A stretch of DNA of 64,000 bases from Nothopassalora personata (taxonomy: Eukaryota > Ascomycota > Dothideomycetes > Mycosphaerellales > Mycosphaerellaceae). The stretch's first letter is position 1, and each line of letters starts with the position of its first letter. The notes beneath the pieces were generated by a model. The model had not been told where the DNA came from. It was given only the letters and a program-made list of their open reading frames with translations, and did not search any database. The DNA lies in contig CM066290.1 of assembly GCA_033816765.1 (NCBI GenBank), positions 1,116,001 to 1,180,000 of the forward strand, written 5' to 3'. Both the position numbers and the translations under genes were made by a program. Positions 1-64,000 of this stretch are shown here, one piece after another.

Positions 1-492
1 GTGGACCGACGTCTGAACAGCATGCAGGACGTGATCGAAGAGTGCACTGCACTGGACGAGCAGTTCTACGAGACCGAGCAGCTGTACCCTCAAGAGAACA
101 ACAACCGCCCACGCGGCAATGGAGGAGGCAACCAGAACGGCAACGGCAACGGCAACCAGAACCAGGGCAACACAGCTGCAGCTGCAGCCGCTGGTGCTGC
201 CGGCGCCGTCGTTCAGCGCCCACCACAGTACGTAGGCACCAAGAAGAAGGAAGACTTGCCAGCTCACCTTCGGGACCTCCCACCGCTCAACTATGAGGGT
301 CGCGAGGAATTGAAGAAGCAGGGCAAGTGCTACCGATGCCGCACCGGACCCCACTTATCCAGCAATACCGAGTGCCCGATGTATGGCTATGACGGCGACT
401 ATCGCCCACCGCGCCCGCGTAACAACAACGGAGGCAACACCAACCTCAGTTCCCTGGCCGCCGGGCAGGGAAATGGCGAGGCCACTGCCTAA
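1..492 (+). CDS. Gag C-terminal part of gypsy element, partial
   Basis: Frame 1 is open from the window edge to TAA at 490–492. It is the end of a gypsy Gag: a low-complexity Gly/Asn/Gln and Ala-rich linker, then a zinc knuckle around residues 110–125 of the visible part reading C-x2-C-x4-H-x6-C. The last spacing is longer than the usual x4. Gag forms the particle and packages element RNA. The N-terminal capsid part is outside the window. Pol lies in the -1 frame and overlaps this end (the pol frame is open from base 423), so Pol is probably made as a Gag-Pol fusion by frameshifting. Confidence 0.85.
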   Translation: MDRRLNSMQDVIEECTALDEQFYETEQLYPQENNNRPRGNGGGNQNGNGNGNQNQGNTAAAAAAGAAGAVVQRPPQYVGTKKKEDLPAHLRDLPPLNYEGREELKKQGKCYRCRTGPHLSSNTECPMYGYDGDYRPPRPRNNNGGNTNLSSLAAGQGNGEATA

Positions 493-510
493 GCGTGGCA
501 GACAGTGGTC
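468..510 (+). promoter_or_regulatory. Programmed -1 ribosomal frameshift site (heptamer plus hairpin)
   Basis: Bases 468–474 are GGGAAAT, and in the gag frame they split as G GGA AAT, the X XXY YYZ form required for a -1 slip. Five bases later, 480–487 pairs with 503–510 (8 bp with one G-U) around a 15-nt loop that contains the gag stop codon. Slippage moves the ribosome into the pol frame, which is open there. Heptamer, spacer length and stem all match known -1 sites; use in vivo is inferred. Confidence 0.8.
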
Positions 511-3500
511 AACCGAACAACCAAGGACAGAAAGAGCATGAGATTGAGAGACACAGAGTGCAAGAGCAAGACACGGATACAGACTATGGTGAGGAGCTGA
601 AGATATCGGCCTGCGCATTGGAGCCGCAGCAACCAGATGTACACCCTCACATAGTACTCCCAGTAATGATACAGCATGGGAAGGCACGAGGCCTTGTAGA
701 CTCTGCTTCCACCTCTCTCTTTCTCGACTGGAAGTTCACACGCAAACACAGAATACCCTTGATACCCCTTGTGCGCAACAAGAACCTGACCCTTGGGGAT
801 GGTAAGGCTGCTGCACGTCGCATCACGCACGTAGCCCTCGTCGATGTTGATATCGACGGTCATCACGAGCAAATGCTATGCTACATAACCGACCTCGAAT
901 ACGACATCGTCCTGGGCCTGCCGTGGCTGAGCACGCACAACCCAAACATCTTCTGGGAGACCGGTGAAGTGGCACTCAGATCAGACTACTGCTTTGGTCA
1001 CTGTCTTAAGAACAAGACATCGACAACAGTCCAGTCCCTGAACCATCGACACCGACAACGTAAGGAAGCAATGAAATATGGACCAGAGCCCTTCACCGAT
1101 GATCGCAGCTTCACGGCAGGAGGGGCAGAAGCAGAACTGAACCTATCCTCGATGGGCCTGTACGACGATGATGAGGAAGTCGAGTGTATAGGCGTCACGC
1201 AGCGCGCCTTCGAGATGTACGCGCACCGACCTGGCGCTGAATGTTTCTACATACTATCTACCGGCAAAGAGGACGAAGAAGGCGATGGTGAGATCAAGCT
1301 GAGCGCAATGGCAGCTGATGACTTGGATCAGTTCCTGAACAAGGAGTTCAACCATAACCCGAAGGAGAAGCTCCCACCAGAATACCATGATCTCGTAGAT
1401 GCATTCTCAGCGAAAGACCATGAAGGACTTCCTCCTCACAGACCTGGAATCGACCACGAAATTCACATCAAGCCTGATGGGCCCCAAGAACCGCCATACC
1501 GTAAGCCCTACGGACTGGCGCCTCAGGAGAATGAAGCAGTCAAGAAGTGGGTCACCGAACAGGAGCAACAAGGCAAAGTCCGGCCAGCAGGACAGAAGAC
1601 GAGCCAATCGCCGGCACCAGTACTGGTAGTCAGAAAGCCAGGCGGTGGACTGCGCGTGTGCATCGACTACCGAGGACTCAATGCGATCACTATCAAGAAC
1701 AGGTACCCTATACCGCTAATCCAAGAGACACTGAACCGCATGCACGGCAAGAGGTACTTCACGAAGCTGGACATCGTCGCAGCCTTCAACAAGCTTCGCA
1801 TTGCAGAAGGGCACGAATGGCTTACAGCATTCGCTACACGATATGGGGTGTACGAATGTCTTGTGTTACCATTCGGCCTATGCAATGGCCCTGCGTCGTT
1901 TCAGTCATACATTAACAGCGTGTTACAAGAACACCTGGATGACTTCGTCTCCGCGTACCTGGACGACGTTTTAATTTTTAGCGACACACTGGAGGAGCAC
2001 ATCGAACATGTGCGCAAGGTACTAGCAAAATTGAGGGATGCCGGACTGACGGTCGACATCGACAAGTGCGAGTTCCACCAGCAGCGAGTTAAGTACCTGG
2101 GACTTATTATCACCCCAGATGGCATCGAAATGGACCCAGAGAAGCTTGAATGTATCCAGTCATGGGAAGCACCTTCCAACCTCAAGGATGTGCAGGCGTT
2201 CCTCGGATTCGCCAACTTTTACAGACGGTTCATCGAGGCCTTCTCACGCCTCGCAGCGCCGCTGACCGAATTGACCAAGTCAAATGGACCTAGTAATCAC
2301 AAGAATCGCAGGGTTGACTGGACACCAGCATGCCAAGCAGCATTTGACGCTCTGAAGGCAGCATTCAGCAAAGCCGGTATGCTCGCACACTATGTGCCCG
2401 GTAGGCAAACAGTAGTCGAAACGGACTCATCAGATTTCGTGAACGCCGGAGTGCTTTCTCAGTACGACGAGGAAGGCGTGCTTCACCCTGTAGCATTCTA
2501 TTCAAAGAAGCTGAGCCCGCAGGAATGCAACTATGAGATTTATGACAAGGAGCTTCTAGCGATTATTAAGGCCTTCGAGGAATGGCGCCCGGAGTTGGCC
2601 TGCGAGGCGGATGATGACACCATCGAACCCGTGAAGGTGTTCACGGATCACAAGAACTTGGAGTACTTTATGACCACTAAGCAGCTGAATCGGCGCCAGG
2701 CACGTTGGGCCGAATTCCTGTCCCAGTTCAACTTCCGTATTGTCTATCGACCAGGTGTCCAAGGCACAAAGCCTGACAGCCTCACGAGACGCAGCCAGGA
2801 CCTTCCGCAGGGGGTGGACGATCCGCGAAATCAGCATCAGCATCAGACGTTGCTGCCGCCTGAGCGATTTCTTAAGATCGACTCGATGCGCGCAACTGTC
2901 GAAGATGCGGCTGAGGATGTTGCACCTGTTGAGAACACACCTACCGCACCAATTGAGGAAGCCCTGAACCCGGAGGCCACCGAATTCATACCGTCCACGC
3001 AGACGCAGACAGCATCCGAGACGGAACAGGAAGCCGAACTCGAGTACAGAATGACAATGGCTTATGCCGCGGATGCAGACCTGAAGTCAGCTATCAGAGC
3101 CCTGCAGAAGGGCGAGACCCCAGCACTCCTTCAGAAAGCGAAGGTGCATCCAGTACACTGCAAGGTCGAAGGGGACCTGCTGTACGTCCGTAACCAGTAT
3201 AATGACTGGAGTCTATGGGTGCCAGAGGACCAGAAGCTCCGCACTCGGATAGTCAAGATGAACCATGACACCCCAGCGGCCGGTCACCCAGGCAGAGCCC
3301 GCACCTACGAGCTCGTTGCACGTGAATTCTACTGGCCTGGTTTGGCTAGATCTGTGCGCAGATACAACGCGAATTGCCGCAGGTGCCGCACGACGAAATC
3401 TGTGCATACCCAGCCACCTGGATTACTGCACCCACTTTCGGTGCCAGAACGACCTTGGCAACACATCGCAGTTGACTTTGTGGTTGACCTGCCACCAAGC

Positions 3501-4613
3501 GAACTCGACGGCATGACTTACACCAATGTTATGACAGTCACCGACAGACTCACTAAGGAAGTGGAACTGATACCCATCGGCGCGATGACAGCGCAGAACG
3601 CGGCGCGACTTTTCTTAAAGCACGTGTTCACCCGGCATGGCCTCCCAGAAACCATCACGTCTGATCGCGGAAAGCAGTTCATCGCCACTTTCTGGAAGCG
3701 CCTATGCAAGATGCTGCGCATCAGCAGGAAGCTGAGTTCCTCCTACCACCCTGAAACGGATGGGCAATCAGAACGCACTAACCAAGAGATGGAACAGTAC
3801 TTACGCACCTTCACGAATGAGGCACAGAGCGACTGGGCCGACTGGCTGTGCTTAGCGCAGTTCGCTATTAACAACCGAGTGTCGGAGACCACTGGAGTGT
3901 CACCGTTCTACGCCAATGTTGGATATAACCCAGAGTTCACCGAGCGTATCGATTTGCAAGCAGGCAAGGACCGACACATGACAACCCTTCAGCGACTCGA
4001 CAGCAAGTCAGCCGAAGCCTTCGCCAAACGCATCTGTGAGCTACATCGCAATCTTCAAGAGAACATGAGGATGTCACAGGCGCTGCAAGCCGAAGCAGCA
4101 AACAGGCACCGAAGCATCCCACCAGACTACAAGGTTGGCGACTGGGTGTATCTAAGCACGAAGAACATTCGCACCACTCGACCATCCAAGAAGCTGGACC
4201 GCAGATATGCAGGACCGTACCAGATCACGGAGGTGATGCCCGCTAGGCTGTCATACAAGCTGAACCTGTCGGATGCATTGAGCGGACTCGATAATTGCTT
4301 CCACACCTCCCTGTTACAGCGAGCCGACAACCCCGATCTCCCACCGCTCGAGGGACAGCACCTGGCACCGCCGCCGCCAGTGGCCATCGAACCCGACACA
4401 ACTGCAGCTGACGCAGTCGCCGATGTCACAGTCACAGCCCCGGCACCAGAATATGAGGTGGACAAGATCTTGGACATGTACACGCGGAAGCGCGCAGGCA
4501 AAGTGAAGAAGGGAAAGAAGCGCAAGGTGGACACTTGGTACAAGGTGCGATGGACTGGCTATCAGGATATGGAGGCCGGAGAGACTTGGCAACCTGCAGA
4601 GGACCTGTTGTGA
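474..4613 (+). CDS. Pol polyprotein (protease, RT, RNase H, integrase, chromodomain)
   Basis: One open frame; residue numbers below count from the GTG codon at 495, which is not a likely true start because Pol is probably entered by frameshift. Aspartic protease lies near residues 52–145 with D-S-A-S in place of D-S/T-G-A. RT is at about 300–560 with YLDD at 488–491. RNase H is at about 630–760. Integrase has an HHCC zinc site (H924, H931, C961, C964) and the D994, D1057, E1093 triad in D-x35-E spacing. A chromodomain begins near 1319. TGA at 4611–4613 cuts the chromodomain before its last helix, and that helix is readable in another frame just downstream. All catalytic residues except the protease Gly are present. 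Chromodomain integrases are known to favour methylated-histone chromatin. Confidence 0.92.
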   Translation, partial: WRGHCLSVADSGQPNNQGQKEHEIERHRVQEQDTDTDYGEELKISACALEPQQPDVHPHIVLPVMIQHGKARGLVDSASTSLFLDWKFTRKHRIPLIPLVRNKNLTLGDGKAAARRITHVALVDVDIDGHHEQMLCYITDLEYDIVLGLPWLSTHNPNIFWETGEVALRSDYCFGHCLKNKTSTTVQSLNHRHRQRKEAMKYGPEPFTDDRSFTAGGAEAELNLSSMGLYDDDEEVECIGVTQRAFEMYAHRPGAECFYILSTGKEDEEGDGEIKLSAMAADDLDQFLNKEFNHNPKEKLPPEYHDLVDAFSAKDHEGLPPHRPGIDHEIHIKPDGPQEPPYRKPYGLAPQENEAVKKWVTEQEQQGKVRPAGQKTSQSPAPVLVVRKPGGGLRVCIDYRGLNAITIKNRYPIPLIQETLNRMHGKRYFTKLDIVAAFNKLRIAEGHEWLTAFATRYGVYECLVLPFGLCNGPASFQSYINSVLQEHLDDFVSAYLDDVLIFSDTLEEHIEHVRKVLAKLRDAGLTVDIDKCEFHQQRVKYLGLIITPDGIEMDPEKLECIQSWEAPSNLKDVQAFLGFANFYRRFIEAFSRLAAPLTELTKSNGPSNHKNRRVDWTPACQAAFDALKAAFSKAGMLAHYVPGRQTVVETDSSDFVNAGVLSQYDEEGVLHPVAFYSKKLSPQECNYEIYDKELLAIIKAFEEWRPELACEADDDTIEPVKVFTDHKNLEYFMTTKQLNRRQARWAEFLSQFNFRIVYRPGVQGTKPDSLTRRSQDLPQGVDDPRNQHQHQTLLPPERFLKIDSMRATVEDAAEDVAPVENTPTAPIEEALNPEATEFIPSTQTQTASETEQEAELEYRMTMAYAADADLKSAIRALQKGETPALLQKAKVHPVHCKVEGDLLYVRNQYNDWSLWVPEDQKLRTRIVKMNHDTPAAGHPGRARTYELVAREFYWPGLARSVRRYNANCRRCRTTKSVHTQPPGLLHPLSVPERPWQHIAVDFVVDLPPSELDGMTYTNVMTVTDRLTKEVELIPIGAMTAQNAARLFLKHVFTRHGLPETITSDRGKQFIATFWKRLCKMLRISRKLSSSYHPETDGQSERTNQEMEQYLRTFTNEAQSDWADWLCLAQFAINNRVSETTGVSPFYANVGYNPEFTERIDLQAGKDRHMTTLQRLDSKSAEAFAKRICELHRNLQENMRMSQALQAEAANRHRSIPPDYKVGDWVYLSTKNIRTTRPSKKLDRRYAGPYQITEVMPARLSYKLNLSDALSGLDNCFHTSLLQRADNPDLPPLEGQHLAPPPPVAIEPDTTAADAVADVTVTAPAPEYEVDKILDMYTRKRAGKVKKGKKRKVDTWYKVRWTGYQDMEAGETWQPAEDLL

Positions 4614-5296
4614 GGGCAGCCGCCGCTCTTGCGGACTTTCACCACAGCCGGCCGGATTTGCCCACGCCTCAGGGCTTCGCAACGCCATCTGACTGGTCTC
4701 CAGTCAATGAGGTGCTCGGACTTAACACGATCAGGGTCGACAGAGACACCGCCACAAATAAGCCTAGCCGAGCCTTGCCTCTGATAGAATCTGGTCAGCG
4801 CATGTTCACTACGCACCGCTACGATGATCAGGTTACAGGAAAGTCCGTCGTCCCAACTGAGGATCACGGTGCAAGCCGCCGCCCTCAGCTCTACGACAGA
4901 ACAGACAGTTGTACCGATGTTCTAGCGAACCCTGCAGAGCCTGCATTGATACCCAACCTTGGTCAAAAGGATCAGACGCGAGCGTTCGCCGAAGAGGGGC
5001 TTAGGCCCTGGGCGTGCCAGCAGTATGAGCAAACAGAGTCTGATGCGCAAGCCGCAGCAGTAGTGACAGAGATGGAGGACGACCTTGAAGACGATTGGAC
5101 GTTTGCACGATTATGGAGTTCGACAGGCAAGGGTGATAAGTGGCCGCACAAGACGATGGATAGGCGAGTTAATGGACTGAACGCTCAGAGGACTGAGACG
5201 AGTTTTGAGAGGGGGGGTACTGTCACGGGCAGCCCGCGACCCTTCACTGACGATGCGTCGTCCCGGCGGAACCTCGGACCTTCCGCATCGGGTTAG
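4535..5296 (+). other. Open frame holding the displaced chromodomain tail; 3' region of element
   Basis: This frame overlaps the pol end and stays open for 762 bases into the LTR. The part just after the pol stop reads as a typical chromodomain C-terminal helix (Ala-rich, then A-D-F-H and a Pro), so it looks like the true end of Pol shifted by -1. A one-base loss near 4605–4612, or a second frameshift, would explain it. Beyond residue ~45 the translation is acidic and matches nothing I recognise. I do not regard it as a separate gene. No other feature was seen in 4614–5206. Confidence 0.45.
5207..5219 (+). other. Polypurine tract of gypsy element
   Basis: A purine run (GAGAGGGGGGG followed by TAC) lies directly before the LTR start TGTCAC. 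This is the expected priming site for plus-strand DNA synthesis. Confidence 0.8.
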
Positions 5297-5404
5297 CGCG
5301 GCTTGGCGTTGCTTTATCTATCCGCCGCGCCTCGCGCTCCTCTTTCGTAGCTTCGTAGAACAACAACTATCTCATTCGGACCCTATGGTACGCGCGCCCT
5401 TACA
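5221..5404 (+). repeat. 3' LTR (184 bp) of gypsy element 1
   Basis: It begins TGTCACGGG and ends CCCTTACA, giving TG...CA ends. The same ends are shared by the 158-bp LTRs of the intact element at 32277–38988, so the two elements are probably related in family. It is preceded by the polypurine tract. Confidence 0.8.
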
Positions 5405-5537
5405 TAAGGGCTTCTTATTAAAAGAAGACTTATATAAGCACCTTAAGGGTACTACTACTTATAATAAACATAGTTTTTTATACTATAATTCCTAGACTTA
5501 ATACCCTAGTTCTACACTTCTATCTCTACTAGTTTTA
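5405..5537 (+). repeat. Terminal repeat of outermost old element (left copy)
   Basis: This 133-bp stretch matches 41913–42045 in the same orientation with only a few differences, most of them of the RIP kind or single transversions. It contains a TATATAAG box. The two copies bracket the whole degraded block, so they are probably the LTRs of the oldest host element. The left end abuts the un-RIPed gypsy insertion, so the true boundary may lie further left, outside the window. Confidence 0.65.
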
Positions 5538-6170
5538 TAATTATAAGCCCGAGTTAAGCAACTTAGGGTCTCTATACGGAATTATATATATCTATTAGAC
5601 CTAATTAAGGTATATAATAGATCTTAGGTAATACCTTTAGGACTACCCGTCCGCTACGATAATAAAGGAACTAAACTACTACGATCCCTCTATATTTAAT
5701 AACTTCTATCTTTAGGCTTAGGCTAAAGTAGTTAGAATAGACTTATAGAAGTATATAGAAGGGAAGTTATAGGACGGTACGACAACCTAGGAAATAGATC
5801 TCGATCTATTACCTAAACCTTAGGAGCCGGTTATAGGCCCTCTACCTAACCCTCCTACTAAAGACGATAATATAGCTATATAGACCCTATTTAGTAGAAT
5901 TAGTATATCGTACAACCTCCGGTATACGATATATAGGGATTAGAAGAAAGAATACGAGGACTTTATAACTCGTAAACGTTCCCTAAAATCCTACTTTAAG
6001 AGAACTATTCCCTATATATATATTAACAATCTTCTTAGCCGACCTAATACCCTCTCTACCTAGTAGATATACATTAAGGCTAAGCTAGAGCCTAAGACTA
6101 AGAGTAGAAGGGTTATTCTTTAGAGCTAATACGATAAGTTTATAAAGGGACCTAAGAGTAAGAATATTAA
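5538..6170 (+). pseudogene. RIP-degraded body of the outermost element, unrecognised
   Basis: Almost devoid of CA and TG. With TAG/TAA read as Gln codons, one plus frame gives a Lys/Arg-rich protein-like sequence, but no domain is recognisable. The body probably continues at 25881–26259, 40373–40610 and 41391–41912, between later insertions. Confidence 0.4.
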
Positions 6171-6368
6171 TGTAAGGGTAGCCTATAGCTAACCCTTATA
6201 TATAATACGGCTATACCTAGCTTAGTATACCGTACGTAACGCGTATACGTATACTAGGAGACGCGTATAGCGTCTATAGAAGAAAGTAAGCTTTAGTTTA
6301 TCTACGATTAGAAGATCGTAGGCGTACTATATATTACGATATCCCCTTATAGCCTTACGGTCCTTATA
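6171..6368 (+). repeat. Family D LTR, copy 1 (198 bp, plus)
   Basis: Starts TGTAAGGGTAGCC and ends in a RIPed form of CCCTTACA. The same ~200-bp unit occurs at 7241–7438 (minus), 24017–24214 (minus) and 25680–25880 (plus). It is followed by gag-like sequence, so it acts as a 5' LTR here. Confidence 0.75.
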
Positions 6369-7240
6369 GTTCTAAAGCTTCCTCTCGTTATAATCTATAT
6401 ACGCTATAGAGCCCGATCGTAACGTGTACGACGGCGAGTCGCCTATACCCCCCCTAAGCCCTAGAGTATAGTAGTAGGCGCGTCGTATAGCCTTAGTTAC
6501 AAGAAGAGAGGCCTTACGGGCTAAGATTAAAGAGTAAGAGATATAGCGGGAGATCGAGCGGCTAGAGATCTTACGCGCTATAAGCGTACTACCTCTAGAG
6601 CGCGTAGGAGGGAGGAGAGAAGACTACCTCCCTACTATAACCCCTACCTCTATCTCTATAACTACTAACGATAACCTTATAGTACGAGGCGCGGCCGTAG
6701 CGTATACGACGCGACCGCGTCTAAAAGAGCCGACGCCTTTTAGAGGGGATTCGATAAGGAAGGTAAGGGTATTCTTTTAGGAGCTCTTACTTATCTTCGC
6801 CCTCTTAGGTACTATATACGTAATAGACGAATTAAAGGTCCTATATAGGGTTATATACCTTAGCGGAGAGGTAAGCGAGCGATAGTATACTAATTATAGC
6901 GCCGTTAACCTTATAGGGTATATATACTAGGACTTTAAAGAGTTCTATCGAGACGTATACGGCGATCCTATAAATCGCGTACTTAACGTTATATTAGAGT
7001 ACGAGGTTACGAAATTAAAGAATAACTAGATAGCGCGATAGTTTACGACTAAGCTAGATATTATAGAGGACTAGTTAGGTAATTACTCGGAAGCGTAACA
7101 TATACGGTACCTGCTAGTAAAGCTTACGCCTCGCTTACGGTCCGCTATCGTTAGCTACTATAATATCTCTATAACTAGAGAAGACCTAGTAGTCCTAGCC
7201 TCGCGTATTGAAAGCACCGAGCGCCGAGGTAGTAGCGGAG
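6369..7240 (+). pseudogene. Family D gag remnant (plus)
   Basis: A RIPed gag. With TAG read as Gln, a long Gag-like translation appears around 6740–7240 with a helical, capsid-like character. The same sequence is found inverted at 22417–24016. It breaks off in mid-gag at the start of the minus-strand D LTR at 7241. Confidence 0.6.
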
Positions 7241-7438
7241 TATAAGGGCCGTAAGGCTATAAGGGGATGTCGTAATATATAGTACGCCTACGATCTTCTA
7301 ATCGTAGATAAACTAAAGCTTACTTTCTTCTATCGACACTATACGCGTCTCCTAGTGTACGTATGCGCGTTACGTACGGTATGCTAAGCCGGGTATAGCC
7401 GTATTATATATAAGGGTTAGCTATAGGCTACCCTTATA
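7241..7438 (-). repeat. Family D LTR, copy 2 (198 bp, minus)
   Basis: Reverse complement of copy 1. On its right is a pyrimidine run (complement of a polypurine tract), so this is the 3' LTR of a minus-strand D element. Confidence 0.75.
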
Positions 7439-8277
7439 ACTGCCTCCCCTTCTAGGACGAGCTGCCCTTAGCTCGCGGCTTTAGGAGGTTTCTATATAAG
7501 TAATCTATCTACTTCTCGTAGATTCTATTACTATACGACCCGCCTACGGGTCTCGTACGTGTCGTTATTGTAGTGTAGGTAGGTATAAAGTTATAGTTAC
7601 TAGGTTAACTAACTCGAGGGTTTAAGAAGCGTACCCTCTCCCTCCTTTTCCTTCTTTTCCCTTATACTACGTTCTCGTAGCGCACTATACCCGTACTACT
7701 AGCGATCTACTAGCTCCTCGCTAGCGACTATCTAGCGACCCGCTAGCACTACTATAGCTTTAGAGGAAGCTATCTAAGACTAGCTCCGCTAGGAGGCCCT
7801 TATAGGGGGCCTATTAGTACTACTAACACTATTACTAGTACTACTAGTATAGATGTCTAGCGCGCTCGGCGCACTAGACACGCTAGTAAAGCGTAAGTTT
7901 AGCGCACTACGGCCGTAGACCCCTAAGTCCTTACTAGCTAGGCGCCTAGGTATAGACATTAAGATATATATACGTTATCTACCGTACTTTATAGCTAGTA
8001 AGTATTTGCTACGCTCTTTACTTACGATACGCTTACTAATAGTATAGTAGACGAGTAGGATACGTATAATAGTATTACTACCGGCGAGTTACTTAAGAAG
8101 TGTAGGCGCTATAGAGACATTAGGCACCCCTACGTTAGTAATACTAGCGTCGCTATCGCGTAGCTAGTAGCTCGCCTACGCGCCGCTCGCGCCTAGCGCG
8201 ATAAGCTTATCTAGGGGCTTAGTAACCCTATTACTAAATAAGAGTAGGATGCTCTAGACTAGTAGTACGAGGTCTAC
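7439..8277 (-). pseudogene. Family D internal 3' region (minus)
   Basis: The first ~305 bases are the reverse complement of 25367–25679, the sequence that precedes the 3' LTR of the plus-strand D element. The rest, up to the family B LTR at 8278, has no other copy here. No pol of family D is visible anywhere in the window, so D may be non-autonomous or internally deleted. Confidence 0.5.
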
Positions 8278-8681
8278 TATTACAGAATAATTCCTATAGA
8301 CCCTAAAATTATAACGATAAGACGAACACGTAACTTATCCTACCTAAGCGCTTAGACTTAGGGCGATTGAACTGCTTATGCTTAGACTAATTAGACTACT
8401 TATGCTTAGAATAATTAGACTAATTACCGAGATCTACGAATCTCCTTTATATTTAGGAACGCTAAGAACCCCTTATGGTTTCGAGGCGTTTAACTTACTG
8501 TTTAATATTACTATTTAGAATATACTACAACCTAACCTCTACCTTACTACTACTTAGTCTTTACAAGACAAGACAGCTACTGCTTTATTACTCTCCCTTA
8601 ACTTCTTATCGGCCCGAGAACAAACCCGATTAAGCTTATCTTCTTAACTTGTAATATTATTAGGTTATACTAAACCTAATA
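8278..8681 (+). repeat. Family B 5' LTR (404 bp)
   Basis: Matches 22013–22416, 23338–23741 and, inverted, 24963–25366. The RIPed start is TATTACAG, against TGTTACGG in the 22013 copy. It is followed within two bases by a stretch complementary to an internal LTR segment (GGCGTTTAA), a probable self-primer site. Confidence 0.85.
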
Positions 8682-8759
8682 GCTTTAAACGCCCTCTACG
8701 ATAGGAGACCGATAGAGTAAACGGGGAACACCCGCCCCTAGTAAAGTAAGTAGAGCCCG

Positions 8760-9800
8760 ACGACCTTAGACCGCGAACGATGCTATTAATGCCTTAGCTA
8801 CTTATATAGGCAACGACACCCTTAAGGTTAGTAAGCTAGAATACTACTATAGCGACCGAGACAAGTTCGACACTTAGGTCTCTTAGATAGATATATACTT
8901 CTTATTTAACTCTATGCCTAAGAACCTTAAGCCTATCTTTACTACTACCTTTTTAAGAGGACGAGCATAACATTAGGTTAAACTATTCCTTAGAAAATAC
9001 CTAGACAGTAACGGAGAAGACAATGCCGACGGAATCTTTAGGTTATATAACTATCTTAAGTATGCTATAAAGAGCGTCTTTAGTGTCTCTAATAAGATTG
9101 CTACTACCGTTTGTGTTATTTAGTATTTAACCTAGAAGACATCTACTACTAAATATGCTACTAAATTCTAGGAATACGCGTAACTTACCGATTAGGACAA
9201 CGAAGCACTTTAAGTTATGTACCGGAGAGGACTAAAGGAGCATGTTAAGGACGAGTTAATAAGGGACGGTCGGAAGATCGATAGCTTAGGCGACCTCGTT
9301 AGAGTTACGATTAATCTTAACAATAAGCTCTACGAAAGAGCTATAGAACGACGATACGATTCTAAGGTATCCGGAAAGGCCGGATATACACTAGGCTATA
9401 ATAACCGTAATAGAGGCTTCTACGACAACTATAATAATAAGCCTAGGGATAAACCGTACTACGGACTATAGCTAATAGAACTCGACGTTACCGAGAAGGG
9501 TCGTAAGATTAGGAACAGTAACGGAAATAGAGCATCTCGGAGTTCGAAAGAAACACGAACTTACTACGGATATAGTAAACCTAACTACCTAGTAAGGGAC
9601 TGCCGCGGTAAGAATATAGTACGCTGCGAATAGTTTAACATAATACAACCCCGAACTAGTAAATCCGAGAGTAGCGTTAGATCTTAAGGAGATACCGACT
9701 ATACTCGGAGAGTAGGGGAGAGAGCTAGTAATAGAAGTACGACGCCTCTCCTAGACCCCTTAGAAGGACGAGGAGGATACTATAGGTAGCAAATAGTAGT
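8760..9800 (+). pseudogene. Family B gag remnant
   Basis: A RIPed Gag. The best-preserved piece is an open stretch at 9217–9471, and a near-identical piece lies on the minus strand at 24197–24427. A zinc knuckle follows near 9560–9605 whose first two Cys positions read Tyr (TGT/TGC to TAT), leaving Y-x2-Y-x4-N/H-x4-C. Many in-frame TAG codons stand where Gln would be expected. Confidence 0.75.
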
Positions 9801-10739
9801 TATTCTATTTAATGTAAAGAACCAACTACGACAGTTTAATATAATAACACAAAGAGTCGACTACGAGATCGAATCCGAGTCTCGAAATGGTTATAGAAGC
9901 CTTTATTAGCAATTCTGTTACTAAGACTCGTATTAAGTTTACTACGCCGTAAAGTTAGGCGTAGGGTATTAGCCTTAACAACCGAGAGGAACCCTAGGAG
10001 CGACGTATAGGTAAAACGCTACGCTCCGAGAAGTAGACATCGACGAGTCCTACTTTAACAACGATAGAAGCGATAAGGAAAACTAGGACCCAGGATAGAA
10101 CGGATCGTAGTTACCGGAACTATAGGAAGAAAGTTAAGAAACTACCGGGCTAGATACTATCGAAGAAGATTAGGATCCGGAAGAATTAAGCGAAGAAGAT
10201 TCCTCCGAAGGAGAAGAGAGTGATACTAACGACGACAATAAACAACTAACCTTTACGATTAACGTACCTAAGAAATTATATAATATAATCGTACACCTAT
10301 AAAGAAGGTACGAGGAATTCCTACCTAAGATAGGCGGACGAAGGATGCTATACTCTATTAAGTTTAATAAGACACTCGATACCCTACGAGGCATAGCCTA
10401 GGGATACCCACTTATAGAAATAACCGAGAATCTAGTAACCGCTATTATAGAACGACTACTAATAGGGAGCCGAATAATAGAAACCGGATATTTTATACCG
10501 TTAGGAACATTTATATCGAATAAATTACGTAATATAGTATAACACGCACGCGCACTCTACTTAGAAACGTAGAAGATCTAGGAACGTTACCGAATGTAGG
10601 TATAGATATAGAAAGGCTCGCGCTAGGTTTAAGCGGAGGCCTCGAGATACGAAGCACGACGTTCTATATACGAATAGGGAAAAGGATTAACTCCCTAGGA
10701 ATAAGCGACTAAAGGGAGTTATATAACATAGAAAAGGCT

Positions 10740-11814
10740 TAAGCATTACTAACGATAATAGTGTTTCGAACTAAGATTATCGTTAATAGGTATAAGATAG
10801 ATGCTATAATAGATTCCGGAGTAAGCGGAAACTTTACCTCCGAATTATTTATTATAAGACATAGGATCGCTACCTATAAGAAGGAAGAGGGTTATAAATT
10901 AATTACGGTAGACGGATTATCCTTACCTAGTATAGAGCGCGAGACGATACCGCTACTACTTACTATCTAACGGTACTACGAGGAGATTATCTTAGATATT
11001 ACTAACATAGCTAGTTATAACATCGTACTAGGTATGCCTTAGTTAAGAAAGCATAACCTAGCAATCGACTAGAGAAGAGGAGTACTTACATTTAGGGAAT
11101 GCGATTGCGTTATCGACATTTGGCCTACGTAGCGGTAGCGTTCGCTAGTAGATAAGGTAAAGAGACAGCTAAATAGGATATAGCTTACGCCGAATAGAAG
11201 GATAGAAGAACCACCTTCGACCGGGATAGACACTAGCGTAGGGCCGCCGGGTTACGAACTTACTAGTAGTAATAGAAGTAACGTACTATCGAAGGATACT
11301 AACATCTTAGAGTTAAGTATTCCTAAAGAGTATCGTAAGTAGTCGCGACTCTTTAAAGAGGAAAGAGGTAAGGATGCCTTACCTAAGTACTAACTATAGG
11401 ATTATAAGATTAACATTTAGCTAGGGAAAGAGCCTCTATAGGGACCCCTATATTAAATGTCTAAGAAAGAGCTATAGACCCTACGAGAATAGCTAAAGGA
11501 GAAGCTAGCTAAAGGATAGATAAGAAGATTTACCTTAAGTGTAGGAACTCTATATATATTCGTTCTAAAAGTAAACGGGAAGTTACGACTCGTATAAGAC
11601 TATAGGAAGTTAAACGAGATTACGATTAAGAACCGATACCCGCTACCTAACATCGAAGAAGCATAAGATAGATTAACCGGATTAGACTAGTATACGAAGA
11701 TTAACCTACGAGATACCTTCTACGCTATACAAATAGCGGAAGGAGAAGAATAGAAAACCGCTTTTAGAATAAGATACGGACTTTACGAATTCTTAGTTAT
11801 GCTAATAGGACTAA
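10740..11814 (+). pseudogene. Family B pol, first part (protease and start of RT)
   Basis: An open stretch at 10761–10970 carries the aspartic protease motif D-S-G-V-S-G-N-F. The N-terminal RT region follows at about 11340–11814, stopping where the nested LTR begins. The uninterrupted equivalent in element C (29800–29830) shows that the frame resumes at 18944. Confidence 0.8.
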
Positions 11815-12246
11815 TGTTATTGTCTCGTTCTAGGGCTAGTCTTAAAAGAGAGATAAGTTAAGTCACGCAGCGGTATTCTTTAGGGAGGCTAAAGCAAGCT
11901 AAGCGAAGATAAATAATAGGAATAAGAGTTGTATTCCAATTAGTAAGATAGTAACATAAGTTAAACGCGTTAGAACTATAAGGGTTTCTAGCGTTCCTAA
12001 ATACAAAGAAGGCTCGTATGCTATCCGGTGTTAGGCGTCCGTCTATCTACTCGACCGGTCGCCTAGTCGTGTAGTTATGTACGTCTATACGCTACTTCTA
12101 CGGTCGTGTTCGACTATACACTAAGCGCGCGGTCGTGCACGTAACCCGGACGTAGGGTCCCTTTCTCTTCCTAGCGATTAGTTCTTGTCTTCTAATTCTT
12201 CCTCCCTATACTACGTTCTATACCGTCCTTTATCCAAACCGTAACA
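11815..12246 (-). repeat. 3' LTR of nested element (432 bp)
   Basis: Nearly identical to 18512–18943. On the element strand it begins TGTTACGG and ends AATAACA. A pyrimidine run right of it is the complement of the polypurine tract. Confidence 0.9.
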
Positions 12247-12316
12247 CTATCCCCCTTCCTACTAAAACTCGTCCTCGAGTTTTCTTTTCTTCTTCTATAA
12301 GTTCCTATCTTTTACT

Positions 12317-12916
12317 ATAAGCGGCGAGTAGCTAATACGTTAGGAGCGCCGCAAACGTTAAGCACTAGGCATCGAAGCCGAGGGCCGCGAGATGCTATCC
12401 CTATGTTCTAGTTGCCGAAAGGCTAGAGTACCTAAAGGAAAGAAGAGTCCTCGTTATGTAGTAGATATGCGCTTTAGGTGTTATTTAGAGTGCGTTCGTA
12501 AGGGTGTTAAGTATAACGTAACTATTACGTAGACTAAGTAGGAGCGGCTTCGTAACTAGCGTCGAAAGCTAAAGCGAGAGCTTAATGAGGCTAAAGAGAA
12601 GGTAATAGAGGCGATGTTAAAGGTGCATCGTCTTAGGAAACAGCTACGCGTTACTAAGGATAGGGAGGAAAAGGCGATAGCGAAGGATTTCGAGGATCTT
12701 CGCAGTTTACCGAGCGTAGGTGTCGATACCCTTTCCGCGCCTTCGTCCTATCTTCTCGTTCCTAAAGGTAGCCCCGAAGAGCTAGAGGGGGTTTTCTAGA
12801 TGTCGATTCCTTCCTAGGAGGACCTTTCGATAATTCCGGATAATGCCCTCTAGTTATATCCGACCCTTAAGGAAGCCGCAGTAGCTTCTTCGAGCGCTAG
12901 CTCCTCTAGTAGATAA
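12317..12916 (+). pseudogene. Antisense ORF of nested element: Cys-array plus coiled-coil protein (RIPed)
   Basis: A 200-codon plus-strand frame, opposite to the element's gag-pol, runs from an ATA that is probably a RIPed ATG. It is interrupted only by codons that RIP makes from Gln codons. It shows C-x2-C near residue 30, a further Cys site now read as Tyr, then C-x2-C-x6-C with RIPed positions. A long Arg/Lys/Glu/Leu heptad-rich coiled coil follows. The stretch 12614–12799 is still open. The same gene type lies in the same place in family B (21430–21939) and element C (39340–39888). A small DNA-binding-like protein is inferred; no function is known to me. Confidence 0.6.
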
Positions 12917-12975
12917 GTGTTAGTTTCTTATAGGAGATATATTTATGTAAGTTCTCCGTTTCCATTATTGAACCT

Positions 12976-13048
12976 AGTTATGTAGCTTAGTAGTAGAGCG
13001 TAAGCTGTCTATACTCTTAAGGTCGTAGGTTCGATTCCTATCTAGCTA
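12976..13048 (+). other. tRNA-like sequence (RIPed), antisense in nested element
   Basis: Carries an A-box-like TAGCTTAGTAG and a B box GGTTCGATTCC, with recognisable D and T arms. The acceptor stem is partly decayed. Two other copies of the same sequence are at 21287–21360 and 32159–32232, always antisense to gag-pol and between pol and the antisense ORF. Confidence 0.6.
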
Positions 13049-13099
13049 CTTTCTAGTAGATTAGTCTCTAACGCGGGGGTTAGTCTACTAGACCGTTTT

Positions 13100-16000
13100 T
13101 TGTATTCCTAGAGCCTTTACTAACAGTTTCGTAGGTTTTGTTTTAGTTCCTAGGTATTTTCTAATTCGTCGTATCCTTTCTACTTAACAAGGTATCGCTA
13201 ACCTTTCTTATCAAGGATCTTTTCAACCTTAAATTCGTTTTCTACTTCCGGCTCGAAATAGAAGCTTTCCTAGTAGGGTGTTTTAGTGTCCGCGGGTTCC
13301 AACTTAGAGATATAGAAGACTAGGTAGATTTTTGCGTCTAGTAGTAGTCGTAGGCGGTAGTTAACTAGTCCTATAACTTTGTCGATGAAAAATGGTCCGA
13401 CCTTAACGTAATCTAGTTTCTTAGTCTATCTTCTTATTCTTAAGTTTTTTGTAAGGAGATAGACCTTATCCCCCTCTTTTAGTAGAGGTACCATTTTTCT
13501 TATGTCCTGCCGTTATTAAGATAGTTTTTGTTATATATCTTCGATCGCCTTACGTGTTTCTTTATGTACTTCCTTAAGAGTGTCCGTCGTCACGATCGCT
13601 CTTTCGGCTTATAGGTAGGATCTAGGTGTTCTAAATAGGTTAGGATCTTTACTACAGTTCGCATAAAATAGCGTCGTTGAAGTTGTCTCTAATTTGTAAT
13701 TGTTTAGTACAATCTGCGCTATTAGCAGTAATAAAACCTAGTTGTCTTATGCATAATTAATGTAGTGTCGTAGGTATTGTTCTAGCGTTTAATTTATCCT
13801 TTCGGTTTGTCCGTCTATTTCCGGATAATATGCTATTGACAGCTTATGTTTAATTCCGATCGTTCCTATAAGCGTCTTCTAGTAGTTTAATGTAAATAGC
13901 TTATCTCTGTCCGTTATAAACGCTTAAGGGAATCCGTAGTATCGGATAAGTCTATCTAGTACGAGGTATCCGAGCTGCTCTACATTATATGTCTCTAATG
14001 TAGGAATAAAGTGTACATACTTCGTAAGTCTATTAACTATAACTAGTATTATATCGTATAGTTATTTCGTAACTTAATCCTTTAACGGTAGGAGTTTCGT
14101 AATAAAGTCTATTATAACTTCGTCCTATAGTTTCGTCGGTAGTGTCCTAAACTATAGGTGACCGTATTTTGTATGTCTCGCAGCCTTGTTTCGTTAGTAG
14201 TATACGTATTGTCTAATATAGCGTAACACCTTAAGTCTTATCTATAGGAATAAGAAACTGCGTTATATTAGGTCTATTGTTTTCGAAGTTCTAGGATGTC
14301 TATAAGTTAGTCCGTCGTAATGTTGTCGTATGTATTCTTCTTCTTAATCTTTAGGTACTTAGTATTTCCCTTACGATATAGGGAATTGTTCGTCCCTATC
14401 GCCTAATATCCGTACGATGTTATTGAATTCTTTCGTGTTAGCACTAAGACTTCCGTCGAGGTTTGTCTTTAATATTTTATGTTGTACTAGTTTCTTTCCT
14501 TCTATGTAGTCGCTTCTTCGGCTTAGCGCGTCGGCGCGGCTATTCTCTCGTCCTAGAGTATATTTAATTTCGAACTTATACTGTCCTAGTAACTCCGACT
14601 AGCGGGCTTGCCTTCGGGTAAGTTCTTTCGTCGTCGTGAAGTACGTAAGATTCTTATAGTTAGAAAGAATCGTTAACTTCGGTAGGCCCTCGATATATAC
14701 TCTCTAATGTTACATAGTAGTAATAATAGCTAGAAGCTCTTTATTATAGATGTCGTAGTTCTATTCCGCTATAGTTATTTTCCGGGAGTAATAGGCTACT
14801 AGGTGTCTCTACCTATCGTGTGTCTATGTTAGACACGCGCCTATTACTATATTAGACGCATCGGTCTCGATGTAGACTTCCTTACTACTATCGAATAATC
14901 GAAGCGTAGGGGCTAAAGCGCATTGTTCCTTAAGTTTCTTAAACGCTTTAATCTGTTTCTTTCCCTATTTCTAGGTAACGTCTTTTCTTATAAGCATCGT
15001 TATTAGTACTACTGTCTTTACGTAGTCCTTAATGAATTTCCGGTTATAGTTCGCTAGTCTAAGGAATAATTGTACGTCCTTAACTGTTTTTAGTTCTAGC
15101 TATTCTCTAATTGACTATGTCTTCGTAGGGTCGATCGTTATCCCTGTAGTACTAATAATAAAGCCTAAGAATTTAACTTCTTTCTTATGGAATTCGCATT
15201 TCTCGGGTACCGTCTTGAATCCTAATTGCGTAAGTCGTTCGAAGACGTCTTAGACTTGTCTTATATGTTTCTATAGGGATCCTTTTGTATAGACTAGTAT
15301 GTCGTCTATATAGGCGATAACGTATACGTCGAGTAGGTCTCTAAGTGTTTCGTTAACAAGGTCCTAGTAGGATACGGGTGCGTTAGTTAATCCTATTAGC
15401 ATAACTAAGAATTCGTAAAGTCCGTATCTTGTCCTAAAGGCGGTTTTCTATTCTTCTCCTTCTACTACTCGTATAGCATAAAAGGCATCTCGTAGGTCAA
15501 TCTTCGTGTACTAGTCTAATCCGGTTAATCTATCTTATGCTTCTTCGATGTTAGGTAGCGGGTATCGGTTCTTAATCGTAATCTCGTTTAACTTCCTATA
15601 GTCCTATACGAGTCGTAACTTCCCGTTTGCTTTTAGAACGAATATGCATAGAGTTCCTACACTTAAGGTGGATCTTCTTATCTATCCTTTAGCTAGCTTC
15701 TCCTTTAGCTATTCTCGTAGGGTCTATAGCTCTTTCTTAGACATTCAATATAGGGGTCCCTATAGAGGCTCTTTCCCTAGCTAAATGTTAATCTTATAAT
15801 CCTATAGGCGGTGCTTAGGTAAGGCGGTCTTGCCTCTCTCCTCTTTAAAGAGTCGCAACTACTTGCGATACTCCTTAGGAATACTTAACTCTAAGATGTT
15901 AGTATTCTTCGATAGTGCGTTACTTCTATCACTTCTAGTAACTTCGTAACCCGGCGGCCCTATGCTAGTGTCTATCCCGGTCGAAGGTAGTTCTTCTATC

Positions 16001-16750
16001 CTTCTATTCGGCGTAAGCTATATCTTATTTAGCTGTTTCCTTACCTTATCTACTAGTAAACGCTACTACTGCGTATGCTAAATGTCGATAACGCAATCAC
16101 ATTCCCTAAATGTAAGTACTCCTCTTCTCTAGTCGATTACTAGATTATGCTTTCTTAACTAAGGCATACCTAATACTATGTTATAACTAGCTATATTAGT
16201 AACATCTAAGGTAATATTCTCGTAGTGCTATTAGATAGCTAGTAGTAATAGTATCGTCTCCTATTCTACGCTAGGTAACGATGATCCGTTTACCGCGACT
16301 AACTCGTAACCCTATTTCTTCTTTAGGGTAGCGAACCCGTTTCTTCTTACGAAAGACTCGGAGATAAAATTCCCCGCTACTCCTAAGTCGATTATAACAC
16401 TAGTCTTATGTCCGTTAACGATTGCTTATGTCTAGAAAACTATGTTTAATATCGATGCGTAAGCCTAAGTATTGTATAACTCCCTTTAGTCGCTTATTCC
16501 TAGGGAGCCGATCCTTTTCCCGAATAGTATATAGTTTGCTATGCTTCGTGCCTAGAGGCTTCGGCTAGAACCTATAGCCCGTTACCCTATGTCTACACTT
16601 ATAGTCTATTACGTTCCTAGATCTTCTACGATTCTAAGTAGAGAGCCCGTACATGCTATACTACTGTTCGTAGTTCGTTTAAGACGAAAGTTCCTACCGG
16701 TGTTAGGTATCCGGTATCCGTTATTCGGCTTCCTATAGGTAGTCGTTTGA
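13100..16750 (-). pseudogene. Pol remnant of nested element
   Basis: Minus-strand pol, read right to left: protease near 16100–16420, RT about 15050–15750 (YxDD region near 15300), RNase H about 14550–14950, integrase about 13350–14400, chromodomain near 13130–13260. Numerous RIP-type stop codons. On the plus strand TG is kept more often than CA, so the mutations fall mainly on one strand. Confidence 0.8.
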
Positions 16751-16879
16751 TAACCGCTTTAGCTAAGTTCTTAGTATTGTTTATAGTTAGGTAGCCCTAT
16801 ACTATGCCCCTTATTGTGTCGAGTGTCTTATCGAATTCGTTAGGGTTTAGGTATCGTTTCCCTATGAACTTTAGTAGGA

Positions 16880-18490
16880 ATTCTTCGTGCCTTCGTTAGA
16901 GGTAGATAATTAACTTATAGAGTTTCTTTAGCGCATCTACCGTGAATGTATATACTTCGTTTTCGTCGTCGGTATCGCTCTCTTCTTCTTCGGATAAGTC
17001 CTCGCTTAACTCCTCCGGTACGTAATCTTCTTCGATAGTATCTAGTTCGTTTGTTTATTGTTCTAGTGCTAGTAACTAGCGTCCGTCCTATTCTAGATCC
17101 TAGTTTTCTTTATTATCGTTATCGAAGCAAGATTCGTCTATATCCACTTCTTAGAGCTTATTTTGTCCGTACTAAGCTCCTAGGGTTCCTACCGGTTGTC
17201 GTAGCTAGTACCCTACGCCTAACTTAGCGTCGTAGTAGGTTTAACACGAGTCCTAGTAATAGAATCGCTAGTAAAGGCTTCCGTAACCGTGTCGAGATTC
17301 CTTCTCAACTTTATAGTTAACTCCTCGTGCTATTATGCTAAACAATCTAATAGTCTTTAATTGTTAGTTATTCGGTAGTAGTATATGTTGTTAAACATAG
17401 TATCCTCCTCGTCCTTATAAGGGGTCTAGGAGAGGCGTCGCAACCCGGTTACTATCCTTCTCCTCTACTCTCTAGGTATAGTTAAATTGTCGGGGTCTAA
17501 CACTACTCCTAGATTTGTCCACCTTTAGTTGCATTATATTAAACTGCTCGCGGCGCACTATATTTTTACCGCGGCAATCCCGCGCTATATAGCCTTCCTT
17601 ACTATAGGTATAGTATATAAGTTTTCCTTTTCCTTTAAAGGGCTTTCCGTAGCCCCTACTCTTATCGATCCTCCGTCCTCGTTAGGTAACGTCTAGTTCC
17701 ATTAGCTATAGTCTATAGTAGGGCTAGCTTTGTCGTAAGAATTCTCCCTTCGTAACGTATCCTCCTAAGGGTCTACGATCCGGAGCGTATCCTACTATAC
17801 CTCCTACTTTAGAGTCGTATTTCTTTTCCTAGTATCGTTCCTAGAGCTAGTTATCGATATTAATCGACGCCTTTATTAGCTCTTCGAGGTTAGTAATCTG
17901 TCCCCCGTGTCTTATTAACTTATCCTTAACGGAGTTCTTAAGTCTACGTCGGAATATAGTTATTAACGCCGTCTAGTCCCATCTAGTAATTTATCCGTAT
18001 TCTTCGAATTTGGCGGCATACTCTAAAGTAGACGTCTTCTGCTTTAGGTGTTAAATGATTTGTATAGCCTGTTAGACTTCGTTCGAGGTTCTAAAGATTA
18101 ACTTTATCTTATCTTTAAAGAGGGTGTAGCTCCTAAACATTCTAGTAGGGTCTAATCGTCCTATACCTTTAAGGTATTCCTTAAGGTAAGGTTTGATCTA
18201 GTTCTACGCACTTCCGCAAAGGTACGTAATAGTAAAGATAGTTCTTTTATTAGCATCGACTAGGTTGAACATAAGATATATATCTATCTAATTAACCTAG
18301 TCGTCGAACTTAGCTCTGTCTCCGTAGAAGAGGTCTAGCTTAGTAGCCTTAACGTCGTTCTTCCTTAGAGTAGGCTCGTTATCGTTATTAGACTTATCGT
18401 CCTTCGTGGTAGTCTATTGTAGTAGCGCACGGCGGGTGCTTCCTACTTCGCTAGGGGCGGGTGTTCCCCTACTAGCTGCTTAAGTAGCGC
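16880..18490 (-). pseudogene. Gag remnant of nested element
   Basis: Minus-strand Gag: capsid-like region at about 17850–18400, zinc-knuckle region near 17560–17590, then an acidic stretch near 16950–17160. It parallels the gag of element C closely. Confidence 0.7.
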
Positions 18491-18511
18491 TTATCCTAAG
18501 GGCGTTCAAAG

Positions 18512-18943
18512 TGTTATTATCTCGTTCTAGGGCTAGTCTTAAAAGAGAGATAAGTTAAGTTACGTAGCGGTATTCTTTAGAGAGGCTAAAGTAAGCTAAG
18601 CGAAGATAAATAATAGGAATAAGAGTTGTATTCCAATTAGTAAGATAGTAACATAAGTTAAACGCGTTAGAACTATAAGGGTTTCTAGCGTTCCTAAATA
18701 CAAAGAAGGCTCGTATGCTATCCGGTGTTAGGCGTCCGTCTATCTACTCGACCGGTCGCCTAGTCGTGTAGTTATGTACGTCTATACGCTACTTCTACGG
18801 TCGTGTTCGACTATGCACTAAGCGCGCGGTCGTGCACTTAACCCGGACGTAGGGTCCCTTTCTTTTCCTAGCGATTAGTTCTTGTCTTCTAATTCTTCCT
18901 CCCTATACTACGTCCTATACCGTCCTTTATCTGAACCGTAACA
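18512..18943 (-). repeat. 5' LTR of nested element (432 bp)
   Basis: Pairs with 11815–12246. Immediately left (downstream for the element) at 18499–18511 is the primer-binding region, complementary to a GCGTTYAA stretch inside this LTR. Confidence 0.9.
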
Positions 18944-21210
18944 ACTAACTAACGCACCCGCATCCTATTAGGACCTTATTAACGAAACACTTAGAGACCT
19001 ACTTAACGTATGCGTTATCGCTTATATAGACGACATATTAGTCTATACGAAATGATCCCTTTAGAATTACATAAAGCAAGTCTAGGACGTATTTAAACGA
19101 CTTACGCGTTTAGGATTTAAGATAGTACCCGAGAAATGCGAATTCTATAAGAAAGAAGTTAAATTCTTAGGCTTTATTATTAGCACTATAGGGATAACGA
19201 TCGACCCTACGAAGACATAGTTAATTAGAGAATAGCTAGAACTAAAAATAGTTAAGGACGTATAATTATTCCTTAGACTAGCGAAATACAACCGGAAATT
19301 TATTACGGACTACGTAAAGATAACAGTACTAATAACGATGCTTATAAGAAAAGACGTTACCTAGAAATAGGGAAAGGAATAGATTAAAGCGTTTAAGAAG
19401 CTTAAGGAACAATACGCTTTAGCCCCTACGCTTCGACTATTCGATAGTAGTAAGAAAGTCTACATCGAGACTAATACGTCTAATATAGTAATAGGCGCGT
19501 GTCTAACATAGATACACGATAGGTAGAGATACCTAGTAGCCTATTACTCCCGGAAAATAACTATAGCGGAATAGAACTACGACATCTATAATAAAGAGCT
19601 TCTAGCTATTGTTACTACTATATAACATTAGAGAGTATATATCGAGGGCCTACCGAAGTTAACGATTCTTTCTAACTATAAGAATCTTACGTACTTCACG
19701 ACGACGAAAGAACTTACCCGAAGGCAAGCCCGCTAGTCGGAGTTACTAGGACAGTATAAGTTCGAAATTAAATATACTCTAGGACGAGAGAATAGCCGCG
19801 CCGACGCGCTAAGCCGAAGAAGCGACTATATAGAAGAAAAAGAACTAGTGCAACATAAAGTACTAAAAACGAACCCCGACGGAAGTCTTAGCGCTAACAC
19901 GAGAGAATTTAATAACATCGTACGGATATTAGGCGATAAGGACGAACAATTCCCTATATCGTAAGGAAAATACAAGGTACTAAAGGATCGAGAAGAAGAA
20001 TACATACGACAACATTACGACGGACTAACTTATAGACACCCTAGAACTTTAAAGACAATAGACCTAATATAACGCAGTTTCTTATTTCTATAGATAAGAC
20101 TTAAGGTGTTACGCTACATTAAACGATGCGTACACTACTAACGAAATAAGGCTACGAGACATACAAAATACGGTTACCTATAGTTTAGGACACTACCGAC
20201 GAAACTATAGGACGAAGTTATAATAGACTTTATTACGAAACTCCTACCGTTAAGAGATTAAGTTACGAGATAACTATACGACATAATACTAGTTATAGTT
20301 GATAGACTTATAAAATACGTATACTTTATTCCTACATTAGAGATATATAATGTAGAGCAGCTCGGATACCTCGTACTAGATAGACTTATCCGATACTACG
20401 GATTCCCTTAAACGTTTATAATAGATAGAGATAAGCTATTTACATCGAACTACTAGAAAACGCTTATAGGAACGATTAGAATAAGACATAAGCTGTCTAT
20501 AGCATATTATCTAGAAATAGACGGACAAACGGAGAGGATAAATTAAACACTCGAGCAATACCTACGACACTACATTAACTACGTATAAGACAACTAGGCT
20601 TTATTACTGCTAATAGCGTAGATTGCACTAAATAACTACAAATCGGAGACAACTTTAACGACACTATTCTATACGAACTTTAGTAAAGATCCTAATCTAT
20701 TTAGAACACCTAGATCTTACCTATAAGCCGAAAGAGCAATTGTAACGACGGATACTCTTAAGGAAGTGTATAAAGAAACACGTAAAGCGATCAAAGATGC
20801 ATAATAAAAACTGTCTTAATAACGGTAGGATATAAGAAAAATAGCACCTCTACTAAAAGAGGGGGATAAGGTCTATCTTCTTATAAAAAACTTAAGAACA
20901 AGAAGATAGACTAAGAAACTAGATTACGTTAAGGTCGGACTATTTTTCATCGATAAAGTTATAGGACTAGTTAATTACCGCCTACGACTACTACTAGACG
21001 CAAAAATCCACCTAGTCTTCCACATCTCTAAGTTAGAACCCGTAGACACCGAAACACCCTACTAGGAAAGCTTCTATTTCGAGCTAGAAGTAGAAAACGA
21101 ATTTAAAGTCGAAAAAATCCTAGATAAGAAAGGTTAGCGATACCTTATTAAGTAGAAAGAATACGACGAATTAGAAAATACCTAGGAACTAAAACAAAAC
21201 CTATAAAACT
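18944..21210 (+). pseudogene. Family B pol, second part (RT, RNase H, integrase, chromodomain)
   Basis: Resumes the RT exactly after the nested element. YIDDIL is readable at about 19020–19042. RNase H is at about 19430–19830, the integrase zinc site and core at about 20030–20580, and a chromodomain near 21090–21200 whose Trp codons have become TAG. It is homologous throughout to 29815–32090 of element C. Confidence 0.85.
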
Positions 21211-21286
21211 ATTAGTAAAAGATCCGATAATACTAAAAATGAGTCCGCCAATATAACTAACGACAATCGATCTCTCGGCCGACGAG

Positions 21287-21360
21287 CGACTAGGGTAGAA
21301 ATCGAACCTACGACCTTAAGAGTATAGATAGCTTACGCTCTACTACTAAGCTACCTAGCC
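21287..21360 (-). other. tRNA-like sequence, antisense in family B element
   Basis: 74 nt on the minus strand. It has a 7-bp acceptor stem (GGCTAGG with CTAGTC-type partner), a D arm, a T arm with TTCGATT loop and a G discriminator. The segment between D and T arms does not form a normal 5-bp/7-nt anticodon arm. Same length as the copy at 32159–32232. Confidence 0.6.
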
Positions 21361-21429
21361 AATTAATAAGAATAGGGACATAACTTATAAATAAATACCC
21401 TAATAAGTCTCTACCCCTAGGGACTCGCC

Positions 21430-21939
21430 CTAAGGCTCCGCTCTAGAAAGCGCCGCCTAGTTATTTACGGGCATCTCTAGGATATCCGAGAAAGAAACTA
21501 GCGAAGGCGACACCTCTACCCCCGACGCCCGCTTAAGAGACGCTAGCTCCTCGCGCGCCTCTTCCTCCTCGAGCTCCTCTAACTCCTTAGCGACGGCATC
21601 GTCGGTGCGACGCTTAGCTAATCGTAGCTATTTCCGAAGACGGATCTTACGCATCTTTAGCCGCACCTCCTCCTCTTTAATCCTCTTAAGCTCTAGCTTA
21701 AGATTATCGCGCGAATCGCGAAGACGTTCCTACTCCGGACGAGAAAGACGTATATCGTAATCCTTATAGCCTTTTCGAATATAGGCCGAACACTTTCTAG
21801 ACCGAGAACCTATAATACACTTTACTACTACGCCCGAGGATCGAGACTTCTAACAATTCGTGTATAGAGCTATTTCGATACTAGAAATTTTAGTATCCTA
21901 AGTAAGTCGTTAACGGCGTTTATAGGAGGAAGAAGACAT
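21430..21939 (-). pseudogene. Antisense ORF of family B element: Cys-array plus coiled coil (RIPed)
   Basis: A 170-codon minus-strand frame starting M-S-S-S-S, with stops only of RIP kind. The array reads (C/Y)-x2-C-x11-C-x8-C-x2-(C/Y)-x7-(C/Y), where Tyr codons are TAT that RIP produces from TGT. A strongly charged coiled coil of about 70 residues follows. The start resembles the element C copy (39888). It lies between the tRNA-like sequence and the 3' LTR, opposite to gag-pol. Confidence 0.6.
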
Positions 21940-22012
21940 AGTTAACTATTACTATAAGAGATAATAACGGCTTAAGAAGCTTCGGGACGAAGCTAGGCTA
22001 AGAAGGGGATAG

Positions 22013-22416
22013 TGTTACGGAATAATTCCTATAGACCCTAGAATTATAACGATAAGACGAACACGTAACTTATCCTACCTAAGCGCTTAGACTTAGAGCA
22101 ATTAGACTGCTTATGCTTAGACTAATTAGACTGCTTATACTTAGAATAATTAGACTAATTACCGAGATCTACGAATCTCCTTTATATTTAGGAACGCTAA
22201 GAACCCCTTATAGTTTCGAGGCGTTTAACTTACTGTTTAATATTACTATTTAGAATACACTATAACCTAACCTCTACCTTACTGCTACTTAGTCTTTACA
22301 AGACAAGACAGCTACTGCTTTATTACTCTCCCTTAACTTCTTATCGGCCCAAGAACAAACCCGATTAAGCTTATCTTCTTAACTTGTAATATTATTAGGT
22401 TATACTAAACCTAATA
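22013..22416 (+). repeat. Family B 3' LTR (404 bp)
   Basis: Begins TGTTACGG, preceded by the polypurine run AAGAAGGGG. Same length as the 5' LTR at 8278. Confidence 0.85.
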
Positions 22417-24016
22417 CCTAGTCCTCTACCTTTTCCCTATTTGCCCTTCTTAGTTAAAGCCTCGATAGTTTCTAACCTACGAACCGCTTACGCGTTACGG
22501 TCTTTCTATAGGTATCTATTCCGGCACTCCGTCTTATAGTAACCCTTCCTACCGTAGCCGTAGTACTCTACTTTCGACTTCTAGCTAGTTAAAGATAAGC
22601 TACCGGCGTCTCGCTACTAACTCGTACCCGAGGCGCCCGGTACTTAACTCTACTTCTATTACTTTAGGCGATCGGCCCGCTTATGTACGCCCTTAGCTTT
22701 ACGCTTACGACGTATATACTACCCGCGGTCGTGCCCTCCGCTACTACCTCGGCGCTCGGTACTTTTAATGCGCGAGGCTAGGACTACTAGGTCTTCTCTA
22801 GTCGTAGGGATATTATAGTAGCTAACGATAGCGGACCGTAAGCGAGGCGTAAGCTTTGCTAGTAGGTACCGTATACGTTACGCTTCCGAGTAGTTACCTA
22901 ACTAGTCCTCTATAACATCTAGCTTAGTCGCGAACTGTCGCGCTATCTAGTTATCCTTCTATCTCGTAACCTCGTACTCTAACATAACGTTAAGTACGCG
23001 ATTTATAGGATCGCCGTATACGTCTCGGTAGAACTCCTTAAAGTCCTAGTATATATACCCTATAAGGTTAACGGCGCTATAGTTAGTATACTATCGCTCG
23101 CTTACCTCTCCGCTAAGGTACATAACCCTATATAGGACCTTTAATTCGTCTATCGCGTATATAGTGCCTAAGAGGGCGAAGATAAGTAAGAGCTCCCGAA
23201 GGAATACCCTTACCTTCCTTATCGAATCCCCTCTAAAAGGCGTCGGCTCTTTTAGACGCGGTCGCGTCGTATACGCTACGGCCGCGCCTCGTACTATAAG
23301 ATTATCGTTAGTAGTTATAGAGATAGAGGTAGGGGTTTATTACGGAATAATTCCTATAGACCCTAGAATTATAACGATAAGACGAACACGTAACTTATCC
23401 TACCTAAGCGCTTAGACTTAGAGCAATTAGACTGCTTATGCTTAGACTAATTAGACTGCTTATGCTTAGAATAATTAGACTAATTACTAAGATCTACGAA
23501 TCTCCTTTATATTTAGGAACGCTAAGAACCCCTTATAGTTTCGAGGCGTTTAACTTACTGTTTAACATTACTGTTTAGAATATACTATAACCTAACCTCT
23601 ACCTTACTACTACTTAGTCTTTATAAGACAAGACAGCTACTGCTTTATTACTCTCCCTTAACTTCTTATCGGCCCGAGAACAAACCCGATTAAGCTTGTC
23701 TTCTTAACTTGTAATATTATTAGGTTATACTAAACCTAATAGGGTTGTAGTAGGGAGGTAATCTTCTCTCCTCTCTCCTATATGCTCTAGAGGCGGTACG
23801 CTTATAGCGCGTAAGATCTCTAGCCGCTCGATCTCCCGCTATATCTCTTACTCTTTAATCTTAGCCCGTAAGGCCTCTCTTCTCGTAACTAAGGCTATAC
23901 GACGCGCCTACTACTATGCTCTAGGGCTTAGGGGCGGCGTAGGCGACTCGCTATCGTATACGTCGCGATCGGGCTCTATAGCGTGTATAGATTGTAACGA
24001 AGGGAAGTTTTAGAAC
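22417..24016 (-). pseudogene. Family D gag remnant (minus), split by a solo LTR
   Basis: Reverse complement of 6369–7240 and beyond, interrupted by the family B solo LTR 23338–23741. It extends about 320 bases further into gag than the plus copy. The 5' LTR of this minus D copy is 24017–24214. Confidence 0.6.
23338..23741 (+). repeat. Family B solo LTR, TSD gggtt
   Basis: 404 bp, same as the other B LTRs. The flanks 23333–23337 and 23742–23746 are both gggtt, and the empty site is seen in the other D gag copy near 6640. It is therefore a solo LTR left by LTR–LTR recombination. Confidence 0.88.
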
Positions 24017-24214
24017 TGTAAGGGCCGTAAGGCTATAAGGGGATGTCGTAATATATAGTACGCCTACGATCTTCTAATCGTAGATAAACTAAAGCTTACT
24101 TTCTTCTATTAACGCTATGCGCGTCTCCTAGTGTACGTATACGCGTTACGTGCGGTATACTAAGCCGGGTATAGCCGCATTATATGTAAGGGTTAGCTAT
24201 AGGCTACCCTTACA
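24017..24214 (-). repeat. Family D LTR, copy 3 (198 bp, minus)
   Basis: The least RIP-changed at its ends of the four copies: TGTAAGGG...CCCTTACA. It separates D gag (left) from a broken family B gag (right). Confidence 0.75.
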
Positions 24215-24962
24215 GTTATCGTAGAAGCCTCTATTACGGTTATCGTAGCCTAGTGTATATTTAGCCTTTCCGGATACCTTAGAGTCGTATCGTCGTTCTA
24301 TAGCTCTCTTATAGAGCTTATCGTTAAGATTAATCGTAACTCTAACGAGGTCGCCTAAGCTATCGATCTTCCGACCGTCCCTTATTAACTCGTCCTTAAC
24401 ATGCTCCTTTAGTCCTCTCCGGTACATAACTTAAAGTGCTTCGTTGTCCTAATCGGTAAGTTACGCGTATTCCTAGAATTTAGTAGCATATTTAGTAGTA
24501 GATGTCTTCTAGGTTAAATACTAAATAACACGAACGGTAGTAGTAATCTTATTAGAGACACTAAAGACGCTCTTTATAGCATACTTAAGATAGTTATATA
24601 ACCTAAAGATTCCGTCGGTATTATCTTCTCCGTTACTATCTAGGTATTTCCTAAGGAATAGTTTAACCTAATGCTATACTCGTCCTCTTAAGAAGGTAGT
24701 AGTAAAAACAGGCTTAAGGTTCTTAGGCATAGAGTTAAATAAAAAGTATATATCTATCTAAGAGACCTAAGTGTCAAACTTGTCTCGGTCGCGATAGTAG
24801 TATTCTAGCTTACTAACCTTAAGGGTATCGTTACCGGTATAAGTAGCTAAGGCATTAATAGTATCGTTTACGGTCTAAGGTCGTCGGGCTCTACTTACTT
24901 TACTAGGGGCGGGTGTTCTCCGTTTACTCTATCGGTCTCCTATCGTAGAGGGCGTTTAAAGC
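24215..24962 (-). pseudogene. Family B gag fragment (minus)
   Basis: Carries the same Gag segment as 9217–9471 (open at 24197–24427). It starts at the B LTR on its right, with the PBS-like stretch adjacent, and is cut off at the D LTR. Confidence 0.75.
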
Positions 24963-25366
24963 TATTAGGCTTAGTATAACCTAATAATATTATAAGTTAA
25001 GAAGATAAGCTTAATTGGATTTATTCTCGGGCCGATAGAAAGTTAAGGGAGAGTAATAAAGTAGTAGCTATCTTGTCTCGTAGAGACTAAGCAGTAGTAA
25101 GGTAGAGGTTAGGTTATAGTATATTCTAAATAGTAATATTAAACAGTAAGTTAAACGTATCGAAACTATAAGGGATTCTTAGCGTTCCTAAATATAAAGG
25201 AGATTTATAGATCTCGGTAAATAGTCTAATTAGTCTAAGTATAAGCAGTCTAATTAGTCTAAGCATAAGTAGTCTAATTGCCCTAAGTCTAAGCGCTTAG
25301 GTAGGATAAGTTACGTGCTCGTCTCGTTATTATAATTCTAGGGCCTATAGGAATTATTCCGTAATA
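24963..25366 (-). repeat. Family B LTR (404 bp, minus)
   Basis: Inverted copy of the B LTR, the 5' LTR of the truncated minus B element 24215–25366. It interrupts the 3' internal region of the plus D element. Confidence 0.85.
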
Positions 25367-25679
25367 TAGTGCTAGCGGGTCGCTAGATAGTCGCTAGCAA
25401 GGAGCTAGTAGATCTCTAGTAGTACGGGTACGGTACGCTACGAGAACGTAGTATAAGAAAAAAGAAGGAAAAGGAGGGAGAGGGTACGCTTCTTAAACCC
25501 TCGAGTTAGTTAACCCGGCAACTATAACTTTATACCTACCTACACCCCGATAACGATACGTACGAGACCCGTAGGCGGGTCGTATAGTAATAGAATCTAC
25601 GAGAAGTAGATAGATTACTTATATAGAAACCTCCTAAAGCCGCGAGCTAAGGGTAGCTCGTCCTAGAAGGGGAGGTAGT
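25367..25679 (+). pseudogene. Family D internal 3' region (plus)
   Basis: Reverse complement of 7439–7745. It ends in a polypurine run (GAAGGGGAGG) just before the D 3' LTR. Confidence 0.6.
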
Positions 25680-25880
25680 TATAAGGGTAGCCTAGCCTAT
25701 AGCCGACCCTTATATATAATACGGCTATACCCGGCTTAGTATACCGCACGTAACGCGTATACGTATACTAGAAGACGCGTATAGCGTCTATAGAAAAAGC
25801 AAGCTTTAGTTTATCTACAATTAGAAGATCGTAGGCGTGCTATATATTACGACATCCCCTTATAGCCTTACGGTCTTATA
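25680..25880 (+). repeat. Family D LTR, copy 4 (plus)
   Basis: 3' LTR of the plus D element whose 5' LTR is probably 6171–6368; all sequence between them is later insertion or rearrangement. Confidence 0.7.
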
Positions 25881-26259
25881 TAACCTTCTAGCAACCCTCT
25901 CTTTTATAATCTACTTCGTACCGCCTTTAGTCTCCTTACTAGGTCGCCTTCTTAGCTTAGTTAGTTACCCTTTAACTACTATATTAGGGTACGACTATAT
26001 CTTAGAATACTAAAACAAAGGTATTAGAACTCTTAAAATAGAGCCTATTTTTGAAGTTTAGACACCTATACTACTTAATTTAGGTCTAGTCGAGCCTAAG
26101 AACGTAGTACCTCTACTAACTATACTAGAAGATAAAGATATACCCTTAAATACTAGAAACATATCCGATATAACCCTCGAGTAGCTCGAAGAATACTTTA
26201 AAGAATATAAGAATAAGGTTAAGAACGATTTATCTACTACCCTAATACCGGGATATTAC
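25881..26259 (+). pseudogene. Fragment of outermost element
   Basis: Heavily RIPed and Lys/Glu-rich when TAG is read as Gln. No domain recognised. It continues across element C at 40373, as shown by the attac duplication. Confidence 0.4.
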
Positions 26260-26668
26260 TGTTACGGTTCTGATCTAGGGCTAAAGGAAGCTAACCAATC
26301 AGACCTCCACAATTACTGGGCGCTTCCGCCCGAGAAGTACTCTCTTACCCGTAGGAATAAAACTAAGGAACCGAGAGTGTAACTGAAGTGATCTCCTTAA
26401 TCTCGTTGATCTCGGTGATCTCGAGAGAGCATAGAGAGCATAGAGAGCACGGAGAGCAAACGCTCTATCTCCTTTGTATTTAGGAACGCTAGAAACCCTT
26501 ATAGTTCTAAGGCGTTCAACTTATGTTACTATCTCACTGATTGGAATACAACTCTTATTTCTATTATTTATCTTCGCTTAGCTTACTTTAGCCTCTCTAA
26601 AGAATAATACCGCCACGTGACTTAACTTATCTCTCTTTTAAGACTAGCCCTAGAACGAGACAATAACA
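26260..26668 (+). repeat. Element C 5' LTR (409 bp)
   Basis: Begins TGTTACGG and ends AATAACA. It contains short direct repeats of an AGAGAGCA type around 26420–26455. The stretch just after it (TTGAACGCC) is complementary to GGCGTTCAA within the LTR near 26510–26520. Confidence 0.9.
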
Positions 26669-26679
26669 CTTTGAACGCC

Positions 26680-28720
26680 CTTAGGATAAGCGCTACTTAA
26701 GCAGCTAGTAGGGGAACACCCGCCCCTAGCGAAGTAGGAAGCATCCGCCGTACGCTACCATAATAGACTACTACGAAGGACGATAAGTCTAATGACGATA
26801 ACGAGCCTACTCTAAGGAAGAATGACGTTAAGGCTGCTAAGCCAGACCTCTTCTATAGAGACAGGGCCAAGTTCGACGACTAGATTAATTAGATGGATAT
26901 ATATCTTATGTTCAACCTAGTCGATGCCGATAAAAGAACTATCTTCGCTATTACGTACCTTCGCGGAAGCGCGTAGAACTAGATCAAACCTTACCTTAAG
27001 GAATACCTTAAAGGTATAGGACGATTAGACCCTACTAGAATGTTTAGGAGCTACACTCTCTTTAAAGATAAGATGAAATTAATCTTTAGAACCTCGAACG
27101 AAGTCTAATAGGCTATACGAATTATTCAACACCTAAAGCAGAAGACGTCTACTTTAGAGTATGCAGCCAAATTCGAAGAATACGGACAAATCACCGGATA
27201 GGACTAGACGGCGTTAATAACTATGTTCCGACGTAGACTTAAAGACTCCGTTAAGGACGAGTTAATAAGACACGGGGGACGGATCACTAACCTCGAAGAG
27301 CTAATAAAGGCGTCGATTAACATCGATAACTAGCTCTAGGAACGACACTAGGAGAAGAAATACGACTCTAAAGTAGGAGGAATAGCAGGATACGCTCCGG
27401 ACCGTAGACCCTTAGGAGGATACGTTGCGAAGGGAGAATTCTTACGATAAAGCTAGCTCTACTATAGACTACAGCTAATAGAACTAGACGTTACCTAACG
27501 AGGACGGAAGATCGATAAGAGTAGGGGCTACGGAAAGCCCTTTAAAGGAAAAGGAAAACTTACATATTATGCCTATAGCAAGGAAGGCCACATAGTGCGG
27601 GATTGCCGCGGTAAAAATATAGTGCGCCGCGAGCAGTTCAATATAATGCAACCCCGAACTAGTAAATCTAAGAGTAGCGTTAGATCTCGAGGAGATACCG
27701 ACTATACTTGGAGAGTAGAGGAGAGAGCTAGCAATAGAAGCACGACGCCTCTCCTAGACCCCTTAGAAGGACGAGGAGGATACTATAGGTAGCAAATAGT
27801 AATCATTCTATTTAATGCGAAGAACCAACCACGACAGTTTAACATAATAACACGAAGAGTCGACTACGAGACCGAATCTAAGTCTCGAAATAGTTATAGA
27901 AGCCTTTATTAGCGATTCTATTACTAAGACTCGTGTCAAATCTACTACGCCGCGAAGTTAGGCGCAGGGTATCAGCCTTAGCAACCACGAGGAACCCTAG
28001 GAGCGACGCATAGGCAAGACGCTACGCTCCGAGAAGTAGACATCGATAAATCCTACTTTAACGAAGATAGAAGCGATAAAGAAAATCAGGACCTAGGATG
28101 GAACGGATTATGGTTACTAGAACTATAGGAAGAAAGTTAAGAAACTACCGGGCTAGATACTATCGAGGAAGAACAGGATCCGGAAGAATTAAGCGAAGAA
28201 GATTCCTCCGAAGGAGAAGAGAGCGACACTAACGACGATAACGAACAACTTACCTTTACGGTAGATGCACCTAAAAAACTGTACGACATGATTATCTACC
28301 TATAAAGAAGGCACGAGGAATTCCTACCTAAGATAGGTAGACGAAGGAGGCTACATTCTATTAAGTTCGACAAGACACTCAACACCCTACGAGGCATAGC
28401 CTAGGGATACCCACTTATAGAAACAACCGAGAATCTAGCAACTACCGTTATAGAACGACTACCGATAGGAAGCCGAATAACAGGAACCGGATATCTTACA
28501 CCGTTAGGAACATTTATATCGAATGAATTACGTAACATAGTACAGTACGCACGCGTACTCTACTTAGAAACGTAGAAGATCTAGGAACGCAATAGACTAC
28601 AAGTGTAGACATAGGGCAACGAGCTACAGGTTCTAGCCGAAGCCTCTAGGCACGAAGCATAGCGAACTATATACCATTCGGGAAAAGGATTAGCTCCCTA
28701 GGAATAAGCGACCGGAGGGA
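26680..28720 (+). pseudogene. Element C gag remnant
   Basis: Gag with a recognisable retrotransposon capsid region at about 26790–27300, then a zinc knuckle at about 27570–27605 reading Y-x2-Y-x4-H-x4-C. The two Tyr are RIPed Cys. An acidic, Ser-rich region near 28100–28260 follows. In-frame TAG codons are frequent. Confidence 0.8.
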
Positions 28721-28729
28721 GTTATGCAA

Positions 28730-31700
28730 TACTTAGGCTTACGCATCGACATTAAACACAGTTTTCTAGACATAAGTAATCGTTAACGGACATAAGACTA
28801 GTGTTATAATCGACTTAGGAGCAGCGGGGAACTTTATCTCCGAGTCTTTTATAAGAAGAAACGGGTTAGCTACCCTAAAGAAATAGGGTTACGAGTTAAT
28901 CGCGGTAAACGGATTATTGTTACCTAGCGTAGAATGGGAGACGATACCATTACTACTAGCTATCTAACAGCACCACGAGAATATTACCTTAGATGTTACT
29001 AATATAGCCAGTTATAACATAGTATTAGGTATGCCTTAGTTAAGAAAGCATAATCTAGTAATCGACTAGAGAAGAGGAGTACTTACATTTAGGGAATGTG
29101 ATTGCGTTATCGACATTTAGCATACGCAGTAGTAGCGTTTACTAGTAGATAAGGTAAGGAAACAGCTAAATAAGATATAGCTTACGCCGAATAGAAGGAT
29201 AGAAGAACTACCTTCGACCGGGATAGACACTAGCATAGGGCCGCCGGGTTACGAAGTTACTAGAAGTGATAGAAGTAACGCACTATCGAAGAATACTAAC
29301 ATCTTAGAGTTAAGTATTCCTAAGGAGTATCGCAAGTAGTTGCGACTCTTTAAAGAGGAGAGAGGCAAGACCGCCTTACCTAAGCACCGCCTATAGGATT
29401 ATAAGATTAACATTTAGCTAGGGAAAGAGCCTCTATAGGGACCCCTATATTGAATGTCTAAGAAAGAGCTATAGACCCTACGAGAATAGCTAAAGGAGAA
29501 GCTAGCTAAAGGATAGATAAGAAGATCCACCTTAAGTGTAGGAACTCTATGCATATTCGTTCTAAAAGCAAACGGGAAGTTACGACTCGTATAGGACTAT
29601 AGGAAGTTAAACGAGATTACGATTAAGAACCGATACCCGCTACCTAACATCGAAGAAGCATAAGATAGATTAACCGGATTAGACTAGTACACGAAGATTG
29701 ACCTACGAGATGCCTTTTATGCTATACGAATAGTAGAAGGAGAAGAATAGAAAACCGCCTTTAGGACAAGATACGGACTTTACGAATTCTTAGTTATGCT
29801 AATAGGATTAACTAACGTACCCGCATCCTGCTAGGACCTTATTAACAAAACACTTAGAGACCTACTCGACGTATACGTTATCGCTTATATAGACGACATA
29901 CTAGTCTACACGAAAGGATCCCTATAGGAGCACATAAAACAAGTCTAGGACGTCTTCGAACGACTTACGCAATTAGGATTCAAGACGGTACCCGAGAAAT
30001 GCGAATTCTATAAGAAAGAAGTTAAATTCTTAGGCTTTATTATTAGCACTATAGAGATAACGATCGACCCTACGAAGACACAGTTAATTAGAGAATGGCT
30101 AGAACCGAAAACAGTTAAGGATGTACAATCATTCCTTAGACTAGCGAACTACAACCGGAAATTCATTAAGGACTACGCGAAAATAGCAGCACTAATAACG
30201 ATGCTTACGAGAAAAGACGTTACCTAGAAATAGGGAAAGGAACAGACTAAAGCGTTTAAGAAACTTAAGGAACAATGCGCTTTAGCCCCTACGCTTCGAC
30301 TATTCGATAGTAGTAAGGAAGTCCACATCGAGACCGATGCGTCTAATATAGTAATAGGCGCATGTCTAATATAGACACACGATAGGTAAAGACACCTAGT
30401 AGCTTATTACTCCCGGAAAATGACCATAGCGGAACAGAACTACGACATCTATAATAAAGAGCTTCTAGCTATTGTTACTACTATACAACATTAGAGAGTA
30501 TATGTCGAGGGCCTACCGAAGTTAACGATTCTTTCTAACTATAAGAATCTTACGTACTTCACGACGACGAAAGAACTTACCCGAAGGCAAGCCCGCTAGT
30601 CGGAGCTGCTAGGACAGTATAAGTTCGAAATTAAATATACTCTAGGACGAGAGAATGGCCGCGCCGACGCGCTAAGCCGAAGAAGCGACTATATAGAAGA
30701 AAAAGAACTAGTGTAACATAAGATATTAAAGACGAACCCCGACGGAAGTCTTAGTGCTAACATAAGAGAATTCAATAACATCGTACGGATATTAGGCGAC
30801 AGGGACGAACAATTCCCTATATCGTAAGGAAAATACTAAGTACCTAAGGATCGAGAAGAAGAATGCATACGACAACATTACGACGGACTAACTTATAGAC
30901 ACCCTAGAACTTTAAAAACTATAGACCTAATATAGCGCAGTTTCTCATTTCTATAGATGAGACTTAAGGTATTACGCTACATTAAACAATGCGTACACTG
31001 CTAACGAAATAAGGCTGTGAGACATGCAAAATACGGTTACCTACAGTTTAGGACACTACCGACGAAACCATAGAACGAAGTTACAATAGACTTTATTACG
31101 AAACTCCTACCGTTAAGAGATTAAGTTACGAAACAACTATACGAAATAATACTAGTTATGGTTAATAGACTTTCGAAATACGTACACTTCATTCCTACAT
31201 TAGAAACGTACAATGTAGAGCAGCTCGGATACCTCGTACTAGATAGACTTATCCGATACTACGGATTCCCTTAAGCGTTTATAACGGATAGAGACAAGCT
31301 ATTTACATTAAACTACTAGAAGACGCTTATAGGAACGATCGGAATTAAACACAAGCTGTTAATAGCATATTATCCGGAGACAGACGGACAAACCGAAAGG
31401 ATGAATTAAACGCTAGAACAATACCTACGACACTATATTAACTATGCATAAGACAACTGGGTTTTATTACTGCTAATAGCGCAGATTGCACTAAACAACT
31501 ACAAATCGGAGACAACTTTAACGACGCCATTTTATGCGAACTTTAGTAAAGATCCTAACCTATTCGGAACACCTAGATCCTATCTATAGGCCGAGAGAGC
31601 AATCGTGACGACGGATACTCTTAAGGAAGTGCATAAAGAAACACGTAAGGCGATCGAAGATGTATAACGAAAACTATCTTAACAACGGTAGGACACGAGA

Positions 31701-32092
31701 AAAATGGCACCTCTACTAAAAAAGGGGGATAAGGTCTATCTCCTTATAAAAAACTTAAGAATAAGAAGATAGACTAAGAAACTAGATCACGTTAAGGTCG
31801 GACTATTTTTAATCGACAAAGTCGTAGGACTAGTTAACTATCGACTACGACTACCACCTAACGTAAAAATCCACCTAGTCTTCTATATCTCTAAGCTGGA
31901 ACCCGCAGACGCTAGAACACCTTGCTAAGAGAGCTTCTATTTCGAGCCGGAAGCAGAAAATGAATTTGAAGTCGAAAAAATCCTAGATAAAAAGGGTTAG
32001 CGATACCTTATTAAATAGAAGGGATACGACAAATTAGAAAATACCTAGGAACTAAAAGAAAACCTACGAAACTGTTAGTAGAAGATTCGGGA
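28730..32092 (+). pseudogene. Element C pol remnant (protease to chromodomain)
   Basis: Protease near 28800–29090 with D-L-G-A-A in place of D-S-G-A-x (TCA to TTA, a RIP change). RT near 29330–30200 with intact YIDDIL at about 29885–29905. RNase H about 30290–30690. Integrase zinc site near 30900–31010 and core with P-E-T-D-G-Q near 31370–31400. Chromodomain near 31960–32070, with Trp codons turned to TAG. Confidence 0.85.
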
Positions 32093-32158
32093 GTATTAAA
32101 ACGGCGCTTGCTTAGAAGTAACTATACTATAAGACATAGTAACTTTTAAGTAAACGGA

Positions 32159-32232
32159 CGACTAGAGTAGGAATCGAACCTACGACCTTAAGAGTGTAGA
32201 CAGCTTACGCTCTACTACTAAGCTACCTAGCC
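32159..32232 (-). other. tRNA-like sequence, antisense in element C (best preserved)
   Basis: 74 nt on the minus strand. It has a perfect 7-bp acceptor stem with two G-U pairs, D arm GCTT/GAGC, T arm GTAGG/CCTAC with TTCGATT loop, discriminator G, A box TAGCTTAGTAG and B box GGTTCGATTCC. The 25 nt between D and T arms pair only as TAAG/CTTA around 11 nt, so there is no normal anticodon. It could be a Pol III promoter or a tRNA-derived structure rather than a decoding tRNA. Confidence 0.65.
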
Positions 32233-32276
32233 GATTAATAAGAACAGGGACATAACTTATAAATAAATACCCTTAC

Positions 32277-32434
32277 TGTCACGGGTGAACGACGTGTACA
32301 CTGAGGTTCTGTGTGGTATGCAATAAGTTCGATACAGAAGAAGGAGAAAACCGAGCGAAGCCCGGAACAAAGAAAATGGAGTCAGGTCCGCACGGGCTCA
32401 GCCCGTGCCAAGATGCAAGGGCTCGCCCCTTACA
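32277..32434 (-). repeat. 3' LTR of intact element (158 bp)
   Basis: On the plus strand it runs TGTCACGGG...CCCTTACA and matches 38831–38988. It contains a GC-rich inverted repeat (CACGGGCT/AGCCCGTG) at about 32391–32407. Confidence 0.95.
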
Positions 32435-32456
32435 TTACCCCCCCTCTCCCCTCCGC
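32435..32456 (-). other. Polypurine tract of intact element
   Basis: The plus strand is a C/T run directly inside the 3' LTR; on the element strand it is a G/A run ending beside the LTR start. Confidence 0.8.
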
Positions 32457-32689
32457 CGCCTGCAGCGTCTCCTCCGCCTGCTTGTTGTCGCCGTCGAAGG
32501 CCGTGCCTTCATTGTCGGGTCCCGCCGTCGCTGTGTTGTGGTATTGTTGCCTAGGTGAGTGTGAGGTTTCGTGTTGTTACCCATGTGACAATGGCTATTG
32601 TCACATGTGAACAATAGGACTCCAGAATATATCTACCGGATAGCTTCCTCTTTTTTTTCTTTTTTTTTTTGCTCGGCAACCATTAAGCG

Positions 32690-32884
32690 AATGTATGTGA
32701 ACACACCCCTTGACAGCACCCTCCCTCCTCTTCCTCCACTAGCCCTATCACCTCCGCCCCTCTCTACGATCCCCTTCGCCCTCGATCCGATTCCTTCTCG
32801 CCGCGCTCCGACAGAAACTAACCGGATTCCAGCACCACCAACACAACAGCCTCCAAACACCACATCTTCAATCAATACCATCAA
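32690..32884 (+). promoter_or_regulatory. Probable promoter/5' UTR of the antisense gene
   Basis: A pyrimidine-rich tract on the plus strand (about 32713–32800), of the kind common before fungal start sites, is followed by a C/A-rich leader and a GTAAGT donor at 32885. One plus frame is open through 32598–32888, but it does not join in phase with the downstream exons. I take this as untranslated leader. Confidence 0.4.
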
Positions 32885-32944
32885 GTAAGTCCGATTCTTT
32901 TGAGCCGGCCTCCGATGCTTTTTAACTGGTTTCCAGCAGAAAAC

Positions 32945-33444
32945 ATGCTCTACCACTGCCTGGAGTGCGCCAACTCTGGCCGCGATTGCGTGGGCCCTGC
33001 CGTAAGACGCCTGAGTCCGACGTTTTCCAGCCGGACTCCGCTCACAAACATCCGCAGGCCGCCACTCAAGTCCGCAGCTGCGACGAGTGCCTCCGCCTTC
33101 AGAAGCGCTGCCGCCCGCTGTGAGTCGCTCTCCGACCCCTTTCGACCGGACTCCGCTAACCCCCCACAGCCCAGCACTCTGCCACAAGGCGTACGCGGCC
33201 TGGACCCGTGCCGGCAACGCTTCCAAGGCGTAAGTCTCCGGCCTGCGATCGTTTTCCGTCGGCTAACGCCTGAAAAGCACCAAACTCGACAATCTCAAGA
33301 AGGTCATCAAGGCTTGGCGCCCGCTCTCCAAGCTCGAGTCCGATGGTCTGCTGTCCGGGTAATTTCCACCGGTCTCCGATTGAAAACCATCGCTAACCGT
33401 CTCTCAGTCCTGTGGCTGCTGAGGTCACTGGCTCCATGGAGTGA
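32945..33444 (+). CDS. Antisense spliced gene: small Zn2Cys6-like protein carried by retrotransposon
   Basis: Predicted exons 32945–33001, 33058–33119, 33170–33229, 33278–33358 and 33408–33444, after a leader intron 32885–32936. Introns of 48–56 bp have GT donors (GTAAG/GTGAG/GTAAT), AG acceptors and CTAAC-type branch sites (33262 and 33392 regions). A sixth intron-like unit, 33468–33517, lies after the stop. Splicing gives an unbroken frame of about 98 residues. Its N-terminal half reads C-x2-C-x6-C-x11-C-x2-C-x6-C, the fungal Zn2Cys6 spacing, followed by a Lys/Leu/Trp-rich helical part. ATG 32945 has A at -3. The gene runs opposite to gag-pol, so element transcription would not remove these introns. 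Exon joins are predicted, not proven; a longer N-terminus is possible. Confidence 0.65.
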
Positions 33445-33792
33445 GCCATCAACGCGCAAGCTGGCTCGTAAGTGTTGCACTCCGATTGAAAGACGTCGCT
33501 GACCGATCATTTTCCAGCGGCCCCGTCCCTCCTGCCCTCCGCCTTGGCACCCGCCGCGACATGTCTTGAGTGGTCTCCGGTGGTTTTCGCGCGGGCCGCG
33601 GTCGGGCCATCACAATGCTTTTGCCATCCCCGTATGGGGTGGGCCGGCCTCCGCTTCTTTTTGGTCGGGCCCCGCTGCCTTTTGGCGGCATGAATGAATG
33701 AAATTCTTTAAAACTTTTTCCTTTTCTCACGTGCTCTCAATCTGACTCCTGCTCCCAAACGCCTGTGCTCATGTCAACTGACCCGCAATCCG

Positions 33793-36700
33793 TCACTTAC
33801 CTGTCGCCCTGCCCTTCTTCTTGACTTCCCATGCTTGCCTTGGTCCATCGTGCGTCATCGGGTTGCCGTGCTTTTTCTCAAAGTCGTCTGCTGCAGCTGT
33901 GTCCGCTAGATACTCCAATGGTTCCCACGTAGGCTTGTGGTATCCAGTCCATTTCACTAGGACTTCGCGTGCTTTGCCCCTCCCTTTCGCCTTGGTTCTG
34001 GCGCAGAGAATCTCCTCTACATGCCATTCCTCATGAGATTCAATGAGGATGGGGTCCGGCTGTTTGTCGTCGATCTCCTGTCCAGGCAACGGGTCTTGGC
34101 TTGCAGGTCGCAACAAGTCTGGGTGAAAGACCGGGTGGATTCCATCGGGGATCCCTGACAATCGGATGGACAGCGGTGAGATGACCTCCGCCACCGTGTA
34201 CTTTGCGTGCTTATGGTCGATACTCTTCTTCGGCCGGGTCGTAGTGTAGTTCCTTAGATCCAGCCACACCTTGTCACCGACCCGATAAATCGGCGCTGGC
34301 TTCCGATCTTTGTTGGCGCTCTCCTCTTGCTCCTGGGCGGAGTCCGCCATGCTCGCTTGGCACAGGTCCGTGATCTGCTGCATCCTTTCCACAAAGAGCG
34401 TTGCCCGTTTGGCGGCATCCAGCGACGAAGTCGTTGAGTCCGGCTGCAACTGGACGGGGAATGGCGCTTCGTAACCGTGGACGGCAAAGAAGGGGCTCAT
34501 GCCTAGGCCCGCTTGGTACCGTCCGTTCAGCGCCAGCTGAGCGGTGGAGAGCCACTTTTTCCAATCGGACTGCTCGTGGTTGACATAATTCCGAAGGTAC
34601 GCCTGCACTTCTTGGTTCAACCTCTCGGGCCCTCCGTCCGTTTGTGGGTGGTAGGCGGAGCTAAGTCTCTGCTTCACGCCGGTTAAACGACAGAATGTCT
34701 TCCAGAATGTGCTTGTCCAGTTCGTGCCTCTATCGCTCGTGATGGCCTTAGGAATCCCGTAGTATCTCACCCAGCAGTCCAGGAATCTCTCGGCGCAGTC
34801 CTCCGCTTTCATGGTGGACATCGCTTCCAAGACGACGGTCTTGCTCAGTCTGTCCTTGATTACCCACAAGCAAGTGTTTCCCTGCGACTCCGGCATGTCC
34901 GTCATGAAATCCATAGAGATCTCCTGGAAGAAACGATCGGGTACCGGTAAAGGCTGAAGGAGTCCATGCTTTTGCTCCCTCCATACCTTATTTCTCCCAC
35001 AGTGATCGCAGTTCCTCAAGAACTGTCTCACGTGCCTTGACTGTAGAGGCCAGTAAAAGTTACGTCTCAAGATAGACGCTGTGGAGTCCCTGCCTGGATG
35101 GCCGTAGACCGGTGAATCATGAACGGACTGGATGAGCTTCGTCCGCAGGACATCGTTCTGCAATATCTCCGCGCCCGCCTCTTTGTAGTCGGCTTCCGTC
35201 GTTGCTGGGGCTCCCGGCACCCAGATTCTTCCGCGGTGCCGCAGGTGTCCGTTGTCGTCGATGCTGCAGTCACCGGCTTGTACCTTGAGCTTCACTTCGC
35301 TCGGGAGTGAACGCGCCCCGGTTCTTACTGCGTGGAGTACTGCCTGAAACGTGCTGTCTTCATCGGCGGTCTTCCTCCAGATCTCGTTCAATTCTGGATC
35401 TGTGAAGGGGCCCGATGATGCGCCCGGTGAGTCCGACGTTTTCTCGGTGGAGTCGACTCCGAATTGGGTGGCCATAATCTGGACCGATGAAACCATCGTA
35501 GCGGATGAAGGTGCATCTGCTACCACCTCGCCTCCCCCCCCTGGAGCCGGCCAATTGCGTATGGCATCCGGCCGCAAAAACCTGCGAAAACGCGACAATT
35601 TGTCGTCCTGGCCGAGCGTATCCTGCTCCCTCCGTGACAATGCATCCGGCACAATTGCCTCGGCGCCCGGCCTGTATACCAGGGTAAACTGAAACAACGC
35701 GATGTGCTCCACCCACCTGATCTGCCTCTCAGACAACTGCCTCTTTGTCATAAAGTACTCAAGGTTCTTGTGGTCCGTCCAAATTGTAAAGGGACCACAC
35801 GTTTTCAGCTCGGGGGCCCACTCTTTGAGGCAGGAGACTACTGCGAGCATCTCTTTGTCATGGATGTCGTAGTTAATCTCAGCCTTATTCAGTTTCTTTG
35901 AGTAGAACCCTACCGGCTTCACTACCCCGTCCTTTTCTTGCAGGAGAGCGCCACCCAGGGCAAATCCACTGCAGTCCGTCTCCAAAAAGGTGGGAAGCTC
36001 CGGGTTCCAATGGGCCAGCACAGGAGCTTCACAGTACTTCTTCTTCAGGGCCTGAAAGGCGTCCTCCTGACGTTTCCCCAAGGAGAACGGCGTTTTCTTT
36101 CCCGTCAGCGACGTCAAGGGTTCGGCCAACTTCGAGTAGTTGGGGATGAACATCCTGTAGTAATTCGCGAACCCGAGGAAACGACGCACTTCTTTCTGAG
36201 TGACGGGCGTCTTCCAGTCCCGTACGGCATCCACCTTTTCCGGGTCTGGTCCCACCCCCTTTCCGTCGGCGTGGACGATGAACCCTAGGTACTTGATCTT
36301 CTTCTGTGCGAACTCGCATTTACCTGGATCTAAGAACAGGCCTCCGTCCCAAAGCTTATGGAGAACGATGCGAACCTTCTTGAAGTGGTCCTCCTTCGAC
36401 CCATCCGAGTAGATCACTACGTCATCAGCGTATGCAGAGGCGAAGTCGTCCAGGTGTTCCCGCAGCAAACTGTTAATATACCGTTGGAAAGTTGCCGGCG
36501 CCCCGGACAAACCAAACGGACACACCAACCACTCCCACAGGCCAAATCTCGTTCTAAACGCGGTCTTGTACTCCTCGCCTCTTGCCATCCGGAGATGGTG
36601 GAACGCGGCAACTACGTCCACCTTCGTCATCCATCTGGCTCCCGTTAGATTTCGGATGGTCTCCGGGATCAAAGGCAGCGGGTAGCGATCTTGCTTCGTA

Positions 36701-38772
36701 ATCGCGTTCAGCGCCCTATAATCGCAGCAAAAGCGTAGTCCTCCTCCGGGCTTCTTCACAAACAGGACGGGGGCCGCCGCTTCTGAGGTGGAGGGACGGA
36801 TGTATCCCTTGCGATGCAGCTCGGTTAGCGACTTGCGTAGCACCAGCAGCTCGTCTTTCGACATGCTATACAACGGTCCCCAGGGCAGTGGCTCCTGCGA
36901 TCCGTCTGGTTTCGTCCGGATCTCGATCCTGTGGTCAAGTTCCCCACGATGGGGCGCGAGCTTGTCGGCTTCCCGCGTGGAAAAGAGTGGGATCATGTCC
37001 CAAAGTTCCGGAGGCAGCTTCATTTTGAGCTCCTCCCTCGTGGGCGGTTCCTTCTTGCTCAGGGCTTTCTTGATGTCCTCCACGGTTGCCGCGGCGATCG
37101 TAGCAAAACGTTCGCCCGCCTCGCGTTCTTTATGGTTGCGTCCTTCGGGCACCCATTTCTTTGCCAAACCGTGGTAGTACCGGTGCTTTTCTGGCGCAGT
37201 TCGGATTTGATTGTGCGCTTTCCAAGGGTTCCCCAGAATCATCGGGAAGTCCAAGTCGGGCACGACGTATGCGTACACGACCTCGTGGATGCCGGCGATT
37301 TCCATGTGGAAAGCAACTACTCCTTCAATCGAGTTTCGCATCGCTTTGGTGAACCCTGTAGCCTTGCGGCTCTCGTTGCTGACATACGTGAGACCGAGTC
37401 CTTTCGCTAGGTCTCCGTTAATTACAGCATAACACATGCATCCTTCATCGATAAGGGCAAACGTGCCGTAACTTTCGTTCAGGAGTACGTCGGTATATAC
37501 AAGGTTCCCGTTCATAGAACTCTTGGCAGCGTTCCACCCCTTTACCAGTGCTTCTTTGTCTCCTGGTGCTGGCTTTCGCCCAGGAGCTAGTCTTTTCCCA
37601 AACCCGTCGTCTTCCAGGATCGGCGCAACTGAGGCTGCGTTGATCTTGGTGGGGTTGACTGCTGCGGCGTACGGACATTCCTTCACTCGATGCCCGCTCG
37701 CTCCGCAACGGAAACAGAGCTGTTCTTGGCGCCTTCGATCTCTCTCAGCGGTGTCGACCCATTTCGCTCTCTGCTTCCCCTTGTCCTCCTTCCGGTCTCC
37801 ACGACTTCTAGAGCGGCCTCCGTTCGTTCGGGTTGGTGCCATGATGGTGTCACCATCATGGTCCACCCGGGTAACGGTAGGTCCCGCAAAAGAACGAGTG
37901 GTAACCGTGGTGGTCGCACTGGAGTCCTTGTTGTTGTCCTTCCACTTCTTGTGGGCTATTCTAAACTGGTCTGTGTCCTCGAGGTTGGTCATGATCCGCT
38001 TAACCTCCTCTGCGAACTCGTAGTAATCCTCCTTTTTCGGCATGGCTGCCGTATACATTCTGGCGGGATTCGAGAAGGTGTTGCTGAGGTAGCCGATCTT
38101 CGCGTCATTGCTCCAGTCTTCTCCGCCGGCGGTCAACAGGAGTCCGTCGAATTTCATCTGGTGATCGTGCCACGGTTGTCCGTTCACGTGTCTAATCTTG
38201 GTGAGTTGTTCTAGAGCCTTGGCGCGTTCGTTGCTATCGCCAAAGACCTTTTCGAGTTGCGCAAAGAAAGCAACGGGGTCCTTCCCAAGTTCACCGTCTC
38301 CCTTGTCCCAGAAGTGCCGCATCCTCGTGCGCTCCCTCGCTAGCAACGTGTCGTTGATCGCGTCCCAGTAGAATTCATTGGAGAGCGTCGGTTTCAGTGC
38401 GGAACGCACCCTGAAGGAACTTTTCAACCTTAGGAAGTAGTCCCTGAATGTTTCGGCTTTGCCATCCCATGAGGGCGGGTTCCAGCCTCTGGGACCCGAC
38501 GGTTCTCCGCCGCTGCGCGGCGCGTTCGCGGCGGCATTCAGCGTCTGCAGCAACTGTCTCATTAGGTCACCAGTAGACGCGTCGTCCGGAACTGGTAGTG
38601 AGACTGCAGGGGTTGACTGACGTCGAGCGTCTTCCGACTCTTTCAAGGCGGCGCGCGTTGCAATCAGTTCGGCCTGCATCTCTTCCTGTCGCTGGTACAA
38701 TTGCTCGAGCATAAGCTGAAAATTTTCATTCGAGGCACCAACCCCGGGGTTCTCGCTACCCGACGACGCCAT
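33793..38772 (-). CDS. Single-frame Gag-Pol polyprotein (1659 aa) with chromodomain
   Basis: Start taken at ATG 38772, the first ATG in the frame. Gag about 1–400 with coiled coil near 20–50 and zinc knuckle C-x2-C-x4-H-x4-C near 354–367. Protease motif D-E-G-C at about 443, instead of D-S-G-A. RT about 600–860 with Y-A-D-D near 782–785. RNase H about 925–1045. Integrase HHCC zinc site around 1219–1259 and D1288, D1347, E1383 triad. Chromodomain about 1583–1635. No frameshift between gag and pol, as in Tf1/sushi-type elements. All main catalytic residues are present, so the protein may be active. The last codons contain a GGTAAGT donor-like sequence. Confidence 0.95.
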   Translation of the reverse strand: MASSGSENPGVGASNENFQLMLEQLYQRQEEMQAELIATRAALKESEDARRQSTPAVSLPVPDDASTGDLMRQLLQTLNAAANAPRSGGEPSGPRGWNPPSWDGKAETFRDYFLRLKSSFRVRSALKPTLSNEFYWDAINDTLLARERTRMRHFWDKGDGELGKDPVAFFAQLEKVFGDSNERAKALEQLTKIRHVNGQPWHDHQMKFDGLLLTAGGEDWSNDAKIGYLSNTFSNPARMYTAAMPKKEDYYEFAEEVKRIMTNLEDTDQFRIAHKKWKDNNKDSSATTTVTTRSFAGPTVTRVDHDGDTIMAPTRTNGGRSRSRGDRKEDKGKQRAKWVDTAERDRRRQEQLCFRCGASGHRVKECPYAAAVNPTKINAASVAPILEDDGFGKRLAPGRKPAPGDKEALVKGWNAAKSSMNGNLVYTDVLLNESYGTFALIDEGCMCYAVINGDLAKGLGLTYVSNESRKATGFTKAMRNSIEGVVAFHMEIAGIHEVVYAYVVPDLDFPMILGNPWKAHNQIRTAPEKHRYYHGLAKKWVPEGRNHKEREAGERFATIAAATVEDIKKALSKKEPPTREELKMKLPPELWDMIPLFSTREADKLAPHRGELDHRIEIRTKPDGSQEPLPWGPLYSMSKDELLVLRKSLTELHRKGYIRPSTSEAAAPVLFVKKPGGGLRFCCDYRALNAITKQDRYPLPLIPETIRNLTGARWMTKVDVVAAFHHLRMARGEEYKTAFRTRFGLWEWLVCPFGLSGAPATFQRYINSLLREHLDDFASAYADDVVIYSDGSKEDHFKKVRIVLHKLWDGGLFLDPGKCEFAQKKIKYLGFIVHADGKGVGPDPEKVDAVRDWKTPVTQKEVRRFLGFANYYRMFIPNYSKLAEPLTSLTGKKTPFSLGKRQEDAFQALKKKYCEAPVLAHWNPELPTFLETDCSGFALGGALLQEKDGVVKPVGFYSKKLNKAEINYDIHDKEMLAVVSCLKEWAPELKTCGPFTIWTDHKNLEYFMTKRQLSERQIRWVEHIALFQFTLVYRPGAEAIVPDALSRREQDTLGQDDKLSRFRRFLRPDAIRNWPAPGGGGEVVADAPSSATMVSSVQIMATQFGVDSTEKTSDSPGASSGPFTDPELNEIWRKTADEDSTFQAVLHAVRTGARSLPSEVKLKVQAGDCSIDDNGHLRHRGRIWVPGAPATTEADYKEAGAEILQNDVLRTKLIQSVHDSPVYGHPGRDSTASILRRNFYWPLQSRHVRQFLRNCDHCGRNKVWREQKHGLLQPLPVPDRFFQEISMDFMTDMPESQGNTCLWVIKDRLSKTVVLEAMSTMKAEDCAERFLDCWVRYYGIPKAITSDRGTNWTSTFWKTFCRLTGVKQRLSSAYHPQTDGGPERLNQEVQAYLRNYVNHEQSDWKKWLSTAQLALNGRYQAGLGMSPFFAVHGYEAPFPVQLQPDSTTSSLDAAKRATLFVERMQQITDLCQASMADSAQEQEESANKDRKPAPIYRVGDKVWLDLRNYTTTRPKKSIDHKHAKYTVAEVISPLSIRLSGIPDGIHPVFHPDLLRPASQDPLPGQEIDDKQPDPILIESHEEWHVEEILCARTKAKGRGKAREVLVKWTGYHKPTWEPLEYLADTAAADDFEKKHGNPMTHDGPRQAWEVKKKGRATGK

Positions 38773-38819
38773 CACGTATTCCGTCTCTTTAATGGCGGGT
38801 GCCTGGTTGATTCGAATGG

Positions 38820-38829
38820 ATCGAACTTA
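38820..38829 (-). other. Self-primer-type primer-binding site
   Basis: On the element strand the ten bases TAAGTTCGAT lie one base after the 5' LTR. They are the exact complement of ATCGAACTTA inside the same LTR (38887 down to 38878). No tRNA-type TGG start is present. In Tf1 the first 11 nt of the RNA pair with such a site; use here is inferred. Confidence 0.7.
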
Positions 38830-38830
38830 A

Positions 38831-38988
38831 TGTCACGGGTGAACGACGTGTACACTGAGGTTCTGTGTGGTATGCAATAAGTTCGATACAGAAGAAGGAG
38901 AAAACCGAGCGAAGCCCGGAACAAAGAAAATGGAGTCAGGTCCGCACGGGCTCAGCCCGTGCCAAGATGCAAGGGCTCGCCCCTTACA
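38831..38988 (-). repeat. 5' LTR of intact element (158 bp)
   Basis: Matches 32277–32434 over its whole length by eye. Bases 38878–38887 form the partner of the primer-binding site and would be near the RNA 5' end if self-priming holds. Confidence 0.95.
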
Positions 38989-39339
38989 CTTACGAAGGAG
39001 ACGGCTGTTACGGATCGATCCGGAGAAGCTCCAGCCAACCAATCGATGCCTACACACTAGTGGAAGGATCCGATATGCAGAGTGCTCTCTCCGATCTGCG
39101 TGCTCTGTAACAGAGCAGAGAGAGCAGGACAGATCAACTGATCCGACTGATCAGTCACGCCAAGACATGGCACTATATAGACGACGCTTCTTTACGAGTA
39201 TAGATAGGAGCCTCGTGCTCAACTCATTTTAAGTATACACTATATACTGTTTGGAACCACTACCTTCATAACTGATTGAGACATCCCTGCAAAGATCCAA
39301 GTCCGAGTTGTGATAACGTACAGCGGTTCCTAACAACGG

Positions 39340-39888
39340 CTAAGCTACCGACGGCACCGTCTCGCTAGAAGGAGAAAGCTAGAAGTCGTCCGGAAGACCT
39401 TCGACAGCACTCTAGGTCTAAGGAGACAAGGATAGATTAGGAGCACTAGGATCCGCGTCTACTATAGCGTACTCCTACGCCCCTAGATCCTCGTCTAGCA
39501 ACAACCGATCTTCTAACGAACGACCCTCCGTAACCTTCTAATTAACCGCATCTAATTGCTTACGAAGGCGCATTTCCTTTATATGCGCTTCTATTAAGGC
39601 ATCCTACCTTTTACTAAGAATCCTCTTCGCGGTATCTAGTTCCTATAACAATTTCTTCCGCTAAAGCGATAAGCGCTTCTACTCGCCCTCGGTTACCCTC
39701 GCATTGCAACTCTTTAGATTCCGCTACTAGCACTCGGAACAGCGACTAGATAAGATATACACCTTACACACACGGCCCTCCTTTTAATAAGAATTACACG
39801 GACGCATCGCGGTATCGCCGTTACGAAAGATCTACTAGGCTTTCTTCTTGCGGCGAGCGGTAGATTTAGATTAGGAGGAAGAAGACAT
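39340..39888 (-). pseudogene. Antisense ORF of element C: six-Cys array plus coiled coil (RIPed)
   Basis: A minus-strand frame of 183 codons beginning M-S-S-S-S, interrupted only by TAG/TAA where Gln fits. A basic N-terminus is followed by C-x2-(C, now Tyr)-x6-C-x8-C-x2-C-x7-C, then a heptad-rich coiled coil of about 80 residues and an acidic/Pro/Ser tail. It lies just inside the 3' LTR of element C, opposite to gag-pol. The spacing resembles Zn2Cys6 clusters, which often precede a coiled coil. Function unknown. Confidence 0.65.
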
Positions 39889-39963
39889 CGTTACGAGACA
39901 CGAAAAGGAAGTACAACATAACTTATAAAGCTCTAGGACAGAGCTAGGCTAAAAGGGGGATAG

Positions 39964-40372
39964 TATTACGGTTCTAATCTAGGGCTAAAGGAAGCTAACT
40001 AATTAGACCTCTACAATTAGTAGGCGCTTCCGCCCGAGAAGTGCTCTCTTACCCGTAGGAATAAAACCAAGGAACCGAGAGAGCAACTAAAGTAATCTCC
40101 TTAATCTCGTTAATCTCGGTAATCTCGAGAGAGCATAGAGAGCATAGAGAGCACGGAGAGCAAACGCTCTATCTCCTTTGTATTTAGGAACGCTAGAAAC
40201 CCTTATAGTTCTAAGGCGTTCAACTTATGTTACTATCTTACTAATTGGAATACAACTCTTATTCCTATCATTTATCTTCGCTCAGCTTGCTTCAGCCTCT
40301 CTAAAGAATAATACCGCCACGTGACTTGACTTATCTCTCTTTTGAGACTAGCCCTAGAACGAGACAATAACA
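39964..40372 (+). repeat. Element C 3' LTR (409 bp)
   Basis: Starts TATTACGG (RIPed TGTTACGG) after the polypurine run AAAAGGGGG. It differs from the 5' LTR mostly by CA/TG to TA changes. Confidence 0.9.
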
Positions 40373-40610
40373 ATTACCTAAGAAAAAAGTATAGGGTAAA
40401 GAAGATTCCTATAAAAGAGGTATTAGAGGAGAAGTAAAAAGCTCAGTATAAGGCGTATAAGGACTGTAAGTAGAAAAGCTAACTCCGAAACTATGTCTAT
40501 AGGTTACTTAAGGCCCTCGCTAAAGGACGAAGGCCTCGGATCCCTAAATTTAACCTTAGAGAGAAAAATAAGGGTTTTAAGCCTATTCTTAGCCTTCTTA
40601 AGCAATTTTT
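40373..40610 (+). pseudogene. Fragment of outermost element
   Basis: Lys-rich translation if TAG is read as Gln. It ends in the target ttaagcaattttt of the next insertion and continues at 41391. Confidence 0.4.
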
Positions 40611-41390
40611 TTTAGTCGTCCTATAGAGAGCGCCTTCACGCGGCGGACGACGTAAGTATCTTCGTTACGACGAAGAGAAACTAAGACTCTCTCTCTCGAA
40701 AAATACAAGCCTACTCGACTCGAAACAAGAAAAGACAGGTCGGACGAACCGAACGAACGAGATACGCTCAAAATCTACAAACAAGAACTCCGGAACTGCG
40801 AGAAGGGAAAGCGACGTACATAGCGTACACGTCGCTCGAACAACGAAGGCGCTGTCTACCTGTCGTCCCGGCAAACCACGTAAACTGCCGGCTGGAACCA
40901 AGAGAGGCGTTTAGGGGCGCAAACCACGTATACTGCACGGCTGGAACCAAGAGAGGCCGAGGGGGGGACGACAGCGAGGCCACTGCGACCGAGGAGCTAC
41001 ACTCGAGACCGGAGAACGCGACTGGATTGAAACAGAGGCAACGGGTGTTTCTTGGGATTTTGCTCGGTGCGTACGGGTACGGCCGGCTTGGCTTTTTAAA
41101 ACAAGAACGAGACACGGGCGCAAAACTTGTCTCGCCCGGGGCAAGGCGACAAACCGCAATTCTCGACAAGACACGACTACCGGGTACGCGCGTACTACGC
41201 CGCAATATATTCGATTTACGGTTCGAATAGCGAGCGTTGCTCGCATCTTTTAAGGAGTTTTTACGTCCGGGGTACGACGGGGCTTTTCTCCTTCTCTCAA
41301 ATTTTGGTCTCGTTCTCGAGACCCGTGTTGCATAGTCTTTGACTCAAATAGCACGTTAATGGAATAATCAATCAATAATCAATCAATCAA
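40611..41390 (+). mobile_element. SINE or 5'-truncated LINE with 13-bp TSD
   Basis: 780 bp of GC-rich, un-RIPed DNA between two perfect copies of ttaagcaattttt (40598–40610 and 41391–41403). The 3' end is a run of AATCAATCA-type units (about 41364–41390), as left by target-primed reverse transcription. It contains two 38-base direct repeats, 40871–40908 and 40919–40956. No reverse transcriptase or convincing reading frame was seen, so it may be a SINE or the untranslated end of a LINE. Confidence 0.65.
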
Positions 41391-41912
41391 TTAAGCAATT
41401 TTTAGGCATCCGCGGCGACCTTAGTAAGGAGTCTAAGGTATAGATTAATAAGTAGTCCCTAGATTAGTATAAGGAAACCCTTCTAGACAATAAGGACTAC
41501 GAGCCTACCTACGACATTAATAACCTTACTAAGTATCTTTAGGGTATTTAAAAGAGTATAATTAAGTCTACTCTAAAGAAGGAAATAGCCTCTAAGAAGA
41601 GAGAGGTACCCTAAGACGAAGAGACTAACGAAGAAGAGACCCCGAAGAAGAAGATAAAGGGTACTATTAATAGTTAGGAGGGAGTTATCGAGGAACTCGT
41701 CTAGGAAATTAAGGGTAATATAAAGAAAGTCCTAAAGGATATAAAGGTCCTTAGCGCTAAGGTTACTCTACTTAGTTCCTATATAGAGTAAGGAGGTATA
41801 TAAAGCGCTAGGATAATATATAGATAGTAGGTTTTAAGGGTAATATAACCTAATTAAGTACAGTAATTACTTATTTTTAGGAAATAAGATTAGGCACCTA
41901 AATTATAGGGAC
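41391..41912 (+). pseudogene. End of outermost element body
   Basis: Continues 40373–40610 in the same frame. Very Lys/Glu-rich with RIP-type stops, and no recognised domain. It ends beside the right terminal repeat. Confidence 0.45.
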
Positions 41913-42045
41913 TAAGGGCTTCTTATTAAAAGAAGACTTATATAAGTACCTTAAGGGTGCTACTACTTATAATAAACATAGTTTTTTATACCCTAATTTC
42001 TAGACTTAATACCCTAGTTCTAGACTTCTATCTCTACTAGTTTCA
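41913..42045 (+). repeat. Terminal repeat of outermost element (right copy)
   Basis: 133-bp match to 5405–5537. This is the right edge of the RIPed block; normal CA/TG content returns at 42046. Confidence 0.65.
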
Positions 42046-42518
42046 CACGAATGCATGAAATAGAAGCGCGTAGCCTGACGCTGGATGGCATGTGTCCTTG
42101 TCCTTGTCCTCTTCTTCATTCCGCTGCTGCGGTCCTTTTTGCTGGGTCAAAGCCAGGAAGATCCAGGGCGCTGGTCAAGCGGAGCACCGGGAGCCGATGC
42201 TTCGGTTGACCAAAACTGTCTTGCGCGGCAGCTGTGGATCACGCGGTTCTGGACCATGACTTCACCTGTTTTCCCTGCTTCTGGCGGGCACAACCCCTCT
42301 GAAGCAGATGGACATTTGCAAAGCAGATCTGTCGGAGGTCATGGCGATATGGAGAGTAGAAGGACGACCCGCGCCGCGTCGCGCTCCACGTTGCCGACTG
42401 TTCGAGCAGGGTTGCTGAGCTGAGCACGAGCACGAGCAACAGAGCAGACGATACTGTAGTACTAGTCCGACGCATCGGGCGGCATGTTAACACACCAGGC
42501 AGCCACCCTGATGACACA
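42046..42518 (+). promoter_or_regulatory. Upstream region of the GT90 gene
   Basis: Un-RIPed. Contains a 112-codon open frame (42085–42423) that shows no domain and is probably chance. No motif could be assigned. Confidence 0.3.
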
Positions 42519-43919
42519 ATGCGCACAATCGCGCTGTACAGCACCATATTCCTTCTGAGCGCCGGCGCCCTGATCATATTCGCGACATCCGGTGGCACAA
42601 GCTATGCGCGAGAGTTCGTGGACGGATACGAGCATCGCATTGTGCGCCCGACCGAGGACCAGCACGAGCACGAGCACGAGTCCGAGCACGAGCACGCCGA
42701 CGCCGTCTCGGCGGACACGACCGGCTGGAGGTTCAACCACCGGACGGATGGCCGCAACTACGGTCTCACGGAAGAGCAGTGTAACACAGCCTTTCCGGAC
42801 TTGTACAGAGAGATCGACAGGGCAGTGCAGCATAGAAAGGACAAATGGGGCAACATTACCCCCGACGAACTGGAAGTGGGCTGGAGGGGAGATGGCATCG
42901 TGCGGGCGATGATACACGACAATCAGCTGTACATCGTCGATGCGCATGGAGTGGTCGACCATAATCATAGGCCGAGGACGGTCGCGACGTTGCACAGCAT
43001 ACACCGCGCTGTCACCGCATATCAGGGCAAGCTGCCCAACATTGAGTTCACGTTTACCGTTCACGACGCGGCTTTGGGCCAGCCGAATGGCAATGAGACT
43101 ACATGGGCGTACTGTCGGCGAGAGCACCAGGAGAAGCTATGGTTGATGCCAGACTTTGGACTGTGGGCATGGCCAAATGTTGGGTTGCGCTCCTTTGCCG
43201 AGCTGCAAGAGGTGCTGGAACATGAGGAAGACGAGTTTGTCGATAAAGTCCCCAAGCTGGTGTGGCGAGGTTCTGTGGCAGTCGGATCCAAGGATGTACG
43301 CCACGGCCTGGTAGACCACAGCAAAGGCAAGTCGTGGTCAGATGTCCAGATTCTCGACTGGTCCAACAAGACGAACATCGAGGAGCGACTCCTCGGCATG
43401 CAGGACCACTGCTCCTACATGTTCGTCGCACAGACCGAGGGAAACACCTACAGTGGCCGCCTGAAATACCTCCTCAACTGCCACTCCGTACTCTTCTCCC
43501 ACGATCTGGAATGGCGGGAACTATATCATCACCTCATGAAAAAAGACGGCCCCGACCAGAACTACATCCGTGTCAAACGCGACTTCAGCGACCTCGCCAA
43601 AACGATGGACAAATTCTCACGACCCGCCAACTACCTCCAGGCACAAAAGATCGCAGATAATGCCAGACGCACATTCCGCGAACGGTACCTCACCCCAGCT
43701 GCTGAAGCATGCTATTGGCGCGCGATGATCCGAGGCTGGGGCGCAGTCCAGGACTTCCAGCCAGAATTCTGGGCGGAAGTGACAGAGTACGATAAGGTCA
43801 AGAAGAAGAAAGTGAGGAAGCGCAAGCCGCGAGGGACGCCGTTCGAGTCGTATGCGATAATGGAAGAGGTCGATTGGGAATTGCCTGCGAAGGCGAGGAA
43901 GATGTGCATTGATGAGTGA
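42519..43919 (+). CDS. GT90 / CAP10-type glycosyltransferase, type II membrane protein
   Basis: 466 residues in one exon. A signal anchor at residues ~4–22 suggests a Golgi/ER type II protein. A short His/Glu repeat at 48–60 is followed by the stem. The CAP10/LPS-modifying domain fills about 220–440: a W-R-G-S motif near 248, a region with H-C-S-Y and T-E-G-N-T-Y-S-G-R near 295–317, and D-L-E-W-R-E-L-Y-H-H. Family members transfer xylose or glucose to glycans or glycoproteins; the acceptor here is unknown. The C-terminus is Lys/Arg-rich. It is the first intact gene beside the repeat block. Confidence 0.85.
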   Translation: MRTIALYSTIFLLSAGALIIFATSGGTSYAREFVDGYEHRIVRPTEDQHEHEHESEHEHADAVSADTTGWRFNHRTDGRNYGLTEEQCNTAFPDLYREIDRAVQHRKDKWGNITPDELEVGWRGDGIVRAMIHDNQLYIVDAHGVVDHNHRPRTVATLHSIHRAVTAYQGKLPNIEFTFTVHDAALGQPNGNETTWAYCRREHQEKLWLMPDFGLWAWPNVGLRSFAELQEVLEHEEDEFVDKVPKLVWRGSVAVGSKDVRHGLVDHSKGKSWSDVQILDWSNKTNIEERLLGMQDHCSYMFVAQTEGNTYSGRLKYLLNCHSVLFSHDLEWRELYHHLMKKDGPDQNYIRVKRDFSDLAKTMDKFSRPANYLQAQKIADNARRTFRERYLTPAAEACYWRAMIRGWGAVQDFQPEFWAEVTEYDKVKKKKVRKRKPRGTPFESYAIMEEVDWELPAKARKMCIDE

Positions 43920-44126
43920 GAGTTATCATGGCGGCATATTTGAGCGTGGCGTCAAGGCCTCCTTTTCCCGTTTGATGCTTCCCAGCGCGGAAATGATGAC
44001 TAGCATTGGGCAGCGTCAACCTGACACTGTCAGGTGAGATTTTGGTAGCATTGACAGCAGATCATCTACAAAGGGCATGCGTCAACAAAATTTCCACTAC
44101 TTCGGCATCCTCCAAACAGTAACATA

Positions 44127-45136
44127 CTAGATCTGATGCTTCCCCTCCTCCGCCTCCAAACACCTCGCTGCCTCCTCCGCCGCCCCAACTTTCCCTATCA
44201 GTCTCGTAAATATAAGTGAGATCAATTCCCTAATGTAATCCGAGATATAGTTTCCAAAGTCCCTCCACGCCGCATCCTTCTCCCACTGCCCTCCGTACGG
44301 CCAACGACATGTTATAATTGTCACATCAACAAGCCCCAAATTCCCAGTCGCCGCGCAGCATCCTTGCCGCAATCCCAGTCCAGCCCGGCGGCCGTGCCAG
44401 CGGCAACGGCGGCCAGGAGCCACTGATGACATTTCCCTCCCCATCATACCAGCGGAAGTCTACATCCTGATTCTCAACGTGCCCGCCAGGTTTGAGAAGG
44501 TCGTCCTCCGTGCGGACGTACTTGTGCCCAGTCATTTATACCAAGGACCAGGAAGCGGCTGAAGATCAGGTCGAAGAGTCCTTTCCCTTTTCCCGACCGA
44601 GGTGTATCACCGTCCCTATCTACCGACTTCTGCGGTGGGTCTGAGAGGACGTTGCCTTGGAGGAAGTGGAAGTTGGGAGGACGCTCGCGGAGCTGTGGTA
44701 CTGGGGAGAGGTCGAGACTGAAGACATCGGAGCTTGGGAGGCGGGTGGCGAGGTAATCGGAGATGACCGCAGCCGACGTCGAGGAATCGGAGGTTGTGGG
44801 CAGAGGGTGTGGCGATGGTATAGAGGCGTGGATGAGTTGGTTGTCATTATGGTAGCCAATGGGTGAGCCTGAATTTCTTATATTCGGCAGCCTCGTTGGA
44901 GAGAACGTAGGCTGCGTCCTTGCAGTCGTGATAGGTCCGTTGTGAAGTTTGTTGAGTGGTTGTTGTGGCCATTGCAATTGCCGGTGGATTTGGCGTTCAA
45001 TGATTTTGGTATAGATTGTGTAACATGGTGCACAAAACGTTTCCTGTATGTAAGTTTCGACTGGCGTAGTTGGAGTCAGAGTCGCGACTGATTCCAAAGG
45101 GCGCGGCATGCCGTGGATTATGCGAGAGAACGGCAC
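44127..45136 (-). pseudogene. SAM-dependent methyltransferase relic (LaeA/TAM type)
   Basis: Pieces in three minus-strand frames make up the second half of a class I methyltransferase of the type common in fungi: N-F-H-F-L-Q-G-N then F-D-L-I-F-S-R-F (44474–45136 frame), L-K-P-G-G-H-V-E with Q-D-V-D (44326–44535), and C-R-W-P-Y-G-G-Q-W-E-K near the C-terminus (44127–44447). Two frame changes, near 44520 and near 44340, have no good splice sites. The SAM-binding motif I region is not recognisable. Most likely a broken gene. Confidence 0.6.
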
Positions 45137-45286
45137 TCAACAATTCGACCAGGTCATGTTCTTCAGCAACTTCCCAGACCCCAGTGTGAGAAGTCATCGG
45201 CCGTACTGCAGTAGACGCACCAGGAAATACTTCCCATTGGACCGCAGTTGAAGCTCAAACGTGTCCATGTTCAGTGTCATCAAGTT

Positions 45287-47939
45287 CTAACTCCTGCGCA
45301 TCATTGGCCATCTGATAGAGCCGCTCGTCAGCATGTCTCGACACTCTTGCAAACGCTTCGAAGCTTCGTCCAGGATTTCTGGTTCGGCCTCGGCTAGCAC
45401 ACGAGAAAGCACGGCGAGAACGGCGGCGCAACCATGCGATGACAAAGACGTTATGATGTGAGCGGGATCCTCGATGGTAGCACAGATAGACAAGTATCTG
45501 CAGCAAATGGCATCGTCGTCGATGCCAGCTACTGGTCGTTGTTCCCTGACAGTCATTGCGGGATGGATGCCAGACGCATGCTGATAAGTCCACATGATTA
45601 GTCCCGCTAAGAAGAGTGTCCACGGTCTATAAAAGAGCGGATCGGTCCTGCAGTCGTACTTGATCGACGTCGATCCCAGGCGTGATGTCTGGGATGAGCG
45701 AAGAACATTGGGCTGGAGCAGTGTCTCGTGCAACAGTTTGAATGCATGTAGCGCAGCATGCTGGGCCATTGGCGTGCACACCCAGGACTGCATACGCTGG
45801 ACCACATTGAGATAGTCCTAAAGGCACGGTCAGATAAGGAGACAGGGGTATACGCCAATTGTAGAACTCACCTTTTGTGTCACCTTGCGGCCCAGCAAAC
45901 GCTTCGAGCCTGAGAATATCTGGCAGTCGATGATATCCGCATGCATAGTCATGTGGGCCAAGTGATAAAGTACACCAGGACTCGAGTGCATGTCCAGCTG
46001 ATTGATGCTGTTCTTTCTCCCACCGACTGCTTCCATAAAACAGCTTCGCCAGTGGCCGAAGGCATCAAGCAGCAAAGCTCTCCAGCGGCCCTGTTCTCTA
46101 ACAGACGGCATAGTCTCGAGGAACTGTAAGTGCCTGGAAGAGATGCCCGTCAGCTCTACGTCAACGTACTAGAGGGTATTGAACAGCAGGTACTTCTCTC
46201 TTCTAGATACGTGCAACCCAACACTAAGGAGTCCGGCCATAAGAAGAACACGAGCCGGTGCGTGAGTCTGCACATCGTGTGCGTGAAGACACTTCTTCAG
46301 CGAGTCCAAGAAATTGATGGGACGAACACCATACATCTTCAGGTTTGCGTCAAGACGGTGAACTTCTTCTGCGCTTGTTGCAGCCCACAGCGACTCATCG
46401 CATGGTAAGACGAGCCTGATCTCGTAAGGCGCCATGTCTGAGTTTGCGTCAGCGAGGTTGAAATGACACAACAGGACGCCCACCTGCTGCATGGCCGAAC
46501 ATACGGCATGAAGAGTGTCCATCTGGAACGCCGCAAAGACAACTCTGTTGAACGATTCGTTGCGGACCCATCTTAGCCACCACGCGTCAATACCAGATCG
46601 TTGCTGAACACCCGCTCTATCCTTGCTCTCAGCAGGGCTTGCCTGTCGTGTCGGCACTTCGCTAGGGCTATCACTCTCTGAGCTACCAACGAGTGGACTG
46701 CCCCTACGTAACAACGTCCTGCAACTTGCATGTCAGTGTTGGCCATACTTAAAGCCATAGCGTTTTCCCGAAAAGATTTTGGTACGCTTACAGAGTAGAC
46801 GAATGGTGAATGTGTCCCCTCTCGTGGAGCTTACGACTGGAGCAGTGCTTCTCGTAGTACTCGATGATCAACAAAGTCTGCGCCACCCACAGATGAATTG
46901 GAGGATGGGCATCGTCGTGGGTAAAGACTTCCCACCGCAAATTCGTCACGATCAGATCGCCGAAGTCACGGTGGTCAGCCGCAGCGCTTTTTGGCTGTGT
47001 CCTGACTATGTCAGTAGCGCCAAAGGCGATCACAGCCAAGAGCAGCATCAAGTTGCATGTGTTACTACAGAAGGTTGGCTGATGTAGAGCTGGTATTTGC
47101 TTGCTGGCAAGCCAATAGTTGTCCACAAATCTGTCCAGAGCGGCCGGAGTCAGATTGGGGAGCTGAGAGGAATCGTCATTATAGAGTAGATGATCGGTTT
47201 CACGGACTTCCATGGGCCGCTGCTTTCTCATGTAAGCGGTAACCAGTTCAACGACCTCGTTCCTGCGATCGTCTGTAATGTTAGCACCGAATCTGTGTGA
47301 GTCTTCCGATACCCGAGACTCTTCTGGCGCTTCATTCTGGCTGTATCCATTGGCACGCTGCTCGGGACTGGACTGTCGGTCAAGTTGCCATACGTCATGG
47401 GGGGAATAGTCCAAGCCAAAATCAACGAAGGGTAAGTTGGCGAGGTCGAACTCCGTGTTCTGGCTTCCTGGGCTTGTGAATAGCCATGCAGCAAAGCTAT
47501 CATTAGCTTGTGCTTGAACGTTGTCTGCTAGCCAGTGATTACCAAGAGTACCTGGATCAGGTGTATCCGCAGACCGGGCAGGTACTTCAAGCCCAGTCTC
47601 TTGGCTCAGATTCCGAAGGACCGCTTGTGGGATGCCTGCGCTCAAAGTATCCTGTCGATCGGGCTGTGGACTGGCCGCACTATATGCTTCAGGAAGATGT
47701 GTCGACTCCTGCTCAATAGGCCCATAGTCACGCAATGCGCGGTCCTTCATGGACTGGTGCCGAGCATTGTGCCTCGCATAAAGATCGGGCCTCACAAATG
47801 TTTGGCCACAGTGCGGAAGCTGGCAGGTATAGATCTCCTTCGGGTTGTGGTTGAGTTCGTGGCGATGCAGATGTTCTGCACGTCTACACTCTAATCAGCC
47901 CTTGCTCGGAGCCTCCAAAAGCTGTACATGAGCCTCACG
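45287..47939 (-). CDS. C2H2 zinc-finger transcription factor with fungal regulatory domain
   Basis: Predicted exons (minus): a short exon ending at 47939 with the first half of finger 1, then 47883–46792, 46718–46194, 46133–45872 and 45817–45287. Introns are 47884–47938, 46719–46791, 46134–46193 and 45818–45871, with good GT/AG sites and frames that join in phase. Two C-x4-C-x12-H-x3-H fingers are followed by an acidic region. The fungal-trans domain follows (W-L-R-W-V-R-N-E-S-F, then E-I-R-L-V-L-P-C and the C-terminal helices). It lies beside a sugar-acid gene set and may control it. The first exon's true start is unresolved. The last exon seems to need a one-base shift near 45300–45330 to reach a family-like C-terminus (see findings). 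Confidence 0.7.
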
Positions 47940-48379
47940 AATAACGTTTACCACATCCTGCATGCTGGCACTCGAACCCTAGGCGTCATGTAGATCAGCC
48001 CTGCTGAGAGTGAAGGACTGAGGCATCGAACGCCTCACTGCACGAACACATAGGTGCGCTCCTTACGTTTCACTTGGCCAGCTCTGCTCGCTCGCCGTCG
48101 CTTGTGGGAGCGCTCTACTGACGACTTTTGTCCCACGAGGGGGGCGTCGTCGCTCGAGGGCATTGTGCACCGCGGCCAGGACGCACTGTCTTGCAAGACA
48201 AGGTCCCATCCTTCACCTCGCCTTGGCATTGAGACGGTATATACATGTACGGCCAGGTCGTCGTCATGCTGTGGAGGGGGAGGAGGATCGGGAGCAGTTG
48301 CCCCCCCAACAAAGTGGGACGCTCTTGCCGCAGGTTCATGCATGCCTTGGGAAGCTCAGCCGACATCCGAGCGTTATCG
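47940..48379 (-). other. Region between the regulator and SDR gene, with possible first exon of the regulator
   Basis: A minus-strand frame at 48035–48343 ends in a basic stretch (R-S-H-K-R-R-R), and a GTGAGG donor follows. It could be the regulator's N-terminal exon, but the phase does not match the finger exon, so I do not join them. Confidence 0.3.
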
Positions 48380-49347
48380 CTACCGCCCGAGCCAGCCGCC
48401 TGTGCACGACGGTGTTAGTGTCACGCAAGCAACCAGCGCGTCACCGCGGGTACATTCTCCATCACTTACCATCAACTGTCAGAATCTCGCCACTGACATA
48501 TGCGCTCGCTCGACTTGCTAGGAAGACGATCGATCCCTTGAAGTCATCCGGAACACCCCATCGCCCTGCTGGTATCCGCTCAAGGATGCTGGCCGCTCGC
48601 TTCTCATCGTTAATGAGTGCTTCGTTCATGTCAGTTGCAATATAGCCGGGAGCAATCTATGGCAGATCAGTATTGGACAGCCTCGCGACCTAGACATACC
48701 TTACGGCGTTGACGTTGATGCCGTTCGATGTTTATTGATTTGACAAGGCTTTGGTAAGCTGGGCCACGCCACCTTTTGCTGCAGCATAGGCTGGAACGTT
48801 AAGGCCACCCTGAAAGGACACCAAAGATGCGATGTTGATGATTGATCCTCGATGCGGCACGCCATTGACAGATGCCGACTGCGTCCTTGTAAGCATATAC
48901 GCCCCAATATCGCGGCACAGTGTGAAAATGGTGTTCAAGTTGACCTGCAGGACCTTTGGGCATTGTCAGCTCGATTGACAGGCTAGGCCACGTCTTGCTA
49001 CTCACCTCATTCCAGTCATGGTCTGGGAACGCATGTGCTGGGTGTCTGCGCTGGATGCCGCCACAGTTGACGAGGATGTCGATATCGTGCCCATCGTCCA
49101 GCACTCGTTTGGTCAGACCACTGATATCAGACGCAGACGCGAGATCAGCAATATATATGGTTGCTTTGCGCCCAAGATTCTCGATGGCTTGCTTGGTGAT
49201 CTGATTACTCTCGTCTCTTTGTATCAACACAATATCTGCTCCTGCTTCGGCAAGAGCTATGGCTAGCGACTGACCTATGCCTCGAGTGGCGCCGGTAATG
49301 AGGGCGGTCCGCCCAACGAGGGCGAATGAATCGAGTACTAATTCCAT
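48380..49347 (-). pseudogene. SDR dehydrogenase (2-deoxy-gluconate 3-dehydrogenase-like) with in-frame stop
   Basis: Exons (minus) 49347–49006, 48953–48705, 48656–48470 and 48399–48380, with introns of 48–70 bp. NAD(P) motif T-G-A-T-R-G-I-G near residues 18–25, N-C-G-G near 95, catalytic Y-A-A-A-K in exon 2, I-A-P-G-Y after the third exon join, and the family ending G-G-W-L-x-R. TAA at 48732–48734 interrupts exon 2 at the place where these enzymes usually have E-W-A. Without it the frame would run to the normal length of about 260 residues. The break removes about the last 90 residues, so the allele is probably inactive. The family oxidises sugar acids such as 2-deoxy-D-gluconate. Confidence 0.75.
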
Positions 49348-49752
49348 CTTTCGATGGACAATGGATTGCTGTGCTCATAGAAGCAGCAGAACTTGTTGGC
49401 TCACAGAACTTGCAATAGTATCGAGTACAAAAGGTCGAACCGAGTTGCTTGCCGTGCAGGTTCGGCATCTGCTTGTGCAGGCCTCGTGCCTCGTGCCGTT
49501 CGGCTGGCATTCGCGCGAGGTTTCACTGCAGCATTTGGGGGTCGCCGCTATCCACAACGACAATACGTGTCGGGGTACAATAGGGATGCGGGATGCGGGG
49601 ACCCCATGGGCAGCATCTCAACATGAGGCACGTATGCAACTAGCACACGCAAGGCACAGTGCGACTAAGTGCGGCAGTCTTGAGCCCATATCAGAGTTTT
49701 TGTCTCCAGAGGACCTGCTTCATCTCCCGCACCTCGAGCAGCTTGTGCAACC
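49348..49752 (+). promoter_or_regulatory. Divergent promoter region, SDR and MFS genes
   Basis: 405 bp separate the SDR start (minus) from the MFS start (plus). Shared control is likely from the arrangement alone; no binding site could be assigned. Confidence 0.4.
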
Positions 49753-51613
49753 ATGACCGACACTAAGAACACGGCAGAGGTATGTACTGAAGATACAAGG
49801 CATCGAGCCGTAGCCCAGACAGTCGCGAATCATTCGAGACATGCGCCGCACGACGCGCTTCGCTCCATTGTTCAAGCCATCTCCAAGATACTGCCACGTG
49901 CTTCTCGAGTATAGCTAACACCCTTCTGTTTGGTAGCAAGTGGAGAACTATGAGATTGATCAACTGAAAGCGTTGCACAATGAGCAGACACGCTACCCAG
50001 CTTGCCTACATGGGTTCTCCGAGGATGAGATTTGCAGACTTGGCCGCAGAACGACGTTAAAGCTGGATCTGATTGTGATGCCAGCGATGACAATTATGTG
50101 AGAATGCCCACATTCTATGAGACTCCGTAGTAAATTGGACTGGCTAATGCCATCACAGGTACATCCTGAACTACCTTGACCGTCAAAACATTGCGGCCTC
50201 AAAGCTGGCGAACATCATGGAAGACCTTGACCTCTCAGTGACGGAATACAATACTTGCGTGAGCATTCTGTTCGTGGGCTATAGTAAGTAAATAAGACCA
50301 GCGACTACTCAAGTTTCACTACTGAGCCCATGCGTGCAGTCTTGATGCAGGTCCCAAGCAACCTCGTTGTCAGCAAGATCAGGTATCCGGGCATCTACAT
50401 CTGTTCAGCAGTCGTAGTTTGGGGTGTTGTCTCTGCTTGCACGGCAGCCGTCAACAGCTTCGGGAGTCTCCTCGCGTGTAGGTTCATGCTTGGCTTTGTA
50501 GAGGCAGTCTTCTTTCCCGGAGCTTTCTACTATCTGAGCATGTTCTACAACAGGAGACAGATCGCTCTCAGGACCGCCATACTTTATAGCGGCAGTCAAC
50601 TCGGAAATGCCTTCGGCACATTGTTCGCGATCGGTATCATCGAGCTGGACGGGGTCTATGGACTGCATGGATGGCGCTGGTTATTCTTGATTGAGGGTGT
50701 CATCACAGTTGGGCTGGCTTTAATCTTCGTGCTGTACCTTCCGAACTCTCCGAGCAGAATCAGAGGCTTCAACGACCAGGAGCACAAATGGTTGGCTTGG
50801 AATTATCAGTCCGACCAAAAGCAGGAAGACAATGCCGGAGAGACTACCGCAAAGCAAGGGTTCATTATGGCGATTCTCGATCCCAAGTCCTGGCTCATGA
50901 TGGGGACGTAAGTTAACCCCAATGGTAGAAGCCATTATCTGTCTGAGACCTGCCCGCCGCATCTCCTGGTTGACAAGTGCTGGAGTATGGCTAACGCCCT
51001 TCTGTCTAGGCTATACGCAACCTACACTGCCGCTGCAGTCAACAACTTCTTCCCGACCGTCGTCGGTGGCCTTGGCTTCTCTCGTAACGCCAGCTACGGT
51101 CTCACAGCACCGCCATTCATCCTATGCGTGGTCTGTATGCTCATCAATGGATACTGGTCCGATAAGCGACAAGAGCGGTACTTTCACATCGCTCTGCCAC
51201 TGGTAATCACTGTGGTAGCCAACATCATCGCCGTGTCGACAGTCAACATCGCAGCTCGATACGTCGCAATGATGCTCATGCCGGCATCCTTCTATTCTAG
51301 CAGCATCGTCCAACTGACCTGGATCTCCGGCAGCCTGGCACAGCCGGCAGTGAAGCGAGCAGCTGCCATTGCTTTGATCAACTGCATTTGCAATACGCCA
51401 AATATCTGGACCTCGTATCTGTACTACGACGAGCCGAGATATGTAGCAGCGTTCGCGGTCAACTTGGGCGCGGCATTGATCGCTATCGCGTTTGCTACGC
51501 TGGCTTGGGTGTACCTCAGAAGAGAGAATGCGAAGATGGATCAAGGCAAGCCATTGGGAAAGAGTGGGCCGACAGAGAGGCAGCAGGCGGCTGGATTTAG
51601 ATACCTCCTTTAG
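49753..51613 (+). CDS. MFS transporter, anion:cation symporter (Dal5/TNA1) family
   Basis: Exons 49753–49779, 49937–50097, 50159–50283, 50340–50907 and 51010–51613 give 494 residues; all joins are in phase. Introns of 157, 61, 56 and 102 bp. Family signatures: Y-L-D-R-Q-N-I-A after the first helix, I-L-F-V-G-Y then Q-V-P-S-N, R-F-M-L-G-F-V-E-A-V-F-F-P-G, and a cytosolic loop ending near a G-x-x-D-K-R segment. About 12 hydrophobic helices. Family members take up carboxylate or vitamin anions. Next to a galactonate-dehydratase-type gene, an aldonate is the natural guess for substrate. Confidence 0.88.
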
Positions 51614-51843
51614 ACGGCAGCCCGAGACGAGGTACTGCACGAGGAAAGATCATGCACGCCATGGCATTGTGACTTTCAAAAGTGACCCCCACGGCGTTGT
51701 GGGGAGCACTCTCCACAGTGCTGCTAGAACTTTCATCCGATGGTCGGCCATTGCGTTCGGTCGCCTATTCGATATGCTGTTTGTTTATATGCACATGTTG
51801 AAGGTTCCTGCTGCAGCACTCCAAGATATCCAAGTCAGCCACA

Positions 51844-53176
51844 ATGGTTAAGATTGCAAAGATTGAACACTTCCGCGTGAAGCCACGGTGGCTATTCGTG
51901 AAGATCACGGACAAGGAGGGTAAAGTCGGCTGGGGCGAAGGCACTCTTGAGGGCCACGACCTGGCAGTCGAAGGAGCGTTGAACGAGATCATTGTTCGCC
52001 TTATCGGCCTGGAAGCAAAGTATGTCTGAATCCTGACTGCAATGGCACGACGATCATTGACGGTCTTTGCAGCAACATCGAACATATATGGCAGTTGGTA
52101 TGGCGGCTTGGCTTCTATCGAGGAGGACCAGTCTTCATGTCGGCGTTATCAGGCATTGATATTGCTCTGTGGGACTTGAAGGCTCGCCGTCTGAACGTGC
52201 CGTTGTACGAGCTTCTTGGTGGTCTCGTTCGACAGAGATGCCAGGTTTATTGCTGGATTGGTGGTGACAGGCCGGCTGATGTCGAGGCTGCTGCGAAAAA
52301 GAGGAAAGAGCAAGGGTGAGCGAACAAGTTCTGCGAGATTAAACTTCGAGGTCATAACAGCATCGCGGCTAACGTACGTTCTTCAGATTGACTTGCGTGA
52401 AGATGAACGCTACAGAGGTAAATTAAGAACTTTAACCGTACAATTTCTAGTTGTGTTACTGATCCTCTTTACAGGACGTTAACTGGTTAGATATGCCGGC
52501 AGTCCTCGACTCCACTGTAGAGCGATTAAAGGCCGTCAAAGCACTGGGTCTTAACGCAGGTCTCGACTTTCACGGACGTCTGCACAAACCCATGGCCAAG
52601 CAGCTCGCCAAAGCGCTAGAACCACATCGCCCGCTCTTCATCGAGGAGCCCATCCTGGTCGAACATCCGGAAGCTCTGAAGCAGCTCGCGAATATGACCT
52701 CGATACCGATTGCACTAGGCGAGAGGCTGTACCACCGTTGGGATGCAAGAAGATTCCTGGAAGAAGGCCTCATCGATATACTTCAGCCGGATATTGCCCA
52801 TGCGGGCGGCATCTCAGAAACGAAACGTCTTGCAAATATGGCAGAGGCGTACGACGTGGCCATCGCGCCACACTGCCCGCTTGGTCCTATCGCTTTCGCA
52901 GCGTCGTTACATGTGGGGCTTTCAACGTCAAACTTTGTGATATTGGAGATGTCTCTGGGCATGCATTACAACACCGAGGCTGGAGATGTAGATCTCAACA
53001 CGTACCTGAAAGATCGGTCTGTGTTTGAGATCAAGGAGGGCCATATCGCTGCTCCGACTGGGCCAGGGCTGGGGATCGATATTGATGAGGAGATGATCCG
53101 GAGGATTGCTGCTGAGACTGAACCGTGGCAGTGCAAGGAGTTCTATGGCCCTGATGGATCGATCCGAGAATGGTGA
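51844..53176 (+). CDS. Enolase-superfamily sugar-acid dehydratase (D-galactonate dehydratase-like)
   Basis: Exons 51844–52019, 52073–52315, 52387–52417 and 52475–53176 give 383 residues, the usual length for D-galactonate dehydratase. N-terminal capping domain, then S-G-I-D-I-A-L-W-D, K-M-N (catalytic Lys, in the 31-bp exon), D-F-H-G-R, I-E-E-P and G-E-R-L-Y (three metal ligands), and A-P-H-C-P-L-G-P (general acid/base His). These match mandelate racemase subgroup dehydratases acting on galactonate. They convert aldonate to 2-keto-3-deoxy-aldonate. With the MFS carrier and SDR it suggests a sugar-acid utilisation cluster. Confidence 0.9.
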
Positions 53177-53510
53177 GCTCGATCGCACGCGGCCTGATCG
53201 TGGATGTGAAGCGAAACATCAGCACTCTTGAGATGATACCGTATGCATCACGATTCGGTGAGAGAAGTAGTTTACCATAAAGGCAGAAATCAGCAAATCA
53301 GGAACAGCTTCATTGGCCAATGTAGCGAAAAGCTTAATTAACCTGACCCTGCGTCATCCTTCTGTCGATGTTTGCGTGTGTTTTGGTTGCCAGCTCCCGG
53401 TCGCGTACTGCAACAGTCTATTGTATCCGACCGACCTCACCACGGCATCGACTAATCAGGCATTCGTCTATGGCGCATCCGAGTAGGCTCTCCGTACTCG
53501 ATACCGCAAC
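53177..53510 (+). other. Intergenic region
   Basis: 334 bp between the dehydratase and the SAP-domain gene. It must hold the latter's promoter; nothing specific seen. Confidence 0.3.
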
Positions 53511-55085
53511 ATGACTACCGACTACAACAAGCTCAAAGTCGCTGAGCTCAAAGACCTGGTCAAAGAGCGTGGCATCCCCCAAACAGGGCTGAAGGTCAAG
53601 CAGCAGTTGATCGAGGCGCTTGAGACGCAAGATACAGAGGACGGGGGTGACAATGTAGGCGCGGTAGATGATACTGCGGCGGAGGCAGGAGAGGCAGCGG
53701 GCAGCGGCGCAACAGAGCCTGCGACGACAGAGGAAGCGGATGTGACGGATGCACCTGCACCCCAGGACAGTGAGGCCAATGGCGGCGACGAGCCTGGCAA
53801 AGATGACTCGGACCTCTCGAACAAGCGGAAGCGCAGTCCCACTCCAGAACTGCTTGAGGAGAGCGGGAGCAAGAAGCTAAAAAGCGCCGGAGAGCACTCC
53901 GGCCATGTCAAGCTGCCCGAAGACGTTGTCGCGGAAGCGCCTGCGCCCGTCGATACCCAAGCTGCGGCGCACGAAAAGATTGTTCCATATGACAGCAGTG
54001 ATGCCGTTCGAGACGTCAAGCATGCAACGAGGGATACACAGCAGACATCTGACGCCGCACCAAATGAGTGGTCGAATCACTTTATCGAGCATGAGGACCA
54101 CCCCCCATCTGGAAATCGCCCGACAGCAGCTGACGAGGATACTGCTGCGGAGCCTGCATCACGGCATCCGCGGACGCGAGCTTTGTACATCCGCGAGCTG
54201 CTCCGACCTCTCCAGCCCAATGTTCTCCGTCAGCATCTCGAGTCGATTGCTCAACCAGCTGACTCCTCTACTTCTGCTTCTATCGAGGCATTCCATCTAG
54301 ACAAGATCAGAACCCATGCATTCGTACTCTTTGACTCCGCCAGCGCCGCTGCGAGAGTTCGAGCTGCACTTCACAACAACAAATGGCCCGATGAGCCTAT
54401 GCGCAAACCTTTGTGGGTCGACTACGTACCAGAAGACAAGATCCAGGAGTGGATAGACGTCGAAGTCAACCGAGGCGATAATACTCGTTGGGAAATAGTC
54501 TACGAAAGCACAGGAATGGACACAGATTCCGGGGTCACTGCTTCACTACAGGAGTCCGATGCTCGACCTAGTGCCGGTAGGCAGCCAAGCACCAACAGTG
54601 CAGCTCCACAAGGCCCTCCTGGCGCTACAGGCGAAGGAATGCCCAATGCGCCCTCTGGACCTCGTCAGCGATCCGGCCAGATACAAGAACCAGCACGTCC
54701 AGCGCCGCCACCGCAAAGAGCACCCGAAAATAGAACATTCGACTCGCTTGATCAACGATACTCCTTCACCGAAACAAAGCCCAAGCTATACTATCAACCG
54801 GTTCCTGGAGATCTTGCGCAACGTCGTCTAGATGATCTTGCCGCCATAACCAGCCGAGACTGGAGCGACCGTGATGCTGATCCTTCGAACTATGCGGAAG
54901 GAGAGCTGTATCGGTATACGTTCGAGGATGGAGATCGACTGGTGGACGGTGGAGCAGACTTTGGACTGTTCGGACGGCGAGGCAGAGGAGGTGGGTTTGG
55001 GCCACGTGGTGATCGTGGTGGGCGTGGGCGTGGCCGAGGAGGTGGCGATAGCTATCGTGGCGGTGGTCGACGTCCTTACGCGTAG
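53511..55085 (+). CDS. SAP and RRM domain protein, Acinus-like (ASAP/EJC accessory factor)
   Basis: 524 residues, no intron. SAP DNA/RNA-binding motif at 5–40. Long acidic/Ala region 45–200. RRM-like fold at about 220–310, with L-Y-I-R-E-L-L-R-P near 224 and a conserved A-L-H-x-x-K-W-P in its second half. RSB-like segment near 420–445 (K-P-K-L-Y-Y-Q-P-V). Gly/Arg-rich tail 488–524. SAP plus Acinus-type RRM plus RSB is the layout of Acinus, which binds RNPS1 and SAP18 in splicing-linked complexes. A nuclear RNA-processing role is inferred. Confidence 0.85.
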   Translation: MTTDYNKLKVAELKDLVKERGIPQTGLKVKQQLIEALETQDTEDGGDNVGAVDDTAAEAGEAAGSGATEPATTEEADVTDAPAPQDSEANGGDEPGKDDSDLSNKRKRSPTPELLEESGSKKLKSAGEHSGHVKLPEDVVAEAPAPVDTQAAAHEKIVPYDSSDAVRDVKHATRDTQQTSDAAPNEWSNHFIEHEDHPPSGNRPTAADEDTAAEPASRHPRTRALYIRELLRPLQPNVLRQHLESIAQPADSSTSASIEAFHLDKIRTHAFVLFDSASAAARVRAALHNNKWPDEPMRKPLWVDYVPEDKIQEWIDVEVNRGDNTRWEIVYESTGMDTDSGVTASLQESDARPSAGRQPSTNSAAPQGPPGATGEGMPNAPSGPRQRSGQIQEPARPAPPPQRAPENRTFDSLDQRYSFTETKPKLYYQPVPGDLAQRRLDDLAAITSRDWSDRDADPSNYAEGELYRYTFEDGDRLVDGGADFGLFGRRGRGGGFGPRGDRGGRGRGRGGGDSYRGGGRRPYA

Positions 55086-56133
55086 CCACTGTTCATCGAT
55101 CAGACTGAGGTGATCCAACTTCGGCCTCGTTTATCTTACAAGCTCCATTCAGTGGCAAATACTCTACCAAATTTCGATGCCGCTCGTGCGAATGCAGATT
55201 ACAGCACCTCGCTATCTGCTCTTGAGCCTATGTGCGTGGTACAAAGTCAGGAGAGCCTATGCAACTGACGAAGATGTTACGGTCAGGGGTGTCCTTACTC
55301 GCGCGCGACACAACACGCAAACAACGCCTGAATACAAGATAACCGAGCAATCTTCAACAAGGTTGCAAGGAGATCAGACTTCCTCAGAACAGACTGGTGG
55401 TGTGGTAGGCATCGGGCTTCTTGGTAAAAGCCGTCAAGATCGGCTGCCCACTCCATGATGGAGGAACCGCGAGAGAGATCCTTGCTTCCGAGCACATCGA
55501 GTCGAAAGCCTAGAAAAAGGCCCAGAAGCGAATAATTCTGCTGGACAACGCATAGCGACTTCATACGACAGTCAGTACAGCTGTCGTCGCGGTGATGCAT
55601 GGCATCTCGACTTAAGTGGCGTGACCACTGACGGTTATTCAGAGACTGATGGAAGGCTGTGGTACCGCAGCGAACTCTGAGACCAGCCTTCTCTGTGTTG
55701 TGTTCCGACCATATGGTTCGGTCGCTCAGGCTCAATTCATGTCTCGCCATGAATGATGCTTCCCAGAGGTAGCATACCACGCCTTCTCGTAGGAGAAGAC
55801 GACAAGGGCGTCCTCATGCTGACCTTCGATGTCCTCGGCCCACCAGCACTACGATCGTGGCGCTTGGTTGAGAGCACCTCAATCGTGAATATTGCACCAC
55901 CATTTGTATCTCTCTAGCAATTGATCAGTCAACATTGGTGACGAATGTTTTCCGGCACCGAAAGAGGTCATGACTTCGCAGCTGTGAATACCTGAGGCTA
56001 TAGTGAATACTGTCATGGCCTAGACATAGGGTATATCGCGAGATCTTCAGGTCCATCTACCCGAGTCGAACAATCTACTAAAACCAGGAAATCAAGCGTG
56101 CGTGCTGCTCTCAAAGAAGCATCCTATTCAAAG
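55086..56133 (+). other. Intergenic region without a supported gene
   Basis: About 1 kb. A 161-codon minus-strand frame (55295–55780) and a 93-codon plus frame show no domain and ordinary-looking chance composition. Nothing else seen. Confidence 0.35.
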
Positions 56134-57191
56134 ATGACTACACCCACGGCGGATGCCATCGCAGTGAGCCTGGTAGCAGGTGGCGGCATACCAAATCGAA
56201 CACCAGCCTTAATCATCACAACAACAATCTTCCTCCTCATAACCACCGCATTCTTCGCAACACGACTGATATGGCGCTTCAAGCACAAGCAACGAGGCTG
56301 GGACGACCTGATGGCAGCGCTGGCATACATCACCCTGATCATCATGACAGCCTTCCTCTACACTTCCGCCCACTGGGGATTCGGCAAGCATAGGGCAAAC
56401 ATTCTCCCGACTTTCACCAGCGCAATGTTCTGGTTCTACATGTACCAGATCTGCTACAAGATCATCGGAGGTCTGACAAAGCTGTGCTTCTGTATGCTGT
56501 ACCTGCGCTTGTTTGACGCGAAGAGAGCGTTCTGTCGGGTCGTCATGATCACTGCTGGGATTATTGCTGCTGGGACGTGTGCGTTCACAATTGGCACAAT
56601 CTTCCAGTGTATGCCGATCAAGCGGAACTGGAATAGGACCGTCAACGGCTACTGCCTTGATTTTGCTTCTTTCTGGTATACGCATGCGGTCTTCAACACA
56701 CTCATGGATATTGTGGCAAGTCAGCCTTCCCTCAATGCAGAGCGCTTGCAGCTGACGAGTCGCAGGTCTTCGTCTTACCCATCCCACAAATCAACACCCT
56801 GAAAATGAAGCAAAAAACCAAAACAGGCCTCATCATCGTCTTCGCCCTCGGCGCTTTCACGATCGGCGCATCGATCGCACGCTTGGCGTTGCTCAAAGGC
56901 AGCGCCAACAGCACAGACACGACGTGGGGTTCCACGCCAGCATTCATCTGGACCGAGATCGAAGCCAACACGTCCGTCATCTGCTGTTGTCTGCCAGCTC
57001 TGCGAGTCTTCGTCGTGCAGCTTTGGCGGAGAGTGCTCGGTAAGACAGGCGCAGAAACACCAAAGACCAGCGACGCACAATCTGGAGGCGGGAATGTTGG
57101 ACCGCAGCCCGCTAGGCAGCCGACCATGTTCTCGCAAGTACGATACTCCCCGCCTGAAACTGTGCAGGACTCTCGGGACGACGACGACGAC

Positions 57192-57237
<46 letters not shown>

Positions 57238-57470
57238 CGAAAGACTCGCACTACTCTGTGCTTGACAGGCTGGGATTGGGGAAGAAGAGTGGCTCGAGCG
57301 AGAGCGGTGGTGAGGGCAATGGATCACCGAGTCTGGAGCTGGGACCTATTTACAAGAGTACCGAGGTGAAGCAGTATTCTGTGTTCTCACCTCTGGACGA
57401 CAGACGGGAGCTGGATATTCATGAGGCGTTGCGGGCAGGGCCCTCTATGGGACGGGCTAGGCATACTTGA
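56134..57470 (+). CDS. PTH11-like seven-helix membrane protein (fungal rhodopsin-domain family)
   Basis: Exon 1 56134–56712 (or 56715) and exon 2 56766–57470; about 427 residues. Start at ATG 56134; the frame opens earlier at a GTG. Hydrophobic helices occur near 23–43, 58–80, 93–115, 125–147, 150–172, 190–210 and in exon 2, with the family's W-D-D-x-x-A after helix 1 and L-P-I-P after the splice. There is no CFEM domain, so this is the PTH11-like class lacking it. The C-terminal tail is cytosolic, with a run of 20 Asp (residues ~330–350). Family members are proposed receptors; ligand unknown. The intron may use a GC donor. Confidence 0.8.
57177..57236 (+). repeat. GAC/GAT trinucleotide repeat (20 Asp codons)
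   Basis: Five GAC codons followed by fifteen GAT codons inside the PTH11-like gene. A pure microsatellite is likely to vary in length between strains. Confidence 0.95.
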
Positions 57471-57626
57471 GTCTTGGAGCATCTTGTGATCTGATTTGTA
57501 GCGTTGAAGCCAATTCGAGCCTGGTTGAGCATAACAATATTGCATTCACCCTCTCGGACTCCATGAATTCGAGGCGCGAATCTAGGCATACCATACTGCA
57601 CTTCCATACTTCCCATTCAGCATCCT

Positions 57627-58079
57627 CTACCCATCGCTGGCAGCATCGAACAACTGCCAGGGCGTAACATGGGCGATATATCTCTTCTCAGCAGGAACGT
57701 ACCAATTCTTGATCAGCTCTCGCATGCGGTCCCTGAGCCTATGTCCTTCGCGGTGTACATCATATGCTCGATGCACAATACCAGCAGCAGCGTATTCTCT
57801 CTCGACCTGAGCTCTCAAAGTCTGCGGCACGAACCCCGTACCTCGAGCTCTAGAGCGTGCGATGGTGTCCACGACCTTGAATCCATGTAGGTCCAGATGC
57901 TGCAGTGCATCGTACCATTGCGGTGCAAAGCCGTGTCTTGCGAGCCATGTGCGTAATTGTTTTGGCGGCCATGATGGATCTGCGGGACAGACCAGTTGGT
58001 CGAAGCGAAGGCTGTTCATTTGTTCATTCATGGACATGAGGAATCCCGGATCTGAGTTCTCGGGCGGTTCATCGCTCAT
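57627..58079 (-). CDS. Hypothetical protein, or last exon of the neighbour
   Basis: 150 residues from ATG 58079 (frame open from 58187). Acidic start, then a mixed helical sequence with a W-L-A-R-H-G-F-A-P-Q-W-Y motif and a basic C-terminal part; no domain recognised. Close spacing to 58151 leaves open that it is the 3' exon of the upstream minus-strand gene. Confidence 0.45.
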   Translation of the reverse strand: MSDEPPENSDPGFLMSMNEQMNSLRFDQLVCPADPSWPPKQLRTWLARHGFAPQWYDALQHLDLHGFKVVDTIARSRARGTGFVPQTLRAQVEREYAAAGIVHRAYDVHREGHRLRDRMRELIKNWYVPAEKRYIAHVTPWQLFDAASDG

Positions 58080-58150
58080 ATCGGATGTAACATCGACATT
58101 TTGTCTACCTCCGTATGAGCACTGACGTGCACCGCGCGAGGCCGTCGCAC

Positions 58151-59688
58151 CTACACAAACTTCAACAGAGAATGCTGAGCTTCCCACTGTTCTTGCAGCT
58201 CCCTCGCTCTGACATCTGCAAATGCCTTCTCAAACATCTGGCATCGTCGATACTCTTCAGCTTGTGACACGGCGAGCGACTGTGCTGTTACCATGTACTG
58301 AGCAAAGGGGAACTGCATGCTCTGCCAGCCATCTTGTGCCAAACGTCGCCGTGTTGCAAAGTCGGCCATGCGTAATGGTCTAGGACCTGGCGGCCCTCTA
58401 ATCCGTTGCGGATCGTTGAACAAGTTTACACGGCCGATGGACTGGTTCGTGACGGGCGAAGCCACGGTGCCTGGTTCAGATCGTGTAGCCTTCCATGTCA
58501 GCACGGCAACGCGATATTCTAGCCTATCCATGCCTGCGTGTGCAGCATGTGTCTCTTCGCCGATGTTTGGTGGGCCGGTCCAATGCCAGAAGTACGGCTC
58601 CTCGGACCTCTTCATCTCGGTGATCTGGCTTCGTGTTAGCTTGGAGTTGGGATAGGACCGGATCTCAATCGCCAGCACAACCGCAATGCAAGACTTGCCG
58701 GAACTGAAGGTCGGGGTGCGCCTTTCATTGTCTTCAAGCGGTCGACAATATCCTGCAATTGATCGCTGTACTTCTCGAGCGTCTCGAGCTCCAATTGGAA
58801 GGTCTCAAGGGTGCTCAGGAGTGGGCTGTCTAAAGCACGCTGTAGCCATTGATGGTTGAATTCAAGTGGCAAGGGATCCTCCCTACGTTGCCCACGTTAG
58901 ACTTGGCTCGAAAGATCAGCTCACGCTCTATGAACCCACTCACCATCTGTTCCAGTCCGTGTGTCGCATCGTCACGCGAAGGAACTGCTGTGAACTCAGT
59001 AACGAACATTGGACCAGCATCTGTACAGCTCACCCTAGACGGAATCTTTGTGTGCGCCCAATGCATGCGAGGACCACTGAACATTCTGTCGAGAACATGC
59101 TTCTGGCCAAAGATGTGGATCGTGTTAAAGCTCTGTTTATTCAAGATGGTCCAGTCAGCAGTAAAGTCATATCTGCGGACAGGTCAGCCGATACGAGTAG
59201 GTGATGTCGGCAACAAATCTTTTCATCGAGGTCTCTTGATTGACTCCACGAACGGTGTGGCGGTGGTGCTCGAAGTGCCTGCATTCATTCACTTACTGGG
59301 GCTGCTCGGACCGAGGTGGACCACGGTAACCTTCGAACCACATGGTCACCTTTGACTTGCGAATAGGTAACTGACTTGTTTCTAACCATATTCTCCTGCA
59401 GGTGGCGAGCAGGCTCGTGCTAGTCTTCAACGGAGCTCTATGACCGGGTCGGTAATGGAACGCAGTCTCGCTGTATCGCCTTTCGAGATCTTCATACTGC
59501 TCGGTGGCAAAGGAGAAGATCAGGTCCCGAAGCTCTTTAGGCAGATGGTTGAAAAGAGGCGACTGGTCCTGTTGGTGGCATTTGTGCAGATTGTCTTCCA
59601 AGGACGTTTCCATTGTCAGTTGTCGCATGGTTATGCGTGATATGTAGTCGCAAAGGCGCTCGCCCTCATGTCGCCCTGTTTTGCTCAT
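58151..59688 (-). CDS. Hypothetical multi-exon protein with F-box-like N-terminus
   Basis: Predicted from 59688: exon 1 (59688 to about 59300) with L-P-K-E-L-R-D-L-I-F near residue 50, an F-box-like motif common in fungal proteins of unknown role; GTAAGT donor. Exon 2 is from about 59170 to 58950 (ends at a GTGAGT donor) and exon 3 from about 58890. The third part must change frame near 58690 to continue into the long open frame ending at 58151, and I see no good intron there. That is either a sequence break or a weak splice site. Function unknown. Confidence 0.45.
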
Positions 59689-60327
59689 GATGGCTGTGTA
59701 GTTCTGTCGGCCTCGAAGCTCTTGTCCGTGGTGGTGAGGTGACGAAGTGATGAGGTGTTGAAGTGTGCTGCGTGAGATGGAAGTGATGTTGTGTAGGCGG
59801 TGAAGGTGATGACTCTGCCGCGGCGAGAATGCTACATGTACGTGTATCTCCTCCTACCTGTCGGGTGTCAACTACGAGGCTGAATACGAGGCTGAATGCG
59901 AGAAGGGCAGGCGCCGAGGGCTGCAGGAAGGGCGATGTCGGTGGAGGTCAGCGCTGCTGCCTGCCGCCCACTGAACAGCCGACTGGTTCTGGTCGAGATT
60001 GCTACCGATTTCGCGCACGAGCGAGGAGCAAACAGAGATGCTGGCAATGTTATGAGCAGTGTCCCGATGTCGATGTCGATGAGCAAGACAGGTACATGTA
60101 TATATAGTATACAGTAGTGAGAAACGGTAGGGCATCGCGCCTTTGCCAAAGGACCAATGGGCGGGCTCCACCCGCTCGTGGCGCTAATCCATGTACCCTG
60201 TCTACGGACAGAAGGCCTTACCGTGCACGTGACTCACCCGCCGTGGCACAACAGAGCTCGACGGAGAATGTGATCCTTCCAAAGTCACACTTCATCAGTA
60301 CTACATCATAATATTCATTGCCTCAAC
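59689..60327 (+). other. Intergenic region
   Basis: About 640 bp between the F-box-like gene (start side) and the ZIP gene (end side). Short chance frames only; it should hold the promoter of the former. Confidence 0.35.
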
Positions 60328-62019
60328 CTACGCAGTAAGAGCACTACTGATGCCCAGAATCGCCATGCCACAGAACGCTCCGATCATGCACAAATGCTTC
60401 GAGTGCGTCAGGTCCAAACTCTCCGCAAAAAGCTGCAACGCAACGCTCGCCATAATGCCCGCCGTCACAGCGAACATCCCTCCGTACCCGCTCTCGCTTG
60501 GCTCCCACTTGCCATTTCCGGCCAGTTTGAACCATATCGCTGCAGCGCCAGCACCAAGAGGTTGGGAGAGGCCACCTAGGACGAAGGAGATGATCATGGC
60601 TTTGATGCGATCGTTGATCGCCAGATAGAGGGGAAGGGCCATGGCGAAGCCTTCCGTGATGTTGTGGATAAATAGGGCGAGGAAGACCGAGAAGCCTAGC
60701 TTAGGATTGGCGTGATTCGTTGCGTAGGTTATGAATCCCTCGGGGAGTTTGTGCAGGGCGATCGCTATTGATGTCTGCAGGCCGATGGAGAGGAATGCGT
60801 TTGTAGGTACGTGGTGGTGGTGGTGGTGGTGGTGTTCAGGTTCTTCGGGTTCGTGTTCTTCGTGATCGTGGTCGTGAAGGTGAGGAGCAGTCTTGTGAAG
60901 GTGGTTCGTTCCATCGGAGTTGACTGCTGTTGCTGAGCTATCCTCCGATCGGTCATGATCAAGATTTGCCATATCATTCGCGTACGTAATGGCACTCTCC
61001 TCGGTAGCACCTCGTGTTAGAGGACGGGTCAAGGGTGCTTCCGATGGATCGTATAGTAGCGGCGTGGCTTCTGTAGCCGTGGCCATTTTCATGGCTGAAG
61101 GTCGATTCACCCCAGAGGTGGGCTTGGGTGCCTTGATACCTCCAGACTTGTTCACGTTAATGAAGCAAGCCTCTTGACAGATATCGCTGTAACCATAGCA
61201 AGGACCATCGCAGTCGCATGTGGGATCTTGTCCTGACGTCAGCTTCGATATGCTCGATGTGATTTTGGACTGTAATGTCGGCCGTTGATCTAGATTCGGC
61301 CTTCGTTGCGCCTGTCCACCTTCGTGTTCTGCGGTCTCGGGGTGTCCAACGCCATGTCCGTGCGCGAACATGCTTGCTGAGGCGGAACGTTGCTTCGTCT
61401 TTGGTCTTTGTGCCGATCGTAGACTTTTCCTTGAAGTCTTGCTTCGAGGCTTTGCTGCGGGCGTGTGGTGATCGTGATCATGTCCATCGTTTTGGCTGTG
61501 CCCGTGGTCGTGTGCGCACTCCTTCTGTGCTTCTTCGTCCTCATGACTGTGCTCACAATTGACCACGTTATGCGGCACGTATTTGTGTAGTGCTCGGGAG
61601 ATAACTTGGATGCCAACCACGCCACCCAGAAAGCAGCCGATCATGATCCATGCTGCCTCTCTTGATGTGTACCCGCCAGTCATCAATGACTTCTTCGCAG
61701 ACGGAAGCATGCGATACAGTGCAGAGAATAGCTTATTCCGTCAGTCAGATTCACGATCGCTCGCCGCTGTATCAACGTACCATCACACCAAAGCTCAAGC
61801 TCAAGGATACGGAGAGGAATGCATCGCTGTCCTGGATCTTCCAATTTCGCTTTTCAGGGAATTGTCGAACGATCAGATCGATACATATGAATGAAGCTCC
61901 GAATATGCAAGCTATTCAATATGTCAGCCGTGCAGCACAGTCTCACAATCTAGTCGGTCCTTACCAAGGCCGCTCAAGCCAGTCATGACCCAACCTCGGT
62001 CATCGTTGGACAAAGGCAT
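60328..62019 (-). CDS. ZIP-family zinc transporter, ZRT3-like
   Basis: Exons (minus) 62019–61965, 61911–61781 and 61731–60328; introns 53 and 49 bp; 529 residues. N-terminal G-W-V-M-T-G-L-S-G and a first helix, then L-S-V-S-L-S-L-S-F-G-V-M joined in phase to exon 3. A long central cytosolic region is rich in His and Asp, contains a Cys-rich segment (C-D-C-D-G-P-C near residue 235) and an eight-His run near 365. The ZIP metal path is H-K-L-P-E-G-F in one helix and H-N-I-T-E-G-F-A in the next. The family moves Zn2+ into the cytosol; ZRT3 does so from the vacuole, so a vacuolar site is inferred. Confidence 0.9.
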
Positions 62020-62623
62020 GGTGAAAGTATAACGTCGTGAACCACAACTTTGGTGTCCTATCAAAGGATATGGAGGTCGCCAGGACTGTTCGGGAAAATC
62101 ATAAACGGCGTACGGACCGCCTGTATCGTGATCTCGTCGTTCCGCGGTCGTTGTCGTTTCGTCTTGCTCTCGAGGTGGTTCCAAGATTGTTGTGAACGCA
62201 CCGCCACGTGCATTCGCCACAACGTGCAAAGCCGCCTGTATGTTTACTCACTAGTGAATCCACGAGTCCGGCTTGCTGTGAGTGGATAATGGGTTCAAGT
62301 CACCAGAAGGGCCGTGATATGTGAAATGGTGTCTGTCGTGTACGGCCATGAGGATGCAGGAAGAAGGATCAAAGGGCAGACAGATCAAGTGACAAGGGCG
62401 CCTCCCAGCAATGACCTTGATGGCAGAGTCGACCACTCTTTTCCCTTTGCTGCACAGATGCGCCACGCGTGAACCGGATCGGCCTGGTCATGACGTGCAT
62501 CCAAGCGAGGGAATATGACTAATTGGCAATCATGTGAATGTTGGAGGAACAGCATCTTCTTGGTTCCAGCGTGGCCTGCATTGCTCATTCCTTGATACCG
62601 CGCATTCTCCCGAAAGCCAAACA
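62020..62623 (+). promoter_or_regulatory. Divergent intergenic region, ZIP and VMS1 genes
   Basis: 604 bp between two gene starts facing apart. Only chance frames on either strand. Promoters for both must lie here; no motif assigned. Confidence 0.4.
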
Positions 62624-64000
62624 ATGGCACAGCTCACCGCCGACAAGCTCTTGCAGCGACCGCTATACGGCAGGCATAACTCTGATGTGCACACGACGTG
62701 ACTGTACTAATGTCCCATAGTGTTCGACCTACCCGAAGAGATCCTCTACACGCTTCAGCTCAAGACACAGCCGACCGCGGCGCCTGAAGTAGTAGAGCCA
62801 CCGCTGCAACGCCCACTACCGGATACTGCCACCGGCGACGACCAACAGGATGCAGGACCCTCGAAAGCGACATCGTGCGCATTATGTGGACTCAACTTTC
62901 CCGACCTACTCGAGCAGAGGAGCCACGTGCGGTCAGATCTTCATAACTACAATCTCAAGCAGAAGATGCGTGGGCAGAAGCCAGTGGGGGAGGCAGAATT
63001 CGAGCGGCTTGTAGGCCTGTTGGACGAGAGTCTGTCAGGGTCCGATTCATCAGACTCGGAAGAGGATGAAGCTGACGAGTTGGGAGCGGGACGGAAGTCG
63101 AAGGAGTCTACGCTGCGCACGCTTCTGAAGAGGCAGGCCAAGATAACGGACGGCGATGCAGAGGATGCGCCGACCACGAAGAGGAAACGAGGCGCAGGGA
63201 AGCCGCCTCTGCTATGGTTCTCGACGCCAAAACTGCCCTCGAATACATCTTTAGGCGTCTATCGTGCCATATTCACGACTAGTGAGCAAGATCAGGAGGA
63301 GAAGTTGGTGGACACGATCAAGATGAAGCAGCTGGCGCCAAAGCCGCCGCCAAATCCTTTGCAGCAGAAGAAGGCTCAGCAAGAGCAGGAAGAAGATGGC
63401 GGCGTACCACTCCCAGCATCGATGATACAGGCGCAGAAGGGCACGACTGCTGCTGGTCCCCATTACTTCCTGTGCATGATCGGTGGAGGTCACTTTGCCG
63501 GCATGATCGTGTCGCTGACGCCCAAATTGACTAAGAAAGCCGGCATCGAGGATCGATCGGCCACCGTCATCGCACATAAGACTTTCCACCGCTACACCAC
63601 GAGGCGGAAACAGGGTGGCTCACAGTCTGCCAACGACAATGCCAAGGGCAATGCACATTCCGCAGGTTCGAGCATAAGACGGTACAACGAGACCGCACTA
63701 ACCGAGGAGGTGCGAGCATTACTACACGAATGGAAGGACTGGATCGACAGCTCCGACCTGATCTTCATCCGAGCCACTGGAGTCACAAACCGGCGAACTC
63801 TGTTTGGTCCGTATGAGGGACAGGTCCTCAACCCTCGAGACGACCGCATCCGAGGCTTTCCGTTTAGCACCCGTCGAGCGACGCAGTCAGAACTCATGCG
63901 GGCATTTGTCGAGCTGACGAGGGTCAAAGTCACCACCGTCGATGAAGAAGCCTTGGCAAGACAAGCAGAGGAGGCGGCTGCGGCAGAGCGTGCTAAGGCT
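62624..64000 (+). CDS. VMS1: VMS1/ANKZF1-type peptidyl-tRNA hydrolase, partial at right edge
   Basis: Exon 1 62624–62669, intron 62670–62720, exon 2 62721 to the window end and beyond. Only a GC donor at 62670 keeps the frame, joining L-Y to V-F-D-L-P; the branch site TACTAAT is perfect. C2H2-type finger C-x2-C...H-x5-H in exon 2 near residue 68. The VLRF1 domain holds H-K-T-F-H-R-Y-T-T-R-R-K and the catalytic G-G-S-Q loop (Gln), then the R-Y-N-E and F-x-R-A-T segments. Vms1 releases stalled nascent chains from 60S ribosomes in ribosome quality control and acts at mitochondria. Ankyrin and VIM parts are outside the window. Confidence 0.9.

What the first reader, a model, noticed from the sequence alone, without database searches (positions are those of the whole stretch)
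32885..33517. Spliced antisense cargo gene inside an intact LTR retrotransposon
Between pol and the 3' LTR of the intact element, on the opposite strand, six consecutive 48–56-bp units have GT donors, AG acceptors and CTAAC-like branch sites. Removing those before the stop gives one open frame with C-x2-C-x6-C-x11-C-x2-C-x6-C, the spacing of fungal Zn2Cys6 clusters. Antisense orientation would protect the introns during retrotransposition. I know of no described fungal gypsy element with such a gene; whether it controls the element or the host is open.
Basis: partly seen in the sequence, partly recalled or inferred. Interest (0 to 1): 0.9.

Follow-up and report, generated by a model that had tools for sequence, protein, structure and literature searches.

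The report
Retrotransposon carrying its own operator array
A jumping gene in a likely fungal genome carries, on its reverse strand, a gene with six predicted introns for a predicted small zinc-cluster-like protein, and along its own DNA a regularly spaced set of paired short motifs that this protein likely binds, which would let the element recognise and regulate its own copies.

Summary
The element is an intact Ty3/gypsy-type retrotransposon with identical 158-bp LTRs. Between pol and the 3' LTR, antisense, lie six GT..AG introns and C-x2-C-x6-C-x11-C-x2-C-x6-C. The gene is conserved: a second family in the same genome (pol 80% identical) keeps all six introns at the same positions and phases, exons differ by multiples of three, and the products are 39% identical. 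The window copy's frame stops earlier than its sisters'.

Spacing 21 stands out from all others, is not reached in dinucleotide shuffles of the gene region or synonymous-codon shuffles of gag-pol (0 of 1000 each), and half-sites are kept between families better than spacers. Exact double dyads occur at 161 genomic places versus 9 for a reversed control.

I infer an element-encoded zinc-cluster-like factor that binds an element-wide operator array. Splicing, binding and function are untested. Antisense genes in fungal gypsy elements are not new (Botrytis Boty brtn); I found no description of the array.

The parts
32277..32434 (-). 3' LTR of the element (158 bp, TG..CA), target duplication CTTAC at 32272-32276
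   Evidence: identical to the other LTR, 158 of 158
38831..38988 (-). 5' LTR, target duplication CTTAC at 38989-38993
33793..38775 (-). gag-pol single frame: zinc knuckle, RT, RNase H, integrase, chromodomain
   Evidence: Pfam, (zf-CCHC just under its cut-off, 20.6 versus 20.8 bits; Chromo 25.3 versus 25.1)
32440..32884 (+). upstream region and 5' leader of the antisense gene; contains the inverted repeat TGTGACAATGGCTATTGTCACA and a CT-rich stretch; 32506-32670 is 74-78% identical to family B
   Evidence: promoter role inferred
32945..33444 (+). antisense coding frame as it stands in the window copy (98 codons, introns 2-5 removed); in sister copies the frame continues past intron 6
32885..32936 (+). 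intron 1 (leader); dyads 32906 (exact) and 32927 (two mismatches)
   Evidence: intron conserved in family B
33002..33057 (+). intron 2; dyads 33011 and 33032, 21 bp apart
33120..33169 (+). intron 3; dyads 33126 and 33147, 21 bp apart; acceptor AG lost in 11 of 17 near-identical copies
33230..33277 (+). intron 4; dyads 33239 and 33260, 21 bp apart (one mismatch each)
33359..33407 (+). intron 5; dyads 33370 and 33391, 21 bp apart, the second overlapping the CTAAC branch-like site
33468..33517 (+). intron 6; weak pair 33476 (two mismatches) and 33497 (one mismatch); family B has a stronger pair here
33571..33674 (.). downstream dyad pairs 33571/33592 and 33645/33666 (the latter both exact)
32495..32831 (.). 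upstream dyad pairs 32495/32516 and 32802/32823
34317..38804 (.). dyad pairs in gag-pol (first coordinates 34317, 35169, 35541, 35640, 36636, 36747, 37688, 37793, 38043, 38628) and two reaching past its start (38754, 38775)

Best explanation
A Ty3/gypsy-type retrotransposon carries, antisense between pol and its 3' LTR, a gene with six predicted introns whose predicted small zinc-cluster-like product likely binds the paired CGG-N3-CCG dyads, 21 bp apart, that lie in that gene's introns and flanks and along gag-pol, and would thereby mark and regulate the element's own copies. Shown by sequence: the gene, its introns and their conservation in a second family; the dyad array, its 21-bp spacing (two helical turns, so both dyads would face the same side of the DNA), its conservation above the surrounding sequence, and its strong enrichment in this element lineage within the genome. 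Inferred: splicing and translation; zinc binding; that the product binds CGG half-sites, as known Zn2Cys6 proteins do (general knowledge); and the outcome. Because sites run through the body of the element, including coding sequence, and not only near an LTR, I think a chromatin-level effect (anti-silencing or activation) more likely than ordinary promoter repression. Antisense orientation would keep the introns from being spliced out of the genomic RNA, so the operators inside them would survive each round of reverse transcription.
For: Gene: family B (77% nt, 80% aa in pol) has six introns with GT..AG at the same positions; exon lengths A/B 57/66, 62/59, 60/60, 81/84, 60/54 differ only by multiples of three; products 39% identical with five of six cysteines kept. 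The 16 other copies except the frameshifted L016 read CD[EK]CRR in the second motif; Zn_clus is the only Pfam family reported for the L010 product, far below cut-off. Array: exact CGG-N3-CCG six times in 816 nt versus 0.47 expected, 0 of 500 shuffles; pairs at 21 bp: 8 versus a mean of 0.36 at other spacings, no spacing in any of 1000 shuffles reaches 8; 21 is the top spacing in 11 of 11 family B loci, two of which are almost identical. In gag-pol 10 pairs versus 2.25 in synonymous-codon shuffles, 0 of 1000. A scan of 64 triplets, 13 gaps and spacings to 60 puts CGG-N3-CCG at 21 bp first in the A gene, A pol and B gene. Conservation A to B: in pol, CGG/CCG triplets of eight modules kept 18 of 20 versus 86 of 165 other CGG/CCG triplets, p 0.0013; in the gene region half-site bases 86 of 112 versus spacers 101 of 185, p 0.0001, transversions alone, which RIP does not make, 15 of 112 versus 51 of 185, p 0.004, and triplets kept 13 of 23 versus 8 of 36, p 0.012. 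Introns hold 11 dyads (up to one mismatch) in 305 nt, exons 3 in 374 nt, p 0.013. Specificity: 161 exact double dyads in 54.5 Mb versus 9 for the reversed control; unrelated Ty3 element of the window 0 pairs, 22 kb of flanking sequence 1. RNA folding of seven modules unremarkable, z -0.94 to 0.80, favouring a DNA-level role.
Against: No transcript or protein evidence. Zn_clus 8.9 bits against a cut-off of 21; the window product matched only PSI_integrin at E 0.59, the B product TPR_16 at 0.049; each motif alone matches nothing; PDB sequence search gave one irrelevant hit at E 2. No homologous protein at E 0.01 or 1 in about 5.8 billion sequences. The product evolves faster than pol (39% versus 80%), and exons 1-5 are no better conserved than introns 1-5; dN 0.62, dS 1.04, affected by RIP. 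Among near-identical copies most coding differences change amino acids (counted by hand). In B (L024, the gene translated) the fifth cysteine of the series is a Tyr codon and the frame has stops. Eleven of 17 copies, with six distinct left flanks, have lost intron 3's acceptor AG yet spread, so the full product is not needed in cis. RIP spares CGG/CCG: the decayed copy L018 still has 10 pairs against 9-13 in the others, so part of the gene-region conservation in B could be RIP bias; the pol triplet and transversion tests were made to avoid this. Only the spacing of cysteines and the CGG half-sites tie the protein to the sites.
Confidence: 0.5

Rival explanations
1. The dyad pairs are binding sites for a host zinc-cluster or chromatin factor that the element exploits, and the antisense protein does something else (for example a nucleic-acid chaperone or packaging factor).
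For: Sites also lie in pol, far from the antisense gene; the Zn_clus score of the product is below cut-off; elements with an altered antisense gene kept spreading.
Against: Exact double dyads are strongly enriched in this element lineage (161 versus 9 for the control; the rows printed, about 100 of 161, judged by eye, all have spacers like the A or B elements), so a host regulator using such sites would have few other targets. The element itself encodes a C-x2-C-x6-C protein.
Confidence: 0.22
2. The introns are copies of one ancestral intron or tandem repeat, and the dyads are relics of that shared origin without function.
For: Introns are alike in length and the modules share T-rich 12-bp centres; modules recur every 74-131 bp in the gene region (from the positions).
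Against: Half-sites are better conserved between families than the spacers; pairs occur in pol coding sequence above synonymous-codon expectation, with none of the 20 triplets examined in codon frame.
Confidence: 0.1
3. The antisense locus acts as RNA: an antisense transcript pairs with gag-pol RNA and feeds silencing or limits copy number; coding capacity is secondary.
For: Antisense transcripts of LTR elements have been proposed to act this way (passages of PMC7264820).
Against: The gene lies downstream of pol and not across it; frame, phases and cysteines are conserved between families, which an RNA role does not need; RNA structure of the modules is unremarkable.
Confidence: 0.1
4. The 21-bp alternation of GC-rich dyads and a T-rich centre positions nucleosomes on the element rather than binding a sequence-specific factor.
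For: The period equals two helical turns and the 12-bp centre is T/A-rich.
Against: Exact CGG and CCG triplets are kept, which rotational positioning does not require; the top motifs of the scan are this dyad or mostly overlapping readings of the same module.
Confidence: 0.06

Closest known systems
Boty / brtn of Botrytis cinerea (Ty3/gypsy with chromodomain and an antisense gene between pol and 3' LTR)
   Same: Antisense additional gene, same place, in a fungal gypsy element with gag, zinc finger, RT, IN and CHROMO domains (passages of PMC4227169, PMC8365987, PMC7264820).
   Different: Zhao et al. 2011 is not held, so homology, introns and cysteines of brtn are untested; no operator array is mentioned in the passages I saw.
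VANC anti-silencing proteins and motif arrays of Arabidopsis VANDAL transposons
   Same: Element-encoded, evolving protein with short motifs clustered in the element's non-coding parts, including introns of its own gene; motifs let it find its own family (passages of PMC5735166).
   Different: VANDALs are plant Mutator-like DNA transposons (recalled); their binding was demonstrated; motifs there are 9-mers often in tandem repeats, absent from the two coding probes tested. Here sites are 21-bp-paired dyads that also lie in pol, and binding is inferred.
HBZ of HTLV-1
   Same: Spliced antisense gene at the 3' end of an LTR element encoding a regulator of that element's transcription (abstract and passages of PMC3185765).
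   Different: bZIP-type, acts by contacts with CREB and p300/CBP; transcript starts in the 3' LTR; no operator array recalled.
Antisense aORFs of plant LTR elements (Grande gene23, RIRE2, Retand)
   Different: No introns or site arrays mentioned in the passages seen; host kingdom differs.
Drosophila gypsy Su(Hw) insulator (recalled, no call)
   Same: Retrotransposon with a cluster of zinc-finger binding sites.
   Different: Factor is host-encoded and the sites lie in the 5' leader.

Membership tests
Ty3/gypsy LTR retrotransposon (chromovirus type) | LTRs with target duplication, RT-RNaseH-integrase order, chromodomain | tested here: met
   chromo match marginal, 25.3 bits versus cut-off 25.1
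Antisense additional ORF between pol and 3' LTR (aORF-3R, as in Boty brtn) | Antisense coding frame at that place, present in most copies | tested here: met
   gene present in all 17 near-identical copies (one frameshifted, 11 with intron 3's acceptor lost) and, with stops, in the family B copy translated
Boty brtn | Sequence homology to BRTN | not testable with these tools
   paper not held; protein searches gave no hit at all
Fungal Zn2Cys6 binuclear cluster (PF00172) | C-x2-C-x6-C-x(5-12)-C-x2-C-x(6-8)-C spacing (recalled) | tested here: met
   spacing x2, x6, x11, x2, x6
Fungal Zn2Cys6 binuclear cluster (PF00172) | Profile score above Pfam's cut-off | tested here: not met
   8.9 bits versus 21 for the L010 product; window product no Zn_clus match. 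The second cysteine motif matches profile positions 1-14, as if the halves were in reverse order
Fungal Zn2Cys6 binuclear cluster (PF00172) | Two zinc ions bound, CGG recognition | not testable with these tools
   needs protein; CGG/CCG arrays found in the element
VANC-like anti-silencing system (works like, not member of) | Element-specific motif arrays | tested here: met
VANC-like anti-silencing system (works like, not member of) | Protein binds the motif and relieves silencing | not testable with these tools
   no experiment available

The most novel reading that the evidence does not exclude
A retrotransposon that carries a self-addressing system: a reverse-strand zinc-cluster protein, possibly with its two half-clusters in swapped order, that coats the whole element through 21-bp-paired CGG-N3-CCG operators, hidden in its own introns and in synonymous positions of gag-pol, to counter silencing of its copies; a VANC-like anti-silencing system that arose independently in an LTR element outside plants.
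Probability: 0.35. Interest if true: 0.9.

Novelty: new variant of a known kind. Interest (0 to 1): 0.74.

Why it matters
Why LTR elements keep antisense genes is an open question; the review seen here (passages of PMC7264820) gives their function as unknown. An array of conserved sites in the same element turns this into a direct test: does the small protein bind them, and what happens to the element when it does? It would also explain why the gene keeps six introns: antisense introns, safe from splicing of the genomic RNA, give room for operators inside a gene. And it shows what look like operators written into the pol reading frame, above coding expectation, a layer that ordinary annotation would miss.

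Tried and rejected
Related loci elsewhere: viral contigs with the pol protein gave nothing and with a 28-member pol alignment 73 stretches, none confirmed; genome contigs gave 7 distant elements at 33-44% identity, with one 21-bp pair in L062, none in the other six, and 21 not the top spacing in any. Pol relatives of 79-85% identity exist in metagenome protein sets (120 of 4430 listed) but their DNA could not be read here. Protein searches with the two-family alignment (363 candidates) and the unspliced 226-residue frame (582 candidates) gave no hit. tRNA-linked insertion: not supported, a tRNA call lies in 1 of 18 loci; only the flank on the 3' LTR side, about 1.3 kb, was covered, since the other end of each locus lies inside the element. 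RNA hairpin role: seven modules fold no better than shuffles. Selection among near-identical copies is uninformative. My first comparison did not turn the copies to one strand; it was discarded and redone. The motif scan also gives a small p-value for another motif in an unrelated element (6.8e-7), so single p-values there are not proof; in A pol the top motif (1.6e-5) is hardly ahead of an overlapping one. The weight lies in the same motif and spacing ranking first in three regions. Structure prediction was not tried, because a spliced product is not read letter for letter from the DNA as that tool requires. Literature searches; searches returned no paper.

Full report
What is there. The window holds an intact LTR retrotransposon at 32277-38988 on the minus strand: LTRs of 158 bp identical to each other, target duplication CTTAC, a polypurine run next to the 3' LTR, and one gag-pol frame 33793-38775 with RT, RNase H, integrase and a marginal chromodomain match. 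Pol relatives at about 60% come from Berkeleyomyces, Colletotrichum and other ascomycetes and RIP-type decay is obvious in the neighbouring AT-rich block (TA/AT 1.9), so a filamentous ascomycete is likely (inferred).

The antisense gene. Six GT..AG introns of 48-56 nt lie at the stated coordinates. The genome search found 17 near-identical copies (six of them in one array on contig C1) and one RIP-decayed copy of 87% (94 C>T and 74 G>A of 241 substitutions); such counts are lower bounds. Under the fixed intron model the window copy gives 98 codons, 14 copies 123, one 120 and one a frameshifted 124. Six of the 17 keep AG at all six acceptors; 11 have lost the AG of intron 3. If the next AG is used (predicted), the product would be 89 residues and still have both cysteine motifs (translated for L002 and L012). 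These 11 copies have six distinct left flanks, so elements with the altered gene went on transposing, alone or helped in trans.

Conservation. Searching the genome with the gene region gave 53 matches, among them the 18 copies above and 22 short matches of 74-78%. I read 11 loci of these and one longer stretch; the 11 are 90% or more identical to each other where they align and form a second family, B. A search with B's product gave 347 matches, partly listed, and every row I saw lists in-frame stops, some from reading through introns. B's pol is about 80% identical in protein. In L024, the B copy that I translated, all six introns have GT..AG at the same positions and phases, and exon lengths differ only by multiples of three. 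The products align at 39% identity with five of six cysteines kept; the remaining one is a Tyr codon in B, explicable by a RIP-type change but not shown. Codon-position differences are 50, 52, 64 over 115 codons, dN 0.62 and dS 1.04: weak evidence of constraint, partly masked by RIP. Introns 1-5 are at least as conserved as exons 1-5 (53-80% versus 51-62%). That odd result led to the next one.

The array. The introns carry pairs of CGG-N3-CCG whose starts are 21 bp apart, as do the gene's flanks. In A, five of six introns have a pair with at most two mismatches in the twelve fixed bases; intron 6 has three. In B's L061, introns 2 to 6 have such a pair; the one in intron 1 has three mismatches (read from the sequence). 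Exact single dyads: six in 816 nt against 0.47 in shuffles. Pairs at 21 bp: eight, against a mean of 0.36 at other spacings, and no spacing in any of 1000 shuffles reaches eight; all 11 B loci (L023 and L024 almost identical) have 21 as their top spacing with 4-10 pairs. Introns hold 11 dyads with up to one mismatch in 305 nt, coding exons three in 374 nt, none of them exact (p 0.013). Over the whole element 24 overlapping pairs with at most two mismatches are found, half of them in gag-pol or at its start; the other Ty3 element of the window has none, the 26.7-kb AT-rich block one and 22 kb of flanking sequence one. Shuffling synonymous codons of gag-pol gives 2.25 pairs on average against ten observed, 0 of 1000; with at most one mismatch per pair the excess is weaker, two observed, reached in 44 of 1000.

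The array is constrained. In the 4.2 kb of pol that aligns between A and B, CGG/CCG triplets inside eight modules are kept 18 of 20 times against 86 of 165 for other CGG/CCG triplets (p 0.0013); none of the 20 lies in codon frame, so this is not conservation of Arg or Pro codons. In the gene region half-site bases are identical at 86 of 112 positions, spacers at 101 of 185 and other bases at 305 of 588. RIP could favour half-sites there, since the decayed copy L018 still has 10 pairs. Two controls against that: transversions, which RIP does not make, hit half-sites 15 of 112 times and spacers 51 of 185 (p 0.004), and CGG/CCG triplets are kept 13 of 23 times in modules and 8 of 36 elsewhere (p 0.012). 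A scan of all 64 triplets, 13 gaps and spacings to 60 ranks CGG-N3-CCG at 21 bp first in the A gene, in A pol and in the B gene, and not in 5 kb of flanking sequence or the unrelated element. Exact double dyads occur at 161 places in the genome against nine for the reversed pattern. About 100 of the 161 were printed; judged by eye, all of these have spacers like the A or B elements.

Mechanism. Zinc-cluster proteins bind CGG triplets, often as dimers on inverted CGG/CCG pairs (general knowledge). An element with a zinc-cluster-like gene and an array of conserved inverted CGG pairs, two helical turns apart, most simply encodes the factor and its sites together. The sites run through the body of the element, so I favour a chromatin-level effect such as anti-silencing over simple promoter control. 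RNA-level roles of the motif are not supported by folding. Shown: gene structure, its conservation, the array, its constraint and enrichment. Inferred: splicing, translation, zinc, binding, direction of the effect.

The cysteine motifs. The first (CLECANSGRDC) looks to me like the second half of a canonical cluster and the second (CDECRRLQKRC in most copies) like the first half (recalled pattern). Pfam agrees weakly: residues 25-38 match positions 1-14 of Zn_clus, 8.9 bits, far below the cut-off of 21, and neither motif alone gives a match. A permuted cluster is possible, not shown.

Known or new. Antisense genes between pol and the 3' LTR are known in plants and in Botrytis Boty (brtn), so the kind is known (passages; the Boty paper itself was not held). 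Closest in logic are the VANC proteins of VANDAL transposons, whose motifs cluster in introns of their own gene among other places (passages), and HBZ for a spliced antisense regulator. I found no description of a retrotransposon with an antisense zinc-cluster gene and an operator array (searches of an open-licence library only).

Noticed in passing
G000 contig C1, 5.714-5.776 Mb: Six copies of the element, three on one strand then three on the other, spaced about 10.775 kb within each set, with the same left flank: a segmental amplification or large inverted array (or an assembly artefact).
   Followed up: no
window 21287-21360 and 32159-32232 (also 12976-13048): tRNA-like genes inside AT-rich repeats about 10.87 kb apart; ARAGORN calls one a CTA-anticodon tRNA about 44 bp from the LTR. 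Of 18 element loci only this one has a tRNA call, one flank tested.
   Followed up: partly
window 495-4613: A second, different Ty3/gypsy element with RT, RNase H, integrase and chromodomain on the plus strand; it has no 21-bp dyad pairs, but its own top periodic motif is CTG-N6-CAG at 15 bp.
   Followed up: partly
window 5300-32000: AT-rich block with strong RIP indices (TA/AT 1.9), whereas the window's element shows none (0.66) although 17 highly similar copies exist.
   Followed up: no
window 32574-32614: Near-perfect inverted repeat TGTGACAATGGCTATTGTCACA upstream of the antisense gene, in a stretch well conserved with family B; could be part of its promoter.
   Followed up: no
window 38781-38830, minus strand: The bases after the 5' LTR do not look like a usual tRNA 3'-end primer site (recalled); they contain TTCGATCC, a T-arm-like string.
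   Followed up: no
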